This document shows positions 1-64,000 of a stretch of 64,000 nt of DNA, one piece after another. How positions within the stretch are numbered: position 1 is the stretch's first letter; each line of letters opens with the position of its first letter. Under the pieces are notes generated by a model. The model was not told the DNA's origin, did no database searches, and saw only the letters and a program-made list of their open reading frames with translations. Source of the DNA: Haloarcula sp. H-GB4. GTDB taxonomy: Archaea; Halobacteriota; Halobacteria; Halobacteriales; Haloarculaceae. A program made the position numbers and the translations under genes. Location: contig NZ_JAVDDX010000003.1 of assembly GCF_030848575.1 (NCBI RefSeq), positions 248,001-312,000 on the forward strand, read 5' to 3'.

Positions 1-900
1 GCCAAAGCGGTTGATTGTCTTCTTGATGTCCCGCCGCAGGAGATACAGTGGGATGCCCACGAGCAACAGGAGCCCGGCCAGCGACGCGTTCACTACGAGC
101 AGCATCCAGATGGCGGTCCCGACGGTGCCGAACTGACCCAGAAACGATGTGGTCGTTTCCACCGGCGCGGACCAGACACCGAGAAGATTCAGCGCTGCCA
201 GGATCGCCAAGATAGCGCTAATGTTGAACAGCAACAGGAACGGGACAAGTGCGTACCGCAACAGCGGGTTCATCTCCCGGTAGAAATACTTCGAGAGCAT
301 CCACACTGGGACCCGTTCCGTCGGCGTCACCGCCTGTACGTCCTTGAGCCAGTTGTACCGACCCCGGTCCGAGAGCTGGCCGGCCCGGCTCGTCACGAGC
401 GTGTTGTAGTAATAACCGAGCGGCGTCACATTGGTATCGCCCCAGTCTTCGATACGGTTGTTCGGGTCCTGTTGATTGCCGTGTTCGAAGTGGATGGCCT
501 GGTCCCCCACCGGACGGGTAATCGACTTCGACTGAACGAGCGTGACGTTGTACGCCGCGAACCGCTCCACGTACTCGTCGTAGGCTGCGAGGTCGTGGTC
601 GTGATTGCCCGGTATCAGGGTAATCTGGATGTTTTCGCCGGTCTTTCGCAGCTGCTCGAACAGCGACGGATAGGTCTCCTCGAGGACGTCGAACTTCTCT
701 AGTCCCGACATCCCGGTGAATTCCCACAGCCCGAACGCGTCGCCGTTAATGAGTAGCTCGACGTTCTCCTCAGTGGTCTCCAGCCGCGATAGAAAATCAA
801 GCAGTTCATCGAGAAACTCCACCTCCTCTAGCTGTTCGTCGCCGCCGATATGGAGGTCGCTGATGACGTAATAGACGCGGTCGTCGGCGGTGCGGTCCAT
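1..900 (-). CDS. Calcineurin-like metallophosphoesterase with C-terminal membrane segments (partial)
   Basis: The frame opens with ATG at 900 and is still open at base 1, so the 3' end lies outside the window. The N-terminal ~200 residues carry metallophosphoesterase signatures: DLHIGGDE near residue 15 (metal ligands D and H), INGDAFGLW (the GD motif) near 50, and IPGNHDHD (the GNHD motif) near 98, followed by HFEHGNQ. These predict a two-metal phosphoesterase, perhaps acting on a lipid or nucleotide phosphate. The last ~90 visible residues form two hydrophobic segments ending in a basic stretch (LLRRDIKKT), so the enzyme is probably membrane-anchored. The substrate cannot be told. The neighbouring alcohol dehydrogenase is on the same strand but 124 bases upstream. 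Confidence 0.85.
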   Translation of the reverse strand, partial: MDRTADDRVYYVISDLHIGGDEQLEEVEFLDELLDFLSRLETTEENVELLINGDAFGLWEFTGMSGLEKFDVLEETYPSLFEQLRKTGENIQITLIPGNHDHDLAAYDEYVERFAAYNVTLVQSKSITRPVGDQAIHFEHGNQQDPNNRIEDWGDTNVTPLGYYYNTLVTSRAGQLSDRGRYNWLKDVQAVTPTERVPVWMLSKYFYREMNPLLRYALVPFLLLFNISAILAILAALNLLGVWSAPVETTTSFLGQFGTVGTAIWMLLVVNASLAGLLLLVGIPLYLLRRDIKKTINRFG

Positions 901-1024
901 TGAATATGGGTTCTTGACCCACAGACAAAGGCGTTGCTCTCCGGAATATCACTGCGGGAGGGTGTAGTTTCAAGTGGGTGTGTCGTTGGAATACGCATTC
1001 TCGCCGGTAGCGCAACCTGCCCGA

Positions 1025-2041
1025 TTACAGTTCCAGCACGGCCCGGAATCGCGCTTCGTTGTCGATCATCCGTCCATAAGCCTCGCTGACATCTTCAAGC
1101 GGGTAGGTCTCTATCTCAGGAGAGATGTCGCGGAGCGAACTGAACTCCAGCGTGTCCTGTGAGTCACGGGCGTGTCCGGAGGCCCAGCCCTCAACAGCGC
1201 CCCGGTTCTGGACGAGTTGCTGTGCGCTCACGCCCACCGGCTCACCGGGGACGCCCACAACCACGACAGAGCCGTCGACACCGATGCCGCTGACGATAGA
1301 ACTGATGGCGTCACTTGACGGTGCCGTCGCCAGCACCACGTCGGCCCCACCGAGTTCCTGTAGTCGCTGACCAGCATCTGTCTCCGCCGCGTTGATGAAG
1401 TGGTCGGCTCCCAGGTCTTTCGCCAGCGATTCTTTCTCCGGCGTTCGGGAGATAGCGGCCGTCTCGAAGCCGGCCGCGTGTGCATACTGGATGCCGAGGT
1501 GACCGAGGCCGCCGACGCCCTGTACGGCGACGAGGTCTCCGACGCTCGCATCGCTGTTCCGGAGCGCATTGAACGTCGTCACGCCCGCACAAAGCAGCGG
1601 CGCCGCGGCCGCCGCATCGAGTGACTCCGGAATCTTCGCGAGCGCCTCCGACGGTGCGGTCATGTACTCGGCGTACCCGCCGTCGTAGCTCAGTCCGGTA
1701 ATTTCGCCGTTCTCACACTGGAGGAAGTTCCCCTGTCGACACTGGTCACACGTCGAACAGTGGCCGCCGTGCCAGCCGACGCCGACTCTGTCGCCCACGT
1801 CCCAGGCGTCAACAGCGTCGCCAACGGCGTCCACGTGGCCTGCCACCTCGTGACCGGGAACCCGTGGATAGGAGACAACCGGGTTGGTCCCCTCTTTTGC
1901 GTACACGTCGCTGTGACAGATGCCACAGGCGTCGACCGAAACCCGCACCTCGCCGGGGTCCGGCTCGGGCACGTCTCGTTCGACGACCTCGAAGTCAGCC
2001 CCTGGCTCGGGCACGACCGCCGCTTGCATTGTGTCAGACAT
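1025..2041 (-). CDS. Zinc-dependent alcohol dehydrogenase (MDR superfamily)
   Basis: This 338-residue protein has normal length for a medium-chain alcohol dehydrogenase. The catalytic zinc ligands are visible as CGICHSD (Cys42), GHE (His64) and LLCAGVTTF. The structural zinc site is four cysteines in CSTCDQC...C at residues 95-109. A Rossmann fold follows with GVGGLGHLG around residue 175, predicting NAD(P)-linked oxidation of a primary or secondary alcohol, or aldehyde reduction. It resembles the AdhP/YahK-like branch, in which both zinc sites are kept. It stands alone between the phosphoesterase and htpX. The start at 2041 (MSDTMQAA) is favoured, although an internal ATG at residue 5 is possible. 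Confidence 0.9.
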   Translation of the reverse strand: MSDTMQAAVVPEPGADFEVVERDVPEPDPGEVRVSVDACGICHSDVYAKEGTNPVVSYPRVPGHEVAGHVDAVGDAVDAWDVGDRVGVGWHGGHCSTCDQCRQGNFLQCENGEITGLSYDGGYAEYMTAPSEALAKIPESLDAAAAAPLLCAGVTTFNALRNSDASVGDLVAVQGVGGLGHLGIQYAHAAGFETAAISRTPEKESLAKDLGADHFINAAETDAGQRLQELGGADVVLATAPSSDAISSIVSGIGVDGSVVVVGVPGEPVGVSAQQLVQNRGAVEGWASGHARDSQDTLEFSSLRDISPEIETYPLEDVSEAYGRMIDNEARFRAVLEL

Positions 2042-2177
2042 AGCGTTACTTTCGGCTCGACGCTGATAAGCGGCCAGTTAGCAGACATCTGTACGCTGCC
2101 GTTCGCTCCCACAATCCGACCGGCAGAACACCGACACGTTGCGGGGGATTCGGAAGAGATGCTGGAATTCTCGGCGC

Positions 2178-3002
2178 TCAGGATCGGAGCCGCTGAATGC
2201 GTTTCTCCGTCGGCGGGTGGGTCGAAAACAGCTTCTCGAATAGCCCCCTGTCGGCGTTGAAAATGCAGAGGGCGTTCATGCTGTCCTCCACTGTCGACTC
2301 GCGACCCTCGGCACCGCGGGAAATTTTTTCGAGCGCACGAGCCAGCGGCTCGCCGGTACCGATGGCGCGGCGAGCGTCCGCGTCGGCGACATACTCTCGA
2401 TACCGTGAGATAGCCAGCACGAACACCATGACAAGCGCGTTTGCGAGCGAGGAGGCGATCGTCGCTATGATCCAGGAACCGATGTTTCGCTCGCCGCCGA
2501 ACAGCACTGCGAAGTAGGCGACGTAGCCGACGAGCATCCCGATGGACTGCCCGACAACCATCGTGATGACGTCCCGGTTCTTGATGTGAGCCAGTTCGTG
2601 TGCGATCACGCCCTCCAGTTCGTCATCATCCAGGAGTTGCATCAGTTCGCTCGACACGACGACGACACCCGCACCCTTCCGTCCGACCGCGAAGGCGTTG
2701 GGGACGCCCATGTCCATCACCATCAGTCGCGGCTCCTCGATATTCATATCTCTGCAGAGTCGCCGGACCATCTGGTGGACGTAGCCGAACCGCTGGTTAT
2801 CCGGCATATCCTCCGCGCCACGGAGCGCCAGCCACTTTCCAAGTTTGTACTGGATCGCCGGCACGACGAGGATGCCGCCGAGGAGCACCGGGACAAGCGG
2901 CAGGCCTAACAGCACCGACAGTGCTGTTCCGGCGAACACGTAGAACCCGAACAGAATCGCACCGACGACAAGCATCCGCACCTGTAATCCGAAATCTGTC
3001 AT
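2178..3002 (-). CDS. htpX: HtpX-like M48 zinc metalloprotease
   Basis: The protein has 274 residues. Two N-terminal membrane helices (about residues 8-50) precede a cytoplasmic protease domain. The HEXXH zinc motif is HELAH (His135, Glu136, His139), and the third ligand is the Glu in RYREYVADADA near residue 205. A second hydrophobic pair lies at 148-195, as in bacterial HtpX. The family degrades misfolded membrane proteins on the cytoplasmic side. PNAFAVG before the motif and STHPPTEKRI at the C terminus are typical of the family. It appears monocistronic, and its ATG at 3002 is the only sensible start. Confidence 0.93.
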   Translation of the reverse strand: MTDFGLQVRMLVVGAILFGFYVFAGTALSVLLGLPLVPVLLGGILVVPAIQYKLGKWLALRGAEDMPDNQRFGYVHQMVRRLCRDMNIEEPRLMVMDMGVPNAFAVGRKGAGVVVVSSELMQLLDDDELEGVIAHELAHIKNRDVITMVVGQSIGMLVGYVAYFAVLFGGERNIGSWIIATIASSLANALVMVFVLAISRYREYVADADARRAIGTGEPLARALEKISRGAEGRESTVEDSMNALCIFNADRGLFEKLFSTHPPTEKRIQRLRS

Positions 3003-3085
3003 ACAGGGTCAAACCTGTCCGGCCGTATAAACAGTCTGGCTGATAACGCCGCTCGCGTCACTGGGTTTCGACGCGGATCCAGCGC

Positions 3086-3760
3086 TTACGGCTTGTGGAG
3101 CGCGTAACTCCGCCGCCCATGGGTTTCGAGCGTGAGATACGCCAGCCGCCAGTCGGTCTCCGAACAGAACTGGTGGACGGCGGGGATGACGCCGTTCACG
3201 ATTTTGTAGTCGTCGCCTGCGATGTAGCCGTCGTCTGCGACTGCCCGCTGGCTCTCTCTGAGTTCGGCCAGCGTGGCCTCATACTTGTGGGAACTGTTGA
3301 TATACACCCAGTCGAGCGAGCCGGTATTGGTCTCACGGAGTACGGTAATCGGCTCAGCGTCCCGCAGACGGACAGTGTCTCCTTGCCCGCTGAAGCGTCG
3401 CTTGACAGCCTCTCGGTCTTCGTCGCTTTCCCACCGGTCGACCAGAGAGAGCGTTTCCGGCCGCGTGATCCTGTTGATTGACGCGGCGAACGACCCGTCT
3501 CCAGTGCCGAACTCGGCAACAGTCCCGCTGGTCGGCAGGTGTTCAAGCAGATCTGTCCGATGGGGAAGGACTTGCACGTGTTCAAGTGCTGCCGCCGGGA
3601 GCGACTCTGGCACAACTTCCTTCCGATCCAGAATGGTCGCCGCTGCCGCTCCCTCGGACGTGTCGGGTGGGAACGCGGTCTGATAGAGTCCGGCAATTAG
3701 CGGGTACAGTCGGTCCGGACAGGACTCGGTGATGACACGTTTCACCCGCAATAGTGGCAT
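3086..3760 (-). CDS. Class I SAM-dependent methyltransferase-like protein
   Basis: The start is placed at the ATG at 3760 (MPLLRVKRV); an upstream in-frame TTG would add only seven residues. The central region has a motif-I-like glycine loop, VAEFGTGDGSFAA, near residue 84, then an acidic strand end (SLVDRWESD). YINSSHKYEATLAEL and DDGYIAGDDY match the acceptor half of the 'Methyltransf_24' type, often found near surface-polysaccharide genes, where the His/Asp pair may hold a metal. The N-terminal 60 residues are unfamiliar. Target unknown. It converges with nothing and is divergent from the small membrane protein downstream in coordinates. Confidence 0.7.
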   Translation of the reverse strand: MPLLRVKRVITESCPDRLYPLIAGLYQTAFPPDTSEGAAAATILDRKEVVPESLPAAALEHVQVLPHRTDLLEHLPTSGTVAEFGTGDGSFAASINRITRPETLSLVDRWESDEDREAVKRRFSGQGDTVRLRDAEPITVLRETNTGSLDWVYINSSHKYEATLAELRESQRAVADDGYIAGDDYKIVNGVIPAVHQFCSETDWRLAYLTLETHGRRSYALHKP

Positions 3761-3859
3761 TCCAATGTCACGATACTGCAACGGAGAGTAAAAGCATGCC
3801 GACTCCTCGCTTGCTGGAGAGCCGAAAACCTATGCCCCTGGGTCCGAAACGGCATTGGC

Positions 3860-4480
3860 ATGTCTCTATCCCGTTTTGTCGGGCGGTTCCGGCCTTACTC
3901 TGTCCCGATCTGTCTGTTTACTGCGGTAGTCGCTGCCGTGCTGGTTGTGCCAGCGCTGGTTCTCGGGGGCCCGACCGGACGCACATATGCCCTGACCGTG
4001 GCGGTTCTCATCGTCGCAATCTCGTCAGTCCTTCCGTACGCCGCTGCTGTCGGTGTTCTAACGGTTCCGTTCCTCTACACTGGAGTCGGGAGCTATGCTT
4101 CCCCGTCGGTCCTGCCAGCCGATCGGGAGCAGCTCGCGCTAGCTGCAGCACTCCGGCATGTCATTGCTGGTATCTTGTATGTCGTCGCGGCCACCGCCGT
4201 CGGCGCTGTCGGCATCGGTCTCGATTTCGCGGCGTCGAGCGGTTCGGAGCCGTTTCCGGCGGTCGGTTTTCGGCAGTTTCCGTCATTGGGATTTCCGCCG
4301 TTTATGCTGCTCGGTGGCGTGGTCATCGCCGGTGTCTACGTCATCACTCAACTGTGGCGGTATGAGAAACCGGTTCGTGACTTGGGTTGGGAGACGGTTT
4401 TCGGGACGGTCGCTCTCGGATCGTTCCTCGCTGTGTCGCCTTTGGTTGCGCTCTGGATTTTCGGGTCATACGGCTTCTGA
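3860..4480 (+). CDS. Integral membrane protein of unknown function
   Basis: The 206-residue protein has about six hydrophobic segments (around residues 15-35, 42-65, 92-120, 145-165 and 178-203) separated by short loops, and no catalytic motif that I recognise. The N terminus is basic (MSLSRFVGRFRPYS), which fits an inside orientation. The long loop at about 118-140 is rich in Ser, Gly and Phe. Codon use is like its neighbours, so it is probably a real haloarchaeal membrane protein. The promoter region is shared with the divergent methyltransferase gene, 99 bases away. Confidence 0.65.
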   Translation: MSLSRFVGRFRPYSVPICLFTAVVAAVLVVPALVLGGPTGRTYALTVAVLIVAISSVLPYAAAVGVLTVPFLYTGVGSYASPSVLPADREQLALAAALRHVIAGILYVVAATAVGAVGIGLDFAASSGSEPFPAVGFRQFPSLGFPPFMLLGGVVIAGVYVITQLWRYEKPVRDLGWETVFGTVALGSFLAVSPLVALWIFGSYGF

Positions 4481-4588
4481 CTGCCTCTGTCCTACCTGCG
4501 ATAGCTGGCTTCTCTGCAGACTATCCAATAGTCGGCGCTACCCGCCGGCTTCCAAACGGCTTAAAGTCACAAGCTCCGGTATCCGATA

Positions 4589-5428
4589 ATGACTCAGAAA
4601 CAGTCCTCGACAGATGGTGGTCCACGAACGAGCGGTATGCCGATGCTCGGTCTCGGTACCTGGCAGAATGAAGACGCAGAACAGTGCGCCGAGAGCGTTC
4701 GGACGGCGCTGGAAGCCGGCTACCGACATATTGACACCGCGCAGGCCTACGACAACGAAAGCGCAGTCGGCGACGGTATCGCCGCGGCTGACGTGGATCG
4801 TGACGATATTTTCCTAGCGACGAAGGTCTGGATTTCGAATCTCTCACACGACGACGTGATCGAAACGACCGAAGAGAGTCTCGACAAACTCGGCGTGGAT
4901 TCGGTGGACCTGCTGTACGTCCACTGGGCGGCGGGCGAGTACGAGCCCGAGGAGACGCTTCCTGCGTTCGACGAACTCGTTGACCGCGGCCTGATCGACA
5001 ACATCGGCGTCTCGAACTTTGAACCGCATCACGTCGAAACGGCGATGGACGTGCTCGATGCACCGGTGTTCGCAAATCAGGTCGAAACGCACCCGTTCCT
5101 CCAGCAGGCAGAACTGCGCGAGCACGCGGCCGAACAGGACTACGAACTGGTCGCGTACTCCCCGCTGGCACGCGGTGAGGTGTTCGGTCACGACGTCATC
5201 GAAGCCATCGCCGACGACCACGACGCCAGCGAAGCGCAGGTCAGCCTCGCGTGGCTCCGTGAGAAGGGTGTGACAGCGATTCCGAAGGCCACGAGTGAAG
5301 CCCACATTACGGACAATCTGGCGAGCCTTGACCTGTCGCTGACGGACGCCGAAATCGACAGTATCGACAATATCGATACTGTTGACCGACGTGTTGACCC
5401 GGACTTCGGGCCGGCCGCGTGGGACTGA
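4589..5428 (+). CDS. Aldo/keto reductase
   Basis: The 279-residue protein is a single (beta/alpha)8 AKR barrel. The catalytic tetrad is present: Asp49 (YRHIDTAQAY), Tyr54, Lys79 (LATKVW) and His112 (LLYVHW). GVSNFEPHHVE near residue 148 and the late IPKATS motif, which binds the NADP(H) 2'-phosphate, are conserved, so NADPH-dependent reduction of an aldehyde or ketone is expected. It resembles the 2,5-diketo-D-gluconate reductase (AKR5) group. A TATA-like element (GCTTAAAG, 4559-4566) sits about 26 bases before the ATG, so the message is probably leaderless. Confidence 0.92.
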   Translation: MTQKQSSTDGGPRTSGMPMLGLGTWQNEDAEQCAESVRTALEAGYRHIDTAQAYDNESAVGDGIAAADVDRDDIFLATKVWISNLSHDDVIETTEESLDKLGVDSVDLLYVHWAAGEYEPEETLPAFDELVDRGLIDNIGVSNFEPHHVETAMDVLDAPVFANQVETHPFLQQAELREHAAEQDYELVAYSPLARGEVFGHDVIEAIADDHDASEAQVSLAWLREKGVTAIPKATSEAHITDNLASLDLSLTDAEIDSIDNIDTVDRRVDPDFGPAAWD

Positions 5429-5573
5429 GTCGACGCCGGAGTTTCTCGGTTGGATTTGCCAATCGGCTGCCGGTCCGTGACACCACGTCTCCCACAGCCC
5501 TCTTCACATTTCGACCCGTTGATCAGGTAATGAGATATTTTCGCTCTGACGGGTGGTCCAACTGACTTGGCCT

Positions 5574-6572
5574 ATGCTGCGGTCCGCGGTCACTGAGCGG
5601 CCCTCAATCCCGGCTCGCTACCGCGACAGCGCGCTGTTTGTCCTGCTCGCCGTATTGTTTGGGGGCTCGTTTGTCGCAATCAAAACCGGGCTTCGTGAGC
5701 TGCCACCAGTGCTGTTTGCCGGCCTCCGGTTCGACTTGGCGGCGGTAACGCTGCTTGGCTACATCGTCTTTACCCGGCCCCGGTCAACGTGGCTACCGCG
5801 GACTCGTGGTGACTTCGTGGGCATTGGGATGGCGGCGCTGTTCCTGATCGCGCTCAACAACGGCCTGTTGTTCCTTGGTCAGGGTGCGACGACGCCCGCA
5901 GCGGCGTCCGTGATGTACGGTCTGAACCCGATTCTCGCCCCCGTGTTTGCTTGGTGGCTGCTGGGTGACCGGCTCTCGTGGCTCGGCGCGCTCGGGATCG
6001 GTGTCGCGCTGAGCGGCGTTATCCTCATCGTCCAGCCGTCGCCGTCGACGTTCACCGACGCGAGCGCTATCGGGCAACTGCTGGTCCTCGGCGCGGCCGC
6101 GGCCGTTGCACTCGGTAGTGTCCTCCTCCAGCGTGTCGGCCCGCAGATGGACAGTACCCCGCTGACTGCGTGGGCGATGGCCGCCGGCGCGGTGCTCCTC
6201 CACGTCGCAAGCCTACTGGTCGGGGAGCCGCCCACGGCCGTCATCGGCATCGGCCCGGAGACGATTGTGAGCATCGTGGCTGTGGGCATTCCCTCGACGG
6301 CGGTCGCCTACGCCATCTACTTCGGCCTCATCAGTCGTATCGGCCCGGTTCGTGCGAACTTGGTCGCCTATGTTGTGCCGATATTCGCCGCACTCATGGG
6401 CTGGGTCCTGCTCGGCTCGTCGGTATCACTGTGGACGCTTGTTGGTTTCCTCGTCGTCGTTGCAGGCTTCGCCCTCATCGAGCGTGTGACCATCCGCATG
6501 GAACTGCGCCGGCTCTATCGACGGTTCAACCAGCCATCGTCGTCCCAGCAGACGCCCCCGTGTGACGACTGA
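5574..6572 (+). CDS. EamA-family (DMT) transporter
   Basis: The start was set at the ATG at 5574 (MLRSAVTER) rather than an upstream in-frame GTG, giving 332 residues. Ten hydrophobic helices are arranged as two EamA repeats. Family marks include GGSFVAIKTGL near the first helix, an AATTPAAASVMYGLNPI-like helix four (visible as GATTPAAASV), and PSTAVAYAIYFGLISRIGP in the second repeat. Proteins of this type export metabolites or amino acids, and the substrate cannot be deduced. The C-terminal tail (RRLYRRFNQPSSSQQ) is cytoplasmic and basic. It is followed after 59 bases by an NAD(P)-binding protein on the same strand. Confidence 0.88.
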   Translation: MLRSAVTERPSIPARYRDSALFVLLAVLFGGSFVAIKTGLRELPPVLFAGLRFDLAAVTLLGYIVFTRPRSTWLPRTRGDFVGIGMAALFLIALNNGLLFLGQGATTPAAASVMYGLNPILAPVFAWWLLGDRLSWLGALGIGVALSGVILIVQPSPSTFTDASAIGQLLVLGAAAAVALGSVLLQRVGPQMDSTPLTAWAMAAGAVLLHVASLLVGEPPTAVIGIGPETIVSIVAVGIPSTAVAYAIYFGLISRIGPVRANLVAYVVPIFAALMGWVLLGSSVSLWTLVGFLVVVAGFALIERVTIRMELRRLYRRFNQPSSSQQTPPCDD

Positions 6573-6631
6573 GCAAGCCGGCAGGTGGCACAGGCCCGGC
6601 CAATCATGTATCGGCAGTCCCTAGCTACAGC

Positions 6632-7378
6632 ATGGACCCTTCTGACGTGGAGACTGTGTTTGTCGCCGGAGCCAGCGGCGGGACCGGGCGAGCGATGCTC
6701 CGACTACTCAGTTCGCGCGTGCCGACGGTCCGGGCACTGACCAGCACACCGGCAAAAACAGACGACCTGCAGGCGGCCGGCGCTGACGAGGTTGTCGTCG
6801 ACGACTTGCTGAATCCGACTGCGCTGACCGATGCGTTGTCGGATGTCGATGTCGTCCTGAGCGCCGTCGGCTCGAACATCACGGACGTCTGGTCTCGGGA
6901 CGAGTACGTCGACGGCAAGGGAACGACCAATCTACTCAATGCGGCTGTCGACGCCGGCGTCAAGGCATTCGTCATGGAATCCGCTATCGGGGTCGGCGAC
7001 GAGCCGGCTAGTCCGCTCGCGGCGGCCTTCGATGTTGCCATCCAGCCGATACAGCGTGCCAAAGCAGCGGCCGAGGCCGCGATCCGTGAGGCGCCGGTTC
7101 GACACACGATTCTCCGTCCAGGCGTCCTCACGAACGGGCCACGAACTGACACCGTCTCCGTCGCCGAACCCGGAGCAAAGCTCTGGGGGAGTGTTTCGCG
7201 GGCCGACGTGGCCCGACTGATGATCGCCGCGCCTGTCACACCGGCGGCGGAAGACCGGACGCTCGAAGTCGTTGCGAAGCCGTCGTTCCCGGACCGCGCG
7301 CTACATATCGATTGGCAGCTTCCCCGAAGCGAGCAGGCGGGAACCGTGACGGTCGATACCCCAGACGGCGGCCCGTAG
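6632..7378 (+). CDS. NAD(P)-binding NmrA/atypical-SDR protein
   Basis: The 248-residue protein begins with a Rossmann motif, FVAGASGGTGRAM (GxxGxxG), at residues 10-22, followed by the usual beta-strand end ALTSTPAK that selects NADP(H). VDVVLSAVGSN near residue 75 and ILRPGVLTNGP near 165 are typical of the SDR_a5/NmrA-like group. The Tyr-x-x-x-Lys active site of classical SDRs is not evident, so the protein may be a redox sensor or a quinone/sugar-nucleotide reductase rather than a classical dehydrogenase. It lies 49 bases before the LLM oxidoreductase gene on the same strand and may be co-transcribed with it. Confidence 0.83.
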   Translation: MDPSDVETVFVAGASGGTGRAMLRLLSSRVPTVRALTSTPAKTDDLQAAGADEVVVDDLLNPTALTDALSDVDVVLSAVGSNITDVWSRDEYVDGKGTTNLLNAAVDAGVKAFVMESAIGVGDEPASPLAAAFDVAIQPIQRAKAAAEAAIREAPVRHTILRPGVLTNGPRTDTVSVAEPGAKLWGSVSRADVARLMIAAPVTPAAEDRTLEVVAKPSFPDRALHIDWQLPRSEQAGTVTVDTPDGGP

Positions 7379-7427
7379 CGGGCAAGCCACCCGTGTGCAA
7401 ATACGGCTCCAGCGTGAAAGGACCCTG

Positions 7428-8351
7428 ATGACTGCTGTGGACCACGCGAACGCCGGCTATCGGCGATTGTACGAGCAGGACGGGCTCTCGTTCGGGCTCG
7501 GATTTCCGCTCACAGGCGAAACGGAGTCGACGCCGGATATCGACGCGGAACTCCGGCTCGCAAGCCACGCCGAAGCAGTCGGCTTCGACGCGCTCTGGGC
7601 GCGAGACGTGCCGACGTACTGGCCGCGGTTCGGGGACGCCGGCGGGGCCTTCGACCCGTGGTCGCTGTTGTCCCACGTCGCTGCTCACACCGAGTCGGTC
7701 ACACTCGGCACATCAAGCATTGTCCTCCCGTTGCGCCACCCGCTCCATGTGGCGAAATCGGCCGCATCTGTCGACCGGCTCTCCGACGGGCGTCTCGTGC
7801 TTGGTGTTGCCTCGGGCGACCGTGACCCGGAGTATCCGGCGTTCAATGTCGACCCCGAGAACCGGGGCCAACTGGTGCGTGAAAGCGTCGACGCACTCCG
7901 TGCGCTCTGGCGAGAGGAGTACCCGACGCTCGATGGTTCCTGGGGCCACCTCGACGGCGAACTGGATATCCTCCCGAAGCCGACGACGGACACGCTCCCG
8001 CTGTTTCCGACGGGGAACGCCAGACAGTCGACGGAGTGGATCGCAGAGAACGGCGACGGTTGGATATTCTATCACCTCCCCGAATCGACGCTGGAGTCGT
8101 ACCTCGACACGTGGCGGAGTCACGCTCCCGAGAAACCGTTCACGATTGCCCTTCAAGTCGAGTTCGCTGCTGATCCCACAGCCGAACCCGAACCGCTCCA
8201 TCAGGGGTTTCGGGCCGGCGTCGAGTGGTTCCGAGAATACTTCCAACGGCTCGAAGACTACGGCCTTGACCACGTTATCGTCGGGATTCGAGCAGCAGAG
8301 CCACAGGCGGCGATGACGACATTCGCCAGCGAAATCATCGAGGAACTGTGA
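7428..8351 (+). CDS. LLM-class flavin-dependent oxidoreductase
   Basis: The start was placed at ATG 7428 (MTAVDHANAGY), 11 codons inside the longest frame, because the added residues look non-coding. The protein (307 residues) is a luciferase-like TIM barrel: GLGFPLTGE at the first strand, HAEAVGFDALWARDVP, VTLGTSSIVLPLRHPLHVAKSAASVDRLSDGRLVLGV split over residues ~85-125, and the flavin/F420-binding GDGWIFYH. The motif set matches the TIGR03571-like subgroup. It probably uses FMN or F420 to oxidise or reduce a small molecule. It is followed by a small gene of unknown function after 60 bases. Confidence 0.87.
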   Translation: MTAVDHANAGYRRLYEQDGLSFGLGFPLTGETESTPDIDAELRLASHAEAVGFDALWARDVPTYWPRFGDAGGAFDPWSLLSHVAAHTESVTLGTSSIVLPLRHPLHVAKSAASVDRLSDGRLVLGVASGDRDPEYPAFNVDPENRGQLVRESVDALRALWREEYPTLDGSWGHLDGELDILPKPTTDTLPLFPTGNARQSTEWIAENGDGWIFYHLPESTLESYLDTWRSHAPEKPFTIALQVEFAADPTAEPEPLHQGFRAGVEWFREYFQRLEDYGLDHVIVGIRAAEPQAAMTTFASEIIEEL

Positions 8352-8411
8352 TGGTCAGCAGGAAGATGTTCGTACGCACGGCTTTCGGTGAAGCCGACCT
8401 ACCAGATATCA

Positions 8412-8717
8412 ATGACCGACCGGCAGGCAGACCTTCGCACTCTGGCTGGGGAGCTTACCGATTACGAGCCGATCACCGACGCGTTTCTCGCCAAGAGCTT
8501 CACGGACCAGTTACTCATCGTCGATGTCCGGGACGGCGCATCCCTCCCCGCTGCCGTCATCGACAGGCTAGCTGACCACGACCTGCTCCCAGCAGAGAAC
8601 GTGTACAGTGCAGACGAGACACCCCAGTCCGCCGTCGGCGACGTGGGCGATGCGACCCGCCACCATTTCGTCGACGTACGAACCCGTGGCTCACACCACT
8701 CGTACGTTGTGGAGTGA
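8412..8717 (+). CDS. Small acidic protein of unknown function
   Basis: The start at ATG 8412 (MTDRQADLRTL) gives 101 residues; an earlier ATG at 8388 would add eight atypical residues. The sequence has two predicted alpha/beta units, FLAKSFTDQLLIVDVRDG and AVIDRLADHDLLPAENVYSAD, and a His-rich end (TRHHFVDVRTRGSHHSY). Acidic composition and codon use fit a real haloarchaeal gene. I do not recognise the family. It follows the flavin oxidoreductase on the same strand and converges on the cupin gene. Confidence 0.6.
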   Translation: MTDRQADLRTLAGELTDYEPITDAFLAKSFTDQLLIVDVRDGASLPAAVIDRLADHDLLPAENVYSADETPQSAVGDVGDATRHHFVDVRTRGSHHSYVVE

Positions 8718-8762
8718 GTTCGGTCCCTGTGTCCTCAACGATGGGACGAATCCGGCTGGGCG

Positions 8763-9134
8763 TTAGGGGTCGAACTCGCCCTTTTTGAGCCCCCTCCGAA
8801 CCGGGTCGTGTTCAGCATCGGTCGGCGGCGGTGCAGTTACCAGTAATGCCTCCAGCCGACCATCCTCATCCGCTTTGACGCCGCGGTCGGTATCGGCCTC
8901 GACGACCACCACATCGCCCGGTTCGACCGCGCGCTTCGTGTCCCCGTCACGGACGACACCGGTCCCAGACTGGACGTGTACCGCTACGTCGCTTGCAGGT
9001 GCATGTACCGGAATGAACTGCCCGGGTTCGAAGTAGCCACAGACGACTTTCATTCGCTCGCTGCGGAACACTTCGACGGCCGAGAACCGGTCATCATCGT
9101 ATTCTCGGACGGCGCCGAAATCAGTCGCCGTCAT
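8763..9134 (-). CDS. Cupin-domain protein
   Basis: The 123-residue protein is one cupin barrel. Motif 1 is degenerate: GQFIPVHAPASDVAVHVQSG keeps two His but not the full GX5HXHX3,4EX6G pattern. Motif 2 is EPGDVVVVEADTDRGVKA, with the usual metal-ligand His replaced. It may therefore bind a ligand without classical metal catalysis. Residues 105-123 are a polar tail (DPVRRGLKKGEFDP). Small cupins like this are often sensors or isomerases, and no substrate can be assigned. The gene is transcribed towards the LLM cluster. Confidence 0.8.
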   Translation of the reverse strand: MTATDFGAVREYDDDRFSAVEVFRSERMKVVCGYFEPGQFIPVHAPASDVAVHVQSGTGVVRDGDTKRAVEPGDVVVVEADTDRGVKADEDGRLEALLVTAPPPTDAEHDPVRRGLKKGEFDP

Positions 9135-9345
9135 CGTACGCCCTCCCCATCACTGCAGTCTCAAAGAACTGCAGGGCAGAAGTCGCATCTGGCCGATGCG
9201 GCCTGATTCGAACGCCGGCGAGTGCGCACACTCGCTCCTGTCGGTTTCGGTGCTGTAGGTGCATCGCAAGGAGGTCCGACCGCACGACTGAAAGCCTCGG
9301 TCCCGAACCGCTTCGTCTGTGGCTGCTACCGCCCGCACCCAGAAT

Positions 9346-9402
9346 GCGTATAAATCGTCTCCGAACATCTTCCCGATAAAAATCACGTGGAGCGCGTATA
9401 AA
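9346..9402 (+). promoter_or_regulatory. Two tandem TATA elements before the oxidase gene
   Basis: The nine-base string GCGTATAAA occurs twice, at 9346-9354 and 9394-9402, 48 bases apart. The first would start transcription near 9377, about 36 bases before the ATG at 9413. The second would start near 9425, which would favour the ATG at 9449 and a shorter protein. Two promoters may give alternative starts. The rest of 9135-9412 shows no gene. Confidence 0.5.
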
Positions 9403-9412
9403 CACCCTCCAA

Positions 9413-11155
9413 ATGGTGTCTGTAGGTGCATTGGCGACAACAGTACTGATGGCGGTACTGCTCGTCGGTATCGCTGGCATACTCGCACGAATCGAAGACT
9501 GGCGGTCGTACACGATTGCAATCGGTGGCAGCCACGGTGCTCACGAACGCGCTCACGCGGAGAAACCGAGCGGGATTCTCCGGTGGTTGACGACGGTCGA
9601 CCACAAGGACATCGGGATCCTCTATGGTGTGTTTGCCGTGGTCGCGTTTGCATGGGGTGGTATCGCCGTGGTTCTGATGCGGTTCGAACTGCTGTATCCT
9701 GCTGAGGATTTCCTCAGCACCAGTGCCTACAACGGACTCCTTACGACTCACGGCATCACGATGCTGTTCCTGTTTGGGACGCCAATGCTGGCGGCGTTCT
9801 CGAACTACCTGATCCCGCTGCTCATCGGGGCCGACGACATGGCGTTCCCACGAATCAACGCCATCGCGTTCTGGCTACTGCCGCCGGCCGCCCTGCTCAT
9901 CTGGGGCGGCGTCCTTGGTGGGCCGTTCCTCGAAAACATCGAACCGGCACAGACCGCTTGGACGATGTACACGCCGCTGTCGATCGAACAGCAAAACCCC
10001 GGTGTAGACCTGATGCTTCTCGGTCTCCACCTTTCAGGCGTCGCGGCGACGATGGGAGCGATAAACTTCATTGCAACCATCTTCACCGAACGGAGTGAGG
10101 ATGTGACCTGGGCGACCCTCGATATCTTCTCCTGGACCGTTCTGGTGCAGTCCGCACAGATCCTGTTCGCCTTCCCACTGCTGGGAAGTGCGCTGGTCAT
10201 GCTGCTGCTCGACCGGAATCTCGGAACGACGTTCTTTGCGCTCGACGGCGGTGGCCCGCTGCTGTGGCAGCACCTGTTCTGGTTCTTCGGCCACCCTGAG
10301 GTGTACATCCTCGTCCTGCCGCCGATGGGGCTCGTGAGCTACATCCTGCCGAAGTTCTGTGGCCGGAAGCTGTTCGGCTTCAAATTTGTCGTCTACTCGA
10401 CGCTGGCCCTCGGGGTGCTCTCCTTCGGCGTCTGGGCGCATCACATGTTCGCGACAGGGATGGACCCCCGACTGCGGGCCTCGTTCATGGCAGTCTCCAT
10501 TGCTATCGCCATCCCGAGCGCGGTGAAGACGTTCAATTGGATGGCGACGATGTGGAACGGTGCGTTGCGGACCACAGCCCCGTTCCTCTTCTGTGTCGGG
10601 TTCGTCGGGAACTTCATCATCGGCGGCGTCACCGGCGTGTTCGAAGCCGCCATTCCCGTCGACCTGATCCTGCACGACACGTACCACGTCGTCGCCCACT
10701 TCCACTACGTCATCATGGGCGGGATCGCCTTCGCTGTCTTCGCGGGCATCTATTACTGGTTCCCGCTGTACACCGGCCGGTGGTACCAGCGGTCGCTGGC
10801 GAAGTGGCATTTCTGGCTGACGCTGCTCGGAACCAACGTCACGTTCTTCCCGATGGTGTTGCTCGGCTACGCTGGGATGCCCCGCCGGTACGCCACGTAC
10901 GCTTTGACCGCTGGCCCGGTAGACCTGTTTACGCTCCTGCACCAGCTGGCGACACTGGGCGTCGTCCTGCTAGTCATCGGCCAGCTCATCTTCGTCTGGA
11001 ACCTCGTGACCTCGTGGCTGGAAGGGCCACTGGTCACGGACGGCGACCCCTGGGATCTGGCGGCGACGGGGCAGTTCCCGCGGGAGTTCGCATGGTTTGA
11101 GCGTGAGCGGCTACCGGCGCTGACCGATGGCGGCGAAGAATCAACCGGGGACTGA
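9413..11155 (+). CDS. coxA: Heme-copper terminal oxidase subunit I (A1 type, orphan)
   Basis: The 580-residue protein is a complete catalytic subunit. Low-spin heme ligands are His113 (TTHGITMLF) and His431. The high-spin heme ligand is His429 (VAHFHYV). Copper-B ligands are His294 (GHPEVYI) and His343/His344 (WAHHMF), and Tyr298 can form the His-Tyr crosslink. Glu296 and ADDMAFP (142) support a D proton channel, and IPSAVKTFNW (Lys372) a K channel, which places it in group A1. An extra helix at residues 5-25 precedes the usual twelve. No subunit II or III gene lies nearby, so it must pair with a subunit encoded elsewhere. The start could instead be the ATG at 9449. Confidence 0.93.
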   Translation: MVSVGALATTVLMAVLLVGIAGILARIEDWRSYTIAIGGSHGAHERAHAEKPSGILRWLTTVDHKDIGILYGVFAVVAFAWGGIAVVLMRFELLYPAEDFLSTSAYNGLLTTHGITMLFLFGTPMLAAFSNYLIPLLIGADDMAFPRINAIAFWLLPPAALLIWGGVLGGPFLENIEPAQTAWTMYTPLSIEQQNPGVDLMLLGLHLSGVAATMGAINFIATIFTERSEDVTWATLDIFSWTVLVQSAQILFAFPLLGSALVMLLLDRNLGTTFFALDGGGPLLWQHLFWFFGHPEVYILVLPPMGLVSYILPKFCGRKLFGFKFVVYSTLALGVLSFGVWAHHMFATGMDPRLRASFMAVSIAIAIPSAVKTFNWMATMWNGALRTTAPFLFCVGFVGNFIIGGVTGVFEAAIPVDLILHDTYHVVAHFHYVIMGGIAFAVFAGIYYWFPLYTGRWYQRSLAKWHFWLTLLGTNVTFFPMVLLGYAGMPRRYATYALTAGPVDLFTLLHQLATLGVVLLVIGQLIFVWNLVTSWLEGPLVTDGDPWDLAATGQFPREFAWFERERLPALTDGGEESTGD

Positions 11156-11224
11156 TCACTGAGTCAGCCCCGGGCTCCCGTTTGCGGTCCTCTTCTTGAC
11201 GGTTCCCGGTCTCCGACCGCTGTC

Positions 11225-11827
11225 CTACTCTGAGATGTCTGGATACGACTGTCGGCTGCCCTGTGACTTCCTGGCGACCAGTTGAGCGGTGGCGGCGGTC
11301 GTCCCGTCCGTCGTCGTGGTCCGCTCGTCGTAATGCAATACTGTCAGCCCGAGCCCGGCCCTGAGTAGTTCGTTCGAGGCGAACCGGTATCGGTCTCCCG
11401 AGGGGCCGCCGTCAACGTCATCGGTCGTCCGGAGATGGTGCTGGATGAACAGACAGCCGCCGTCGGCCAGCGCCTCGATGATATCGGGAAGGCGGTCAAC
11501 GGGGCGATAGAAGCTAATCGTAATGACATCGTACGTTGATGCCGGGTACGCGAACGATTCGAGGTCCGCCTGTATCCACTCGATATCGTCTTCGACGCCT
11601 TCGGCGTGTGCGTTTTCGCGGGCAATCTGAAGCCCCGCACGCGACTGGTCGACCGCGTCGACGCGGTACCCGGCCGCTGCGACCGGCAGCGCGTTGCGCC
11701 CGGTGCCGGTTGCGATGTCAAGCGCCCGACCCGGTGGAAAGGTTGGCAGGTATCGCTCTAACACCGGGTGTGGATCCGGGCGTTGTGGGTATGTGCCCGT
11801 TCGGTATCGTTCGTCCCAAGTCGTCAT
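11225..11827 (-). CDS. TehB-like class I SAM-dependent methyltransferase
   Basis: ATG 11827 (MTTWDERYRTGTYP) was chosen over the longer frame because WDERY is the usual N terminus of this group; the product is 200 residues. Motif I is ALDIATGTGRNALPVA near residue 35, with VDAVDQSRAGL as the motif II acidic loop and WIQADLESFAYP as the adenine-binding part. YDVITISFYRP replaces the DLV-type post-I motif. It resembles thiopurine/tellurite methyltransferases, which detoxify small soft nucleophiles, and the substrate is unknown. It converges on coxA, whose stop is 69 bases away. Confidence 0.82.
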   Translation of the reverse strand: MTTWDERYRTGTYPQRPDPHPVLERYLPTFPPGRALDIATGTGRNALPVAAAGYRVDAVDQSRAGLQIARENAHAEGVEDDIEWIQADLESFAYPASTYDVITISFYRPVDRLPDIIEALADGGCLFIQHHLRTTDDVDGGPSGDRYRFASNELLRAGLGLTVLHYDERTTTTDGTTAATAQLVARKSQGSRQSYPDISE

Positions 11828-11961
11828 GGCTCCCGTAACCGCCCGCTGAGACATGAAGCCTATGGGCTGTGACACAGCGCTTGCGTTGTATTCCGTTTCC
11901 GGGCGCGACAACCTCAACTGACTTATCTGCACACCTGTGACCTATCCACAAGCTACCAGCT

Positions 11962-12807
11962 ATGGACAGTCAAACCGGTGTGACCAGACGGCGACTGCTT
12001 ATCGGTCTCGGAAGTGGACTCGGTCTGCTTGGGGGTGGCGGTGCCTACGTGTACTGGTCGTTGCAGGGCGACTCCGGCGGGTACACTGCGCCGAATTCAC
12101 AGCCCGTCGTCACTACGCGCGGACTTCTCGACTCACCGGAAGGGCCGACTGCCGAGACCGAGGGCACGTGGTCGTTCGACGACGCGTCGGAGGTGTTTCT
12201 GTTCATCCATGGGTTCAGCACCGACGCTGAGAGGGCGCGAAATAATGCCTACACAGCGCAGGTCGCGCTCGAAGAGTCTACATCTGCACCGGTCGTCGCA
12301 TACAGCTGGGAGTCCAACGTCGAATGGGAGCAGGCCAAGGACAACGCTGTGGCGAACAGCACTCCCCTCGCCCAGTGGCTGGTCGAGTGGGCCGAAACCG
12401 ACGGGCGACCCGTCCACGTGCTCGCCCATTCGCTTGGCGCGCGGGTGACCGGCGAGACACTTCGCGTGCTTGCCGAGCAAGGGGCGACAGACGCGCTTGC
12501 TTCGGTGTCACTGCTCGGCGGCGCTATTCCCTACGATAGCGTGGTCCAGGGTGGCCGTTACGGCGACGCTATCGAGGCTGTTGACGCCCCAGTGTCGAAT
12601 TTCCACAGCCACAACGATAAGGTCCTTTCGTGGGTGTACCGAGCGTCAGATCGGACACACGCCGTCGGCCACGCTGGCGCTCGTGACGCGGGGCCCCTTC
12701 CTGACGGCTACCAAGACGTGAATGTCACTGACCTCGTTGCCGACCACTACTCGTACTTCGAACCGGGTGAGGGCTGTCTGACGCGTGTTGCTGGCGAAAT
12801 CGAGTGA
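11962..12807 (+). CDS. Tat-exported alpha/beta hydrolase
   Basis: The 281-residue protein begins with a twin-arginine signal (TRRRLLIGLG at residues 8-17, then a glycine-rich hydrophobic core). The mature part is an alpha/beta hydrolase: oxyanion region LFIHGFSTDAE near 78 and a nucleophile elbow AHSLGAR with Ser157. A late HSHNDKVLSW and a terminal DHYSYF supply candidate Asp/His of the triad. This is the DUF900-like group of lipase/esterase folds. With no lipobox Cys after the signal it may be free or held by its uncleaved helix. Function outside the membrane is inferred from the Tat signal. Confidence 0.83.
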   Translation: MDSQTGVTRRRLLIGLGSGLGLLGGGGAYVYWSLQGDSGGYTAPNSQPVVTTRGLLDSPEGPTAETEGTWSFDDASEVFLFIHGFSTDAERARNNAYTAQVALEESTSAPVVAYSWESNVEWEQAKDNAVANSTPLAQWLVEWAETDGRPVHVLAHSLGARVTGETLRVLAEQGATDALASVSLLGGAIPYDSVVQGGRYGDAIEAVDAPVSNFHSHNDKVLSWVYRASDRTHAVGHAGARDAGPLPDGYQDVNVTDLVADHYSYFEPGEGCLTRVAGEIE

Positions 12808-12914
12808 TCCGGCTCTGGGTTCCCTGCTGCTAGTAGAATTATATCCGGTGGAAGTGTTGAGCTCTGTATGGGAACCGCTGGCAGACTAACGGCCGCTATG
12901 CCCCGGAGCGGAAA

Positions 12915-13160
12915 ATGAGCCTCTTCGCTGCTGTTGTCGTCTTTATTGTGGGGCTGCTCTCAGGCATCGTCGTCCGGTGGATCGCTGGACTTGCTGCCGC
13001 TCTTGCGCTCGTTCTGGTGCTGTTGGGTGCGACCACGCCGGATAACGGCCTGGTCAACTTCGTGATCGAACAGTACTACCAGGGTAACGAACTACTGTTT
13101 CTCGCCGGACTGCTGTTCGGACTGGACGCCGAACACACCAGAGATGCCGTCGAGGGATGA
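12915..13160 (+). CDS. Small two-helix membrane protein
   Basis: The 81-residue protein has a long hydrophobic N-terminal region (residues 3-43) that can form two helices around GIVVRW, then NFVIEQYYQGNELLFLAGLLFGL with a third short helix. Acidic termini and haloarchaeal codon use support a real gene. I do not recognise the family. It follows the hydrolase by 107 bases on the same strand. Confidence 0.6.
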   Translation: MSLFAAVVVFIVGLLSGIVVRWIAGLAAALALVLVLLGATTPDNGLVNFVIEQYYQGNELLFLAGLLFGLDAEHTRDAVEG

Positions 13161-13315
13161 CTCGCCGCCTCTTGTAATAACCAAGAAGTAGCCAATCGCC
13201 ACCAGCGGGTTTAACAGCAGGTCACGAGCATACGTTCACTCTCATACCGCTATATCGCACTCATATACAATGCCTATAGCAGATTCACCGACGTATCGCC
13301 AACGGCCCCACAGAG

Positions 13316-13624
13316 ATGGTCTCACCACCGACGTTTCATGCAGACCTCGGCGCATCACATCAGTGAATCCACAGCGATGCATGGGCGGAGATCTATGTTG
13401 TCGGCGACGTCCACGGCTGTCGCCCGACGCTCGAACGACTCCTGAACCAACTGGACCTCGCTGCGGACGAACTCGTCGTCTTCGTTGGTGACTTTGTCCG
13501 CAAAAGCCCGGACAGCGTCGTATACGACTACGCTGTTCGGACTCCTGATGAGGAGCGGCGATACCTCAAAACCAAAGCCGGCGTTACTGATCTCCTCGGA
13601 CAACTGTATAGCTATTCGAAATAG
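13316..13624 (+). pseudogene. Decayed serine/threonine-phosphatase-like metallophosphoesterase
   Basis: An ATG at 13316 opens MVSPPTFHADLGASHQ, then an in-frame TGA at 13364 stops it. The same frame continues with IHSDAWAEIYVVGDVHGC (GDVHG is metal motif 1), LVVFVGDFVRKSPDS (motif 2, GDxVxKGPDS, with G changed to S), and then unrelated-looking residues until a TAG at 13622. The GNHE/GNN and later His motifs of the family, about 130 further residues, are missing. One nonsense change plus a large 3' loss means it cannot make an active enzyme. This is read directly from the frame; the intact parent gene is inferred from the family. Confidence 0.72.
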
Positions 13625-13638
13625 TTATACAGCTATAC
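13606..13638. repeat. Imperfect inverted repeat at the pseudogene end
   Basis: GTATAGCTAT (13606-13615) is matched by ACAGCTATAC (13629-13638), nine of ten bases complementary, with AT-rich DNA between. It overlaps the pseudogene stop. It may be a weak terminator or a scar of the deletion that removed the rest of the gene. Confidence 0.4.
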
Positions 13639-13765
13639 TAAATTTTGACCTCTTCTCTGTCTGGTAGCTATCTGGCCCCCTCAATATGAGACCATTTCGC
13701 ACAAAATGCAGTTTAATCCTTCACGAAGCCTATGAGCATGGCCTGTCGAGTGTCCCGATGTAACT

Positions 13766-14437
13766 ATGGACCTACAGGAATTTGTCCGCTCCAACGCCCC
13801 CGCAGACGGTGGCGATGGGTTCCAGAAAGAGAACAACAGGCTGCTCGACATCCCCCTTGACGGGACAGTGATGGTCAAGGCCGGGTCGATGATCGCGTAC
13901 ACCGGCGAGGTCACGTTCACTGGCAAGTCTTCAGCGGAAGGCGGTATCACGGGTTTCGTCAAGGAGGCTGTGAGCGGCGAAGGGACGCCGGTCATGGAGG
14001 CTGAAGGAAGCGGCCACCTCTATGTGGCCGAGAACGGCAAGAAGGTACAGGTCTTGGCACTCGATGACGGAGAGTCGATATCGGTCAACGGCACTGACGT
14101 GCTCGCGTTCGAGTCAACCATCGACTACGAAATCAACACTGTCGGCAGCCTCTCTGGCATGGCGGCTGGCGGCCTGACGAACGTCTACCTTACTGGCCCC
14201 GGAGAAATCGCGCTGACGACACACGGCGACCCGCTAGTGATGACGCCGCCGGTGTTCACCGACCCGGATGCCACCGTTGCGTGGAGTTCGAATCTCTCGC
14301 CGTCTATCGAGATGAACAAGACGTTCGAAATCGGCCAGACCTCCGGGGAATCAATCCAGATGGAGTTCACCGGCGACGACGGCTTCGTCGTCATCCAGCC
14401 GAACGAGGAGGGATCTGTCACACAGAGCCAGAGCTAA
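13766..14437 (+). CDS. AIM24 / DUF124 family protein
   Basis: The 223-residue protein is a beta-rich fold of the AIM24 (TIGR00266-like) family. Typical marks are PLDGTVMVKAGSMIAYTGEV near residue 30, the GSGHLYVAENGKKVQVLAL strand pair near 83, VNGTDVLAFESTIDYEI, and GPGEIALTTHGDPLVM. Bacterial and archaeal members have no proven reaction; the mitochondrial namesake supports inner-membrane structure. It has no signal peptide or membrane helix. It is preceded by AT-rich DNA with TTTAATC-like elements and converges on a methyltransferase gene with an 11-base gap. Confidence 0.85.
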   Translation: MDLQEFVRSNAPADGGDGFQKENNRLLDIPLDGTVMVKAGSMIAYTGEVTFTGKSSAEGGITGFVKEAVSGEGTPVMEAEGSGHLYVAENGKKVQVLALDDGESISVNGTDVLAFESTIDYEINTVGSLSGMAAGGLTNVYLTGPGEIALTTHGDPLVMTPPVFTDPDATVAWSSNLSPSIEMNKTFEIGQTSGESIQMEFTGDDGFVVIQPNEEGSVTQSQS

Positions 14438-14448
14438 TGGCCGCCGAG

Positions 14449-15117
14449 TTACTGCCCCGGAGACACTGAGCGCTTGCGGAGCCGTCCCCGAACGAACGGC
14501 CGGATCGGTGTGACGCCAAGAGCGAGTCGCTCGATTTCGACGACATCGAATGACTGGTCGGCGACGAGCCGCGACCCTGTCTGACGGGTCAGGTGGCACC
14601 CGCCAGCGAGTCGTTTCCAGAGCGGTGCGAGAGCCGACTGAACCCAGGCGCGCCAGCCGTCGTCGATGACGTGCTCGAAGAACCGCAGTTCGCCGCCGGG
14701 TTTGAGTATGCGGGCGATTTCACTCACCGCTGACTCGATGTCCGGTATCGTACAGAACACCATCGAGGCGATAACGACGTCGAAGGATTCCTCGTCGTAC
14801 GGGAGGGCTTCCGCCGGCGACGACTCGATGCGAATCGGCGTGGCCTGCGCGTTCGCCTTCTCTGCTGCCTGCCGCCGCATATGCGAGTCCGGCTCGATAG
14901 CGTGGAACTCCGTCGAGGCGGTCGCAACGCTATCGAAATAGGGGAACATCGCGCCGGTTCCAGCGCCGAGATCCAGCACCGTTCCATCCAGATTCGCTAC
15001 CAGATACTCACGATGTGGTCGTAAGAGCGCCCGCTCGATGAGCGCCGTTGCCGGGTCGTAGATCGCCGCAAACAACGGCGACGAGGGCTCCTGACTGGGG
15101 TTCGGATCAGGGGACAC
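14449..15117 (-). CDS. Class I SAM-dependent methyltransferase (UbiE/Methyltransf_11 type)
   Basis: The start codon is GTG at 15117, giving 222 residues. Motif I is VLDLGAGTGAMFPYF near residue 47, FHAIEPDSHMRRQA is motif II, and FDVVIASMVFCTI the post-II strand. ARILKPGGELRFFEHV is the usual late motif of small-molecule methyltransferases. The C terminus ends FVRGRLRKRSVSPGQ, which is basic. The N terminus LFAAIYDPATALIER resembles proteins that methylate lipid or quinone precursors, but the substrate is not known. Confidence 0.83.
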   Translation of the reverse strand: MSPDPNPSQEPSSPLFAAIYDPATALIERALLRPHREYLVANLDGTVLDLGAGTGAMFPYFDSVATASTEFHAIEPDSHMRRQAAEKANAQATPIRIESSPAEALPYDEESFDVVIASMVFCTIPDIESAVSEIARILKPGGELRFFEHVIDDGWRAWVQSALAPLWKRLAGGCHLTRQTGSRLVADQSFDVVEIERLALGVTPIRPFVRGRLRKRSVSPGQ

Positions 15118-15192
15118 GGCAGTAGTAACGATGGCTCCCCTGAAAGCATTGGGTCACCAAAGGGTGTCACACGCGCTCACCACCCACTGCTA

Positions 15193-16662
15193 TCAGTCTC
15201 CGTCTGCGGATATCTCGATACCTGCCTCGTCAACGTCGACTTTGCTTTCGGTGAGGTCGCTGTCTCGCCACGTCCCGCGTCGATACCAGCCGTACGCGAT
15301 AATCGCTCCAGCGACATTCGAGACAGCGAATGAGATCCAGATTCCGGTTTCACCGAGCGGCACAGCGGCGAACCACGCAATCGGGAAGCGGATGACGCCG
15401 AGCATCAACACCGATATCGCTGCGGCAGTGAGCGTCTTTCCGGCACCACGGAAGCTCCCGGTGTAGGCCCGCATGATGCCGATGAACCCGAAGGAAAGCG
15501 CGACGTACCGGAGGAACTGCGTCGTGATTTCGACGACCTCGGGATCCGTGGTGAACAGGTCGGCTATGGGTGCGGCGATGAACCAGACAAGCACGCCAGC
15601 TAGGGAGAGCACGCCGAACAGGACCGTCGCTGCAAGGCCTGCCGCTTTCGCTGCCCGGTCCGGCTTATCAGCCCCCATGTTCTGGCCAGTCATCGTCTCA
15701 ACGCCACGCGCAACTGCGATGGCTGGCAGGAAGACGACTGAGAAAACGCGCGTCCCGATCCCGTAGGCAGCGACAACCGTATCCGGAAACATCGCGACGA
15801 TGACCAGCAGCAGGTTCATCGATAGCGCACGGCCTGTTCCTTCGATGGAGGCGGGCAGGCCGATGCGAACGAGCCGGCGGAGATACGAGAGGTCCGGGGC
15901 CATGTCGCGGAGGTGAATCTGGACACCGCGGTTCCCTCGGAACATGATTGCCAGCCCGACGACCAGCGCCAGCGCCCGCGAAAAGACGGTCGCGATGGCA
16001 GCCCCTTCGATGCCGAGCTCGGGGAACGAGACGGTCCCGACGAGCGGTGCGTTCTCGACGACCGTCCAGCCGAAGATCAGGAACGGGTCGATGATGATGT
16101 TGAGAACGACCGAGCCGAACATGACGAGCATCGGCGTTATCGTGTCGCCGTAGCCTCGCATGAGCGCGACGAAGACGAAGAAGCCGAACATGAACAGCAG
16201 ACCCAGCGAAATGACTTCCATATAGCTGGTCGCCATGGGCAGGACGTCTTCGGACGCGCCCATCAGGCCGAGAAACGTATCGACGCCGAGATAGCCCACG
16301 ATACCGAGACCGAACGAGACGATGACGGCGAACGTTACTGTCTGGGACGCAGCGTACTCAGCTTCGCGCTCCTCACCTGCGCCGGTAAACTGCGCGACGA
16401 GGACGCTGCCGGCGACGGATATCCCCATCCCGAGCGAAATAAGCAGGAACACCATCGGGAACGCAAAGCTGATCGCCGCCAGCGCGTCCGTGCTGTACTG
16501 GCCGAGCCAGAACGTGTCCGCGAGGTTGTACGCGGTCTGAAAGAGGTTCGTGATGACAATCGGCATCGAGAGGAAAAACAGCGGCTTCCCGATGCCACCC
16601 GACGTGAGGTCGAACTCCTCGGGGCCTTTGAACAGGGCGCTAACGCGACTTCGAATCCCCAT
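15193..16662 (-). CDS. MATE-family multidrug efflux pump
   Basis: The 489-residue protein has twelve hydrophobic helices in two similar halves of six. N-terminal signatures include FFLSMPIVITNLFQTAYNLADTFWLGQY split over residues 29-56 and the GMGISVAGSVLVAQ helix three. The second half repeats the pattern with GIGTRVFSVVFLPAIAVARGVETMTGQNMGA around residues 305-335. Such pumps export cationic drugs or dyes with Na+ or H+ entry. Its ATG overlaps by one base the stop (TAA) of the upstream TetR gene, so translation is coupled and the pump is very likely controlled by that repressor. Confidence 0.92.
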   Translation of the reverse strand: MGIRSRVSALFKGPEEFDLTSGGIGKPLFFLSMPIVITNLFQTAYNLADTFWLGQYSTDALAAISFAFPMVFLLISLGMGISVAGSVLVAQFTGAGEEREAEYAASQTVTFAVIVSFGLGIVGYLGVDTFLGLMGASEDVLPMATSYMEVISLGLLFMFGFFVFVALMRGYGDTITPMLVMFGSVVLNIIIDPFLIFGWTVVENAPLVGTVSFPELGIEGAAIATVFSRALALVVGLAIMFRGNRGVQIHLRDMAPDLSYLRRLVRIGLPASIEGTGRALSMNLLLVIVAMFPDTVVAAYGIGTRVFSVVFLPAIAVARGVETMTGQNMGADKPDRAAKAAGLAATVLFGVLSLAGVLVWFIAAPIADLFTTDPEVVEITTQFLRYVALSFGFIGIMRAYTGSFRGAGKTLTAAAISVLMLGVIRFPIAWFAAVPLGETGIWISFAVSNVAGAIIAYGWYRRGTWRDSDLTESKVDVDEAGIEISADGD

Positions 16663-17261
16663 TAGTGGGTCGCCTCCGCCGGTGCGTCTGCAAGAAGATG
16701 GGTCTCAGCGTAGCGCGTAATCGTCTCGTTGAACTGGTCTATTGAACGGTCTGTGGCGACGTGTCGGGTATGGGCACCCGTAATCGCCGTCACGAGGAAC
16801 TCCGCTGCAACGGTCGGCTCAACTGTTTCATCGAACTCACCGGTTTCGACGCCGGCCGCGATAATGTCCCGCAACTGGTCGAAGAGAGCAGCATCGAACT
16901 TGGCCAGTTGTGTCCGGAAAGCATCGTTGTACGGGGCCTGTGCTTTTATTTCGAGTAACGCTGTTCTGAACTCCTGACCGGGCGTCGGTCGCCCATCAGT
17001 GAGAACTGTATCCAATAACGAAGTGAGTTCCTCTCGCGGCGTATTCCCGTCGACTGCCGTTATCTTTGCAGTGTATTGTTCGTAGAGGAAATTCAGAAAC
17101 TCCGTAAAGAGGTTCTCCTTGCTGTCGTAGTAATAGTGAATAGACGCTTTGCTCCGGTCTGCCTCGGCAGCGATGTCTTTGACCGTGAGCGCGGCGTACC
17201 CGTGCTGGCAGAGGGCGCGGTACGTCGCTTCAAGAATTTCGGTAGCTGTATCGTCATCCAT
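16662..17261 (-). CDS. TetR/AcrR-family regulator of the MATE pump
   Basis: The ATG at 17261 (MDDDTATEILEATYRAL) was chosen, giving 199 residues; the longer frame would run through the operator. The N-terminal HTH is clear: GYAALTVKDIAAEADRSKAS then IHYYYDSKENLF (residues 22-52). The C-terminal ligand domain is variable (residues 60-190). It heads the regulator-pump operon. A perfect 14-base palindrome lies 20 bases upstream of the start and is the likely operator. It is clearly paralogous to the divergent TetR gene on the other side. Confidence 0.9.
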   Translation of the reverse strand: MDDDTATEILEATYRALCQHGYAALTVKDIAAEADRSKASIHYYYDSKENLFTEFLNFLYEQYTAKITAVDGNTPREELTSLLDTVLTDGRPTPGQEFRTALLEIKAQAPYNDAFRTQLAKFDAALFDQLRDIIAAGVETGEFDETVEPTVAAEFLVTAITGAHTRHVATDRSIDQFNETITRYAETHLLADAPAEATH

Positions 17262-17280
17262 AACGGCTGTGACAATACTT

Positions 17281-17294
17281 ACTAACCGGTTAGT
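17281..17294. promoter_or_regulatory. Perfect palindromic operator candidate for TetR/MATE
   Basis: ACTAACCGGTTAGT is a perfect 14-base palindrome whose edge is 20 bases upstream of the TetR ATG at 17261. Placement over the expected promoter suits an autorepressor. The core ACCGGTTAG resembles the right half of the repeat at 17429-17436. Confidence 0.6.
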
Positions 17295-17405
17295 CAAAAA
17301 CGCTTTGAAGTCGACAATCTAAATCATAGATGATAAATAGGGTCATTCAGGCGTCGAATAGACTAACTAACTAATAATTTGGCTGAGCAATAGTATGTGG
17401 GTCAC

Positions 17406-17435
17406 AACGGTTATCCAACCATAGGTGAAACCGTT
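17406..17435. promoter_or_regulatory. Inverted repeat before the second TetR gene
   Basis: AACGGTT (17406-17412) and AACCGTT (17429-17435) form a perfect seven-base inverted repeat ending five bases before the ATG at 17441. It shares the AACCG-TTAG core with the other operator, so the two paralogous regulators may read each other's sites. Confidence 0.4.
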
Positions 17436-17440
17436 AGGCA

Positions 17441-18031
17441 ATGGCTGGACCATCGGACCGTACCTTCTCGGACCAGACCGAGGAAATAATGCAGGCGACC
17501 TACCGGGCGTTGCGCGAGCACGGGTACGCTGACCTCACAATAAAACGGATCGCGGACGAGTACGGCAAATCGACGGCTGCAGTGCATTACTACTACGACA
17601 CGAAAGACGATCTTCTTGCGGCCTTTCTCGATTATCTGTTGGAGCGGTTCGTTGATTCGATTCACGATGTCGAGACAACAGACCCTGAAGCACGACTGGA
17701 CCTCTTGCTCGACGAACTGCTTGTCAAACCGCAGGAAAATCCCGATCTTTCGGTCGCTCTGCTAGAGATGCGGAGTCAAGCACCGTACAAGGAAGCGTTC
17801 AGCGACCGGTTCCACCAGAATGACGAGTATATCCGGTATATACTCAAGGCAGTCATCAACCACGGGATCGACGAGGGTGTGTTCAACGACGTTGACGCGG
17901 AGCACGTTACCCGCTCGCTGCTGACGATCATCGACGGTGCCCGGACTCGGGCCGTGATGCTAGACGACACCGCGGAACTCGAAACGGCCCGACAGACAGC
18001 AAGTGAGTACGCCGATGCGATGTTACGGTAA
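17441..18031 (+). CDS. TetR/AcrR-family regulator (paralogue)
   Basis: The 196-residue protein has an N-terminal HTH: EEIMQATYRALREHGYADL, IADEYGKSTAAVHYYYDTKDDL (residues 14-56). It is similar through its length to the regulator at 16662-17261, including QAPYKEAFSDRF versus QAPYNDAFRTQL in the ligand domain. The two genes are divergent with 179 bases between. The C-terminal part (residues 150-190) would bind an inducer. No other target gene is next to it, so it probably acts on the same efflux locus. Confidence 0.9.
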   Translation: MAGPSDRTFSDQTEEIMQATYRALREHGYADLTIKRIADEYGKSTAAVHYYYDTKDDLLAAFLDYLLERFVDSIHDVETTDPEARLDLLLDELLVKPQENPDLSVALLEMRSQAPYKEAFSDRFHQNDEYIRYILKAVINHGIDEGVFNDVDAEHVTRSLLTIIDGARTRAVMLDDTAELETARQTASEYADAMLR

Positions 18032-18069
18032 CAGGCTCCTTGTAATCCCACCGTTCGACTGTCTTGTAG

Positions 18070-18330
18070 CTACACCACAGGCTTCTGATGACATCGGCTG
18101 CCGTTAGCTTGTACCCCTGTTTCACAGACGTCACAGCCTATCGACCAGAGACTGATCAGCGCGATAACGGCCGGCACGTGCGCGAGGGCTAGCAACGGAA
18201 CGACCAGTCGACCGAGGTCGAGAGAACCTCCCAGAGTGCGGACACCGGTTCCAAATATCGGTAGTGAGAGCAACGCCGCGAACGTTATGCCACCTCGGAC
18301 GGAGAGGAGCAGTACTGTAACGGCTGCCAA
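18070..18330 (-). CDS. Small membrane protein with a CxxC motif
   Basis: The 86-residue frame starts 15 bases after the stop of the di-iron protein gene and is probably in its operon. It has two hydrophobic segments (residues 2-25 and 38-65) followed by SIGCDVCETGVQANGSRCH, a Cys-rich tail with C-x2-C that might hold a metal or thiol pair. I know no named family. It may also be chance, since its end overlaps no other signal; the hydrophobic pattern and tight spacing argue for a real gene. Confidence 0.5.
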   Translation of the reverse strand: MAAVTVLLLSVRGGITFAALLSLPIFGTGVRTLGGSLDLGRLVVPLLALAHVPAVIALISLWSIGCDVCETGVQANGSRCHQKPVV

Positions 18331-18345
18331 TCGCTCTTTTCGCCG

Positions 18346-19056
18346 TCAGGCTTGGCCCGCGAGCTGTGATTCCACCTGCGGGAACAGGACGTTGTTCTCT
18401 TTGTGGACATGCATATGTGTGTCCTGTTCCAGTGTTTCGAGTCGTTCGAGCAGGCTCTGATAGCTCGGACAGGCGTCGTCCGGAACTGCGTACCCGTCGC
18501 TCAGCTCAGCAATCCGTTCGAGATGCTCCGCCGTCGCTTCGTGGTCCGATTCGAGGTCCGCAAGCGCCTCGTCCAGAACCGCTCTTTCCTCGTCTGTGAG
18601 TTCAGTGCCTCTGTCGAGCTTCTCGATGATGGGGAACACGTCCTGTTCCTCCTCTGTCGTGTGCTGACGCATCTCCTCGGCCAGTTCAAGGACTTCCTGC
18701 TCGATGTCCGCCAGTTCTGAATGCTCTTCCACGTGGACGCTTCGAACCTCCTCAGCGAGCTGTTTCAGGGCCGATAGCTCCTCACAGAGGTACTGATGAT
18801 GGCTGTCGACGACGTGCTCGATGAGTGCAGTCATCGATTTCCATTTGTCCCCGCTATCCCCGCTTTGTCTGCGAGCCTCGTACAGTTGCTCTCGGACGGC
18901 ATCGAGATCAAGGTCTGCTTCGGTACAGGCTGTCCGGAGTGTCCGGTCCCCGCCACAGCAGAAATCGAGTCCGACTGATTCGAAGACGCGAGCGAACGCC
19001 GGGTTCTCTCTGACGAGTGCGCCGAGCGGTCGTTCCAAATCGATTGGTTCCGTCAT
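18346..19056 (-). CDS. ric: Di-iron iron-sulfur cluster repair protein (Ric/YtfE/ScdA)
   Basis: The 236-residue protein has the two-domain Ric structure. Residues 1-65 are the ScdA_N domain with GLDFCCGGDRTL (the CC pair). Residues 75-230 form a hemerythrin-like four-helix bundle with histidines for a di-iron site: IEHVVDSHHQYL, SVHVEEHSEL, MRQHTTEEEQDVFP, DHEATAEHL and HMHVHKENNVLFP. The family restores Fe-S clusters damaged by nitric oxide or peroxide and works in the cytoplasm. It lies between the CxxC membrane protein and the DUF2249 protein, a pairing common in NO-response loci. Confidence 0.92.
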   Translation of the reverse strand: MTEPIDLERPLGALVRENPAFARVFESVGLDFCCGGDRTLRTACTEADLDLDAVREQLYEARRQSGDSGDKWKSMTALIEHVVDSHHQYLCEELSALKQLAEEVRSVHVEEHSELADIEQEVLELAEEMRQHTTEEEQDVFPIIEKLDRGTELTDEERAVLDEALADLESDHEATAEHLERIAELSDGYAVPDDACPSYQSLLERLETLEQDTHMHVHKENNVLFPQVESQLAGQA

Positions 19057-19132
19057 TGGGAGCTGTTACCTGTGTTTGTTGCTGGCAGCGTTCTATTCCG
19101 CTGTTCTCGGAATTTGTGGCCGTCGATCATGG

Positions 19133-20197
19133 TCAGAACGGGACCTCCGTCTCTTCGTCGGCTGACTCGCCGACGGTTGTCTCGGCCTTTCCGATCAGGA
19201 CTCTGAACTCGCCGGGGTTCTGTTGGCGGTACGACCAGCGGAACTCCGGGCCCGCCTCGGCCTCGAACTGGTGGTACAGCGGCTTGGGGTCGTGGTCGTT
19301 CACCAGGACGAATCCGCTCCCGGTGTCCAGTTCGGCGTACGCCTCGAAGATTTGCTCGTGTCGCTGCGCTGGCGGGAGATCTCTGACATCAAGTTCCTCG
19401 GTGATATTGAGCGACTCGTCGTCAGATGGGGTTGCCGACACGGCATCGGCAGGGGCATCCGAACCACTGGACTCGTCCCTACTCTCGGTCTTCGTGATCT
19501 GGACACGACAGCGGCCGGGCTCTGATTCGACGACCTCCCAGGTGAAGGCGTCGCCGTACTGCTGTCTGAACTCTCGCTGCAGGGGCCGCGGCTCATGTGG
19601 GGCGATGAGTTCCATCGTCTCGCCCTCGGGTATCATTCCGTATCGGTGATGGATCGTCGGATGCCGCTCCTGTTTTGGGATTTCGCGGACGTCATACCGC
19701 GTAACGATGTCTTCGTCGGTGGTCTCGGAAGCATCGGTCTTGACGATCTTGACCTGCCATTCACCGCCGCCCTGACTCGCGTAGTCCCACTCGACTACGT
19801 CCCCGTGCATCGATTTAAGCTCGTGGTACAGCGGCTTGGGGTCGTGGTCGTTGACGAGGACGAACCCTTCACCCGCCGCCAGACCGTCGAAGATATCCAG
19901 AAGCGCCTCGTGTCGTCGCTGTGGCTTCAGGTCACGGACATCGATTGTGGGGAGTGACTCGTCCCCAAGCGACTCGCCGACGGTCACTTGGAGCTCTCGC
20001 GGCTCTGCGTCGGGATGTGCGTATTTCCACTCCAGCGACCGGTTCTGTTCCAGCTGGTAGCGAACCAGTTGGGGGTCGATATCCCTGTCGGCCACGACTT
20101 CGATGGTATCACCGACCTCGGCTCCCGACAGTACGTCGAAGAGCTGTTCACGGCGTTCTCCTTCCGACTGGTCTCGCAACTGAATCTCCCTTGGCAT
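19133..20197 (-). CDS. Four-repeat DUF2249-domain protein
   Basis: The 354-residue protein contains four DUF2249-type units at about residues 1-75, 85-152, 165-240 and 265-345. The best copies read DVRDL(K/P)P.xRHE near the start and GFVLVNDHDPKPLYH in the middle. Copies one and three are degenerate (IEVVADRDIDPQLVRYQ and MELIAPHEPRPLQREF). DUF2249 units occur with Ric and with denitrification and copper genes; a role in NO or metal handling is likely but the biochemistry is unknown. A Ser/Asp-rich linker lies at 240-262. It is upstream of ric on the same strand by 76 bases. Confidence 0.82.
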   Translation of the reverse strand: MPREIQLRDQSEGERREQLFDVLSGAEVGDTIEVVADRDIDPQLVRYQLEQNRSLEWKYAHPDAEPRELQVTVGESLGDESLPTIDVRDLKPQRRHEALLDIFDGLAAGEGFVLVNDHDPKPLYHELKSMHGDVVEWDYASQGGGEWQVKIVKTDASETTDEDIVTRYDVREIPKQERHPTIHHRYGMIPEGETMELIAPHEPRPLQREFRQQYGDAFTWEVVESEPGRCRVQITKTESRDESSGSDAPADAVSATPSDDESLNITEELDVRDLPPAQRHEQIFEAYAELDTGSGFVLVNDHDPKPLYHQFEAEAGPEFRWSYRQQNPGEFRVLIGKAETTVGESADEETEVPF

Positions 20198-20765
20198 CTC
20201 TATACTGGTCGGTAAACGAGTGGACTGATGTCACCTGTCCCGAAGGGGTTCGGCCGCATCCGGATCACCCCACCGATTGGACGGCAACCAGTCAGGGTAT
20301 CTCGTCGGCGTCAAATTGCTTGGCCTCATCGTCCTGACCGCAATGGTGGCCGCCAGCTTCAAGCGAAACAGATACATCGGATTTACAATTCTGTTAGGGA
20401 CACGACAGTCACAGTTTCGGTTTCACGCCTGTTCCGAGAATGGTCTCCGCTGTGCGGGGACGTGTTCGACTCCCCGAGTGGCACCCGTGAAAACACCGCT
20501 GCCAGGTCCTGAACCGTCCACAGTGTCTCCTTATTGGATACTCTCTCTGTCTCACACACGATACATCGGCTATCGAATCGGGCTTTGCCCTTTGGCGAGC
20601 TAATCCGATTTCAGCGCCCTACTCGACTGGGAAACCATCTCCTGACAGTTACAGAACTCGGATCGTACCAGAGAAAGCGAGCATGGGGGCCTCCACCGAA
20701 AAAGGTACGCTACTTATACTGCGTCTATCACGGCTATCTAGGAGTTTTGTGCCAATCGCCTTCGG
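20198..20765. other. Gene-poor stretch
   Basis: About 570 bases contain only an unconvincing plus-strand frame from a TTG at 20277, whose first 40 residues are hydrophobic (VGVKLLGLIVLTAMVAAS) and whose remainder looks non-coding. It could be a relic of a membrane protein. I see no repeats or RNA gene here. Confidence 0.4.
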
Positions 20766-20945
20766 TCACGAGCTCCGTTCGCCGGTGACAGTCCAGAGTA
20801 TGCTCTGTATCGATTTACCCAGAAAGTACCCGATAAGGCCCCATAGAACGCTCCCATCGATCCCCTGTAGCACAGCTCCGACACCAGCACAGAGGAGACC
20901 GAGTACAACGCCGGGATAGTGCTGTGCAGGCGATAGTGCTTCCAT
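20766..20945 (-). CDS. 59-residue membrane protein
   Basis: The frame runs from ATG 20945 to TGA at 20766. The product MEALSPAQHYPGVVL... has two hydrophobic segments (about residues 10-28 and 33-50) joined by QGIDGS, and ends TVTGERSS. A poly-T/TATA-like run on the minus strand near 20963-20971 is about 24 bases before the start, which suits a leaderless transcript. It is shorter than usual gene-finder cut-offs, so it may be unannotated in related genomes. I do not recognise a family. Confidence 0.5.
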   Translation of the reverse strand: MEALSPAQHYPGVVLGLLCAGVGAVLQGIDGSVLWGLIGYFLGKSIQSILWTVTGERSS

Positions 20946-21089
20946 AACCCTCCTCAGCTATTTGTAAAAAAGAGTATTCGCCCGAACCCGTTCGTATTTG
21001 CGCTGACAGACCTGTCAGCCAACGATACTTGAATACGCACGACTAACAACTGCATTCGGACCGGCCCGTTTGAACACCCGACGGGTTAC

Positions 21090-21368
21090 CTATGAATCCA
21101 CAGTATCGCCACCTGCGACACGCTGTTCTGCAGGCGGCTGAATGGTCAGGTGATCCCGCATCGACTCGATGAGGGACGCCGGCAATCGAATATCGCCGTC
21201 GGAATCCCGCTCAGCGCCGTATATTTCTTGAATGTCGCTGTTGATGACAATTGTTTGAAGTTCTCCCGTAGTTGTATTGACCGTAATGTTTTGCAGTGTG
21301 CCGACTTCGCGGCCATCGGTGCTCACGACCCGGACGTTGGAGAGCTGGTTTGCGAGGACCGTTCGCAT
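21090..21368 (-). CDS. PRC-barrel domain protein
   Basis: ATG 21368 (MRTVLANQLSNV) was chosen because a TATA-like ATTTTATGATA element lies about 26 bases upstream; the product is 92 residues. The PRC-barrel core is readable: VRVVSTDGREVGTLQNITVN then GELQTIVIN and DSDGDIRLPASLIESM. The domain is a small beta-barrel found in photosynthetic reaction centre H subunits and RNA-processing RimM; stand-alone archaeal versions are probably adaptor or RNA-linked proteins. Isolated gene. Confidence 0.85.
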   Translation of the reverse strand: MRTVLANQLSNVRVVSTDGREVGTLQNITVNTTTGELQTIVINSDIQEIYGAERDSDGDIRLPASLIESMRDHLTIQPPAEQRVAGGDTVDS

Positions 21369-21709
21369 ATTAGTCAATAATAACGAAATTATCATAAAAT
21401 TACTGCATCTCTCCGCGACCTCTCGTCGCTTACTGCAAAATAATTGCCTACGTGGATGCCATGAACACTATCGCCACCGAAACAGTGTCACATATATTAC
21501 CTTTTTACGCCCCAGCCAACTCGCCGGCTCACTGACCGGAGCAGCATGACCGAGTTCAACGCGATTTTAACCTATCGCTGGTGATTTTTTAGTCCCAGCG
21601 TAACCGCTACCCGTATGCCAGCGACTGGCCCTCCACCTGCGACGTGGGACTGTTGGCAGCATCGCCCGCAAACGTACGCCCGGTTGCCCGCACCACGGGA
21701 GGTGATTCT
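21369..21709. other. Intergenic region with promoters of both flanking genes
   Basis: The right end holds a strong Shine-Dalgarno GGGAGGTGATT (21698-21707) three bases before the GTG start of the surface protein. The left side is AT-rich and holds the PRC gene's TATA. No small gene is convincing. Confidence 0.6.
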
Positions 21710-23395
21710 GTGAGTCTCAGATCAGTGGTGCTGGCCGCGGTGCTTATCGCCGCAGCGGTGACGGGTCCGGGGCTTGCTGCCGCGGAGCAGCAGGCCACGG
21801 TCTCAGAGGATAGCCTCCCGCTGCACGCTGACGAACAACAGGTGGTCACTGGGGAGACCACGCTGGAAGCCGGGACAGAGATGACGGTCAAAATCGTGTC
21901 AGAGAATTCGTCGAACCCGTTCATTTATCGAAGGCAGGTCACAGTACAGCCCAATGGAACGTTCGTCGCCCAGTTCGATCTGTCGCGCCACCCAGCGAAC
22001 ATATCCTACGACCTGTCCGCTTATGCCGACGGTGACAGGCTGTTTAACCGAACCGAGACTATCGCCCCGTGCGACGACAACTGTACTGACCCGGAGGCTG
22101 CCGCTACGGAGCAGCAGGCCACGGTCTCAGAGGACAGCCTCCCACTGCACGCCGACCAACAACAGGTGGTCACCGGGGAGACCACACTGGAACCTGGGAC
22201 GGAAATGACGGTCGAAATCGTGTCAGAGAACTCGTCGAACCCGTTCCTTTACCAAAGGCAGGTCATAGTACAGCCCAATGGGACGTTCGCCGCCCAGTTC
22301 GATCTGTCGCGCCACCCAGCGAACACATCCTACGAACTGTCCGCTCATGTCGATGGCGACTGGCTGTTTGAACGTACTGAGACCATCGCCCCGTGCGACG
22401 GAAACTGTACTGATCCGGTACCGGAGATAGAGACCCCGGAACCGACTGACGATGGCGGAAACGTCGTTGAGGTCGCCCAGGGCGACACCGCCGAAATTCC
22501 GGTCTCAATGACTGATGGAGGAACGAAAACACTCTCCATTGGCAGCGAGGCGGCTAACTACCGGATCAACGCGACCGTCAGTGACGATGACGGTGACGGC
22601 GAGGTGCTAGTCCTCTTCGATACTGCGGTGGCCGGCACGGACGGAGCGACGCTCAGCGTGGCGGACGACGGTGACTCGCTGACCGTGACCGAGTCGGAGC
22701 CGGATCTCTCGTCCACGCTCGCCGCCGCTGCGTACTCGTACCGCGTGTTCGATGGGCAGTCGACTGACGGGAGACCGACTGTCGGAACGATCGTCATCGA
22801 AGCCAACGGGACGACAAGCGAGCAATTCGAGGTTGAGGAGTCGGCCGACTTTGGGCTGGAGGAAACTGTGGTTCAGGGGCGGCAGGGAGAGACTGCTCGA
22901 ATTCAGATAGCTCTCGCGACCGCTGACGCGGCCACCATTTCTATCGGGAGCCCGGAGGTCAACTACGAGATCAATGCGACCGTCCGTGACGGGAACGACG
23001 ATGATCGTGTCGCCCTCCTGTTTGATACCACGGCGGCCGGCCACGACGAACCCACCCTCGAAACCGCCGCAGACGCCGATGCCGTATCAGTTGAATCCGG
23101 TTCGGAGGTCGCCCTCGATTCGCAACTCGATGTGGGCACCTACGAGCTGTCGCTGTACCGTGGGACTGAGGTGGCCGAGAGGCAGCCCGATACGGTCGGC
23201 TCGCTGCGCATCACTGATGGGAATACCACGTCCGCGGACGCCGCTTCGGATGATGCCGACTCGGTTACCGGCGAAACGCCGGCCGCACAGCAGTCACAGG
23301 CTGGAGACTTCGGGATCAGTGTCGGCGCTCTCGTTGTCGGCGGAGTGCTCGCTATCGTTGGCGTGGGAGTCGGTCTTCGGTCCGTCATGAACTGA
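21710..23395 (+). CDS. Secreted BGTF-type cell-surface protein with tandem repeats
   Basis: The start is GTG 21710, chosen for a full GGAGGTGA ribosome site just upstream; the frame remains open further upstream without a signal. The 561-residue product begins with a Sec signal (MSLRSVVLAAVLIAAAV...GLAAAE). Two almost identical 108-residue repeats follow (about residues 26-133 and 134-238), each with an N-x-S/T rich strand and a C-x3-C pair (PCDDNC, PCDGNC). Two BGTF-like beta domains come next (about 245-375 and 380-505; marks VAQGDTAEIPVS, INATVSDDDGDGEVLVLF). The C terminus is one membrane helix (SVGALVVGGVLAIVGV) and a basic end. It is probably anchored outside the cell in or near the S-layer. 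Confidence 0.83.
   Translation: MSLRSVVLAAVLIAAAVTGPGLAAAEQQATVSEDSLPLHADEQQVVTGETTLEAGTEMTVKIVSENSSNPFIYRRQVTVQPNGTFVAQFDLSRHPANISYDLSAYADGDRLFNRTETIAPCDDNCTDPEAAATEQQATVSEDSLPLHADQQQVVTGETTLEPGTEMTVEIVSENSSNPFLYQRQVIVQPNGTFAAQFDLSRHPANTSYELSAHVDGDWLFERTETIAPCDGNCTDPVPEIETPEPTDDGGNVVEVAQGDTAEIPVSMTDGGTKTLSIGSEAANYRINATVSDDDGDGEVLVLFDTAVAGTDGATLSVADDGDSLTVTESEPDLSSTLAAAAYSYRVFDGQSTDGRPTVGTIVIEANGTTSEQFEVEESADFGLEETVVQGRQGETARIQIALATADAATISIGSPEVNYEINATVRDGNDDDRVALLFDTTAAGHDEPTLETAADADAVSVESGSEVALDSQLDVGTYELSLYRGTEVAERQPDTVGSLRITDGNTTSADAASDDADSVTGETPAAQQSQAGDFGISVGALVVGGVLAIVGVGVGLRSVMN
21785..22432 (+). repeat. Two tandem 324-base coding repeats
   Basis: The unit starting GAGCAGCAGGCCACGGTCTC at 21785 recurs at 22109, an exact period of 324 bases (108 codons). 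The copies differ by scattered changes, many silent, so the duplication is recent. The second copy fades after GACGGAAACTGTACTG near 22415. Confidence 0.85.
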
Positions 23396-23588
23396 CGCTG
23401 TGACGGTCCGCTACACGCACGGTTTTTGAAAACACCTCAGATGTAAAGTGGCTTCCATCGTCAGCGGCCTGCTCACATTGCTCTACCCACGGCTGTCGCG
23501 TTGCAATCTGGGATCGAGGTCTGTGAGTTTTTGCCCGCAAATCGGCCATGGTAGAACTGTCCTTCTTGTGAGACACCTTCGCTCACAG

Positions 23589-24200
23589 TCACTCGTCAGT
23601 CAGTAGCGCAGCGAGACTGAGAACGGTGAGGCAGAGACAGAAAAATAGCACACCCGGCTCGACGACTTCGAAAACGAACCATGCGAGCGTACTGGGTCCA
23701 CTGGCTGGCCCGGTATGTGGGCTCGCAGGAGCCAAGACCCCAGTCCCGGCGGTTGCGTCTGCCAGTCGCTCTGCGCCCCACTGGATGAAGAGACTCGCAA
23801 AGCCGATCAGCCCGACCCCGGTAACAATATCGGTCATCGATTGCTGGACACGCGGCGCGAGGTCGCGGTCGCCAACCAGTACAATCGGATCGCTCGCGGG
23901 ACCGTACACGGTCATTTCGTTGCCCTTCGCGGAATACACCGTTTCGACCGGTTCGATGAGCTCCGCGTCCTCGAGATTGGAGACGTGATAGTGGACGTTC
24001 TGGACCGACGTGTCACATCGGTCCGCTATTTCGGACGGCGTTCCGGGCTCGTTGTACAGTGTGCGGAACAGCGACCGACTGGTGTCTGAGGCGAGCGCAT
24101 CGAGTACGTCGTCGGTCTCGTTCTCTGCAACATCGAGTACCCGCGGTGACTCGTCGGCTGTCCCGGTCCGCTCCTGTATCGTTTCGATGAGGCTCGACAT
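23589..24200 (-). CDS. Membrane-anchored ArsR-like HTH regulator
   Basis: The start at ATG 24200 (MSSLIETIQERTG) gives 203 residues. A winged HTH covers residues 30-95: LDALASDTSRSLFRTLYNEP, TPSEIADRCDTSVQNVHYHV and LIEPVETVYSAKGNEMTVYGP. Two C-terminal hydrophobic segments (about 128-148 and 172-200) predict membrane insertion, as in many haloarchaeal HTH proteins that link envelope state to transcription. It is next to surface-protein and protease genes, which it may control; that is inference. Confidence 0.82.
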   Translation of the reverse strand: MSSLIETIQERTGTADESPRVLDVAENETDDVLDALASDTSRSLFRTLYNEPGTPSEIADRCDTSVQNVHYHVSNLEDAELIEPVETVYSAKGNEMTVYGPASDPIVLVGDRDLAPRVQQSMTDIVTGVGLIGFASLFIQWGAERLADATAGTGVLAPASPHTGPASGPSTLAWFVFEVVEPGVLFFCLCLTVLSLAALLTDE

Positions 24201-24263
24201 AGCGTCGCTGTCGGATGTATGACACGGACTCCCCAAAGGCCTGTGGCTGGCTTAAAACGATAT

Positions 24264-25565
24264 TTAACCTTCGGTGCGGTTCTGTGCCGTCTGGACCGCA
24301 CGAACTGGACGGACCGCTCCGTGGCCGGTTTCGCTGTCGAGTCCTGGCTGTCCCACGTCTCTCGTGGTCTGTTCAAGCAGGCGCTCTGTTTCGCGAGGCG
24401 ACAGCGACTCGTTTGCCTCTAGCAGCAGGGCCGCGGTTCCGCCGACGTATGGGACTGCGGCCGAAGAGCCGACGAAGCCGTCAGGTGCGGCAGCGGCGAA
24501 CTGCCTGTCCGGTGCCACAATGTCGACACCGGTCCGTTCATCCACTGTCGGGCCCCGCGAACTGAACGGTTCGAGCTGATCGACACGGCCGTTGTATGCT
24601 CCGACAGTAATCACTTTGTGGGCCGTCCCCGGAGCGACGATGCTGTTTCGAGCCGACGTGTGCTGGAGGTCGTGCGTTGGTGAGACGAGCCGTAACCGCG
24701 CGCCAGTCGGCGATGCTGGCCCGCGAATCACGAGATAGTAGTCGCCGGACCTGACGTCGGCAACGATTCGTTCGTTTGGTACGTCGTCGCCGCGGTAGGG
24801 CTGTGAGCGGGCGACGAGGCGAGAGGTGGTGCCGTTCGTCCAATACAGTTCGACCGTGTACTCCTCATCTGCGTGTGCTCGTTCCCACGAAAGCCAGACC
24901 GTAATTTCGGTCCCACCTCTGATGTAGTTCTGCCTGTTTCCGCTGGTAAACGCGACTGTCCGATTTTGGACGGTTCCGGTCGTGTACTGCCCTGACCAGT
25001 GAGATTGTGCGAGATTACCGGCTGGGGCGATGAACACAGACCCACGCTCTGTCGCTCGTGTCGCGCTCCGGGCGACTGGCCCGGTTCCATCGCCTGGCTG
25101 CCCGTAGAAGGAAACAGGTGCGACGATCACATCGACGTCCTCTCGGACCAGCCAGTCGACTGCCTGTCGATAACTGTCGACGCTGTCAACCCGAGCGAGA
25201 TATAGGCTGGCGTCCGGTGCGGTCCGCGACACGACGGCGGCCGTCGCAGTCCCGTGGGCCTCGTGGGTATTGTGTACGGAACCAACACCGAAGCTCCGTG
25301 TTCTGGCGATCTGACCGGCAATCGCTTTCGACTCTGTGTCGAATCCGGTCGGATCGACAATGCCGACCGAGACATTCGACCCTGTGACTCCGGTTGCGTG
25401 GAGACGTGCGAACCGGCCGGCTGCTTCGTCCGACACCGATACTGATGCGGCATCGGCCCTGTTCGGGCGAGACTCTGTCGGGCCTGCGACTGCGAGCACC
25501 GCGATGCTTCCAGTGAGTAACGCGATTGTGACGACGGCCAGCAGCAATACAGTCCGATCACGCAT
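24264..25565 (-). CDS. Secreted divergent subtilase (S8 family)
   Basis: The 433-residue protein starts with a Sec signal (MRDRTVLLLAVVTIALL). The catalytic Asp is in VGIVDPTGFD near residue 70, the His in EAHGTATAAVV near 104, the oxyanion Asn in IAPAGN near 182 and the Ser in VGSSAAVPYVGGT near 370. The usual HGTHVAG and GTSMAAP are therefore altered but keep the active residues. There is no I9-type propeptide. A beta-rich insert of about 95 residues (ITVWLSWERAHADEEYTVEL...) sits between the Asn and Ser blocks. It probably cleaves proteins at the cell surface. Confidence 0.85.
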   Translation of the reverse strand: MRDRTVLLLAVVTIALLTGSIAVLAVAGPTESRPNRADAASVSVSDEAAGRFARLHATGVTGSNVSVGIVDPTGFDTESKAIAGQIARTRSFGVGSVHNTHEAHGTATAAVVSRTAPDASLYLARVDSVDSYRQAVDWLVREDVDVIVAPVSFYGQPGDGTGPVARSATRATERGSVFIAPAGNLAQSHWSGQYTTGTVQNRTVAFTSGNRQNYIRGGTEITVWLSWERAHADEEYTVELYWTNGTTSRLVARSQPYRGDDVPNERIVADVRSGDYYLVIRGPASPTGARLRLVSPTHDLQHTSARNSIVAPGTAHKVITVGAYNGRVDQLEPFSSRGPTVDERTGVDIVAPDRQFAAAAPDGFVGSSAAVPYVGGTAALLLEANESLSPRETERLLEQTTRDVGQPGLDSETGHGAVRPVRAVQTAQNRTEG

Positions 25566-26126
25566 CGCTGACCACCTGCTGCGATACTCTCGCTGGTCCG
25601 TGGATCGCCGGTCTTTCAGTGAACACTGATCGAGTGTCGAGCGCCGTACCGAGGTGCTCTGCTACTTGGCGAGACACATTACAGACCACATCGGCTGTGA
25701 AAACTGACACACGTACATCCACATAGCAACAGTATAGCCGGCGGACACGTCGTTTCATGGTTACTTTCCGTCTGTGTGGTGTGAGACCCAACTGTAGTAC
25801 CAACGGTACTGTGAATTGAGCGATCGACAACGGGGAAGGCGGGACGTACCCGTTGTCGTGCGGACAACCGGACTGGGTGGATTCCAGTTCGTGGAAACCG
25901 GCGGCACATCGGGAGGGCGCTGGCAGCCGGGACCTGTTACGGGCGGTCACCGGCGTTTGATCCGTTGGACGGGAGCATACTAAAGCTACCAGTGACTAAA
26001 AACTAGTTTTAAACATCGAGTCGAGTGGTTGTGCATAACCAACACATTGGACACTTGTCGACGACAGAGGCCCACCGAAATTCGAGATAGAAGCTAATTT
26101 TGGGTCGGCCATTGGATTCCGACTGG
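25566..26126. other. Intergenic region, no gene seen
   Basis: About 560 bases separate the subtilase and CPBP genes. A 12-base palindrome AAAACTAGTTTT (25999-26010) is the only clear element and may be regulatory for the CPBP gene. A short minus frame (25558-25759) overlapping the protease start looks fortuitous. Confidence 0.5.
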
Positions 26127-26978
26127 ATGTTGCGCCCTGGTATTGGCCTGCCGAGATTCAGCGGCGGGCCGTTGGTTCCCGTTGCAACGTACCTCATAGT
26201 GATTGGTGTCCTCTCCGGACTAGTGACTATCTCCCCCGGCGCATCGCCGCCGCCCGTCTTGGGAATGCTCTGGGGTGTCTTCCTTGTCGCACTCACGGCT
26301 GGTGCGCTCAGAATTGAAACCGTCTCACCGCGCTCTCTGCTCCCGTCTGTTCGCACACTGGGCCCCGTGATCGGGGTGGTCACCGTGTTCTGGGGACTGT
26401 ACAACCTTGTTGCGGTCGCTCTCGCGATGGGTGGCATCCCCGGGTTCGAAGCCTCGTTGTCGAGAACCGCTGCCCACCCGCTACTGTATCTCGCGGCACT
26501 TTTCAGTTCGCTGCTGTTCACTGCAATCCCGGAAGAGTTCCTCTTCCGTACGTACCTCCAGCAGAAGTTCACTCGGTTGGCCGGTGAGACGACTCGTCGC
26601 GCAGTGCTGTCCGGTATCGGACTCGTCGCGGTCCTGTTCGCTCTCTTTCACCTCCCGCGGTGGTTTCTCGCATCGGGGCACGGCGTTAGCTCCGCGCTTG
26701 CAGCCAGACTCTTCGGATTGGCGCTCATGGGACTCGCTTACGGGAGCGTCTATGCACTGACTGGCAACCTCTGGCTCGTCGCTCTGTTCCATGCATCGAT
26801 GAATCACCCGCCGGTCATCATCTCGGTGAGCATCCCGTCCGAGCTACATCTGGTGGTCAGTGTGCTCGAATACACCGTCATGGTTTCGCTGGTCTACCTG
26901 ACTGTCCGCCTATCAGGAGACGACGGCTCACCGCTTACCGGGTCACGGAAGGAGATATCTGCCTCGACCGGGGAATAG
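26127..26978 (+). CDS. CPBP-family intramembrane glutamic endopeptidase
   Basis: ATG 26127 (MLRPGIGLPRF) was used; an upstream TTG is less likely. The 283-residue protein has about eight membrane helices. The CPBP (Abi) active motifs are complete: EEFLFR with Glu136/Glu137 and Arg141, FHLPRWF with His175, and LFHASMNH near residue 225. The family includes Rce1 CAAX-prenyl proteases and bacterial self-immunity proteins that cut membrane proteins. No bacteriocin-like gene is near. It follows the subtilase gene in divergent orientation. Confidence 0.87.
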   Translation: MLRPGIGLPRFSGGPLVPVATYLIVIGVLSGLVTISPGASPPPVLGMLWGVFLVALTAGALRIETVSPRSLLPSVRTLGPVIGVVTVFWGLYNLVAVALAMGGIPGFEASLSRTAAHPLLYLAALFSSLLFTAIPEEFLFRTYLQQKFTRLAGETTRRAVLSGIGLVAVLFALFHLPRWFLASGHGVSSALAARLFGLALMGLAYGSVYALTGNLWLVALFHASMNHPPVIISVSIPSELHLVVSVLEYTVMVSLVYLTVRLSGDDGSPLTGSRKEISASTGE

Positions 26979-27086
26979 GACTCGCTGGAGCTTCCGGGCT
27001 CTTTGCGTTGTTCATACCCGTTACGGGCATGGCGCGACCCCCCGGACTGCGCCGTCACGGGCCATCATCGAATTGTTCATTACAGT

Positions 27087-27096
27087 TAACTAGTTA
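27087..27096. promoter_or_regulatory. Palindrome overlapping a TATA box
   Basis: TAACTAGTTA is a perfect ten-base palindrome and its right edge runs into TTATAAG (27094-27100), a TATA-like element about 40 bases before the dehydrogenase start. A repressor bound here would block TBP. Confidence 0.4.
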
Positions 27097-27138
27097 TAAG
27101 TGACAGCTATCCTATGGGACATATGGTTGTGTTAAACA

Positions 27139-28302
27139 ATGTCAATGAACGCTGTTGTGTATAAGGGACCGAAAGAAGTGGCTGTCGAAGAAGTAGATGA
27201 ACCGGAAGTAGAACATCCGAACGACGTACTCATCGATATCACGACGTCATGTATCTGCGGGTCCGACCTTCATATGTACGAGGGGCGGACCGCGGCGGAG
27301 CCCGGCATCGTGTTCGGCCACGAGAACATGGGTATCGTCACCGAAGTCGGGGAGGCCGTCTCCTCACTGGAGGAAGGCGACCGCGTCGTCGCGCCGTTCA
27401 ACGTCGCCTGTGGCTTCTGTGAGAACTGCGAGAGCGGGTATACCGGGTTCTGTACGAACGTCAATCCCGGTTTCGCTGGCGGAGCCTACGGATACGTCGC
27501 TATGGGGCCGTACAAGGGCGGGCAAGCGGAGAAGCTCCGCATTCCCTACGCGGACTTCAACGCACTCAAACTCCCGGAGGGCGACGAGCACGAGGACGCC
27601 TTCTCGCTGCTGGCGGACATCTTCCCGACAGGCTGGCATGGGACAGAACTCGCTAACCTCGAGCCGGGCGACTCCGTCGCCATTTATGGGGCCGGTCCGG
27701 TCGGCCTGATGGCCGCCTACAGCGCGAAGATCAAGGGTGCAGCGGAGATTTACTCCGTCGACCGTGTTCCGAGCCGGCTTGAACTCGCAGAAGAACACTG
27801 CGACGCGACGCCGATCAACTTCGAGGACGGCAATCCGGTCGAGCAAATCAAAGAGCAACACGGTGGCGGAGTCGACAAGGGTGTAGACGCTGTTGGCTAT
27901 CAGGCCATCGACCCGGACAAGAAAGGTGACGACGCGTACGACCCAGCGCGGGAGAATCCGGCCGTCGTCATCAACAACCTCATCCGAACGGTGAAACCGA
28001 CCGGCGAACTGGGAATCCCGGGGCTCTACGTTCCCGAGGACCCGGGCGCTCCAGACGACATGGCCGCCCAGGGCCGCCTCGGCATTGACTTTGGACTGCT
28101 CTTCGAAAAAGGTCAGGCGCTCGGGACCGGACAGTGTAACGTCAAGTCGTACAACCGGGAACTACGTGACCTGATTATCGAGGGTCGCGCCGACCCCAGC
28201 TGGGTAGTCTCTCACCGTGTCGGCCTTGAAGAAGCTCCCGAGATGTACGAGGCCTTCGACAACCGTGAAGAAGGCGTCACGAAGGTGCTGCTGGAGCCCT
28301 GA
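27139..28302 (+). CDS. Glutathione-independent formaldehyde dehydrogenase-type zinc enzyme
   Basis: The 387-residue protein is longer than simple alcohol dehydrogenases and matches the formaldehyde dismutase/dehydrogenase group. Catalytic zinc residues are in TSCICGSDLHMYEGR (Cys38) and FGHENMG (His/Glu near 60). The structural site is CGFCENC...FC at 92-103. VAIYGAGPVGLMAAYSAKIKG is the NAD-binding motif near 184. A long insert (DPDKKGDDAYDPARENP) near 262 is characteristic of the group, in which NAD can stay tightly bound. It probably detoxifies formaldehyde or other aldehydes. The start could also be the ATG two codons later. Confidence 0.87.
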   Translation: MSMNAVVYKGPKEVAVEEVDEPEVEHPNDVLIDITTSCICGSDLHMYEGRTAAEPGIVFGHENMGIVTEVGEAVSSLEEGDRVVAPFNVACGFCENCESGYTGFCTNVNPGFAGGAYGYVAMGPYKGGQAEKLRIPYADFNALKLPEGDEHEDAFSLLADIFPTGWHGTELANLEPGDSVAIYGAGPVGLMAAYSAKIKGAAEIYSVDRVPSRLELAEEHCDATPINFEDGNPVEQIKEQHGGGVDKGVDAVGYQAIDPDKKGDDAYDPARENPAVVINNLIRTVKPTGELGIPGLYVPEDPGAPDDMAAQGRLGIDFGLLFEKGQALGTGQCNVKSYNRELRDLIIEGRADPSWVVSHRVGLEEAPEMYEAFDNREEGVTKVLLEP

Positions 28303-28365
28303 CACAGAGCCACCGACTCATTTTTTGGCGATAGCTATACATCCTGCTACCCGGTATGAACAGCT

Positions 28366-28527
28366 ATGTGTCAGTACTGTAGCTACCGGTTCCACGACGG
28401 CTGGACGCAGCTCCTGTCCTATGACGACGTCTATCAGGACGCGATGGGCGGCGACTCCGAGTCGACCTATGGCTTCCACGAGTCGTGGGACGAACTCCGC
28501 GAGGAGGTTGGCTACGGCGCGACCTGA
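28366..28527 (+). CDS. 53-residue CxxC protein of unknown function
   Basis: An ATG at 28366 opens a 53-residue product, MCQYCSYRFHDGWTQLLSYD..., ending LREEVGYGAT. The N terminus has C-x2-C followed by a His, a possible zinc knuckle, and the rest is very acidic and aromatic. GATAGCTATAC at 28330-28340 may be a TATA element about 28 bases upstream. It converges with the CobW zinc chaperone gene, with a one-base gap between stops. A role in zinc is only suggested by this position. Confidence 0.55.
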   Translation: MCQYCSYRFHDGWTQLLSYDDVYQDAMGGDSESTYGFHESWDELREEVGYGAT

Positions 28528-28528
28528 C

Positions 28529-29641
28529 TCACCCCTCCCGTGGGAACGGATCGCTGACAAACGTCTGCGTTCGCTCTTCGTCCGTGGCCAGACAGCTGTC
28601 GAGTTCGGCTTTGATGTCGTCCTCGTCCATCTCCTGTCCGATGAAGACGAGTCGCGTGGACGGGCCGTCGTCGCCCCACTTCCCGATGGGTCCGGCCTGA
28701 ATAGACGGGCCAGCCTGACTCACGCCCAGCACCGTCTCGGGTCTGCTGGCGACCCAGGTGAACCCTTTTGCGCGGACGATAGCCCCGTCCCAGTCGTCGA
28801 GCCAGTCGTTGAACCGACCGGGGTGAAACGGCGTGTCACGGCGGTAGACAAACGACTCGACGCCGTGGGCTGCTGCCGCCCCGTCGTCATGACCGTGACC
28901 ATCGTGGTTGTCCGCCCCGGCTAACGCCTGTTTCCAGCCCTGCTGTCGCTTGGCATCCTCAAAATCAAACTGTCCGGTCCCCAGTACATCGCCGGGGTCG
29001 ACTTCGCTGTACGTGGTTCGATGGATGGCTGCTCGGGGTTGGAGCGCCCTGACTGCGGCTTCTACGGCGTCCAGCGCATCATCGGGGACCATGTCACACT
29101 TGTTCAGGAGGAGCACGTCACAGAACTCTATCTGGTCGATCAGTACTTCGGTGAGCGGGCGTTCGGGGTCGGGGGCAGCCTCCGGAAGCGATTCCTCGGG
29201 ATCGAACGCCTTCCAGAATCCGTAGGCGTCAACGACTGAAACCGTCGTATCTAGATGCAAGCCGTCGGGCGGGTCGCCCTCGTCCGGGCCGACTGTCAGC
29301 GTTCTGGCGATGGGAATCGGTTCGCTAATACCGGAGGCTTCGACGACAAGATAGTCAAACGTCCGCTCCTCGGCAAGTCGCGTCACCTCGGTGACGAGGT
29401 CATCCTGCAGTCGGCAACAGATACAGCCGTTCGAGAGGTCTACGACGCCCTCCTCCCCCGACTCTGCTTCGTCCGCGAGAAGCTCGGCATCGACGTTTAT
29501 TTCTCCCATATCGTTGACGACGACGGCGATTCGCCGTTCTCCGGGCTCACTCAACAACCTGTTTACCAGTGTCGTTTTCCCCGCGCCGAGCGGCCCGCTG
29601 ATGACCGTCATTGGAACCGAACCCGAGCTATCGATAGCCAT
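28529..29641 (-). CDS. CobW-family zinc metallochaperone GTPase
   Basis: ATG 29641 (MAIDSSGSVPMTV) gives 370 residues. The P loop is SGPLGAGKTTLVNRLL (residues 15-30), the metal motif is NGCICCRLQDDL (CxCC, near 77), and LLNKCDM is the guanine-specifying NKxD near 170. A His-rich loop DNHDGHGHDDGAAAAH around 237-252 would buffer metal. The C-terminal CobW_C domain runs from about 260. The family (ZNG1/YeiR-like) passes zinc to client enzymes at the cost of GTP. The promoter is shared with a divergent creatininase-family gene, itself a metalloenzyme and a possible client. Confidence 0.92.
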   Translation of the reverse strand: MAIDSSGSVPMTVISGPLGAGKTTLVNRLLSEPGERRIAVVVNDMGEINVDAELLADEAESGEEGVVDLSNGCICCRLQDDLVTEVTRLAEERTFDYLVVEASGISEPIPIARTLTVGPDEGDPPDGLHLDTTVSVVDAYGFWKAFDPEESLPEAAPDPERPLTEVLIDQIEFCDVLLLNKCDMVPDDALDAVEAAVRALQPRAAIHRTTYSEVDPGDVLGTGQFDFEDAKRQQGWKQALAGADNHDGHGHDDGAAAAHGVESFVYRRDTPFHPGRFNDWLDDWDGAIVRAKGFTWVASRPETVLGVSQAGPSIQAGPIGKWGDDGPSTRLVFIGQEMDEDDIKAELDSCLATDEERTQTFVSDPFPREG

Positions 29642-29665
29642 GCTGTCACAACACACGTGTCAATG

Positions 29666-29748
29666 CGTATTAAAGCCGCGTCCGGACGCCAACTGGAGAC
29701 GCAAGCTGTGCCTCGACTGTACTACCCGCTGAGAGAATGGCTTTATTT
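29666..29748. promoter_or_regulatory. Divergent leaderless promoters
   Basis: A minus-strand CTTTAATACG (29666-29675) is about 27 bases before the CobW ATG, and a plus-strand CTTTATTTCG (29741-29750) is about 27 bases before the creatininase-family ATG at 29771. Both transcripts are probably leaderless. Confidence 0.55.
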
Positions 29749-29770
29749 CGCCCCGACAAGAGATGCGACC

Positions 29771-30502
29771 ATGGAACTGCAGACGGAGACGTGGACTGAT
29801 ATGACCGAGGTCGAGACGGACCTTGCGCTGCTCCCCGTCGGGAGCACGGAGCAACATGGGCCACACGCGCCGCTCGGAACGGATACGCTCGACGCCGAGG
29901 TGGTCGCCGAACACGGTGCTGAGCGCCATGATGACCCCGTCGTCGTCGCACCGGCAGTCCCCGTCGGCGTCGCCGAAGAGCATCGCGCCTTTTCAGGGAC
30001 GTTGTGGACCTCCGAGTCGACGTTTCGGTCCTACGTCCGTGACATCGTCCGGAGCCTCGCCAGCCACGGCTGGGACCACGTGGTGCTGGTCAACGGCCAC
30101 GGCGGCAACATCGACGCGTTGCGGGAAGTCGCGGGCACGATAACCCGCCACGACGAGGCCTTTGCCGTTCCGTTCACGTGGTTCAACGCAGTCGGCGACC
30201 ACAGCGCCGACATGGGCCATGGTGGGCCGCTGGAAACCTCGCTGCTCCAGCATACGAACCCAGAGACTGTCCACGAGGGCCGGCTGGATGAGGCCGCAGA
30301 CGGTGGTAGTGACGGCTGGGGGGAGTGGCAAAGCGGCGTCAACCTTGCGTTCGATTCCGACGAGTTCACTGAGAACGGGGTTGTCGGTGATCCGCGTGAG
30401 GGCAGCGCCGAACGCGGGGAGACCCTGCTGGACCTAGCAACAGAGTCACTCGTCGACCTCCTTGATGAAATCGCGGATCGACCGGCCGGGCCGCGTGAGT
30501 AA
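29771..30502 (+). CDS. Creatininase-family metal-dependent hydrolase
   Basis: ATG 29771 (MELQTETWTDM) is fixed by the TATA spacing; the product is 243 residues. Metal ligands of the creatininase fold are all visible: Glu and His in VGSTEQHGPHAPLGTDT (with the Asp), His in VNGHGGN, and Glu in GHGGPLETSLL. The fold covers creatininase, FAPy deformylase and mycofactocin MftE, so amide or C-N hydrolysis is likely. No mycofactocin genes are near. It is divergent from CobW and unrelated in operon to the second creatininase homologue at 55445-56251. Confidence 0.87.
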   Translation: MELQTETWTDMTEVETDLALLPVGSTEQHGPHAPLGTDTLDAEVVAEHGAERHDDPVVVAPAVPVGVAEEHRAFSGTLWTSESTFRSYVRDIVRSLASHGWDHVVLVNGHGGNIDALREVAGTITRHDEAFAVPFTWFNAVGDHSADMGHGGPLETSLLQHTNPETVHEGRLDEAADGGSDGWGEWQSGVNLAFDSDEFTENGVVGDPREGSAERGETLLDLATESLVDLLDEIADRPAGPRE

Positions 30503-30742
30503 GCAGTGAGGTAAGAGCAAATAGCTTATATTGAAACAATGCTATCTGGTTAGGTATAGACATAGTTCACACCTACCCTCTTAGTAAGAAATATTTGCTT
30601 ACGTAAATTCGGTATGGATAACTACTAACGCTAACAGATAGCGGTAAATAAACCGAAATATGTCTGTATACTCGGCGACTGTCTGAGCCTGTCACAATCC
30701 CATTCACGGCCCCGTGTATTAATAAAAAGCGGATGCGCCGAC
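30503..30742. other. AT-rich convergent intergenic region
   Basis: 240 AT-rich bases separate two converging genes. AGCAAATA (near 30517) and TATTTGCT (near 30591) are an inverted pair. It probably serves as termination region for both genes. No coding frame is credible. Confidence 0.45.
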
Positions 30743-33700
30743 TCAGTCGTCGCCTGTCCCTCGCTTCCGGACCTGTTTCCCGCCGGCGTCCGGCGTCCGG
30801 AGCACCGTCTCGTCTGTCTCCGAGCCCAGCACTTCCACGCGAACACTCGACACTTTGTACTCAGGAATGCCGGCGGTTGGGTCGAACGTCTCGCCGGTGA
30901 GTTTGTTGACCGCGCCGGCAGCGAAGTGCATCGGGATGAACAGCGTCCCCGGGCCGACACGCTCGGTCACTTGCGCCTTGACAACGATGTCACCCCGTCG
31001 GGACTCGACGCGGACGTACTCCTCATCGGCGATGCCGAGCTTTTCGGCGGTCTCGGGATGCACCTCGACGAAACTCTCGCCGACGTGGCTCATCAGCCCC
31101 TCGACGCGGCGGGTGATCTGGCCCGTGTGCCAGTGATACAGCACGCGCCCCGAGGTGAGCGTCAGCGGGTACTCTTCGTCGGGAATTTCGCCGGGGTGTC
31201 CGCCGTCGGCGGGAACGAAGCGGGCCTTCCCGTCCTCGAAGTTGAAGTTCCCCTCGTCGTAGTCATAGAGGTACGGCGTGCCCTCGTGGTCCTCGTCCCA
31301 GCAGGGCCACTGGAGGCCGTGCTCTTCGCCAGATTCGAGCCGGTCGTAGGTGACGCCGCCGTAGATGGGCGCAAGCGAGTTGATTTCGTCCATGACCTCC
31401 CGCGGGTGGTCGTAGTCCCAGTCGTAGCCCAGCCGACGGGCCAACGCCTGCGTTATCTCCCAGTCTTGGCGGGCCTTGCCCGGCGGCTCGGACGTGGGCC
31501 GAACCCGCTGGATGCGGCGCTCCGTATTGGTGAATGTGCCGTGTTTCTCCGGCGAGGTGGCCGCCGGCAGCACCACGTCGGCGTAGTCCGCTGTTTCGGT
31601 CATGAAGATGTCCTGTACGACGAGGAACTCCAGGTCTTCCAAGGCCTCGGCGGCGTGCTGGATGTCGGGTTCCGAGAGCGCCGGGTTCTCGCCGACGACG
31701 TACATCCCCCGGAGGTTCCCCGCGTGGGCCTCGGCGAGCATCTCCGGCACTTTGAGTCCGGGTTCCTCGGGCGGTCGCTCGCCCCACGCGTCAGCGAACT
31801 TTTCGCCGACCTCCTCATCTGCCGGGTTCTGATAGCCCGGCAGGCTTCCCGGAAGCGTTCCCATGTCGCCACCGCCGCCCTGAACGTTGTTCTGGCCGCG
31901 GAACGGCGAGAGGCCGGCACCGGGCTTGCCGACCTGCCCGAGGACGAGCGCGAGGTCAGCCATCGCGATGAGATTCTCCGTCCCGTGGCTCTGCTGGGTC
32001 ATGCCCATCGCCCAGCCGAACACGACGCTGTCGGCTTCGGCGAGCGTCTCGGCCGCCGAAGCAAGCTCCTCTGGCGACACACCTGCCAGCTCCTCGACTT
32101 TCTCGGGCGTGAACGCTTGGACTTTCTCTCTGACTTCCTCGAAATTCTTCGTGTTGCGCTCGATGAAGTCCTCGTCGTGGAGGTCGTGTTCGATGATGTA
32201 CCGGATCAGGCCGTTGAGCCAGGCCACGTCGTATCCGGGGTTGGTCCGGGTGTACTGGTCGGCATGTTCGGCGATGCCGACCTTCCGCGGGTCGAACACG
32301 ACGAGGTCGGCTCCCTCGCGGACGTTCTGTTTGATCCGCGTGGCGAGCACCGGATGTGACTCCGTCGTGTTGGAGCCGCTGATGAGGTACGCGTCGGCCT
32401 CGCCGATGTCCTCGTTGATGCGGTTGGTCATCGCGCCGTAGCCGAGCGTCTGCTGGAGCGCTGCCACCGTCGAGGAGTGACACAGCCGCGCGCAATTGTC
32501 GATGTTCTTCGTGCCCAGCACCTGCCGGGCGAACTTCTGGACGAGGTACGCCTCCTCGTTGCTCCCCTTCGATGAGGCCAGACAGCCCAGTGAGTCGATG
32601 CCGTGGGCGTCCTGAATCTCGCTAAAGCGCTTAGCCACATAGTCTAGCGCTTCGTCCCAGGTCGTCGGTTCGAGGTCGCCGTCGTCGTTGCGGATGAGCG
32701 GCTCCGTGACTCGCTGTTCACTGTTGGCGAACTCGTGGCCGAACTTCCCTTTCACGCAGGTCGAGAAGTTGTTCGCGGGCGCGTCGTCGGGGTCATCAAC
32801 CGGAACGACGCCGAGCGAGTCGCCGTCCTTGCCCCACATCTCGAACCGGCAACCGACGGCACAGAACCCGCAGGTCGTCTCCTGCTTGTCGATCTTCGAG
32901 AGCCGGTAGTCGCTGACCACGCTGGCGATGTCGAACAGTCGACCCTCAGGCATCGTGTTCGCCGCGATGCTCTCGGCGGTGTGTTCGCCGGCGAGGAACG
33001 CCTTCTTCCCATAGTCCTTGGCGATGTCGCCGGCTCGTCGCTTGGCCTGCGACGCGAACTTGGCGAGGCCTTTCTTTTCATCGGCTCTCGGGTCACCGGG
33101 TTCGAATCCGCGATTCGGGGCGGTGGTGTCATCGATGGTCTCGGCGTCCTCGTGTTCGATGACGGTCCCGATGGAGTTCCGTTGCGTGAACCCCGGCAGC
33201 GGGAGCGTCGCCGCGCCGTCGATGCCCTTCTCGGTCAGCGAGCCGGTGGGGCAGACGGTAGCGCAGTGGCCACAGGAGACACACTCCGAGTCGTGCATGG
33301 TCTCGGCGTCGGACTGGAAGCCGATGCGAGTGTCCTCACCGTGGCCCTCGACGCGGAGAACGCCCTCGACTTGCACATCGTTGCAGGCGTCGACACACCG
33401 GTTACAGAGGATGCACTTGTTGCGGTCGATCTGAATAAACGAGGAGGTGTCGTCGATGGGTTCGTACTGGTCGCGCTCGTCGAAGACGCCGTAGCGGGGG
33501 TGGTCGACGCCCTCGCTGATGGCGGCGTCCTGGAGTTCACAGCGGCCGTTGCCATTGCAGGTGGTACACCGTAGGTTATGGTTCGAGAGGACGAGGTCGA
33601 GGTTGACGCTGCGGGCCTCCTCGGCATCGGGCGTGTCCGTCGAGACGGAGAGGCCGTCTTCGGCGGGGAACGAACACGACGGGACGAGGCCGTGTTCCTC

Positions 33701-34051
33701 GGTCTCGACCATACAGGTGCGACACTCGCTGCGTGGGCCGATCTCGTCGCTACAGTCCCCGTCGCGGTCGTAGTAACACAGCGCCGGCACGTCGGCGTCG
33801 TCTTCGACGCCCTCGGCACCGGGGTCGACGCTGACGATATCGTCGTCGAGGTCCTGTAGCGCGTCGATAATGGTCGAGCCTGAGGAGACAGTGACTGGCT
33901 CGCCGTCGACGGTGAGCGTTGTCGGGCCGTCCGTGTCGGTCCCCACCTCGGGGTCGTTGGCGGTTCCGGTCTCGAACTCGCGGGTGACTGGCGTCTCGGG
34001 CTGTGGGTCGTCTAGGTCTGGAACTCGTGGAATCGATCTGTCTGTGCTCAT
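30743..34051 (-). CDS. fdhA: Formate dehydrogenase catalytic subunit with NuoG-like N terminus
   Basis: ATG 34051 overlaps the upstream stop by four bases, giving 1102 residues. An N-terminal [2Fe-2S] domain (about 40-135; SECRTCMVE, PSCSFP) is followed by a His-Cys3 NuoG segment (NHNLRCTTCNGNGRCEL), two [4Fe-4S] motifs (CILCNRCVDAC, CVSCGHCATVCP), and then a fourth cluster motif (CGFCAVGC...CVKGK) and the bis-MGD domain. NCARLCHSS places a Cys (residue 524) at the Mo/W ligand where E. coli FdhF has selenocysteine, with His525 next to it. GKPGAGLSPFRGQNNVQG matches FdhF. The Asp/Glu-rich N terminus has no signal, so it is cytoplasmic. Probably oxidises formate. Confidence 0.9.
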   Translation of the reverse strand: MSTDRSIPRVPDLDDPQPETPVTREFETGTANDPEVGTDTDGPTTLTVDGEPVTVSSGSTIIDALQDLDDDIVSVDPGAEGVEDDADVPALCYYDRDGDCSDEIGPRSECRTCMVETEEHGLVPSCSFPAEDGLSVSTDTPDAEEARSVNLDLVLSNHNLRCTTCNGNGRCELQDAAISEGVDHPRYGVFDERDQYEPIDDTSSFIQIDRNKCILCNRCVDACNDVQVEGVLRVEGHGEDTRIGFQSDAETMHDSECVSCGHCATVCPTGSLTEKGIDGAATLPLPGFTQRNSIGTVIEHEDAETIDDTTAPNRGFEPGDPRADEKKGLAKFASQAKRRAGDIAKDYGKKAFLAGEHTAESIAANTMPEGRLFDIASVVSDYRLSKIDKQETTCGFCAVGCRFEMWGKDGDSLGVVPVDDPDDAPANNFSTCVKGKFGHEFANSEQRVTEPLIRNDDGDLEPTTWDEALDYVAKRFSEIQDAHGIDSLGCLASSKGSNEEAYLVQKFARQVLGTKNIDNCARLCHSSTVAALQQTLGYGAMTNRINEDIGEADAYLISGSNTTESHPVLATRIKQNVREGADLVVFDPRKVGIAEHADQYTRTNPGYDVAWLNGLIRYIIEHDLHDEDFIERNTKNFEEVREKVQAFTPEKVEELAGVSPEELASAAETLAEADSVVFGWAMGMTQQSHGTENLIAMADLALVLGQVGKPGAGLSPFRGQNNVQGGGGDMGTLPGSLPGYQNPADEEVGEKFADAWGERPPEEPGLKVPEMLAEAHAGNLRGMYVVGENPALSEPDIQHAAEALEDLEFLVVQDIFMTETADYADVVLPAATSPEKHGTFTNTERRIQRVRPTSEPPGKARQDWEITQALARRLGYDWDYDHPREVMDEINSLAPIYGGVTYDRLESGEEHGLQWPCWDEDHEGTPYLYDYDEGNFNFEDGKARFVPADGGHPGEIPDEEYPLTLTSGRVLYHWHTGQITRRVEGLMSHVGESFVEVHPETAEKLGIADEEYVRVESRRGDIVVKAQVTERVGPGTLFIPMHFAAGAVNKLTGETFDPTAGIPEYKVSSVRVEVLGSETDETVLRTPDAGGKQVRKRGTGDD

Positions 34052-35571
34052 AGTTTCTCCGTACAGGTACCGCTTGGACAATGTCCGTCAGTGTGGGCGC
34101 GGAACTCCGGTTCGAACTCGTCGATAGCTGTGGTCACCGGTCGCGGCGCGTGTGCGCCGGTCTGGCAGTTACTCGACTGGCGCATCACCCGGGACAGTTC
34201 GCGTATCTTGTCGCTCTCGAACGAGCCGTCGTATATGTCGCGCAGGAGTTCAGCGAGCTGTTTCGTCCCCTCGCGACCAGGGACGCATCGGCCGCTGTTC
34301 TCCATCGATGCGAACCGCGCCCGCTTTCCGACCGTCTCGACGGCACATCGGTCGGTGTCGAACAGTTCGACGACGCCGTCGGTTCCGAGGCCCGCCGCCT
34401 GGAGCGACTGCGCAGTCGGTGCCATGTCGAGGCTGCGAGTCATACCGCCGAGAACGCCGCCAACACAGGCCATTTTGAACGACCCGTCCATCTCGACCGC
34501 CTCACGTACCGCCGCGAGGCTCGCGCTGGACCCGAGTTCGACGGTTGCATTGTTGGCAACGTCGCCAGTGACCGTTACGAGTCGTGTTCCGGGGTCAGCG
34601 GCGTCAGCGTCGACGCTGTCTGGCTCGGCGATGGCCCGCTGGACGTGCGCAAACGTCCGCGGCGTGTGGATGACTGTTGGGCGGCCGTATAGCCCTCGTT
34701 TGGCCGGTGCTGGCGGCTGGAGCCGCGGTTCGATGCGGTCGGCCCCCTCCAGTGCTTCGAGCGCCGCCGTGGGTTCGCCGGCACGGAACTCGTCCGGGCC
34801 GGCCACCAGTTGCGGAACAACTGGCAGGCTGTCGCCGGCTGCGTCGATTGCTTCCCGGAGGTCCGCTTGCAGGTCAATTTGCGACTCGTTGACATAGATG
34901 ACGGCGTCGCCGGCGTCCACGTGCTCGGCGACTGCTGCAATCCCGTCGAGGACTGCCATCGGTGCGCCAGAGAGAAGCGTGTCGTCGCCCGTCGGGAGGT
35001 CGCTGGCGTCGTTGGCGTTACAGACGACCACCGGGTCACCGTCGGTTTCGCTGGCCGTCTCCCACGTCTCGGCGACCGGTTCGTCAGCGGCGGCGTCCCC
35101 GCGGCCCCGGCCCAGCAGCCCGGCTGCTGCTGCAGCGTCGGCAGTCTGCCCAGTCGAGACGAACAACCAGTCAGCCGGTTCGAGCGGAGCCACCCAGCCA
35201 CAGGGGCCCAGTACGTCACGGTGGCCGACCGAGAGCGGTCCGTGCTCCGGGACGGGAAGCGACGCCGTCTTGGGGTCGTGTTCGACGACGGCGTCTGCGT
35301 CGGCTGTCGGTACTGTCTCAGCTTCTAGTTCGGCGACGAGGTCACGGACGGTCGCCGGTGAGGGGTTGGCGTAGAACGCTGTCCGCCCGCTACTCGTAGT
35401 CATTACCAGCGGCGTGACCGCTGTGATGCCCGTCGGCCCTGTCCTGACCACAGGGACCGAGTCCGCCGCCGCTCGTGCAGCGGAGTAGACCCGGTCCCCA
35501 CTCTGTGACCGGCCGTCCGTCGACACCCGGACGACGGTCGAATGAGCGAGGGCCGTGGTTTCCCGTGTCAT
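34048..35571 (-). CDS. Degenerate NuoF/Complex I 51-kDa-like subunit
   Basis: ATG 35571 has a TATA (TTTTTAATCG, 35592-35601) 27 bases upstream and is followed by 507 residues. The order of blocks follows NuoF: a Gly-rich block LLGRGRGDAAADE near 150, CNANDASD and APMAVLDGIAAVAEH for the FMN region, an SLBB-like part (VTGDVANNATVELG), and the C-terminal ENSGRCVPGREGT. The classical RGGAGFP motif is lost. In the cluster motif two ligands are replaced (Ser426 and Gly432 for Cys) while Cys429 and Cys469 remain. It is translationally coupled (ATGA) to the formate dehydrogenase gene. Electron acceptor: NAD or an unusual partner; unresolved. Confidence 0.78.
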   Translation of the reverse strand: MTRETTALAHSTVVRVSTDGRSQSGDRVYSAARAAADSVPVVRTGPTGITAVTPLVMTTSSGRTAFYANPSPATVRDLVAELEAETVPTADADAVVEHDPKTASLPVPEHGPLSVGHRDVLGPCGWVAPLEPADWLFVSTGQTADAAAAAGLLGRGRGDAAADEPVAETWETASETDGDPVVVCNANDASDLPTGDDTLLSGAPMAVLDGIAAVAEHVDAGDAVIYVNESQIDLQADLREAIDAAGDSLPVVPQLVAGPDEFRAGEPTAALEALEGADRIEPRLQPPAPAKRGLYGRPTVIHTPRTFAHVQRAIAEPDSVDADAADPGTRLVTVTGDVANNATVELGSSASLAAVREAVEMDGSFKMACVGGVLGGMTRSLDMAPTAQSLQAAGLGTDGVVELFDTDRCAVETVGKRARFASMENSGRCVPGREGTKQLAELLRDIYDGSFESDKIRELSRVMRQSSNCQTGAHAPRPVTTAIDEFEPEFRAHTDGHCPSGTCTEKL

Positions 35572-35745
35572 ACTCTGTGCGTCGTGCTGAACGATTAAAA
35601 ACCCCAGCCGAGCGGTCCCGGGACCACCGGTTGCAGTGGAGTCATCTTCCCGCACAATATATCACTTGTCCACATATTGATGGGACAGCGCTGGTCAGAC
35701 CATTCCGTCGAAACAATGAGGTAGCGGGACGTTACTCCAATCGAA

Positions 35746-36018
35746 ATGATGAATCCACAGTTCGAGGAAGTCAAGACGGAGGCGTCGGCCGCGATAACTG
35801 AGGACGACTTGCGCTCAGTGTACACCGGTATTATCCACGAGGACGGCCGCCACGAGTACTACTTCGGTAACGACACCGAAGAAGCAGCCGAACTCCGGGA
35901 GGCAGCGGCAATACAGCTCGGGATGTTGCTCCGCGTCCTCGCGGACCGCTCGGACAGCAGCGTCGACGAACTGACGACGCTCGCCGCAGAGCGAGCAGAA
36001 CAGATGGAGTTGCGGTAG
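35746..36018 (+). CDS. Small acidic helical protein
   Basis: The 90-residue product (MMNPQFEEVKTEAS...) is acidic and mostly helical: residues 5-30 and 48-90, with ELREAAAIQLGMLLRVLADRS in the second helix. A hairpin (GIIHEDGRHEYYFGN) lies between. Translation may begin at either of the two adjacent ATGs. Codon use supports a real gene; I do not know the family. It converges on RidA with a 21-base gap. Confidence 0.62.
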   Translation: MMNPQFEEVKTEASAAITEDDLRSVYTGIIHEDGRHEYYFGNDTEEAAELREAAAIQLGMLLRVLADRSDSSVDELTTLAAERAEQMELR

Positions 36019-36039
36019 GATACGGAACGGCCGCCCCCG

Positions 36040-36420
36040 CTAGTCGGTGGTTGCGATAGCTTCGATTTCCACCGCTGCACCTTTCGGGACCGCACCCACG
36101 CCGACGGCACTCCGCGCCGGTGGCTCCGATTCGAAAAACTCGCTGTAGGCCTCGTTGAACGCATCGAAGTCGTCGATGTCGTCGAGATAGACGGTTGTCT
36201 TGAGTACGTCGTCCAGCGAGAGCCCTTCTGACTCCAGAATCGCCGCGACATTGTGAAGACACTGTCGTGTCTGGTCGGAGACAGGCTCGTCGTCGAGCAG
36301 TTCGCCGTCCGTTGTGAGCGGGAGCTGTCCGGCGGTGATGAGGAGGTCGGCGTTCGACGTTGCCTGACTGTACGCTCCGACCGCGGCCGGTGCCTCGTCG
36401 GTGCTGATTACATGCTTCAT
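36040..36420 (-). CDS. RidA-family enamine/imine deaminase
   Basis: ATG 36420 (MKHVISTDEAPAAVG) gives 126 residues, the normal RidA length. The family marks GAYSQATSNADLLITAGQLP near residue 17-36, LDDVLKTTVYLDDIDDFD and PARSAVGVGAVPKGA (catalytic Arg near 104) are intact. RidA hydrolyses reactive enamines made by PLP enzymes in the cytoplasm. It is not obviously in an operon. A second RidA homologue, at 48570-48944, is only about 45% similar by eye and belongs to a catabolic operon. Confidence 0.92.
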   Translation of the reverse strand: MKHVISTDEAPAAVGAYSQATSNADLLITAGQLPLTTDGELLDDEPVSDQTRQCLHNVAAILESEGLSLDDVLKTTVYLDDIDDFDAFNEAYSEFFESEPPARSAVGVGAVPKGAAVEIEAIATTD

Positions 36421-36510
36421 ATCCGGCCGTACCTGTCCCCATCGGATAAACCCCTGCCGTGACGGGTCACGCTTGCACAACATTCTCGGGCGCTTACCAG
36501 TTGTGTCCAG

Positions 36511-36921
36511 TCATTGATTGATGACGACAATCGCTATCAGCGCCAGACCGATGCCGGCGACTTTCGTCAACGTCATTGACTCCCCGAACGCGATGACGCC
36601 GATGACCGCGGCGGTGATGAAGTACATCCCACCGATGGTGGACACGATTGATGTGGGCCCCACAGTCACGCCGACGAACGTCGACACTACGCCGACAGCC
36701 GCCGCGACGCCCGCCGCGCTGGCGAACATCATCCCCCGGTTTGTGACGACGAACGATGCGTCTGAGACGATAACGTATATTCCGGTGACGACCGTCGCAG
36801 TGGCGTACGACACGAACGCCGCGGTCTCCGGGTCCATCGTACTCGACGCAACGTTGCCGAACGCGATCCAGAACCCCCAGGCTATCATCGTTCCCAGCCC
36901 AAACAGGACGGCGGCGTTCAT
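36511..36921 (-). CDS. Half-size EamA-type transporter
   Basis: The 136-residue protein contains only one EamA repeat with about five helices (GLGTMIAWGFWIAFGNVAS, PETAAFVSYATATVVTGIYV, GVVSTFVGVTVGP, MYFITAAVIGVIAFGESM and a last LALIAIVVIN). Full EamA transporters have two such repeats, so it must act as a dimer, like small multidrug resistance proteins. The substrate is unknown. The C terminus ends at residue 136 with a polar Gln. The upstream region of 120 bases leads to the K+ channel gene on the opposite strand. Confidence 0.8.
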   Translation of the reverse strand: MNAAVLFGLGTMIAWGFWIAFGNVASSTMDPETAAFVSYATATVVTGIYVIVSDASFVVTNRGMMFASAAGVAAAVGVVSTFVGVTVGPTSIVSTIGGMYFITAAVIGVIAFGESMTLTKVAGIGLALIAIVVINQ

Positions 36922-37062
36922 CGGTTCAGCCTCCGGATGAGTTGGTCCCCACTCCCTCTAAGTGCCCTGGGCGAACAGCGACATCTATGCTCGTGCAATC
37001 GACGCATTGATCCGATCGTACGGGAGGCGGTGACTTGAGTCCAGTGTGCGTTCGCCGCGTGA

Positions 37063-37071
37063 TTTTTATAT
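37063..37071 (+). promoter_or_regulatory. TATA box of the K+ channel gene
   Basis: TTTTTATAT lies with its centre about 21-25 bases before ATG 37088. It fixes this ATG as the start of a leaderless transcript over upstream in-frame codons. Confidence 0.55.
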
Positions 37072-37087
37072 TGACTCCGACAAACGT

Positions 37088-38341
37088 ATGTCAATGGCTA
37101 ACGTCCCAGAAGACTCGTCGGACCGGACACTGGAGGACGTGTTCTACCCGGCTGACAGAGTTCCGTTCATCGAGTGGGACGAGCTATCTGGCGCAAAACC
37201 GACGGTCGTCCTGACCGGTGTGGTCGCGCTGCTGGCGTTCGTGACCGGTCTTTCGAACCTCAGCCAGGCGTCGATTGCACTCACTGGCCCACTGACCGCA
37301 GTCGTCGATATTCCGCTACTTTTCGTCAGGTTTGGTGGGGTGTTGTTCGCGTTCATCCTCGGCATTGTGACGGTTGGACTCCAGCGGCGCAAACAGCTTG
37401 CCTGGCGCGTGGCGGCCGTCGTGCTTCTCGGTCTGGTACTGCTACCGCTTGCCACGTTTCAGCCAACAGATATCCCGTTGTTGTTGCTAACGCTGGTCAC
37501 GTACCCACTGCTGGTCCGGAACCGTCACCGATTCGATCAGTCTCTTGACCTCTCGCCGATTCAGATCGCATCGCTGTCGGCGATTTTCGGCGTCGTTCTC
37601 TACGGGACTGTGGGTGCCTACGGGCTTCGAGGTCAATTCCTCGAACTCGACAGTTGGGGCGACGCCGTATACTACGTCGTCGTCACAATCGCAACAGTCG
37701 GCTACGGCGATATCACACCCGTGACGGCGGAAGCACGGTGGTTCTCGCTCTCTATCATCCTGTTCGGAACCGGCGCGTTCACCGTCGCCGTGGGCGCGCT
37801 CATCGGCCCTGCTATCGAATCCAGAATGGCGACAGCGTTCGGAGTCATGACAGCATCAGAACTCACACTCCTTGAGGACCACGTCGTGGTTCTCGGGTAC
37901 GGAGACGTTACGGCATCGCTGCTTGAGGAACTTGGCGACGAGACGGAGGTTGTGGTCGTTACACCCGACGAGGAGACGGTCGCGTCGCTACAAGGAGAGG
38001 GGGTGAATCTGCTCACCGGTGATCCCACCGATGAGGATGTCCTCAGGGACGCACGCGTCGGGGCCGCAAGCGGCGTTGTCGTAGGGAGTAACGACGACGC
38101 CCGCGACGTGCTGGCTGTCATCGCGACGAAAAACGTCAATCCGGACATCCGCACAGTCGCAGCAGCGACTGCCGAGAAACACGTCGAGAAGTTCCGCGCG
38201 GTCGGGGCGGACGAAGTTATCAACCCCCGGTCGATTGGCGGGCGGCTTCTGGGACAGTCGGTGCTGGGCCGTGAGTCGAGCGAACCACTGCTGGACGGAA
38301 TCGTCGCGGACGACGAGGGGAGTGGAGACACCCCCGAGTAA
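37088..38341 (+). CDS. Potassium channel with cytoplasmic RCK (TrkA-N) domain
   Basis: The protein has 417 residues from the TATA-supported ATG 37088. Several hydrophobic helices (about residues 38-150) precede a two-helix pore with selectivity filter IATVGYGDITP (TVGYGD at about 203-208). The RCK domain starts at HVVVLGYGDVTASLLEEL near 265 (Rossmann GxGxxT/G) and contains NLLTGDPTDEDVLRDA and FRAVGADEVINP. This predicts K+ flux gated by a nucleotide or ion ligand in the cytoplasm. Haloarchaea accumulate K+, so it may set the internal K+ level. An extra set of N-terminal helices is unusual against simple MthK-like channels. Confidence 0.9.
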   Translation: MSMANVPEDSSDRTLEDVFYPADRVPFIEWDELSGAKPTVVLTGVVALLAFVTGLSNLSQASIALTGPLTAVVDIPLLFVRFGGVLFAFILGIVTVGLQRRKQLAWRVAAVVLLGLVLLPLATFQPTDIPLLLLTLVTYPLLVRNRHRFDQSLDLSPIQIASLSAIFGVVLYGTVGAYGLRGQFLELDSWGDAVYYVVVTIATVGYGDITPVTAEARWFSLSIILFGTGAFTVAVGALIGPAIESRMATAFGVMTASELTLLEDHVVVLGYGDVTASLLEELGDETEVVVVTPDEETVASLQGEGVNLLTGDPTDEDVLRDARVGAASGVVVGSNDDARDVLAVIATKNVNPDIRTVAAATAEKHVEKFRAVGADEVINPRSIGGRLLGQSVLGRESSEPLLDGIVADDEGSGDTPE

Positions 38342-38430
38342 CGGTCCCGACGCTCGCCAGCGACGGTGTCGACCGCCTTGCATCACACTGTGGGATACTA
38401 ATATATGTATACGATACTGAATATCGATGT

Positions 38431-40287
38431 ATGGCCACCTCGGACGCCAGTGGCATTTCGGAGATCGTTGGCCAGCTACTGGTGCCACTGTGTGCTGCGT
38501 CCGGGGCGCTCGTGCTCGCGGGGTTCTTCTTTCCGACGCTTGTCGGCGAAGCCGTGACCGGTCCGGCGTGGCTGACTATCGCCCTCGTGTTTTTCAGCTC
38601 GGGACTCTGTTATATAGCGCTCCTTCCATACTCCGAAGACGCAACCAGGCCGGCCGCGGCCGATGTCCTGCTCCGCGTCCGTCGGACCAATGTCAGGCGG
38701 GCCGTCCGGGAGTTCCTTACACAGCACGAGCCAGCTATCCTCACGTTCCCCGTGCTCGTGTTCGCCGCGTTCTTCGGGCTCCAGATCGCATTCCCCGCAC
38801 GGACGACGGGTGCTGTTGACGCCGCCGCTGCCACAGTCCTTCGCGGCGGCGGTCCACTGTTTCTCGCTGCCGTCTTCCTCTCCGTCTGTTACTGTCTGTT
38901 CCTACTGGTTGGGCCCTGGGGAGACATCAAATTGGGCGGTCCGGACACGGAACCCAGTTACACCTATCCGACGTACTTTACGCTCGTGTTTACCGCTGGC
39001 ATCGCAGCTGGACTGGTCTTCTGGGGTCCTACCGAGGCCCTGTTTCACTACGACCAGCCACCGCCGTACGTCGGGGCAGCCGCCGGGTCGCCGGGCGCGG
39101 TCAACGGTGCGCTTGTGTACACCCTCTTTCACTGGGGCGTCTCGGCCTGGAGCGCCTACGCCGTCATCGGCGTCCCGATAGCGTACTTCGCGTTCACGCG
39201 GGACGCACCACTCCGGGTTTCGACGGTGCTGGCACCGATTCTCGGTGTCGATGAACTTGACTCGGCCTGGGCTACACTGGTCGATACGCTGGCCGTCTTT
39301 GCCACTATCGGCGGCATCGCCACCTCGGTCGCACTCGTGAGCGAGCAGTTCCTCGCCGGAATCAATTACCAGTGGGACGTGGCAGCCGGTGAGGTCGGGC
39401 CGGTCCTGTTCGTCGGCGGCCTGACGCTGATATTCGTTGTCTCCAGTGCGACTGGAATCCACCGTGGCATCCGTCGCATCGCCGGTCTCAATATCGTCCT
39501 GTTCGGCCTGTTCGCGCTTCTCATCGCTGCCGTCGGTCCACGGTCGTTCATTCTCCAGCGAGGAACGCAGGCACTTGGGACCTACGTGGTGGAGTTCGTT
39601 CCGTTGAGTCTTCACACGGGCGGGCAGTGGGTCGCGGCGTGGACCGTCTGGAACTGGTCGTGGTGGTTTTCCTGGGCACCCTTCGCGGGGCTGTTCATCG
39701 CCGCACTCTCCCGCGGCCGCCGGGTCAGAACTGTCGTGTTCACGAGTGTCGTCGCAACCTCGGCGGCGACGATGGTCTGGTTCCTGCTGCTCGGTGGCAC
39801 GTCACTGTTCATCCAGCAGACAGGGCAGGCCGATATCCTTGCCGCGATCGCACAGCGTGGTGGTTCGGAAGCCGTCGCCGGGTTCCCGCTGTTCGCGTCG
39901 CTGCCGCTTGGACAGCTCCTGATGTTCCTGTTTCTCGCGCTCATCATCGTGTTCATGGCCACATCGGCGGATACCTCGACGCTCGTCGTCTCGGTTCTGG
40001 CGACCCGACGGGGGATGGCACCGTCGGCGACGCATATCGTCTTCTGGGGCGTTTTTCAGGGAGCGGTCGCTGTCTCGGTGTTGCTTCTTGGAGGCGCTGA
40101 GACGCTACAGGCTCTGGCCGTCCTGACTGGCGGCCCGTTCGCCGTGATCTCACTCGTGGCGGTCGGCGGGCTAACCGTGACATGGTACCGGGACGAGCAG
40201 GGCCACACGTCCCTCCTCAGACGCGCCGTCAGGAAATTGCCGACCGTTCAGACACACCACGACGTCGACCCACCCGAAAAGAAGTAG
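38431..40287 (+). CDS. BCCT-family betaine/carnitine/choline transporter
   Basis: The 618-residue protein has about twelve helices. BCCT marks are GIAAGLVFWGPTEALFHYD (near residue 190), LFHWGVSAWSAYAVIG near 232, and WNWSWWFSWAPFAGLFIAAL near 407, the Trp-rich segment that binds the trimethylammonium group. SRGRRVRTVVF follows as usual. It imports glycine betaine or a similar osmolyte by Na+ symport. The N-terminal ~110 residues add extra helices not usual in bacterial BetP. It is 89 bases after the K+ channel gene on the same strand: both serve osmoadaptation. Confidence 0.93.
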   Translation: MATSDASGISEIVGQLLVPLCAASGALVLAGFFFPTLVGEAVTGPAWLTIALVFFSSGLCYIALLPYSEDATRPAAADVLLRVRRTNVRRAVREFLTQHEPAILTFPVLVFAAFFGLQIAFPARTTGAVDAAAATVLRGGGPLFLAAVFLSVCYCLFLLVGPWGDIKLGGPDTEPSYTYPTYFTLVFTAGIAAGLVFWGPTEALFHYDQPPPYVGAAAGSPGAVNGALVYTLFHWGVSAWSAYAVIGVPIAYFAFTRDAPLRVSTVLAPILGVDELDSAWATLVDTLAVFATIGGIATSVALVSEQFLAGINYQWDVAAGEVGPVLFVGGLTLIFVVSSATGIHRGIRRIAGLNIVLFGLFALLIAAVGPRSFILQRGTQALGTYVVEFVPLSLHTGGQWVAAWTVWNWSWWFSWAPFAGLFIAALSRGRRVRTVVFTSVVATSAATMVWFLLLGGTSLFIQQTGQADILAAIAQRGGSEAVAGFPLFASLPLGQLLMFLFLALIIVFMATSADTSTLVVSVLATRRGMAPSATHIVFWGVFQGAVAVSVLLLGGAETLQALAVLTGGPFAVISLVAVGGLTVTWYRDEQGHTSLLRRAVRKLPTVQTHHDVDPPEKK

Positions 40288-40307
40288 ATTGCGCCGGCGA
40301 TGCGGTT

Positions 40308-40880
40308 TCAGGCCTTCGCGACCTCGGTACAGAAGTTTTCGACGATCTGCTTCCCGGCGTCAGTGAGGATGCTTTCCGGGTGGAACTGGACGCCGATGTG
40401 CGGTTTCTCGGCGTGCTGGACGCCCATCACGGTCCCCTGCTCGTCGTTGGTGTAGGCCGTTTCCGAAAGCGTGTCTGGGAGTTCCGATGCCTCGACGGCC
40501 AACGAGTGATACCGCCCGACCTCGAACGGGTCGTCGACGTCGTCGTATAGCCTCGTTCCATCGTGGCGAACCTCCGAGGGTTTCCCGTGGACCACGCTCG
40601 GTGCGTGGCCGACAGGGGTCCCGTGGGCCGCACAGAGCGCCTGGTGGCCCAGACAGACGCCAAGCGCCGGGTACGCCGTCTCGGCGAACACGTCGATGGA
40701 CACGCCGGCCTCCGCTGGCGTCCCGGGCCCCGGCGAGACGACGATGCCGTCCGGGTCGAGTTCGTGGATGCCCTCAACGTCGATAGCGTCGTTCCGGCGG
40801 ACGGTGACATCGTCGAACTCGCCGACGTACTGGACTAGGTTGTATGCGAAGGAGTCGTAGTTGTCGATGATGAGTATCAT
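40308..40880 (-). CDS. trpG: Anthranilate synthase component II (glutamine amidotransferase)
   Basis: The 190-residue protein is a class I glutamine amidotransferase. Nucleophile Cys76 is in ALGVCLGHQ, the oxyanion PGPGTP at 50-54, and His167/Glu169 in VGVQFHPES-like GVQFHPES. It delivers ammonia from glutamine to the partner chorismate enzyme TrpE. The start overlaps the trpE stop by four bases (ATGA), so the two are coupled. It could equally be PabA by sequence; the partner's motif favours tryptophan synthesis. Confidence 0.88.
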
Positions 40881-42388
40881 CGCATCCCCTCCATCGGTTC
40901 AGTCCCGGATTCGACCGCGAACGACCCCTGCTCGCCGAGCGCCTCGTCGACGGCCGTGACGAGCGCCCGAGCCTTGTCCAGTGTCTCCCGGTACTCCGCT
41001 GCCGGAACGGAATCGTGCACGATGCCACTCCCGACGCGGAGACGGTACTCGCCGTCGTAGTGAACCAGCGTTCTGATGGTGATGTTCAGCGTTGCTCGGT
41101 CGTCGAAGCCGAACATCCCGATACTGCCGGTGTAGGGCCCCCGTCGGGTCCGCTCCACCTCGTCGATAATCTCCATCGTCCGCGGTTTCGGCGCGCCGGT
41201 GATGGTTCCGCCGGGGAACACCGCAGCGACCGCGTCGGCAATGCTCACGTCGTCGCGTAACTCCCCTTCAATGAGAGACACGAGGTGCATCACCTCGGAA
41301 TACCGGTCGACGCGGCGGTACTCGGCGACATCGACGGATCCATACTCGCTGACCTTGCCGAGGTCATTGCGTTCGAGGTCGACCAGCATTGCGTGTTCGG
41401 CCCGCTCCTTCTCGTCGCTGCAGAGGTCTGTCTCAAGCTCCTCGTCTTCGGACGGCGTCGCGCCGCGCGGCCGCGTCCCGGCAATCGGCTCGGTGAGTAA
41501 CTGGTCGCCGTCAACGTCCAGCAACAGCTCCGGGCTGGCGCTGACGAGGTCGACGCCGGGGAACTCAAGTAGGGCTGAGTACGGGGCCGGGTTCACCCGG
41601 CGGACGGCATCGAAGGTGTCGACCGGGTGGACGGCCGCCGGGGCGGTCAGCCGGTGTGACACGTTCGTCTGGAACGTGTCGCCGTCCCTGACGTACTGCT
41701 TTATTTGCCGGACGCGGTCGGCGAACGCTGCTTCGCCGCACTCGCTCTCGAACGTGGCCTGACTCGCAGCGGTTGGCTGGAACTGGACGTGTTTCTCACC
41801 GTGGATGGCGTCCTCGGCCAGTTCGCGGGCCATTGTACGGCCACGCTCGTACGCCGCCTCGGGCGACCCGTTGACGATGGGACAGGCCGTTACGTGCATC
41901 TCGACGTCTCCATCGTGTGGCTCCTCCCACGCGGCGACGCAGTCGAACACGCCAAACTGGAGCCGTGGGAGGCCATCCGAAACGGTCGTCTCTGGGATGT
42001 CTTCCAGTTCCCGTGCTACGTCGTATGAAAGCCAGCCGAACGCGCCACACGGGTATGGAACCGTACAGTCGCCCCGCTTCAGGTGTTCACGGTCGAGTAG
42101 GTCGTCGATAGCTTCGATACTCGGACTTCCGCCAGCCTGTGCAGGTATCGCTCCCGCAGAAACCTCGATTTGTTCGATTGGCTCGATGCCGAAGTACCCC
42201 CAGCCAGACTGCCCACCGGTCGTCTCGAGATAGAAGCTGTCTGTGTTCCCGTCGCGGGCGCGGCGATACGCCTCGAACGGGTCAGCGACGGTGACGCGCG
42301 CCTCGACCGGCACGCGGGCGCCGTCCGCTGCCGCCCTCGCGGTTTCGATGAACGATTCTCTGTCGGTGCTGAATCGGATCTCAGTCAT
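40877..42388 (-). CDS. trpE: Anthranilate synthase component I
   Basis: ATG 42388 (MTEIRFSTD) gives 503 residues. The C-terminal chorismate-binding domain is complete: [64 protein letters not shown] and [20 protein letters not shown]. The motif PIAGT has Ala where aminodeoxychorismate synthase (PabB) usually has a catalytic Lys (PIKGT), supporting anthranilate formation. The N-terminal FYLETTGG stands at the place of the tryptophan-sensing LLES motif but is altered, so feedback may differ. No other trp genes adjoin. Confidence 0.88.
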
Positions 42389-42703
42389 AGTGCAGTTGCT
42401 CCTGAACGAGAGGGATTGCCTCCCGGTGTGGTTGTGTAGGTCAAGCATGGGTCAGGACAAAAACCTTCGGTACTTCGGCACACTGCCGGAAATACTGTCG
42501 AACTGTCGACCGATCGCAGTTGCACACTGGACGAATAGCCGGTATCATTTCAAAGTCTGGACTATTCCGCATCACCCACTATGCCGGCGGGGCTTGAGGG
42601 AGACACCGAACGCTTGGCCAACCCCAGCAGTTGACCGTGCAGCAGTCTGCTCACCCTGGACATCTAACTAGGGACTTCGGGGCCGACAGCAAACCTAGCA
42701 ACA
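42389..42703. other. Divergent intergenic region trpE-folD
   Basis: 315 bases carry promoters for both genes. I see no leader peptide, attenuator or RNA gene. The folD side has no clear TATA; AACAAAAACCT-like bases near 42453 may be the trpE element. Confidence 0.4.
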
Positions 42704-43597
42704 ATGACTACAGTAATCGACGGGAACGAAATCGGCGACCAGATCACGGAGGGCGTCGCGGCGTGTACGGACACGCTCGTCAGCGAGGGTGTCACACCGG
42801 GGCTGGCGACAGTCTTGATGAGCGATGACGGCGCGAGTGAAACGTACGTCTCGATGAAACAGCGGGCCTGTGATGAAATCGGCATCGAGGGGTTCCATCA
42901 CGAACTCAGCGCGGACGAACCGGCCGAGACGCTATTCTCGACCATTGACGAACTGAACGCGGACCCGGCCGTCCACGGCATCCTCGTCCAGATGCCGGTC
43001 CCCGACCACGTGCCCAAGCGCGACGTGCTGGAACGCATCGACCCGATGAAAGACGTCGACGGGTTCCATCCGGAAAACGTCGGCCGACTCGTTGCGGGGA
43101 ACGCCCGATACAAACCTTGCACGCCCCACGGAATACAGAAAATACTGGCAAAAACGGGTGTTGAGACGGAGGGGAAAGACGCCGTCGTTGTCGGCCGCTC
43201 GGACATCGTCGGCAAGCCGATGGCGAACCTGCTCATCCAGTATGGGCCGGGCGGGAACGCGACAACGACCGTGTGCCACTCCCGAACTGACGACCTTGCG
43301 GAAAAGACTCGCAACGCGGATATCGTGATCGCCGCCGCTGGGGTTCCGGAAATGATAGACCGATCGATGCTCTCGGCGGGCACAACTGTCATCGACGTGG
43401 GTATTAATCGCGTTGATGCTGACACGGAGAAGGGGTACGAACTCGTCGGGGACGTGGACTTCGAGAGCGCCAAAGTGAAAGCGGACGCCATCACGCCGGT
43501 TCCCGGCGGTGTCGGACCGCTCACCATTGCGATGCTGATGTACAACACTGTGAAAGCGGCTAGCCTGCAGTCCGGCGTCGATATTACACTTCCGTAG
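42704..43597 (+). CDS. folD: Bifunctional methylene-THF dehydrogenase/cyclohydrolase
   Basis: The 297-residue protein matches FolD. The catalytic Lys is in YVSMKQRACDEIG (Lys52), QMPVPDHVP stands for the QLPLP motif, DGFHPENVGRL and PCTPHGI line the folate pocket, and VVVGRSDIVGKPMANLL is the NADP-binding GRSxxVGxP motif. VIDVGINRV and TPVPGGVGPLT close it. It makes 10-formyl-THF from methylene-THF in the cytoplasm for purines. Start at ATG 42704. It converges with the small Cys-rich gene (42-base gap). Confidence 0.95.
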   Translation: MTTVIDGNEIGDQITEGVAACTDTLVSEGVTPGLATVLMSDDGASETYVSMKQRACDEIGIEGFHHELSADEPAETLFSTIDELNADPAVHGILVQMPVPDHVPKRDVLERIDPMKDVDGFHPENVGRLVAGNARYKPCTPHGIQKILAKTGVETEGKDAVVVGRSDIVGKPMANLLIQYGPGGNATTTVCHSRTDDLAEKTRNADIVIAAAGVPEMIDRSMLSAGTTVIDVGINRVDADTEKGYELVGDVDFESAKVKADAITPVPGGVGPLTIAMLMYNTVKAASLQSGVDITLP

Positions 43598-43639
43598 GGT
43601 GGGACTGCTGCCCGTTCGCAGGACTACCCGCCTGGGCTG

Positions 43640-43840
43640 TTACACCGTTTCGACCGCACCACATTCCGGGCACGTAATCAGGAGCTCACCTGCTGGGTCC
43701 TGCCCTCCCTCTATGACGTTGTGACCGCTGGCACACTGTTCGTGCATATACACTTCGTGGCTGTCGTGCTCACGCAACCAGATGTGGCCTTCTTCCGGTG
43801 CTGAAACGATGCCGTGACAGAAGTAACACTCGCCGTTCAT
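43640..43840 (-). CDS. Small zinc-ribbon-like protein
   Basis: ATG 43840 (MNGECYFCHGIV) gives 66 residues. Two C-x2-C pairs, CYFCHG at the start and CPECGAVETV at the end, and a central HEQCASGHN with Cys and His make a likely zinc-binding fold. The middle is acidic. Such mini-proteins of haloarchaea often bind nucleic acid or partner proteins; function unknown. It converges on folD. Confidence 0.65.
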   Translation of the reverse strand: MNGECYFCHGIVSAPEEGHIWLREHDSHEVYMHEQCASGHNVIEGGQDPAGELLITCPECGAVETV

Positions 43841-43991
43841 ACAGAATCGATGACAGGCCAGTATCAAATAGCTAGCTTTCAGTGTTCAGTTCTGCCTGTT
43901 TTCAATTCTACAGCGTCAGCGAGAACACAACATATAGCCGAAAAGACAACTGTTGTTTCAAAACTAAGATGCTGCGGCCCAATCATCAGAT

Positions 43992-44855
43992 ATGGACTAC
44001 TGTTACACGGGCGACACACACGAGAACCTGTTCGCAGCGTACCGGGCTGACGAAGCCCCGTTTCCAACCCAAACACAGATGGAGTTCCCGCGGCGAGAAC
44101 ACCGAAGGCCGGAAATCGATATCCTCAAACGACTGTTCTTCCCGACCTGCTGGAACGCTGCTGAACTGGTCCGGGACGAACTCGCCGTTCTGGACCGTCT
44201 TGATACCCTGGGAGGTCTCTTCTTTGCTGGTATCAGACCATACTCCGGATCGGACCCTGCTGAGACAGTCGACGCCGTCATCGATCAGCTCCCGGCGGTT
44301 CGCACACGACTCAAAAAGGACGTGGAGGCCGCGTTCAAAGGTGACCCAGCGGCGAAGACGTACATGGAGATAATCCGGTCCTATCCGGGGTTCATGGCAA
44401 TACTGGTTCAGCGAGTGGCCCACACTCTCTACGAGGCTGGGGCCTCCGAGTACGCCCGAGAACTCACCGAATACGCTAAGACAGAGACCGGAATCGACAT
44501 TCACCCTGGCGCTGAAATCGGCGACCACTTTTTTATCGACCACGGAACCGGTGTCGTCATCGGTGAAACCACCACTGTCGGGGAATGGGTTCGCCTCTAT
44601 CAGGACGTGACGCTTGGCGCGCTTCACTTCGAGGCCGACGAGAGCGACGAACACAGATTAAAAAAGGGATACAAACGACACCCGGATATCGGCGACCACG
44701 TCGTTATCGGCGCGGGGACGAAAGTTCTGGGCGCTATCAGCGTCGGCGACCACGTCAGCATCGGGGCGAACTCCTGGGTCACCGACGACGTTCCGGACGA
44801 CACGAAAGTGTACGTCACAGACCACCCGACTCAGGAACGGAAACGAACCAAGTAA
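43992..44855 (+). CDS. cysE: Serine O-acetyltransferase
   Basis: The 287-residue protein carries the left-handed beta-helix of serine acetyltransferase in its second half: IDIHPGAEIGDHFFIDHGTG, VVIGETTTVGEWVRLYQDVTLG and GDHVVIGAGTKVLGAISVGD are hexapeptide repeats. DPAAKTYMEIIRSYPGFMAI near 118 is the usual SAT_N end. His in FIDHGTGVVIG is the expected general base. It makes O-acetylserine for cysteine synthesis. The first 110 residues (MDYCYTGDTHEN...) are longer and more divergent than EpsC-type enzymes. Isolated in the window. Confidence 0.87.
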   Translation: MDYCYTGDTHENLFAAYRADEAPFPTQTQMEFPRREHRRPEIDILKRLFFPTCWNAAELVRDELAVLDRLDTLGGLFFAGIRPYSGSDPAETVDAVIDQLPAVRTRLKKDVEAAFKGDPAAKTYMEIIRSYPGFMAILVQRVAHTLYEAGASEYARELTEYAKTETGIDIHPGAEIGDHFFIDHGTGVVIGETTTVGEWVRLYQDVTLGALHFEADESDEHRLKKGYKRHPDIGDHVVIGAGTKVLGAISVGDHVSIGANSWVTDDVPDDTKVYVTDHPTQERKRTK

Positions 44856-45057
44856 ACTACAACTGATATCACGCGGTGTCTGAAACTGCACAGCGACTAC
44901 GAATCGGCTGGACGTATGGTTCTGATATGCGTACCGGCCCATGGACCACTCATCCGCTGTTGTCAGTCCAGTCGCGAGACGTATTTTTGATCTTATAGAT
45001 TAGAATAACAACTGTACCAGCATTAGCGTCTGTTGCAATCGCTACCGCCGACCCCCT

Positions 45058-46362
45058 CTAGTCATCTCCGGGAACGAACTCGGCGACTCCGCTCAGGTTT
45101 CGTGACCAGACGCCCTCACCACGGTCGAGTCCGTCGTTCCACTTCCCCACAACGGTCGAGACTGCGAGGTCGCCAGTGACGTTGTTCATCGTCGCAATCC
45201 GTCCGAGGATCGGGTCGACGCCGGCGACGAACCCAACGACTTCCAGTGGGAGACCGACCTGTGTGAGAATCACAGTGAGCATGACGATGCCCGCTCCCGG
45301 AACGCCAGCGGTTCCGATGCTGATGAGAACTGCAACAATCAAGACGAAGACCTGTTCAGTAAGTACCAGTGGCTGTCCGACGACGTTCGCGGCGAACATC
45401 ACGGTGATTGCCTGCCGGATGGCGGCCCCGTCCATGTTCGCCGTTGCACCGACTGGAAGCGTGAAGGAATACACCCGCTCGGCGATCTGCAGGTCCTCGT
45501 CCGCATTACGCATCGTGACAGGGAGCGTTCCGCTCGACGACCGAGTCGCGAACGCGGTCACCATCGCGTCTCTCGCCCCGCTAAGGAACGCAATCGGGGA
45601 GACATCGGCAACCACGCCCATCAGAAAAACGAGATAGGTGAAGCCAATATGAATGACGATTGCGATAGTGACTGCCAATACGAGTTCGCCCAGCGAGGAG
45701 AACAGGCCGACGCCTTCCGTGCCGATCCCGGACGCCATCAGCGCGAATACGCCGAGTACACCGAATTCGAGGACCCCTCGAACGATGACGAACATCGCCT
45801 CAGCACCCACTTCGAAGGCCTCGAACACTGAATCGACACTCTCTGCGAGCTCGTCTTGCTGTGAGCGGACGTATGTCAGCGCGATTCCGAACACGATGAC
45901 GAAAAAGACCGTTGCTAGCAGATTCCCCTCTGCGAGCGCCGCGACGGGATTGTTCGGCACGATACCGAGAACAACATCCAGCAACGACGGCGGCGCTTGG
46001 GATTGTGCTTCACCACCACCGAATTCGAGCCCACGGCCCGGCTGAAGCACGTTTGCAACCACGAGGCCAATGATGCCTGCGAGGGTCGTCGTCAGAGCGT
46101 AGAGACCGACGGTCGCACCGCCGATTTTCCCAAGCTTTGCGGGAGAGAGTTGCCGAATACCGGTCAGCAGCGTGAAGACGATAATCGGGATGACCAGCAT
46201 ATTGAGCAGTCGAAGGAAGAGGTCGCCCACTGGTCTGACTATAGCCATCTGCTCCCCGAACACGATACCGGCACCTGCGCCCAGTACGAAGGCGACAAAG
46301 ATACGCCAAATAAGTGGGATGGATCGATACCGGCTCCATAGGGTGCGAATGGGTTGTATCAT
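45058..46362 (-). CDS. Dicarboxylate/amino acid:cation symporter (DAACS)
   Basis: ATG 46362 (MIQPIRTLW) follows a TATA (TTTTATAAG on the minus strand, 46384-46392) by about 25 bases, so the message is leaderless; 434 residues. The glutamate-transporter fold shows as SSSGTLPVTMRNADE (HP1 serine-rich tip), GATANMDGAAIRQAI (the NMDG motif), and GVPGAGIVMLT (HP2). It takes up aspartate, glutamate or C4-dicarboxylates with Na+ or H+. The NMDGA form instead of NMDGT may alter Na+ coupling. Confidence 0.92.
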   Translation of the reverse strand: MIQPIRTLWSRYRSIPLIWRIFVAFVLGAGAGIVFGEQMAIVRPVGDLFLRLLNMLVIPIIVFTLLTGIRQLSPAKLGKIGGATVGLYALTTTLAGIIGLVVANVLQPGRGLEFGGGEAQSQAPPSLLDVVLGIVPNNPVAALAEGNLLATVFFVIVFGIALTYVRSQQDELAESVDSVFEAFEVGAEAMFVIVRGVLEFGVLGVFALMASGIGTEGVGLFSSLGELVLAVTIAIVIHIGFTYLVFLMGVVADVSPIAFLSGARDAMVTAFATRSSSGTLPVTMRNADEDLQIAERVYSFTLPVGATANMDGAAIRQAITVMFAANVVGQPLVLTEQVFVLIVAVLISIGTAGVPGAGIVMLTVILTQVGLPLEVVGFVAGVDPILGRIATMNNVTGDLAVSTVVGKWNDGLDRGEGVWSRNLSGVAEFVPGDD

Positions 46363-46666
46363 ATTACACAGCAACGGGCGGTCTTATAAAAACCCGTTAG
46401 CCCTGCCAGTATGTGCAAGCAGCTATGATGCGGTTTTCTCTTACAAGATTCCGCTTTCAGACTGGTCTATCGACAAATAGCAAGCACTTCCGCTGATAAT
46501 CTGAAAAGACAGTACAATAGCGGTTGTAATTCGTTTGTTTTCAGAAGCTTGACGCCGTTATCACTCCTGTCTGACGGTCATTCTTACCGTTTCCCGCTTC
46601 GTTGTCGATTTTCTTGAATCCGGCAGGGTGGCGCAGCCAGTGACGGTCTGCGGACTCTATCTCCAG
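46363..46666. other. Intergenic region
   Basis: About 300 bases contain the DAACS TATA box (46384-46392) and otherwise nothing that I can support; the next gene ends at 46667. Confidence 0.5.
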
Positions 46667-47599
46667 TCAGTCGGCCGGTGGACTGGTTTTCGGTTCGACA
46701 ACCCGACGCAACTCTGCTCGTAACGCTGTCCACTTCGCTGCGATGAACCCCAGCAGGATGCACCCGAACCCACCGACGGTGGCGAGCGTGACCTGCTGAT
46801 CGAGCACGAGCCAGCCGGCGAGCGCGGCGAACAGGGGAATGACGTACTCGATGAAACTCATCTCGATCGGACCTAGCTGGTCAAGTAACCGGAAGTACAG
46901 CAGGAAACCGCCGATGCCGGCGACGACAGCCAAATACAACAGCGCCGCAACCGCAGACAGTGTCCACGATGCGTCCGAAAACGACTGTCCGGGAAGTACG
47001 AGTACGGTGATATGGAGGACAGCGGCTCCGATAGCCATCAACCATGCCTGCGTGGCCAGAAACGATATCGACGGGCTGGTGTCGTGCGTCACGACGGCTG
47101 GGATGGCAAACGCCAGCGCTGCCGCAAACACGAGCCCGATTCCAATAGTACTGCTGATGAGATTCGCTGGGTCAGGATCAGCAATGACGACAACACCGGC
47201 GAACCCGAGTACTACGCCGACGCCAGTATTCGCGGTGAACGTGTCATCGCTGGATGCGAGTTTCGTGAGCGCGGGCGTCACGACGGGAACGAGACCGAGC
47301 AGGACGGCGGCGACGGCTCCGGTGACGTACTGTTGCCCGGTGAACAGGAATACGTGATGCACGCCAATCATAAGTGTCCCACCAGCGAGGACATACACGT
47401 AGTCATCGCGGGTCTGTGGCCGTTCTAGTGAACCTGTGATGGCCAACGCGGCAAACAGGAGGACGGAGGCGATGTCAAAGCGGACGGCAGCGAACGGTAC
47501 CGGCGGCAGGTCGGCGAGGCCGACATCTGTCGCCATGAATGCAGTACCCCAGATTGCAGCCAGGAGGAGAAAGCAACCTGTCGTTCGATAGCGACTCAT
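46667..47599 (-). CDS. EamA-family (DMT) transporter
   Basis: The 310-residue protein has ten helices in two EamA repeats. Marks are LAAIWGTAFMATDVGL in helix one, FTGQQYVTGAVAAVLLGLVPVVTP in helix four, and IEMSFIEYVIPLFAALAGWLVL in the second repeat. A metabolite exporter is expected, substrate unknown. It is similar in type to the transporter at 5574-6572 but not close. It ends 305 bases before the DAACS gene start region and is probably its own transcript. Confidence 0.87.
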   Translation of the reverse strand: MSRYRTTGCFLLLAAIWGTAFMATDVGLADLPPVPFAAVRFDIASVLLFAALAITGSLERPQTRDDYVYVLAGGTLMIGVHHVFLFTGQQYVTGAVAAVLLGLVPVVTPALTKLASSDDTFTANTGVGVVLGFAGVVVIADPDPANLISSTIGIGLVFAAALAFAIPAVVTHDTSPSISFLATQAWLMAIGAAVLHITVLVLPGQSFSDASWTLSAVAALLYLAVVAGIGGFLLYFRLLDQLGPIEMSFIEYVIPLFAALAGWLVLDQQVTLATVGGFGCILLGFIAAKWTALRAELRRVVEPKTSPPAD

Positions 47600-47938
47600 T
47601 CAGTTGTCGATCACCGCCCGACGCTAAAAGGGCCGTCGAATCCGGTTACAAATTGCTAGACGTTGCCACTGCGCCAGCGACCACCTGACGTGGTGCCGAT
47701 GATCGGGCTGCATTTGTCCGTGTAATCCACGGTCGGGATCAGTACGCCAGTGAGTAACGTCGATAGCGATCCAGTTCCCACATTGAAAGCCAGGCCTTCC
47801 TAAGAACAGATATTTGGATATACTCTATGCTATATGGACTAGCATATTAGGTCTATGAGAACATATATTGCAAAAGCTAGTGAGGAAGAGACGCATTTGA
47901 GCGTATATATCTCCATCAGTTGGTATTGGGCTACACTA
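47600..47938. other. AT-rich intergenic region at the operon end
   Basis: About 340 bases hold a seven-base inverted repeat TATGCTA/TAGCATA (47826-47846), probably part of the terminator of the catabolic operon or the promoter of the EamA gene. A 30-codon frame at 47855 is too weak to call. Confidence 0.4.
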
Positions 47939-48568
47939 TTAGAATGAGGTCCGTACCTCTCTTATATCCGCACTTTCGATGATTGTATCTGCTGCGTCTA
48001 TCGCTGTTTCAGGAACGCGTTCATCCGGGTCGAACAACACCGCGGTATCTGCCTCGACGAACGCCTCCGTATCAGTGTGCGAGTCGCCGATATAGGTGAT
48101 TGACGTGGGATTCTGCTTGCTTCGAACTTCTCTCAGTAATTCTCCTTTCTCGTCGGGCCCGACACCGACATCGATACCCGAAATCCGGCCATCCTCGAAC
48201 TGAAGCCAGTTCCCCCGAACAAACGCCGGCTCGTACGGCTCGAACTGCGTCGCGAGGTTTGCGACGCCGGCACTGAGGATACCGAATTGGATATTCGTTT
48301 GCTGCAGGTGTTTGAGGAGGTCGACAGCACCTGTTTTCGGTTTGACGGATCGGGTCGCACGAGTGATATCTGACCTAGTGATATCGTTCGCACGCCACAC
48401 GTCGACCGCTCCTCGACACCACTCTTCAAACGTAATCTGCCCGGCCTCGAACCGGTTCGTCAGCGCCTCGGCTTCCGGTGTTGTTCCGTAGAGGGTGTGC
48501 AACAGCTCGAACCCGCCGCGCTGTCGAGTGAGCGTCCCGTCGAGGTCGAACACTACCAGATGCGACAT
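47939..48568 (-). CDS. HAD-family phosphatase (phosphoserine-phosphatase-like)
   Basis: ATG 48568 (MSHLVVFDLDGTL) gives 209 residues. HAD motif I is VFDLDGTLTRQ (nucleophile Asp8), motif II the Ser in GILSAGVAN near 100, motif III the Lys in PDEKGELL and motif IV YIGDSHTD near 165. A helical cap lies between I and II. It removes phosphate from a small metabolite. Last gene of the catabolic operon; its ATG is one base after the RidA stop, so translation is coupled. It may complete breakdown of a phosphorylated intermediate, though no kinase is in the operon. Confidence 0.85.
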   Translation of the reverse strand: MSHLVVFDLDGTLTRQRGGFELLHTLYGTTPEAEALTNRFEAGQITFEEWCRGAVDVWRANDITRSDITRATRSVKPKTGAVDLLKHLQQTNIQFGILSAGVANLATQFEPYEPAFVRGNWLQFEDGRISGIDVGVGPDEKGELLREVRSKQNPTSITYIGDSHTDTEAFVEADTAVLFDPDERVPETAIDAADTIIESADIREVRTSF

Positions 48569-48569
48569 A

Positions 48570-48944
48570 CTACCGCTCTGCAACAACTTCTATCTCAACG
48601 TCGATATCCACTGGCAATTTAACGACTTCAACAGCACTGCGTGCAGGATAGGGGGATGACATGAGTTCACCGTACACCTCGTTCACCTCGTCATAGTACC
48701 GCATATCCTTCACGAACACCGTCGACTTCACCACATCGTCGAGCGAAGCGCCACCGGCCTGCAGTACGGCAGCGACGTTCTGGAGTGTGCGCCGAGTCTG
48801 TTCACCGGCCGTGCCTTGGATTACCTCGCCGGTGTCCGGATCGACCGGGCCCTGTCCGGAAACGTAAATACGGTCACCGCTTGCGATTCCCTGTGAGAAC
48901 GGGCCGATACTATCAGGTGCGTCGTCAGTTGTTAGTTCTTCCAT
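48570..48944 (-). CDS. RidA-family imine/enamine hydrolase in the catabolic operon
   Basis: The 124-residue protein is normal RidA length. It shows APDSIGPFSQGIASGDRIYVSGQGPV (residues 9-34 region), ASLDDVVKSTVFVKDMRYYDEVN and YPARSAVEVVKLP with the active Arg near 104. The Rid7/RidA group deaminates enamines or imines. Its position between SDR and HAD genes suggests that the pathway makes such an intermediate. It begins five bases after the SDR stop. Confidence 0.9.
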   Translation of the reverse strand: MEELTTDDAPDSIGPFSQGIASGDRIYVSGQGPVDPDTGEVIQGTAGEQTRRTLQNVAAVLQAGGASLDDVVKSTVFVKDMRYYDEVNEVYGELMSSPYPARSAVEVVKLPVDIDVEIEVVAER

Positions 48945-48949
48945 GGGTG

Positions 48950-49792
48950 TTAGTTGGCTGTCGGCTGGTCGTCCGCGTCGTAGACTTCGTTGATGAACGA
49001 TGTCGGCAGGCTCGTCGTTAATCCGCCGTCAAGCACCAGATTCTCACCGGTCAGGAAACTCGACATTTCGGAGGCAAGGAACAGCGTCGTATCAGCGACT
49101 TCCTGCGGTGTGCCGAACCGACCGAGTGGATACTGGTCGAGCCAGCGCTCCCGTGCGCTCGTCTCTCCGGTTCGTTCCTCCGTGTTTTCCATCTCTGCCC
49201 GCCTATTTGCTGTTTCGATGGTCGCCGCGGAAATAACGTTCGAGCGGATTCCGTGCTGGCCGTAATGGGCGGCGATGTTTCGGGAGAGCGCCAGAAGCCC
49301 ACTTTTCGCCTCGGAGTAGCCGGAGAGACCGATACCGAACAGGCCGTTGACCGAGCCCATGTGGATTATCGACCCGCCGCCAGCGGCGACCATCGCTGGC
49401 AGTACCTCTTTGCTCAGGAGGAATTGGCTCTTCAGGTTCAACTCGACCATCGACTCGAAGGTCTCCTCGTCACACCGGTGCAACAGATTGGCGGATTCGT
49501 CTGCTCCACCAGCGTTGTTTACAAGTACCCGGATGTCCCCAAATTCTTCGATGGCCGTGTCGACAAGGTCCCGTACTGCATTCCGGTCTGTGACGTCACA
49601 CTCGACCGGAACAACGCGACCCTCGTGTGTCTCGGTTAGCTCCGTCGCAACCGCTTCCACATCCTCGTAGGTGCGCGAGCAGACGACGACGTCGCCACCC
49701 GCTTCGGCGAACCGGGCCGCGATCTCGCGCCCGATACCCCGTGACGCGCCAGTCACAATGGCGGGCCGGTCCGCTAGTGATAGCTCTACCAT
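48950..49792 (-). CDS. Short-chain dehydrogenase/reductase
   Basis: ATG 49792 (MVELSLADRPAIV) gives 280 residues. It is a classical SDR: GASRGIG (16-21), NNAGG (92-96), the catalytic Ser147 in HMGSVNG, Tyr159 and Lys163 in GYSEAKSG, and a late FLTGENLVLDGG. SRT after strand two (Ser39/Arg40) suggests NADP or mixed use. It is 49 bases downstream of the enolase-superfamily gene and probably oxidises the sugar-like substrate or reduces its keto product. The C-terminal LPTSFINEVYDADD is extended. Confidence 0.9.
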   Translation of the reverse strand: MVELSLADRPAIVTGASRGIGREIAARFAEAGGDVVVCSRTYEDVEAVATELTETHEGRVVPVECDVTDRNAVRDLVDTAIEEFGDIRVLVNNAGGADESANLLHRCDEETFESMVELNLKSQFLLSKEVLPAMVAAGGGSIIHMGSVNGLFGIGLSGYSEAKSGLLALSRNIAAHYGQHGIRSNVISAATIETANRRAEMENTEERTGETSARERWLDQYPLGRFGTPQEVADTTLFLASEMSSFLTGENLVLDGGLTTSLPTSFINEVYDADDQPTAN

Positions 49793-49841
49793 GACAGGGT
49801 CACCCACGTAAGCTGCCCTCTTGAAAGTTGCTCTTGGCCGC

Positions 49842-51011
49842 TCATGTGATTCGATACTCCTCAATGGCAGCCATATCCACAGTGATACCGAGGCCGGGAC
49901 CCTCCGGAGCCGGAAGACAGCCGTGGCTGACTTCGAACTGTGTCTCGATGATGTCTGCCTCCCAGCCGTAATACGTCGAATCCGGTGGCAACGAAAAGCC
50001 TGGGATGCCGGTGAACGCGTGGAGGATCGCCGCAGTCCGAATTCCGAGGTCGAATGCACAGTGGTGGGTAAAGGGAACCCCGGCATCTTCGAGGATAGCG
50101 GCCTGCTGTCGAATCCCACTGATGCCGCCAGCTGGGGTCAAGTCGATAACGCCGACATCCATCGCGCCAGCCTCCACGAGCGACTGCAGATTGTGGGAGA
50201 TATAGGTGTCCTCGTTCGGTGCGATTGGCTGGCGGAGTCGTTGCCGGAGCCGAGCTAGCGACGTGTGTGAATCGACTCGAATCGGCTGTTCCATGTACTG
50301 TAAGTAGATACCTGCATCTTCGAGCATCGCACCGACCCGAACTGCTTGGTCGAGCGTCCAGCCCTGATTCGGGTCGAGTCGAAACTCCAGTTGCCCGTCG
50401 ACCTCATCGTGCATCGCTTTGATCCGCTCGACGTCCTGTCGCCAGTCCCGCCCAGCCTTTGTTTTGAGGACAGTGAAGCCAGCTTCAAGCGCTTCTCGCG
50501 CCTTGAGACGAGACTCCTCGGGCGAGAGAATACCGAGGCAGAAGGCGACAGGGACGTCAGCGGGTGCAGTACTATTGCCATCGACGCTTTGCCGGTGTTG
50601 CTGAGCACCCTGTGTCGGTGCTGTCCACCCACCGAGAAGCTCGTACACAGGTCTCTCGAGGGCTTTGCCGACGATGTCCCAGCAGGCTGTTTCGACAGCG
50701 GCAAAGAACATATCGACGTTCGTGTACTCAACGAACACCTGCCGGCGGAGCCGCTCGGTTTCGAACGGCGACTGGCCCTCAATCATCGGTCCAACACCGT
50801 CTTCAATAATCGACTCGGTGGCCTCTGGTGACAGGAAGACACGCATCTCGCCCCAGCCGCTGATCCCCTCATCCGTGTCGACACGGACGAGGACGCGTTC
50901 CATCGAGTGTAGTTTCCCGTGGTTGGTCACGTACGGCCCGATTCCGAGGTGCTCATCCAAGTCGGCCAACGGTACATCTACAGTTACCGCTGACACGCCG
51001 GTTATCTCCAT
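49842..51011 (-). CDS. Mandelate racemase-type enolase-superfamily dehydratase/racemase
   Basis: ATG 51011 (MEITGVSAV) gives 389 residues. The capping domain runs to about 125, then the barrel. LKTKAGRD is the KxK motif (general base), FRLDPNQGW, YMEQPI and PNEDTY supply the three metal acids, and the VID...FTHHCAFD segment can give the Asp-His pair of the mandelate racemase subgroup. Such enzymes abstract the alpha proton of an acid substrate, mostly dehydrating sugar acids. Exact substrate not known: the motifs do not match a single family that I can name. A 58-residue stretch after the capping domain (GAQQHRQSVDGNSTAP) is unusual. Confidence 0.87.
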   Translation of the reverse strand: MEITGVSAVTVDVPLADLDEHLGIGPYVTNHGKLHSMERVLVRVDTDEGISGWGEMRVFLSPEATESIIEDGVGPMIEGQSPFETERLRRQVFVEYTNVDMFFAAVETACWDIVGKALERPVYELLGGWTAPTQGAQQHRQSVDGNSTAPADVPVAFCLGILSPEESRLKAREALEAGFTVLKTKAGRDWRQDVERIKAMHDEVDGQLEFRLDPNQGWTLDQAVRVGAMLEDAGIYLQYMEQPIRVDSHTSLARLRQRLRQPIAPNEDTYISHNLQSLVEAGAMDVGVIDLTPAGGISGIRQQAAILEDAGVPFTHHCAFDLGIRTAAILHAFTGIPGFSLPPDSTYYGWEADIIETQFEVSHGCLPAPEGPGLGITVDMAAIEEYRIT

Positions 51012-51058
51012 GCACCCCTGTCGTTCGGGAACCGATATCAAAGTACCGCTTCCCCCTC

Positions 51059-52207
51059 TCAGGTCACTGTCTCGATGGCGCTTTCGACCCACTCCAGTGA
51101 CTGCTCCGGGAGCAGTCCGTAGTTATAGAACGAGAGCCGCGGCACTCCCTTCGAGTCGAGGGTTTCCACGATATCGACCACGGTAGCCTCGTCGTCGATG
51201 GCTGGATGGCCCGGTAAGAGGCCGACGTGGAGTGGCACGTCATCGATCACGGTCTCAACGGCGTTGTACGCATCTATGACTGCTTCAGTTGACGACTCGT
51301 AGGCTGGCAGACAGTAGTAATCGACGTGGTTCGAGAGCGCTTGCAGGTCGGCTCCGACGATCCACTCGCGGCCGGGTTCCGGTGCGCCGACGTAGTAGCT
51401 AAGCGGTGTCGCTCCCGCGGCGTCAGCCAGCGTAGCGTACAGTGACACCAGCGTCTGTTCGCGGACATCAACGTACGCGGCGACAGTACTGTGGTCTGCA
51501 AGCCACTCCTCAGGTGAGCGGCCGTGTGATACGTCGCCAGCGACGATATCGTCCAGCGCGCTGGCCACCGTCTCGCGTGCCCGTTCAGTATCGACACCCG
51601 CAGCCGTCGCATTTTCTTGACAGTGTGGGCAGAAACACACTCCGAGCAGGAACTCTCCGAGCACGCCCAACTGCGCGTGGATCTTCTGGTGGTGCCAGCC
51701 GAACCCCGTCCCGTAGAAGTAATCGAATGTTTCCAGTTCGATACGGGCAAACTCATCGCGGGACGCCAGATCCGAGACCAGTGCCGAGAGATACGTCTGG
51801 ACCGCGGGCTGGGACGGACACAGGCCAAAGATCAGGTCGTCACCGTGTGCAGATTCCAGCGTGTACTCGGGGTTGGCCATCCCGATCCGAGAGTTGTGGC
51901 AGCCGACTGTCCAGGAATTGAGTGAAAGCTCTGACAGGCCGGCGGCGATGTCCGCGACCCAGTCCCCGTCCATCTGTTCATACGGAACCGGTTCGAGGTC
52001 CCCGTACTCCGGGCCGGGCTCGAAATACGAACTCGCACGGGCAAACAGTGTCCGCCGCTCCGGATTGTGTGGCGTGAATGCCTGTACAGTGTGATAGTTC
52101 GTCGCGAGATTTAGTTCGTCGATGCCGATGTCACGCAGCCGGGTTTCCACCTCGGCCGGCCCTTGGTCCAAGAGGTCCCACGGGTACGCCCACATCGCGA
52201 ATTCCAT
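51059..52207 (-). CDS. Unrecognised 382-residue protein, probably an alpha/beta barrel
   Basis: I do not recognise this family. It starts MEFAMWAYPWDLLDQGP and shows repeated strand-helix units such as IDELNLATNYHT, LSLNSWTVGCHNSR, ARIELETFDYFYG, PLHVGLLPGHP and PRLSFYNYGLLP, consistent with a TIM barrel. IELETFDYFY carries acids that could be catalytic, and GVCFCPHCQ is a Cys cluster (CxCxxC) possibly for a metal. GFGWHHQKIHA holds three His. No signal peptide. It lies 40 bases downstream of MalG-like permease, inside the operon, so it probably acts on the imported compound, perhaps as a glycosidase or lyase. Confidence 0.72.
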   Translation of the reverse strand: MEFAMWAYPWDLLDQGPAEVETRLRDIGIDELNLATNYHTVQAFTPHNPERRTLFARASSYFEPGPEYGDLEPVPYEQMDGDWVADIAAGLSELSLNSWTVGCHNSRIGMANPEYTLESAHGDDLIFGLCPSQPAVQTYLSALVSDLASRDEFARIELETFDYFYGTGFGWHHQKIHAQLGVLGEFLLGVCFCPHCQENATAAGVDTERARETVASALDDIVAGDVSHGRSPEEWLADHSTVAAYVDVREQTLVSLYATLADAAGATPLSYYVGAPEPGREWIVGADLQALSNHVDYYCLPAYESSTEAVIDAYNAVETVIDDVPLHVGLLPGHPAIDDEATVVDIVETLDSKGVPRLSFYNYGLLPEQSLEWVESAIETVT

Positions 52208-52247
52208 ACGCGGACAACTATCGCGGCGATAATAAAAGTAGAGGCGG

Positions 52248-53087
52248 TTACTCCTTGACCGCGCCAGCCGTCATGCCAGCCACGATATACTCCTCTAGGA
52301 AGGCGAACAAAATCAGGAGTGGGATAATACCGATAACAGAGACGGTGAGCATCATCCGCCAGTCGGTTTGCAGTGCGCCGACCATCGAGAAGACACCGCG
52401 TGGGATGTTGTACTTCGCACTGTCAGTGAGGAAGGTGAGCACGAACAGCAGCCGGTTCCACGCGTAGAGGAAGGTGTATGTGACACTGGCGACCAGCGCC
52501 GGCTTCGTGAGCGGGAGCACGATCTTCGTGAGGATCTGTAGTTGGCTCGCCCCGTCGATACGCGCTGATTCTTCGAGCGCGACGGGTATCGTCTTGAAAT
52601 ACCCGTACAGCATCCAGACGTTGAACGGCAGTGTGAACGCCGCCGCCGGGACAATCACAGCCAAATAGGTGTTGAATAGCCCCAGCTGGGTGATAACGTC
52701 GAAGAGGCCGACGATTAACACGACTGGTGCGAACATCTGGACGACCAGCACGGCGAGGAGGAAGGTTCGCTTCCCCACAAAGTCGTTCCGGGCACAGGAG
52801 TAGGCGGCCGGTATCGCTAACAGAAGCGTCAGCACGACCGTCCCCACAGAGATGATGAAGCTATTCCCGACCCAGAGTAACACGTCAGTCTGCGTCCAGA
52901 CTTGAAGATACGCCTGAATGCTGGGGTCGCTGGGGACCAGTGTCGCTGGCGCAGCGAATATCTCCGATTCCGGCTTGAGCGTACTCGAGAACATCGCGTA
53001 GAACGGCAACATCATGAGCCCAAGCAGTCCGATCAGCACGCCGTAGAGGCGGACTTTGCGGAGACTGCTCCGGTCGTGGCCTGCCAT
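52248..53087 (-). CDS. ABC sugar-type permease (MalG-like)
   Basis: ATG 53087 (MAGHDRSSLRKV) gives 279 residues; a GTG two codons earlier, overlapping the upstream stop, is also possible. Six helices and an EAA-type loop, EESARIDGASQLQILTKIVLPLTKPA, at about 185-210 identify a CUT1-type inner-membrane permease. It forms the channel with the MalF-like subunit. The EAA loop contacts the ATPase. The operon order matches sugar ABC systems. Confidence 0.92.
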   Translation of the reverse strand: MAGHDRSSLRKVRLYGVLIGLLGLMMLPFYAMFSSTLKPESEIFAAPATLVPSDPSIQAYLQVWTQTDVLLWVGNSFIISVGTVVLTLLLAIPAAYSCARNDFVGKRTFLLAVLVVQMFAPVVLIVGLFDVITQLGLFNTYLAVIVPAAAFTLPFNVWMLYGYFKTIPVALEESARIDGASQLQILTKIVLPLTKPALVASVTYTFLYAWNRLLFVLTFLTDSAKYNIPRGVFSMVGALQTDWRMMLTVSVIGIIPLLILFAFLEEYIVAGMTAGAVKE

Positions 53088-53089
53088 CG

Positions 53090-54028
53090 TCACAGCTCAT
53101 CGCCCCCGCGCGTGTAGATGCGCAGGTAGATGATGGCGAAGACGAACAGGAACAGGAACCCGATGACACTGTAGGCGGCGCCGCGTCCGAGGTTCCCGTT
53201 CTGGAGGCCCACCTGATAGATATGGATGACGAGCGTCGCCGTCGAACTGATCGGCCCGCCGCCAGTCATCGTCCAGATGACGTCGAAACTGACGAACGTC
53301 CAGATCGTCGACAGTAGCGTGGCAATCAGAACGACGCTTTTCAGCTGTGGGAGCGTGATGTACCTGAACTGATGCCACTTCTCGGCACCGTCGATGGCGG
53401 CTGCCTCGTAGAGCTCCTGCGGTATCGACTGCAATCCCGCAAGGAATATGATCGCCATGAACGGCGTCCCGATCCAGATATCAGCCACGACGACGCCGAG
53501 CCACGCCAGACTCGGGTTCCCGAGGATACCGATACCCTGCTCGATGACACCGAGTTTCAGCAAGATCGCGTTGAGGTAGCCGAACTGCGGGTGCTCTATC
53601 CAGCGGAACACCACAGCGGAGATCGCGTAGGGAATCCCCCACGGAATGAGAAACGCTGTGCGGAAGAACTTCCGACCGCGAATATCACCCTTGAGGTGAA
53701 CGGCGATAAGCAGTCCCAGCAGTGTCTTGCCAACGACACCGGCAACGACCCAGCGGCCGGTCTGCCAGAGCAGCCTGTAGAAGATGTCGCTGTTGAATAT
53801 CTCGACGTAATGCTGGAGTCCCACGAACGTCTCAATGTTGGAGTCGGCGGGTGACTGGTACAGTGACAGCCGAAACGTCTCGATAATCGGGTACCCGACG
53901 ACGGAAAGCAGGAACACCGCTGCGGGAGCAATGAGGAGGTACGCTCGGCTATTGCGCTGGACGTACGCCAGCCCTCGTTCGAGACGTGAGTCATCGGACG
54001 TTTCGGTGTATTCCTCTGCCAAACTCAT
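53090..54028 (-). CDS. ABC sugar-type permease (MalF-like)
   Basis: The 312-residue protein has six helices and the EAA loop ELYEAAAIDGAEKWHQFRYITLPQ near residue 215-238. The N-terminal 35 residues are polar (MSLAEEYTETSDDSR), followed by AYLLIAPAAVFLLSVVGYP, the usual first helix. It pairs with the MalG-like subunit encoded just downstream. Ten bases separate it from the binding-protein gene. Confidence 0.92.
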   Translation of the reverse strand: MSLAEEYTETSDDSRLERGLAYVQRNSRAYLLIAPAAVFLLSVVGYPIIETFRLSLYQSPADSNIETFVGLQHYVEIFNSDIFYRLLWQTGRWVVAGVVGKTLLGLLIAVHLKGDIRGRKFFRTAFLIPWGIPYAISAVVFRWIEHPQFGYLNAILLKLGVIEQGIGILGNPSLAWLGVVVADIWIGTPFMAIIFLAGLQSIPQELYEAAAIDGAEKWHQFRYITLPQLKSVVLIATLLSTIWTFVSFDVIWTMTGGGPISSTATLVIHIYQVGLQNGNLGRGAAYSVIGFLFLFVFAIIYLRIYTRGGDEL

Positions 54029-54037
54029 CCCTGTCTG

Positions 54038-55396
54038 TCACTCCATGGCATCTTCGAGATCACTCTGGGCATCGTTGAGCGCTTTCTGCGGCGACTTTCG
54101 GTCCGCCAGCGCTTCCTGAATCGCCTGGACCATCCGGTCGTTGAACTCGCTGAAGTTACCGAGCTTCGGTCGGGCGCGGGCGTACTGCCCCGCCTCGACG
54201 AAGGGTCCCCAGTTCTCCGAATCTGAGAAGTACGAGCGCTCACCGACGGCTTCGACGACTGGGAGGAACCCTTTCTGCTTCGAGTACTGGAACCGCCGCT
54301 CCTCATCGAAGTAGAACCGAATCAGATCCCGGGCGAGGTCCTTGTTCTCGCTCTGGCTCAGGATGGCGAGCGTGTCGATGGTGAACAGGCTGTACCGGCC
54401 TTCTGGGCCACGCGGTACCTGCACGATACCGTAGTCGAAGTCGGCTTCCCCGTTTTCTTTCGCGGATTCGATGTTGAGTCCCGTGTACACGTGCCCGATG
54501 ACCATCCCGAGGTCCCCGTTCTCGAACAGCTGTCGGATGTCCTGCCGCGTCGAGGAGAGCGGTGAGGACTGTGTGACGTTGTGTTCGAGGTGGAGGTCGG
54601 TGTACAACGAGAGGGCATCGACAGCTCCACTGGAGTTTACCACAGGCATTCCCTCGTCGTCGACAAGGTCCGCGCCGTGTGACCAGTGGTAGTGGTAGTA
54701 CTGCGACCCAGTCTCGATCGCGTCGGCCCCTGCAAGGCCCAGTGCTGGGACGCTCGCATCACTGTCGCGGATCTGCGTTGCGGCATCCAACATATCCTGC
54801 CACGAGTTGAGGGACGGGTCTTCGGGGTCGAGCCCCGCCGTCTCGAAGACGTCTTTGTTGTAGTACAGGCACTTGTTCGAGGCGGCCCACGGCACGCCGT
54901 AGTGGGAGCCGTTGTACATCGTTCCATCGGCCACGCCGTCGTAGAACTGTTCACCGAACTCCCCGTCCATCATGTCATCGAGCGGTTCGAGTGCCTCTTT
55001 ACCCACGAGCTGGGGGATCCAGCGCGCAGGCCACCGACTGACATCGGGTGCTTCCCCACCGTCGACACGGTTGTTCACAGTTTGCCGGGCGTTGTCCCAC
55101 GTAACGCTGGTGAACTCGACGTCGACGTCATGCTCGTCCTCGAAGGCTGTGTTATTCTCCTCGAAGAATTGCTTGATGTTGTCCCCGACACCCATCGTGA
55201 GGAACTGCACGCTCTGCGTACCGCCGTCGCCGCCATCACCGCCGCTCTCACTGTCGCCGTCACCACCGTCACTACCGCTCCCACCGTCGCCGCTGCACCC
55301 GGCGATAGCGATGGCGCCGCCTGCGCCGAGTGCTTGGAGAAGCCGTCGGCGGTCGATACTGTCGTCGATAGACCTGTCGTTGTTATCGGGCTGCAT
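54038..55396 (-). CDS. ABC extracellular solute-binding lipoprotein
   Basis: ATG 55396 (MQPDNNDRSIDDS) gives 452 residues. A Tat signal (DRRRLLQALGAGG, from residue 15) ends in lipobox AIAGC with Cys34, followed by an unstructured Gly/Ser/Asp linker (residues 36-64). The mature part is a type 1 SBP of the maltose/glycerol-phosphate type: YGVPWAASNKCLYYNKDVFE near 160 and SLFTIDTLAILSQSE near 345. It captures the substrate outside the cell. A Trp/Tyr-rich site (YYHYHWSHG near 240) fits carbohydrate or aromatic ligands. Its start lies 48 bases after the creatininase-family stop. Confidence 0.92.
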   Translation of the reverse strand: MQPDNNDRSIDDSIDRRRLLQALGAGGAIAIAGCSGDGGSGSDGGDGDSESGGDGGDGGTQSVQFLTMGVGDNIKQFFEENNTAFEDEHDVDVEFTSVTWDNARQTVNNRVDGGEAPDVSRWPARWIPQLVGKEALEPLDDMMDGEFGEQFYDGVADGTMYNGSHYGVPWAASNKCLYYNKDVFETAGLDPEDPSLNSWQDMLDAATQIRDSDASVPALGLAGADAIETGSQYYHYHWSHGADLVDDEGMPVVNSSGAVDALSLYTDLHLEHNVTQSSPLSSTRQDIRQLFENGDLGMVIGHVYTGLNIESAKENGEADFDYGIVQVPRGPEGRYSLFTIDTLAILSQSENKDLARDLIRFYFDEERRFQYSKQKGFLPVVEAVGERSYFSDSENWGPFVEAGQYARARPKLGNFSEFNDRMVQAIQEALADRKSPQKALNDAQSDLEDAME

Positions 55397-55444
55397 CGTT
55401 AATGTCACCTATTTCCATGTACATAATTCTTTGTATTGTGTCAC

Positions 55445-56251
55445 TCACTGCTCAGCATTGTGCTCGTGAATCGCAGTCATGAGGGCCGCGAGTTCGTCGC
55501 CGATGACCGAGCGGATTCGTTTGCCTGTCTCTGCGCTCGCCTGCTTCGGCGTCCCGATGGCCCCGGACGTAGAATACTCGTCGAACGAGCGGTAGACAGA
55601 GACGTTGCCTCCGTCAAGCAAGTCTTGCCCGCCCCAGCCGTAATGTTCGTCCATCGGTTCGCCGTCGCGGACCTTTGGGTTGCCTACGAGGTCTGGTCGG
55701 AGCGCGAGCATGAGGGACGTTTCGAACTCACCGCCGTGCGCCATCCCCCCTGTCTCGGTCGTTCGGAATTCCTCGATTCTATCCGACGCCAAGTGGAAGT
55801 ACGTCGTTCCCAGTACTTCGGCGTCAGTGTCGACGCCCACGGTACTCACGACGGCGTCAATGAGTGAACTGTTCCCGCCGTGGCCGTTGACGAACAGCAC
55901 CGCATCGAATCCGTTCTGGATGCCAGCGTGTGCGATATCCTCAAGTGTCGCTCGCAAGTGTGCAAACTCGAGTGACAGGGTCCCACCGAACGACAGATGG
56001 TGTGGCGAGAACCCGCTCCAGACCGGCGGTGTCACGACGACAGGCACGTCGTCCAGACGCTCGATAGCAGTGTCGACCATCGCCTCAACGAGGAGCGTGT
56101 CGGTGATGACCGGGAGGTGATTCCCGTGCTGTTCGACGCTTCCAACGGGAATAACGAGGACAGAGCCCGACTGTTCACCGACATCTCGGATCTGACTCGC
56201 AGTCATCCCAGCCCATTCGTTGTCCTTCCGACCGATAGTATCGTACAACAT
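55445..56251 (-). CDS. Creatininase-family hydrolase in the transport operon
   Basis: The 268-residue protein keeps the creatininase metal site: VGSVEQHGNHLPVITDT (Glu, His, Asp), VNGHGGNSS (His) and AHGGEFETSL (His/Glu). It starts one base after the ATPase stop and precedes the binding protein, an unusual position for an enzyme within a transporter operon. Known members hydrolyse cyclic amides, formamides or lactams, so the imported compound may carry a C-N or lactone bond. It is only distantly similar to the homologue at 29771-30502. Confidence 0.88.
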   Translation of the reverse strand: MLYDTIGRKDNEWAGMTASQIRDVGEQSGSVLVIPVGSVEQHGNHLPVITDTLLVEAMVDTAIERLDDVPVVVTPPVWSGFSPHHLSFGGTLSLEFAHLRATLEDIAHAGIQNGFDAVLFVNGHGGNSSLIDAVVSTVGVDTDAEVLGTTYFHLASDRIEEFRTTETGGMAHGGEFETSLMLALRPDLVGNPKVRDGEPMDEHYGWGGQDLLDGGNVSVYRSFDEYSTSGAIGTPKQASAETGKRIRSVIGDELAALMTAIHEHNAEQ

Positions 56252-56252
56252 A

Positions 56253-57350
56253 TTACACTGATTCTGTCCGCTGTGGCTGATTCAGTTCCACTCGCTCGCC
56301 ATCGGGACCAAACAGATGCATATCCTCTGTATGAAACCCGAGCTCGATTTTGTCGCCCCGTTCCGGGCGATACTCGCTATCGACCCGGGCTACGACTTCT
56401 TTCGACCCGCCCCCAGTCTCCAGATAGAGGAAGTTGTCAGACCCCATTGGTTCTACGACGTCGACAACTGTATCGATGTACTCGCCGGCGCCCTCGGCGA
56501 CGAAATCTTCTGGACGAACGCCCAACGTGTACTCTCCGTCCGGAATGTCGACGTTGAGCGTAAACTCGATATCTGACGAGTGGAACGTCGCGCGCCCGCC
56601 GCTATTCGTCACACTCGCTTCGAAGAAGTTCATCGATGGCGATCCGATGAACCCCGCGACGAACTTGTTGTTGGGCTTATCGTAGCAGCGTTCCGGTGGC
56701 GCAACCTGCTGGAGTTCACCCTGATTGAGAATCACGATCCGGTCGGCCATCGTCATCGCTTCCGTCTGATCGTGCGTGACGTAAATTGTCGTCACGTCAA
56801 GCTCTTCCTGAATCCGCTGTATCTCCGTACGCATCTGTGTCCGGAGCTTGGCGTCAAGATTCGACAGCGGTTCGTCCATCAGAAACACATCTGGGTCGCG
56901 GACAATCGCCCGTCCAAGTGCGACACGCTGTTGCTGGCCACCCGAGAGCTGCTTCGGCAGGTCGTCCATGAGGTCCGAAATCTCCAGTAGCTCGGCGGCC
57001 TCAGTTACCCGCTCCTCGATCTGATCATCGTACTCGCCTGACAGCCGAAGCCCGAAAGACATGTTATCGCGTACGGTCATGTGTGGGTACAGGGCGTAAC
57101 TCTGGAACACCATCGCAATGTTCCGGTCCTGTGGACGAACGTCGTTGACTACGTTCTCCCCGATAGCAATCTCACCGTCGGTGACCGTTTCGAGGCCGGC
57201 AATCATCCGAAGTGTCGTCGACTTGCCACACCCCGAGGGTCCGACAACGACGACAAACTCCCCATCCTCGACGGCCAGAGAGAGGTCCTCAACTGCAAGG
57301 ACGCTGTCGTCGTATACCTTGCTGACGTTTGATAGTGTAACTTCGCTCAT
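56253..57350 (-). CDS. ABC sugar-type ATPase (MalK/UgpC type)
   Basis: ATG 57350 (MSEVTLSNVSKVYDD) gives 365 residues. Walker A is VGPSGCGKSTTLRMIAG (residues 36-50), the signature LSGGQQQRVALGRAIV near 135, Walker B VFLMDEPLSNLDAKLR and H-loop YVTHDQTEAM. A C-terminal OB-fold (TOBE) part from about 240 marks the MalK/UgpC/MsmX type, which may be shared between transporters. First gene of the ten-gene operon. A TATA (57381-57388) and a GTTTCCAAT half-site farther upstream suggest IclR control. Confidence 0.93.
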   Translation of the reverse strand: MSEVTLSNVSKVYDDSVLAVEDLSLAVEDGEFVVVVGPSGCGKSTTLRMIAGLETVTDGEIAIGENVVNDVRPQDRNIAMVFQSYALYPHMTVRDNMSFGLRLSGEYDDQIEERVTEAAELLEISDLMDDLPKQLSGGQQQRVALGRAIVRDPDVFLMDEPLSNLDAKLRTQMRTEIQRIQEELDVTTIYVTHDQTEAMTMADRIVILNQGELQQVAPPERCYDKPNNKFVAGFIGSPSMNFFEASVTNSGGRATFHSSDIEFTLNVDIPDGEYTLGVRPEDFVAEGAGEYIDTVVDVVEPMGSDNFLYLETGGGSKEVVARVDSEYRPERGDKIELGFHTEDMHLFGPDGERVELNQPQRTESV

Positions 57351-57380
57351 ACCGAGTAGAAGAAGCATCGCAATCATCAT

Positions 57381-57388
57381 TAATAAAT
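57381..57388 (-). promoter_or_regulatory. TATA box of the catabolic operon
   Basis: CATTTATTA on the minus strand spans about 57381-57389 and is roughly 33 bases before the ATPase ATG at 57350, leaving a leader of only a few bases. Confidence 0.5.
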
Positions 57389-57583
57389 GTTGGTAGTATT
57401 GGCACATCACGCAGGCCACTCACATCGGAACCCGCGGAGCACCTGTGGCGCAACCTCCGATATGACTGCGTAGCCGACGGTTCTGAACCGAGGCTAAACG
57501 TCACACCGATACGTATGACCACATCCTATGATACAGAATACGGAGTAGAGGCTCACTACTTCGTAAAGGCCGGATATCAACGC

Positions 57584-57613
57584 GTTTCCAATCTCTTTCA
57601 ATGAGATTGAAAG
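57584..57613. promoter_or_regulatory. Operator candidate A in the IclR intergenic region
   Basis: GTTTCCAAT (57584-57592) is followed by the perfect inverted repeat CTTTCAATGAGATTGAAAG (57595-57613; arms CTTTCAAT and ATTGAAAG). The related half-site ATTGGAAAC recurs near the IclR start, suggesting one regulator binds both. Confidence 0.55.
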
Positions 57614-57810
57614 TCACTGGGGACGCTCGTACGGAATACACGACTGTCACAAACCGACTCTAGAGTGTCTGTAACTACTAAATCCGGCACTCGACATTAC
57701 ATCATAGGCCCTCATGTGGTATGTTGCCATTTTCCGTGAGTAGGGAGGGATACAAAAATAACACTCGTACTCTTGTTAGATTCGCCTCTCTCAGGGGAAA
57801 GCATCAGTTT

Positions 57811-57838
57811 TCAAGATGATTGGAAACATTTTGTTTCC
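57811..57838. promoter_or_regulatory. Operator candidate B next to the iclR promoter
   Basis: GGAAACATTTTGTTTCC (57822-57838) is a perfect seven-base inverted repeat with a three-base spacer. ATTGGAAAC at 57819-57827 is the reverse complement of the half-site at 57584-57592. The element lies just upstream of the TATA (CTATTTTA, 57849-57856) of the iclR gene, so it can autoregulate. It resembles the palindrome read by bacterial KdgR, another IclR protein (from memory). Confidence 0.6.
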
Positions 57839-57877
57839 TGACGGAATCTATTTTACCCTGGGAGAAAAAGCGCATTC

Positions 57878-58660
57878 ATGCCTTCACAGAACAAAAAAAC
57901 GATCAGCGCGGTTGAGACAACGCTGGACATTCTCGCCGCCCTCGGAAAACTTGAACCAATTGGCCTCTCCGATCTTGCGTCTCATCTTGATATCCCCACA
58001 AGCACTGTCTTCATCCACCTCAATACACTCGTCCAGCGGGACTACGTTGTCAAGGAATCCGGACAGTATCGTCGCTCGTTCCGCTTTCTGGAGCTCGGTG
58101 GCAGTGTTCGGCAAAGACTTGACATCGGCCGACTGCTTCGCAATAAGGTTGAAGAGCTCAGCAGAGAAACCGGCGAGATTGCTGGTGCTGGCATCGAGGA
58201 GAACGGCCAGCGGGTCATCCTCTACAGGAGCTCAGGCGGAAAGGCTGCGGGCGACGAAATTCCCATCGGGAATCACACAGAGATGCACTGGACATCGCTG
58301 GGTAAAGTAATTCTGGCGCATCTTCCGGTCGAAAAGCGAAACGAAATCGTTGCCAACCATGGGCTTCCGAAAGGGACTGATAACACGTTATCGTCCCGGT
58401 CTGATCTCGCAGCGGCGCTTGAGCGAATCCGTGACCAGGGCTATGCGATAGATGATGAGGAGCATCTCAGAGGCGTTCGAGGCGTCGCCGTTCCGATATT
58501 CAACGACGAACAGGAAGTCATGGTGTCGCTTGGTATTACTGGACCCAGAGATCGATTCACCTCTAGGTATATGGCAAATCTACTAGAGATACTTCGATAT
58601 ACGAAAAACGAAATCGAAGTTCGAAGCCAGTACTACGAATACAGTACTATAGACGGATAG
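57878..58660 (+). CDS. IclR-family transcriptional regulator
   Basis: The 260-residue protein begins with a winged HTH (TISAVETTLDILAALGKLEP, LSDLASHLDIPTSTVFIHL; residues 9-55) and ends with an IclR ligand domain (GGKAAGDEIPIGNHTEMHWTSLGK near 125, DDEEHLRGVRGVAVPIFND near 195). IclR proteins sense the substrate or intermediate of the pathway they control. It is leaderless (TATA 26 bases before the ATG) and divergent from the ten-gene operon across 527 bases that contain both operator candidates. Control of that operon is inferred. Confidence 0.93.
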   Translation: MPSQNKKTISAVETTLDILAALGKLEPIGLSDLASHLDIPTSTVFIHLNTLVQRDYVVKESGQYRRSFRFLELGGSVRQRLDIGRLLRNKVEELSRETGEIAGAGIEENGQRVILYRSSGGKAAGDEIPIGNHTEMHWTSLGKVILAHLPVEKRNEIVANHGLPKGTDNTLSSRSDLAAALERIRDQGYAIDDEEHLRGVRGVAVPIFNDEQEVMVSLGITGPRDRFTSRYMANLLEILRYTKNEIEVRSQYYEYSTIDG

Positions 58661-58949
58661 ACGTGAATATGGTAGTGAAACGCTTGGCATCACCGCTAAA
58701 ATAGAGACGTAGCGTCAGTTCGGCATGATTTTGTCCCCGAGCTTGGCTATGTGGGTATTGGGCCCTTTTGATTTTCCCTCTACATCTCGTGTTTTGATTC
58801 GAACGTTTCATATGATCGAAATAGCAAAATCGTTGGGAAGCCATCTGCGTCGCTTTCTCACACTGATTGCACGACCAGCGCACCGGTCACCTCTCACCAC
58901 AGATAACGCCTGCACTTCTGTTATCCTTTCCGTGAAACCGTCAGCCTGC

Positions 58950-59315
58950 TACGTTGAACTGGCTGTGTTCACAGATGTCGAGTCCGATATGCGAATCGCG
59001 CGCGAAGAAATCTTTGGCCCCGTACAGACTGTCCAGTCGTTCAAGACGTATGACGAGGCCATCGCGCTGGCAAACGACACGCAGTTCGGACTTGCCGGCG
59101 GGGTCGCGACAGAATCGACTGATATCGCCCATCAGGCTGCCACAGACATAGACGCAGGCGTTGTCTACATCAATGCGTACGGACCGATCCGACCCGAAGG
59201 GCCGTACGGCGGGTTCAAGCAGTCAGGCATTGGCCACGACCTCGGCAGGGCAGCGGTAGAGCAGTATCAGCAACCCAAAACGGTGTACGTCAACCTCGAC
59301 AGCCCCGAAATCTGA
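58950..59315 (+). pseudogene. Aldehyde dehydrogenase C-terminal remnant
   Basis: From about 58950 the frame reads YVELAVFTDVESDMRIAREE then IFGPVQTVQSF, ALANDTQFGLAGGVATES and PYGGFKQSGIGHDLG, a standard aldehyde dehydrogenase C-terminal third (about 120 of 480 residues) ending in TGA 59313. The nucleotide-binding half and the catalytic Cys are missing. The upstream 220 bases of the same frame look unrelated. It is a relic of a full gene. Its loss may mean that the pathway lost its aldehyde step here or has moved it elsewhere. Confidence 0.8.
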
Positions 59316-59370
59316 CGCTAGAATGCCGCAAAATTCAGCGGTCGACCCTTTTCAACGGTATTCTAGCGTC
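59314..59370. repeat. 15-base inverted repeat at the remnant's end
   Basis: GACGCTAGAATGCCG (59314-59328) pairs with CGGTATTCTAGCGTC (59356-59370), 14 of 15 positions, around a 27-base loop. It starts inside the remnant's stop codon. It may be a terminator hairpin or a boundary of an excised element. Confidence 0.55.
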
Positions 59371-59953
59371 TTTGGAACCCGATATCCCGGTGGGGAAGTG
59401 GAGTCTCCTCGACTTGCCCCATGGAACCCACTGATCTGATGTGATAGCCAACCTTGGAGACTCAATACAAATACTGAACCACGTTTCACCTCACGCGAGT
59501 ATAAACATATCTGGCACAGTTATTTTGAATGTGCTCGAACGAATACTGGGATTAGACTATTTGTTGGTATAAACGAAAAAATAAAACGAAAACCGGGAAA
59601 TTACAGGCCCTATTTTTATGTTTCACTCCTATAATATGGGTTGGCGTCTATATATTCGATTGCTTTCCCGTTTCTGTTTGGGTGTCGTGCCACGGGTTCC
59701 ACGTTCATGCTACGCCGCACTCGGCAACCACTCTGTCGTATCATCCGCTTCAGGCCCCATGGTTTCAATATGACCTGTTATCTCATTCGCAAACAGTGAC
59801 TCTCAGTCGCCACCGCTCCTCATCAGGCAGTTTTTTCGGTGTTGTTCGTGAACTGCTTGCTAGACGCTCGCCACTCGAACTGGCTGCGCTTCTCACTTCT
59901 CGCTCCGATGCCAACTACGACACTGCGATGACAGAACACTCTCGCCCAACAGA
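59316..59953. other. Intergenic region before the MFS gene
   Basis: About 640 bases with AT-rich middle (59460-59660). TATATATT near 59648 may be a promoter. A 91-codon frame (59682-59957) overlaps the MFS ATG but is His/Ser/Arg-rich, unlike haloarchaeal proteins. Confidence 0.4.
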
Positions 59954-61192
59954 ATGACACCACAGGCCACTGATTCCGACATTTCCGATACCACTGCTGA
60001 ATCATCTGTCCGAACGGCCAATTCGACGTGGTGGCTCGTGGTTGGTGCGAGCCTGATTTCGATGGGATTGGCCGCATACGAGATCGTCCCTGCAAGTGTC
60101 ACACCACTTATTCAGGAATCACTGCGGGTCGGGCCGACAGCTGCCGGCCTCTTGGTCGGAGTCATGTTTGGGACCGCTGTTGTTGTCAGCCTCCCTGCCG
60201 GTGCTGTGCTGGATCGGACCGATTCGAGAACCGCGATGGCACTTGCAGTGGGCATATTACTCATCGCCGGGGTGTGGGGCTGGCGAGCCGGGCGGCGTGG
60301 TCAATTCCAATCAATCCTCGCCTCGCGTGCACTGGGCGGAGCCGCGTATGTCGTCGTTTGGAACGCCGGCATCGATATGGTGAGCCGGGCCGTCGACGGC
60401 TCTCACCGCGCGACAGCAGTCGGCATCTTCACCGCGAGCGGGCCGGTTGGCTTCGCACTTGGACAGGGATCAGGTCCGCTCATCGCTGAGCGGTTCGGCT
60501 GGCCGGCTGTCTTTCTGGCCTTTATCGGCCCTGCAATCGTGGGGCTGGCCGTTTTCTGGCCAGCGAGCCGCGGGCACGGCGGGAGCCACGGCGATGCCCC
60601 GTCCCTGCGGGAATTCGGAGCAGTGCTCCGGAGCCCAAGCGTCTGGCTCGTCGGTGTCCTCGGCTTTCTCGGCTACGCGCTGTACCTGTTCGTGAACAGC
60701 TGGGGCTCGTCGTACCTCACGCAGGGGCTGGACTTCTCTCTAGCCGTGAGCGGGCTTGTTGTTGCCGTATTCCCCGCCGTTGGTGTACTCTCTCGAATCA
60801 GCGGCGGCCTCATCTCGGATCGAGTCTTTGACGGCAGACGGCGACCGATCGTGCTGTGGTCGTTCGGTCTTGCCGCTCCGCTTCTCTTCGGGTTTACACA
60901 GTTTCGCTCGCTGGCCCTGCTCGTTGCTGTCCTCCTGCTGATTGGATTTGCGGTCCAGTTGACGCTTGGCCTCTCGTTTACGTACGTCCGAGAACTCGTC
61001 GACCCGCGCGTCGCTGCAACGGCGGTCGCATTCCAGACCAGTATCGGCCTCGCGGGGGCGTTTGTTGCACCGATTGCCGGCGGAGCCGTGGTGAACAGAG
61101 CTGGATTCGAGCCGGCGTTTCTACTGGCTGGCGCGGTTGCCGTCGCAGGTATCATCGTCGCCTGGCAGGCTCCAGAACCGGGACGCCAGTAG
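59954..61192 (+). CDS. MFS transporter
   Basis: The 412-residue protein has twelve helices. The loop 2-3 motif is LDRTDSRTAMAL (a variant of GxxxDRxGRR) near residue 85 and a matching ISDRVFDGRRRPIVL follows the central loop near 290. ALGGAAYVVVWNAGIDMVSRAVDG and ASGPVGFALGQGSGPL lie in helices four and five. This is a proton symporter or exporter of unknown substrate. It precedes the nitrilase gene by 102 bases on the same strand, so it may import a nitrile or organic acid. Confidence 0.87.
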   Translation: MTPQATDSDISDTTAESSVRTANSTWWLVVGASLISMGLAAYEIVPASVTPLIQESLRVGPTAAGLLVGVMFGTAVVVSLPAGAVLDRTDSRTAMALAVGILLIAGVWGWRAGRRGQFQSILASRALGGAAYVVVWNAGIDMVSRAVDGSHRATAVGIFTASGPVGFALGQGSGPLIAERFGWPAVFLAFIGPAIVGLAVFWPASRGHGGSHGDAPSLREFGAVLRSPSVWLVGVLGFLGYALYLFVNSWGSSYLTQGLDFSLAVSGLVVAVFPAVGVLSRISGGLISDRVFDGRRRPIVLWSFGLAAPLLFGFTQFRSLALLVAVLLLIGFAVQLTLGLSFTYVRELVDPRVAATAVAFQTSIGLAGAFVAPIAGGAVVNRAGFEPAFLLAGAVAVAGIIVAWQAPEPGRQ

Positions 61193-61294
61193 GATAGGAC
61201 GCGCTCAATCCGGTCTCTCACGACACAGTTCAAAGATCGCGTCCCATGGATATCGGCCCAACTGACTTGCTGCTGGCCTGTGTGCTGCAAACGT

Positions 61295-62395
61295 ATGCCA
61301 GCCGAATCATTCACACTTGCGGCCGCGCAGGTAGAGCCCGTCTACCACGACAAAGAGGGAACGCTGGACAAGACATGCCGGTATATCGAGCAGGCCGGCC
61401 GGGGCGGTGCGGACATCGTCGTCTTCCCGGAGACGTACTTCCCGGGGTACCCATACTGGCGGGGCAGTGTGTCCATCTCCAGATGGACTGACCTGATGGT
61501 GGACCTCCAGAAGAACAGTCTCCATGTCGACGATGAGGCTATCGAGATACTCGGCGAGGCAGTCGCGGAAGCCGACCTCACGCTCGTACTGGGGACGAAC
61601 GAAGTCAGTGACCGGCAGGGGAGCGAGACGCTCTACAATTCGCTGTTTTACTTCGACAGTACCGGGGAACTGATGGGTCGCCACCGGAAATTAATGCCGA
61701 CCCATGAGGAGCGTGCCATCTGGGGGCGTGGCGACCCATCAAGCCTGGCCACCTACGAAACGGATGTCGGTCGACTCGGCGGGCTCATCTGCTATGAGAA
61801 CCATATGACGCTCTCGAAGGCGGCGCTGACCGCAATGGGTGAAGAAATACACGCTGCCGTCTGGCCCGGCTTCTGGGAACAGCACGGTCATCCGGGGGAC
61901 AAGACCCGCGCGGAGACCAGTGAGGCTGTAGATACCTGTGACATCTATCCTGCAATGCGTGAGTACGCCTTCGAAACCCAGTCGTTCGTCGCCGCGTGCT
62001 CGGCGTACATGAGCGAGGCTGTGCCGGATGGGTTCTCAGAGGACGAACTCGGGTTCAACGTCGCCGCAGGCGGGAGTATGCTGGTAAACCCGGCGGGGAT
62101 CGTCAAAGCCGGACCGTTGGTTGGTGAGGAGGGCCTCCTGACCGCCGAGTTCCGAGACGACGAACGGCGGGCGACGAAGGCGTACTTCGATGCGATGGGT
62201 CACTACACACGGTGGGACGCAGTCAGCTTGTCCATCAGTGACGAAACGTTAGCGCCGTCACAGCCACAAGGACCCAGCAAGCATGCCGTCGCTGGAAACG
62301 GGTCGCTCTCGGCAGCACAAGCACAGGCGGTAGCCGACGAGTACGATGTGCCTGTCGAGGCTGTCGAAGCGGTTGCTGACGAGTTGGTAGGCTAA
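61295..62395 (+). CDS. Nitrilase (carbon-nitrogen hydrolase superfamily)
   Basis: ATG 61295 (MPAESFTLAAAQVEP) gives 366 residues. The catalytic triad is present: Glu46 (VFPETYFPGYP), Lys132 (HRKLMPTHEER) and Cys166 (GLICYENHM). The block RKLMPTHEERAIWGRGD and the ENHM after the Cys are typical of true nitrilases and cyanide-type hydratases, not amidases. It converts nitriles to acids and ammonia in the cytoplasm. The last 45 residues (SKHAVAGNGSLSAAQAQ...) are a weak extra tail. Nitrilases of this branch are uncommon in archaea, so lateral acquisition is possible. Confidence 0.9.
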   Translation: MPAESFTLAAAQVEPVYHDKEGTLDKTCRYIEQAGRGGADIVVFPETYFPGYPYWRGSVSISRWTDLMVDLQKNSLHVDDEAIEILGEAVAEADLTLVLGTNEVSDRQGSETLYNSLFYFDSTGELMGRHRKLMPTHEERAIWGRGDPSSLATYETDVGRLGGLICYENHMTLSKAALTAMGEEIHAAVWPGFWEQHGHPGDKTRAETSEAVDTCDIYPAMREYAFETQSFVAACSAYMSEAVPDGFSEDELGFNVAAGGSMLVNPAGIVKAGPLVGEEGLLTAEFRDDERRATKAYFDAMGHYTRWDAVSLSISDETLAPSQPQGPSKHAVAGNGSLSAAQAQAVADEYDVPVEAVEAVADELVG

Positions 62396-62446
62396 ACGGA
62401 CGTGCTAGTCTATTCCTGAACAGGCTGCAAAACGATGGTCGGCGTA

Positions 62447-62614
62447 TTACTTGTTGTAACTGTCGGGAATCAACACGACACCGTGGAAGTCGAACAGGTC
62501 GGACACGACCGACTCAATACGACCGAAGTTCGGTGGAAGGGCGACTGCCGGCAGATAGAAGTCGTTGTTTGAGAACTTGCTTTCCTCGGTGGATTGGATT
62601 TGTGTCTTGCTCAT
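62447..62614 (-). CDS. 55-residue protein of unknown function
   Basis: The frame runs from ATG 62614 to TAA at 62447. The product starts MSKTQIQSTEESKFSNNDFY, continues LPAVALPPNFGRIESV and ends FHGVVLIPDSYNK. A TATA-like CTATACC/AAGCTATA sequence lies about 25 bases upstream, and an inverted repeat (62667-62683) farther up. It has no Cys, no membrane helix and a polar N-terminal third followed by a hydrophobic/Pro-rich core. I know no family. It could be a peptide precursor or a small regulator. Confidence 0.5.
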   Translation of the reverse strand: MSKTQIQSTEESKFSNNDFYLPAVALPPNFGRIESVVSDLFDFHGVVLIPDSYNK

Positions 62615-62666
62615 ATCAATACATAATACTGGGTATAGCTTTCTAAGCTCACTAGGGGATAATTAC

Positions 62667-62683
62667 GGGTGTTTATTACACCC
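62667..62683. promoter_or_regulatory. Inverted repeat upstream of the small gene
   Basis: GGGTGTTTATTACACCC is a perfect six-base inverted repeat with a five-base AT spacer, 53 bases before the ATG at 62614. It is a candidate operator. Confidence 0.45.
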
Positions 62684-63021
62684 AATTATAAATGATTGTT
62701 GATGCATGTCTGGGTATATACGTGTGCTGTGCAACGAATTTAGTGGATTCATGATACACAGTTTCAAAGTTGTTCTATATTTCTTCGGTGTTTTGACTGT
62801 GGCCACCATGCTGGTCTCATTAGTGAGAATACGATCTGCTATGAGTGATGTGAGCTATTTCCGCCGGCAGTCATCTTTTTATTTTTGCCCTCGTGTGTGC
62901 ACCTGTGCATGTAAACATTGACGTAGAGAACCTGCGTATATACAGTAATTCACATATGATGGCGCCCAGTTGTCGGACTGGTATTCGTCTCTGACTTCGA
63001 TAGCAGTCTTCGCACCATAAA
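62684..63021. other. Intergenic region before the Bat-type regulator
   Basis: About 340 AT-rich bases. A 71-codon frame (62706-62921) has one hydrophobic stretch and a Cys-rich end that looks like chance. No element is supported. Confidence 0.4.
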
Positions 63022-63675
63022 ATGTCAATAACGACTAAAATACATATCGAACACGAACGCCTCGCGCTGGTTCCAACCTTACAGAACCTCGAAGACGTAG
63101 CGATTCGTGTCATCACGCAGGGGAACACCGATCCGGGGTCCACCGTATTTCCATTCCTCATTGAGTATCCCGACAGGGACCGACTCGAAGAGATGCTTGA
63201 TGCTGACCCGACAGTCCAGAGCTACGAACTTGTCGACTGGACCGACCAGACCGGCATATACTATATCGAACACACCCCACAAACGAAACTCATCAGCTCT
63301 GTCGTTACTGATGTCAACGGATTTCTCGTCCATACAGAGACAAAGAGCAACGGCTGGCTCGTCCGACTGTTGCTCCCTGACCGCGAGGCACTCAATACGA
63401 TCTGGGAGTATGCAAACGAGAACGACATTTCTCTCGATATCATCGAAATATACGGAAATACGGACACCGGCGGTGAGTCGTCATACGGGTTGACCGACGA
63501 ACAACTGACTGCGCTAATAACTGCATATGAACACGGCTATTTCGGAGAACCAAGGGATATCTCTCTGAACGAAGTTGCCGACGAAATTGGCCTGTCCTCA
63601 ACAGCGATGAGCGGCAGACTCCGTCGTGGAATGCGGAACCTCATTGCGGCAACAATAATTGATAGAGAGAAGTAA
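63022..63675 (+). CDS. Bat-type HTH regulator (bacterio-opsin activator family)
   Basis: The 217-residue protein ends in the haloarchaeal HTH_10 domain: LTDEQLTALITAYEHGYFGEPRD (here split) and ISLNEVADEIGLSSTAMSGRLRRGMRNL (residues 153-207). The first 140 residues form the N-terminal sensing domain found in Bat paralogues (LIEYPDRDRLEEMLDADPTV, WDTDQTGIYYI-like). Such proteins respond to redox, light or metabolites. The nearest possible targets are the 55-residue gene and nitrilase genes; none is proven. Confidence 0.87.
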   Translation: MSITTKIHIEHERLALVPTLQNLEDVAIRVITQGNTDPGSTVFPFLIEYPDRDRLEEMLDADPTVQSYELVDWTDQTGIYYIEHTPQTKLISSVVTDVNGFLVHTETKSNGWLVRLLLPDREALNTIWEYANENDISLDIIEIYGNTDTGGESSYGLTDEQLTALITAYEHGYFGEPRDISLNEVADEIGLSSTAMSGRLRRGMRNLIAATIIDREK

Positions 63676-63849
63676 GCTCACAGATCCATTATTGGGGGCG
63701 CCCGCGGCCGCTCCCATTCGATTTGTTGAATTAAAATCCACGCCTGTGATACCGAACCCTATTTGAATTTAAATTCTACAGTATGTGTACAAAAACCCTC
63801 AAAAATAGATGTATCAGAACGGATATGAGATCTACATTCCCGCAATACT

Positions 63850-64000
63850 CTACTCGGATCGCCCGTTCGAATCTTTTTGACGGTAGACTGGCCGTAGTGC
63901 TGTCGCGTCTTTGTTATAGCCTAACCACACGCTCAGTGCTGTCGCAACGAAGACAAGATACACGGGGAACAGAAGAACGAGTGTGTATCCAGCAAAGACC
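63850..64000 (-). CDS. C-terminal end of a membrane protein (partial)
   Basis: The minus frame is open from the window edge to TAG at 63850. Visible residues are a hydrophobic helix (GYTLVLLFPVYLVFVATALSV) followed by WLGYNKDATALRPVYRQKDS and an acidic end. This looks like the last helix and cytoplasmic tail of a transporter. The family cannot be named from 50 residues. Confidence 0.6.
   Translation of the reverse strand, partial: VFAGYTLVLLFPVYLVFVATALSVWLGYNKDATALRPVYRQKDSNGRSE

Follow-up and report, generated by a model that had tools for sequence, protein, structure and literature searches.

Genes and promoters at the locus

The window, by which we mean the whole stretch of 64,000 nucleotides that was analysed, covers positions G000:C3:248001-312000 of a Haloarcula genome and belongs to a 400-kb replicon. 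The closest annotated matches of the window are Haloarcula plasmids, for example the Har. marismortui plasmid pNG700 and the Har. hispanica plasmid pHH400. An IclR-family regulator of 260 amino acids is encoded at 57878-58660 on the plus strand. Both domains of the family were detected, the C-terminal ligand domain PF01614 (IclR_C) with 2.9e-34 and the N-terminal helix-turn-helix PF09339 (HTH_IclR) with 3.4e-10, over the cut-off, and the nearest solved structures include IclR 1mkm and KdgR 1ysp and 5y6i. Orthologues share 73-98% identity within Haloarcula and about 67-73% in Haloferax.

A transport and catabolic operon runs divergently on the minus strand. Its first gene (56253-57350, start at 57350) encodes an ABC transporter ATPase of the UgpC/MalK type, whose counterparts are annotated as ugpC in Har. 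marismortui, Har. hispanica and Hfx. mediterranei. The remaining transport genes (51059-56251) encode a creatininase-family protein (55445-56251), a substrate-binding protein (54038-55408), two permeases (53090-54028 and 52248-53093) and a hypothetical protein (51059-52207). The catabolic part follows at 48950-51092 on the same strand and, according to the annotation in relatives, comprises an enolase-superfamily enzyme of the mandelate racemase/muconate lactonizing type and an SDR oxidoreductase. The start codons of the two open reading frames listed here, 49842-51092 and 48950-50119, are probably placed too far upstream. A Rid protein and a HAD phosphatase also belong to the operon. In Hfx. 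mediterranei, kdgK1 and eda adjoin the same operon. In Haladaptatus and Halostagnicola, the orthologous iclR is divergent from a gluconate:H+ symporter gene, followed by an enolase-superfamily enzyme. From the operon content, together with these kdgK1/eda and gluconate symporter neighbours, we infer a sugar-acid pathway that proceeds via a 2-keto-3-deoxy intermediate.

Both divergent genes are preceded by TATA-like elements. The one of iclR, CTATTTTA, is located at 57848-57855 on the plus strand, 22 nt before the ATG, and its CTATTT is retained in most close orthologues. On the minus strand, the transporter operon has its element, TTTATTAA, at 57380-57387; the ATG at 57350 follows after about 30 nt, and the block AATAAATGTTGG at this element is also found in Haloferax mucosum and H. 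mediterranei. The transcripts of iclR and of the transporter operon are probably leaderless or carry a very short leader.

Downstream of iclR, positions 58725-59315 hold a C-terminal aldehyde dehydrogenase fragment that matches only positions 347-461 of Pfam Aldedh. At the equivalent place Har. marismortui has genes for a second IclR protein, for an ABC transporter and for an alcohol dehydrogenase, and its aldehyde dehydrogenase there is complete. This segment is missing in the present genome and in Har. hispanica, and the fragment looks like a deletion scar.

A conserved dyad occurs twice in the divergent region

The intergenic region was compared among 17 Haloarcula orthologues, several Haloferax genomes and two further families. 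The conserved unit is a 17-bp dyad, TTYCAA-N5-TTGRAA, and it is present twice. Site A, TTTCAATGAGATTGAAA, at 57596-57612 is a perfect 7-bp dyad, or 8 bp when the flanks are included. Site B, TTTCAAGATGATTGGAA, at 57809-57825 has the same motif and ends 22 bp upstream of the iclR TATA-like element. Read as a direct repeat, the two sites are 76% alike, which is clearly above chance. In the whole 4.19-Mb genome the exact motif TTYCAAN5TTGRAA was found at two places, and both are here. A search for further regulon members at one mismatch gave ten other places, more than half of them inside open reading frames and none scoring above 13.9. These scores derive from a weight matrix built from the Haloarcula and Haloferax sites. 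Site A scores 23.1 and site B 19.7, both being among the matrix sites, compared with a 99% level of 11.1 and a maximum of 19.1 in 2000 shuffles.

Sequence and position of both sites are conserved. Site A is exact in 14 of the 17 Haloarcula orthologues and has one or two mismatches in the other three and in Haloferax; site B is exact in 11 of 17, with one or two mismatches in the remainder, although many of these orthologues come from close relatives and the counts overstate their independence. Measured from the iclR ATG, A lies at -282 and B at -69 here, within the ranges of -281 to -286 and -69 to -71 that were seen across Haloarcula and Haloferax. Haloferax thus retains the positions at about 70% protein identity, despite a mostly diverged surrounding intergenic sequence. 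Two Haloferax genomes (L135, L136) have a degenerate version of site B.

Occurrence of the dyad was also compared with occurrence of the regulator gene. An iclR orthologue of at least 73% identity is carried by 17 of 32 Haloarcula genomes. The exact dyad was found in 15 of these 17 carriers, but only in 2 of the 15 non-carriers (Fisher p = 4e-5, ignoring relatedness), and the remaining two carriers have versions with one or two mismatches at the same positions. Among the exact dyads in carriers, 25 places are at this locus and 5 elsewhere. As a control, the reversed pattern was searched for and gave no match in the 32 genomes.

Two other elements were noted in the intergenic region. A block, TCATGTGGTATGTTGCCA, at 57712-57732, downstream of site A and before a further dyad, site C, described below, is conserved in close Haloarcula. 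On the transporter side, a short palindrome, CGGTTCTGAACCG, lies at 57470-57495; one relative (L014) has CGGCTCTGAGCCG, a paired change, and the palindrome is not retained in distant Haloarcula.

The half-site shifts together with the recognition helix

In genomes outside the matrix, among them Haladaptatus and Halostagnicola, the best or a near-best site was again found at the position of B, at -69 to -72. The sites are TTTCGATAGCGTCGAAA in Haladaptatus (-71), TTTCGGCATGATCGAAA in Halostagnicola (-72), and TTTCGATATGATCGAAA (-71) and TTTCGACAGAGTCGGAA (-72) in other genomes. In Haladaptatus, Halostagnicola and another Natrialbaceae genome, B takes the form TTTCGR-N5-TCGRAA at -71 or -72. The half-site of the Haladaptatus/Halostagnicola group is TTTCGA, that is TTTCG in place of the TTYCA found elsewhere. 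Regulators that go with TTTCGA have FTHLNTL, FAHLNTL or FNHLNTL as recognition helix, compared with (F/Y)(I/V/L)HLNTL in the others. Seen in few lineages, this co-variation of helix and half-site favours the adjacent IclR as the predicted binder. The divergent gene of this group is a gluconate:H+ symporter and the motif is nevertheless present, thus the motif goes with the regulator rather than with the ABC genes. Two Natrialbaceae-like genomes (L138, L139) have an extra dyad of the form TTCCGAT...CGAAT/CGAAA between A and B, at about -221 from iclR.

A weak third copy and the spacing of the sites

The weight matrix revealed a third, degenerate copy of the motif. Site D (GGCCACTCACATCGGAA, 57414-57430) is separated from the ABC-ATPase start downstream of it by 64 bp, a distance kept in nearly all Haloarcula and Haloferax, and ends 26 bp upstream of the TATA-like element of the transporter operon. 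Its score is 3.7 here, inside the shuffle range (95% level 7.5), 7.0 in most close relatives and 10-17 in Haloferax.

Sites A and B are 212-215 bp apart in the Haloarcula and Haloferax loci and slightly closer, at 208-209 bp, in those of Haladaptatus and Halostagnicola. Over four families their spacing therefore spans 208-215 bp, about 20 helical turns. In contrast, the spacing between D and A varies from 99 to 302 bp. Since A-B is constant and D-A is variable, A is placed relative to B and not to D.

Strings adjoining sites A and B

The earlier note had named other units as operators, and the strings it described are present. GTTTCCAAT occurs at 57584-57592 and its exact reverse complement at 57819-57827. 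Two exact copies compare with 0.19 expected in the window, and only one of 100 shuffles reached two; a one-base extension of the pair gives a match of 10 out of 10 (GTTTCCAATC/GATTGGAAAC). At 57595-57613, CTTTCAAT and ATTGAAAG form an inverted repeat of 8 bp without mismatch, the arms being 3 bp apart. GGAAACA and TGTTTCC likewise form a perfect palindrome with arms at 57822-57828 and 57832-57838, located upstream of the iclR TATA-like element as had been claimed.

Conservation distinguishes these strings from the dyad. In the GGAAACA-TTT-TGTTTCC palindrome (57822-57838) the left arm falls in the right half of site B and the right arm is unconserved. TGTTTCC is found in none of the 16 other Haloarcula orthologues, so the palindrome gives no indication of exceeding chance and, judged by this comparison, is a coincidence of this genome. 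Exact GTTTCCAAT beside site A is likewise confined to this genome among the 17. It contains a plus-strand TTCCAA, in the same orientation as the left half of site A and 10 bp upstream of it. TTCCA or TCCAA at this place is kept in most close Haloarcula and absent in divergent Haloarcula and in Haloferax, and may represent an external third box.

The proposal of an autoregulating IclR dimer is partly supported. Predicted operators of the adjacent IclR are very probably located here, and one of them, just upstream of the iclR promoter, would fit autoregulation. The conserved half-site is, however, TTYCA(A) and not GTTTCCAAT, and GGAAACA-TGTTTCC is unconserved. The orthologous loci, which the earlier note had named as the place where the idea could fail, keep the sites from Haloarcula to Haloferax and show the shifted form in Haladaptatus and Halostagnicola. 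The weak site D at the transporter promoter, and an unrelated dyad between A and B that is described in the following, had no part in that account.

A second dyad is shared across Haloarcula

Site C, TAACACTCGTACTCTTGTTA, at 57759-57778 is a dyad of the form TAACA-N3-GTAC-N3-TGTTA. With flanks the consensus is ATAACA-N3-GTAC-N3-TGTTAT, a dyad of 20-22 bp. All 17 Haloarcula orthologues have it between -119 and -121, exact or with one mismatch, and it is absent from the orthologous Haloferax locus. Exact matches occur in 27 of the 32 Haloarcula genomes, with none for the reversed pattern, and three Haloferax genomes have one or two places each at up to one mismatch. Further exact copies in the present genome are at G000:C3:142902, C3:318172 and C5:140967. 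When one mismatch is allowed, 8 of 13 places in this genome are no more than about 700 bp away from an IclR gene, of which there are 13, compared with a rough expectation of about 0.09. With open reading frames on these replicons chosen by an acidity filter, the dyad was often seen on the 3' side of the IclR gene, in some cases between genes that converge. A two-mismatch version (TAACAACTGTACCAGCATTA) was noted at 45006-45025, near the end of a dicarboxylate/amino acid symporter gene.

Given its place near many IclR genes, we considered site C as the operator of this IclR, but rejected this as the main reading. It is absent from the Haloferax locus where A and B persist, and the dyad is often 3' of IclR genes, even between convergent ones. 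Site C is probably bound by another factor. The clustering of the dyad near IclR genes points to a regulon, for which we found no description. For comparison, the TrmB motif of Har. hispanica has 19 bp and is similar to that of Hbt. salinarum (PMC10817205).

Relation to known operators

Group 1 operators of bacterial IclR proteins follow GKTYCRY-W3-4-RYGRAMC, with the subgroups GTT-11-AAC and WTT-11-AAW, and the site centre usually lies at -20 to -80 of the regulator gene (PMC8222616). Sites A and B have half-sites of this type, TTYCA/TGRAA or TTTCG/CGAAA, in most orthologues of the four families. The half-sites point in the same direction (TTYCR ... YGRAA), and the centre of B at -61 is within the usual range. 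The spacer differs, with seven bases between TTYCR and YGRAA compared with the five or six published, hence A and B are a variant of the group 1 type and not strict members. They also differ in arrangement, because group 1 operators stand in tandem at 18-22 bp whereas A and B are about 20 turns apart, and in their archaeal host with TATA/BRE promoters.

In PcaU, PobR and HmgR sites an extra external direct half-site is present, and IclR proteins can bind as tetramers (PMC8222616). Site A resembles these three-box sites in the extra direct TTCCAA 10 bp outside the dyad. Unlike in those systems, the box is found only in close Haloarcula relatives and cannot be essential group-wide.

The group 2 consensus is TGRAACAN1-2TGTTYCA (PMC8222616). 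The earlier note had likened the GGAAACA-TGTTTCC core to KdgR sites. The form does fit this consensus, but the right arm TGTTTCC is seen in this genome only, TGRAACA-N1-2-TGTTYCA is unconserved at the locus, and the protein scores 117.9 bits with the NCBIfam KdgR model, far below the cut-off of 275. Regulation of sugar-acid genes remains a plausible functional parallel to enterobacterial KdgR and IclR.

Among haloarchaeal IclR proteins, XacR, GacR, RhcR and MscR activate the catabolism of sugars or sugar alcohols (PMC11519228). As in these systems, an IclR-type regulator stands beside a CUT1-type sugar ABC transporter and catabolic genes. The cluster itself is different, containing an enolase-superfamily enzyme, an SDR, a Rid protein and a creatininase-family protein, with kdgK1/eda adjacent in Hfx. 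mediterranei. Taken as a whole, the arrangement of A and B is a switch of an ordinary kind with an unusual, fixed layout.

Proposed mechanism and alternatives

The IclR-family protein encoded at 57878-58660 very probably uses A and B as its operators, and D as a weak one. This reading of the sequence data is based on the motif, its restriction to the locus, its co-occurrence with iclR, the fixed positions and the shift with the recognition helix. An IclR dimer would recognise TTYCA-N7-TGRAA, and the ligand would be either an aldonic acid or a 2-keto-3-deoxy sugar acid formed from an aldonic acid. Through B the regulator would control iclR itself, and through D with A it would activate the divergent operon for uptake and catabolism. 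D and B each lie a short way upstream of a TATA-like element, a position that would suit an activator. For archaeal regulators of the TrmB type, binding upstream of the TATA element favours activation and binding downstream favours repression (PMC10817205). This rule, together with the known haloarchaeal IclR activators, leads us to favour activation. As site C lies between A and B in Haloarcula, a second factor could share control.

The constant length, about 20 turns, of the DNA between A and B suggests that it may loop and bring the dimers on the two sites into contact. In E. coli, AraC forms a loop between araI and araO2, which are some 210 bp from each other and upstream of a regulator gene and catabolic genes that run divergently. 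A and B have a similar separation and are also upstream of divergent genes. The protein family and the domain of life are different, and the argument for looping here is the constant spacing alone. A more elaborate version has an AraC-like loop over the 20 or so turns between A and B, with D being filled on induction and a genus-wide factor at the C dyad inside the loop coupling many IclR loci to a common signal. We regard this version as speculative and rather unlikely.

Several other explanations were weighed. That A and B are operators of a different transcription factor, which would control the cluster in place of the adjacent IclR, is improbable. Haloarchaeal genomes have many other regulators, and the region already seems to contain a binding site, C, for a Haloarcula-wide factor. 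Yet the motif stays with the iclR orthologue also in genomes with other divergent genes, is restricted to the locus, tracks the presence of iclR and has the half-site of the IclR family. Still less probable is that the GTTTCCAAT half-sites and a KdgR-like GGAAACA-TGTTTCC palindrome are the operators. These strings are real, GTTTCCAAT is commoner in the window than expected, the palindrome fits the group 2 consensus, and three-box sites that combine group 1 with group 2 are a described type (PMC8222616). Against this, neither TGTTTCC nor exact GTTTCCAAT beside A recurs in another Haloarcula orthologue, while the TTYCAA-N5-TTGRAA dyads are kept across genera.

Two last explanations deserve hardly any weight. 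The inverted repeats could act in RNA, as a terminator, an attenuator or a leader hairpin, and a short hairpin is indeed possible at site A. B and D are upstream of the TATA-like elements and would fall outside both leaderless transcripts, the halves change independently and without compensation (TTTCAA with TTGGAA), and no long T run follows the repeats. Chance similarity in an AT-rich intergenic region has a comparably negligible probability. Short palindromes are common in such stretches, and D alone is inside the shuffle range; for A and B, however, chance is refuted by positions conserved across genera, including genomes outside the matrix, and both score above the shuffle maximum with a matrix that includes them.

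With A, B and D assigned to the adjacent regulator, a testable set of two strong operators and one weak one would be available for an uncharacterised haloarchaeal IclR protein. The shift of the half-site with the recognition helix would be useful for an archaeal IclR recognition code. Finally, the constant 20-turn distance between A and B makes loop-mediated control in an archaeon directly testable.
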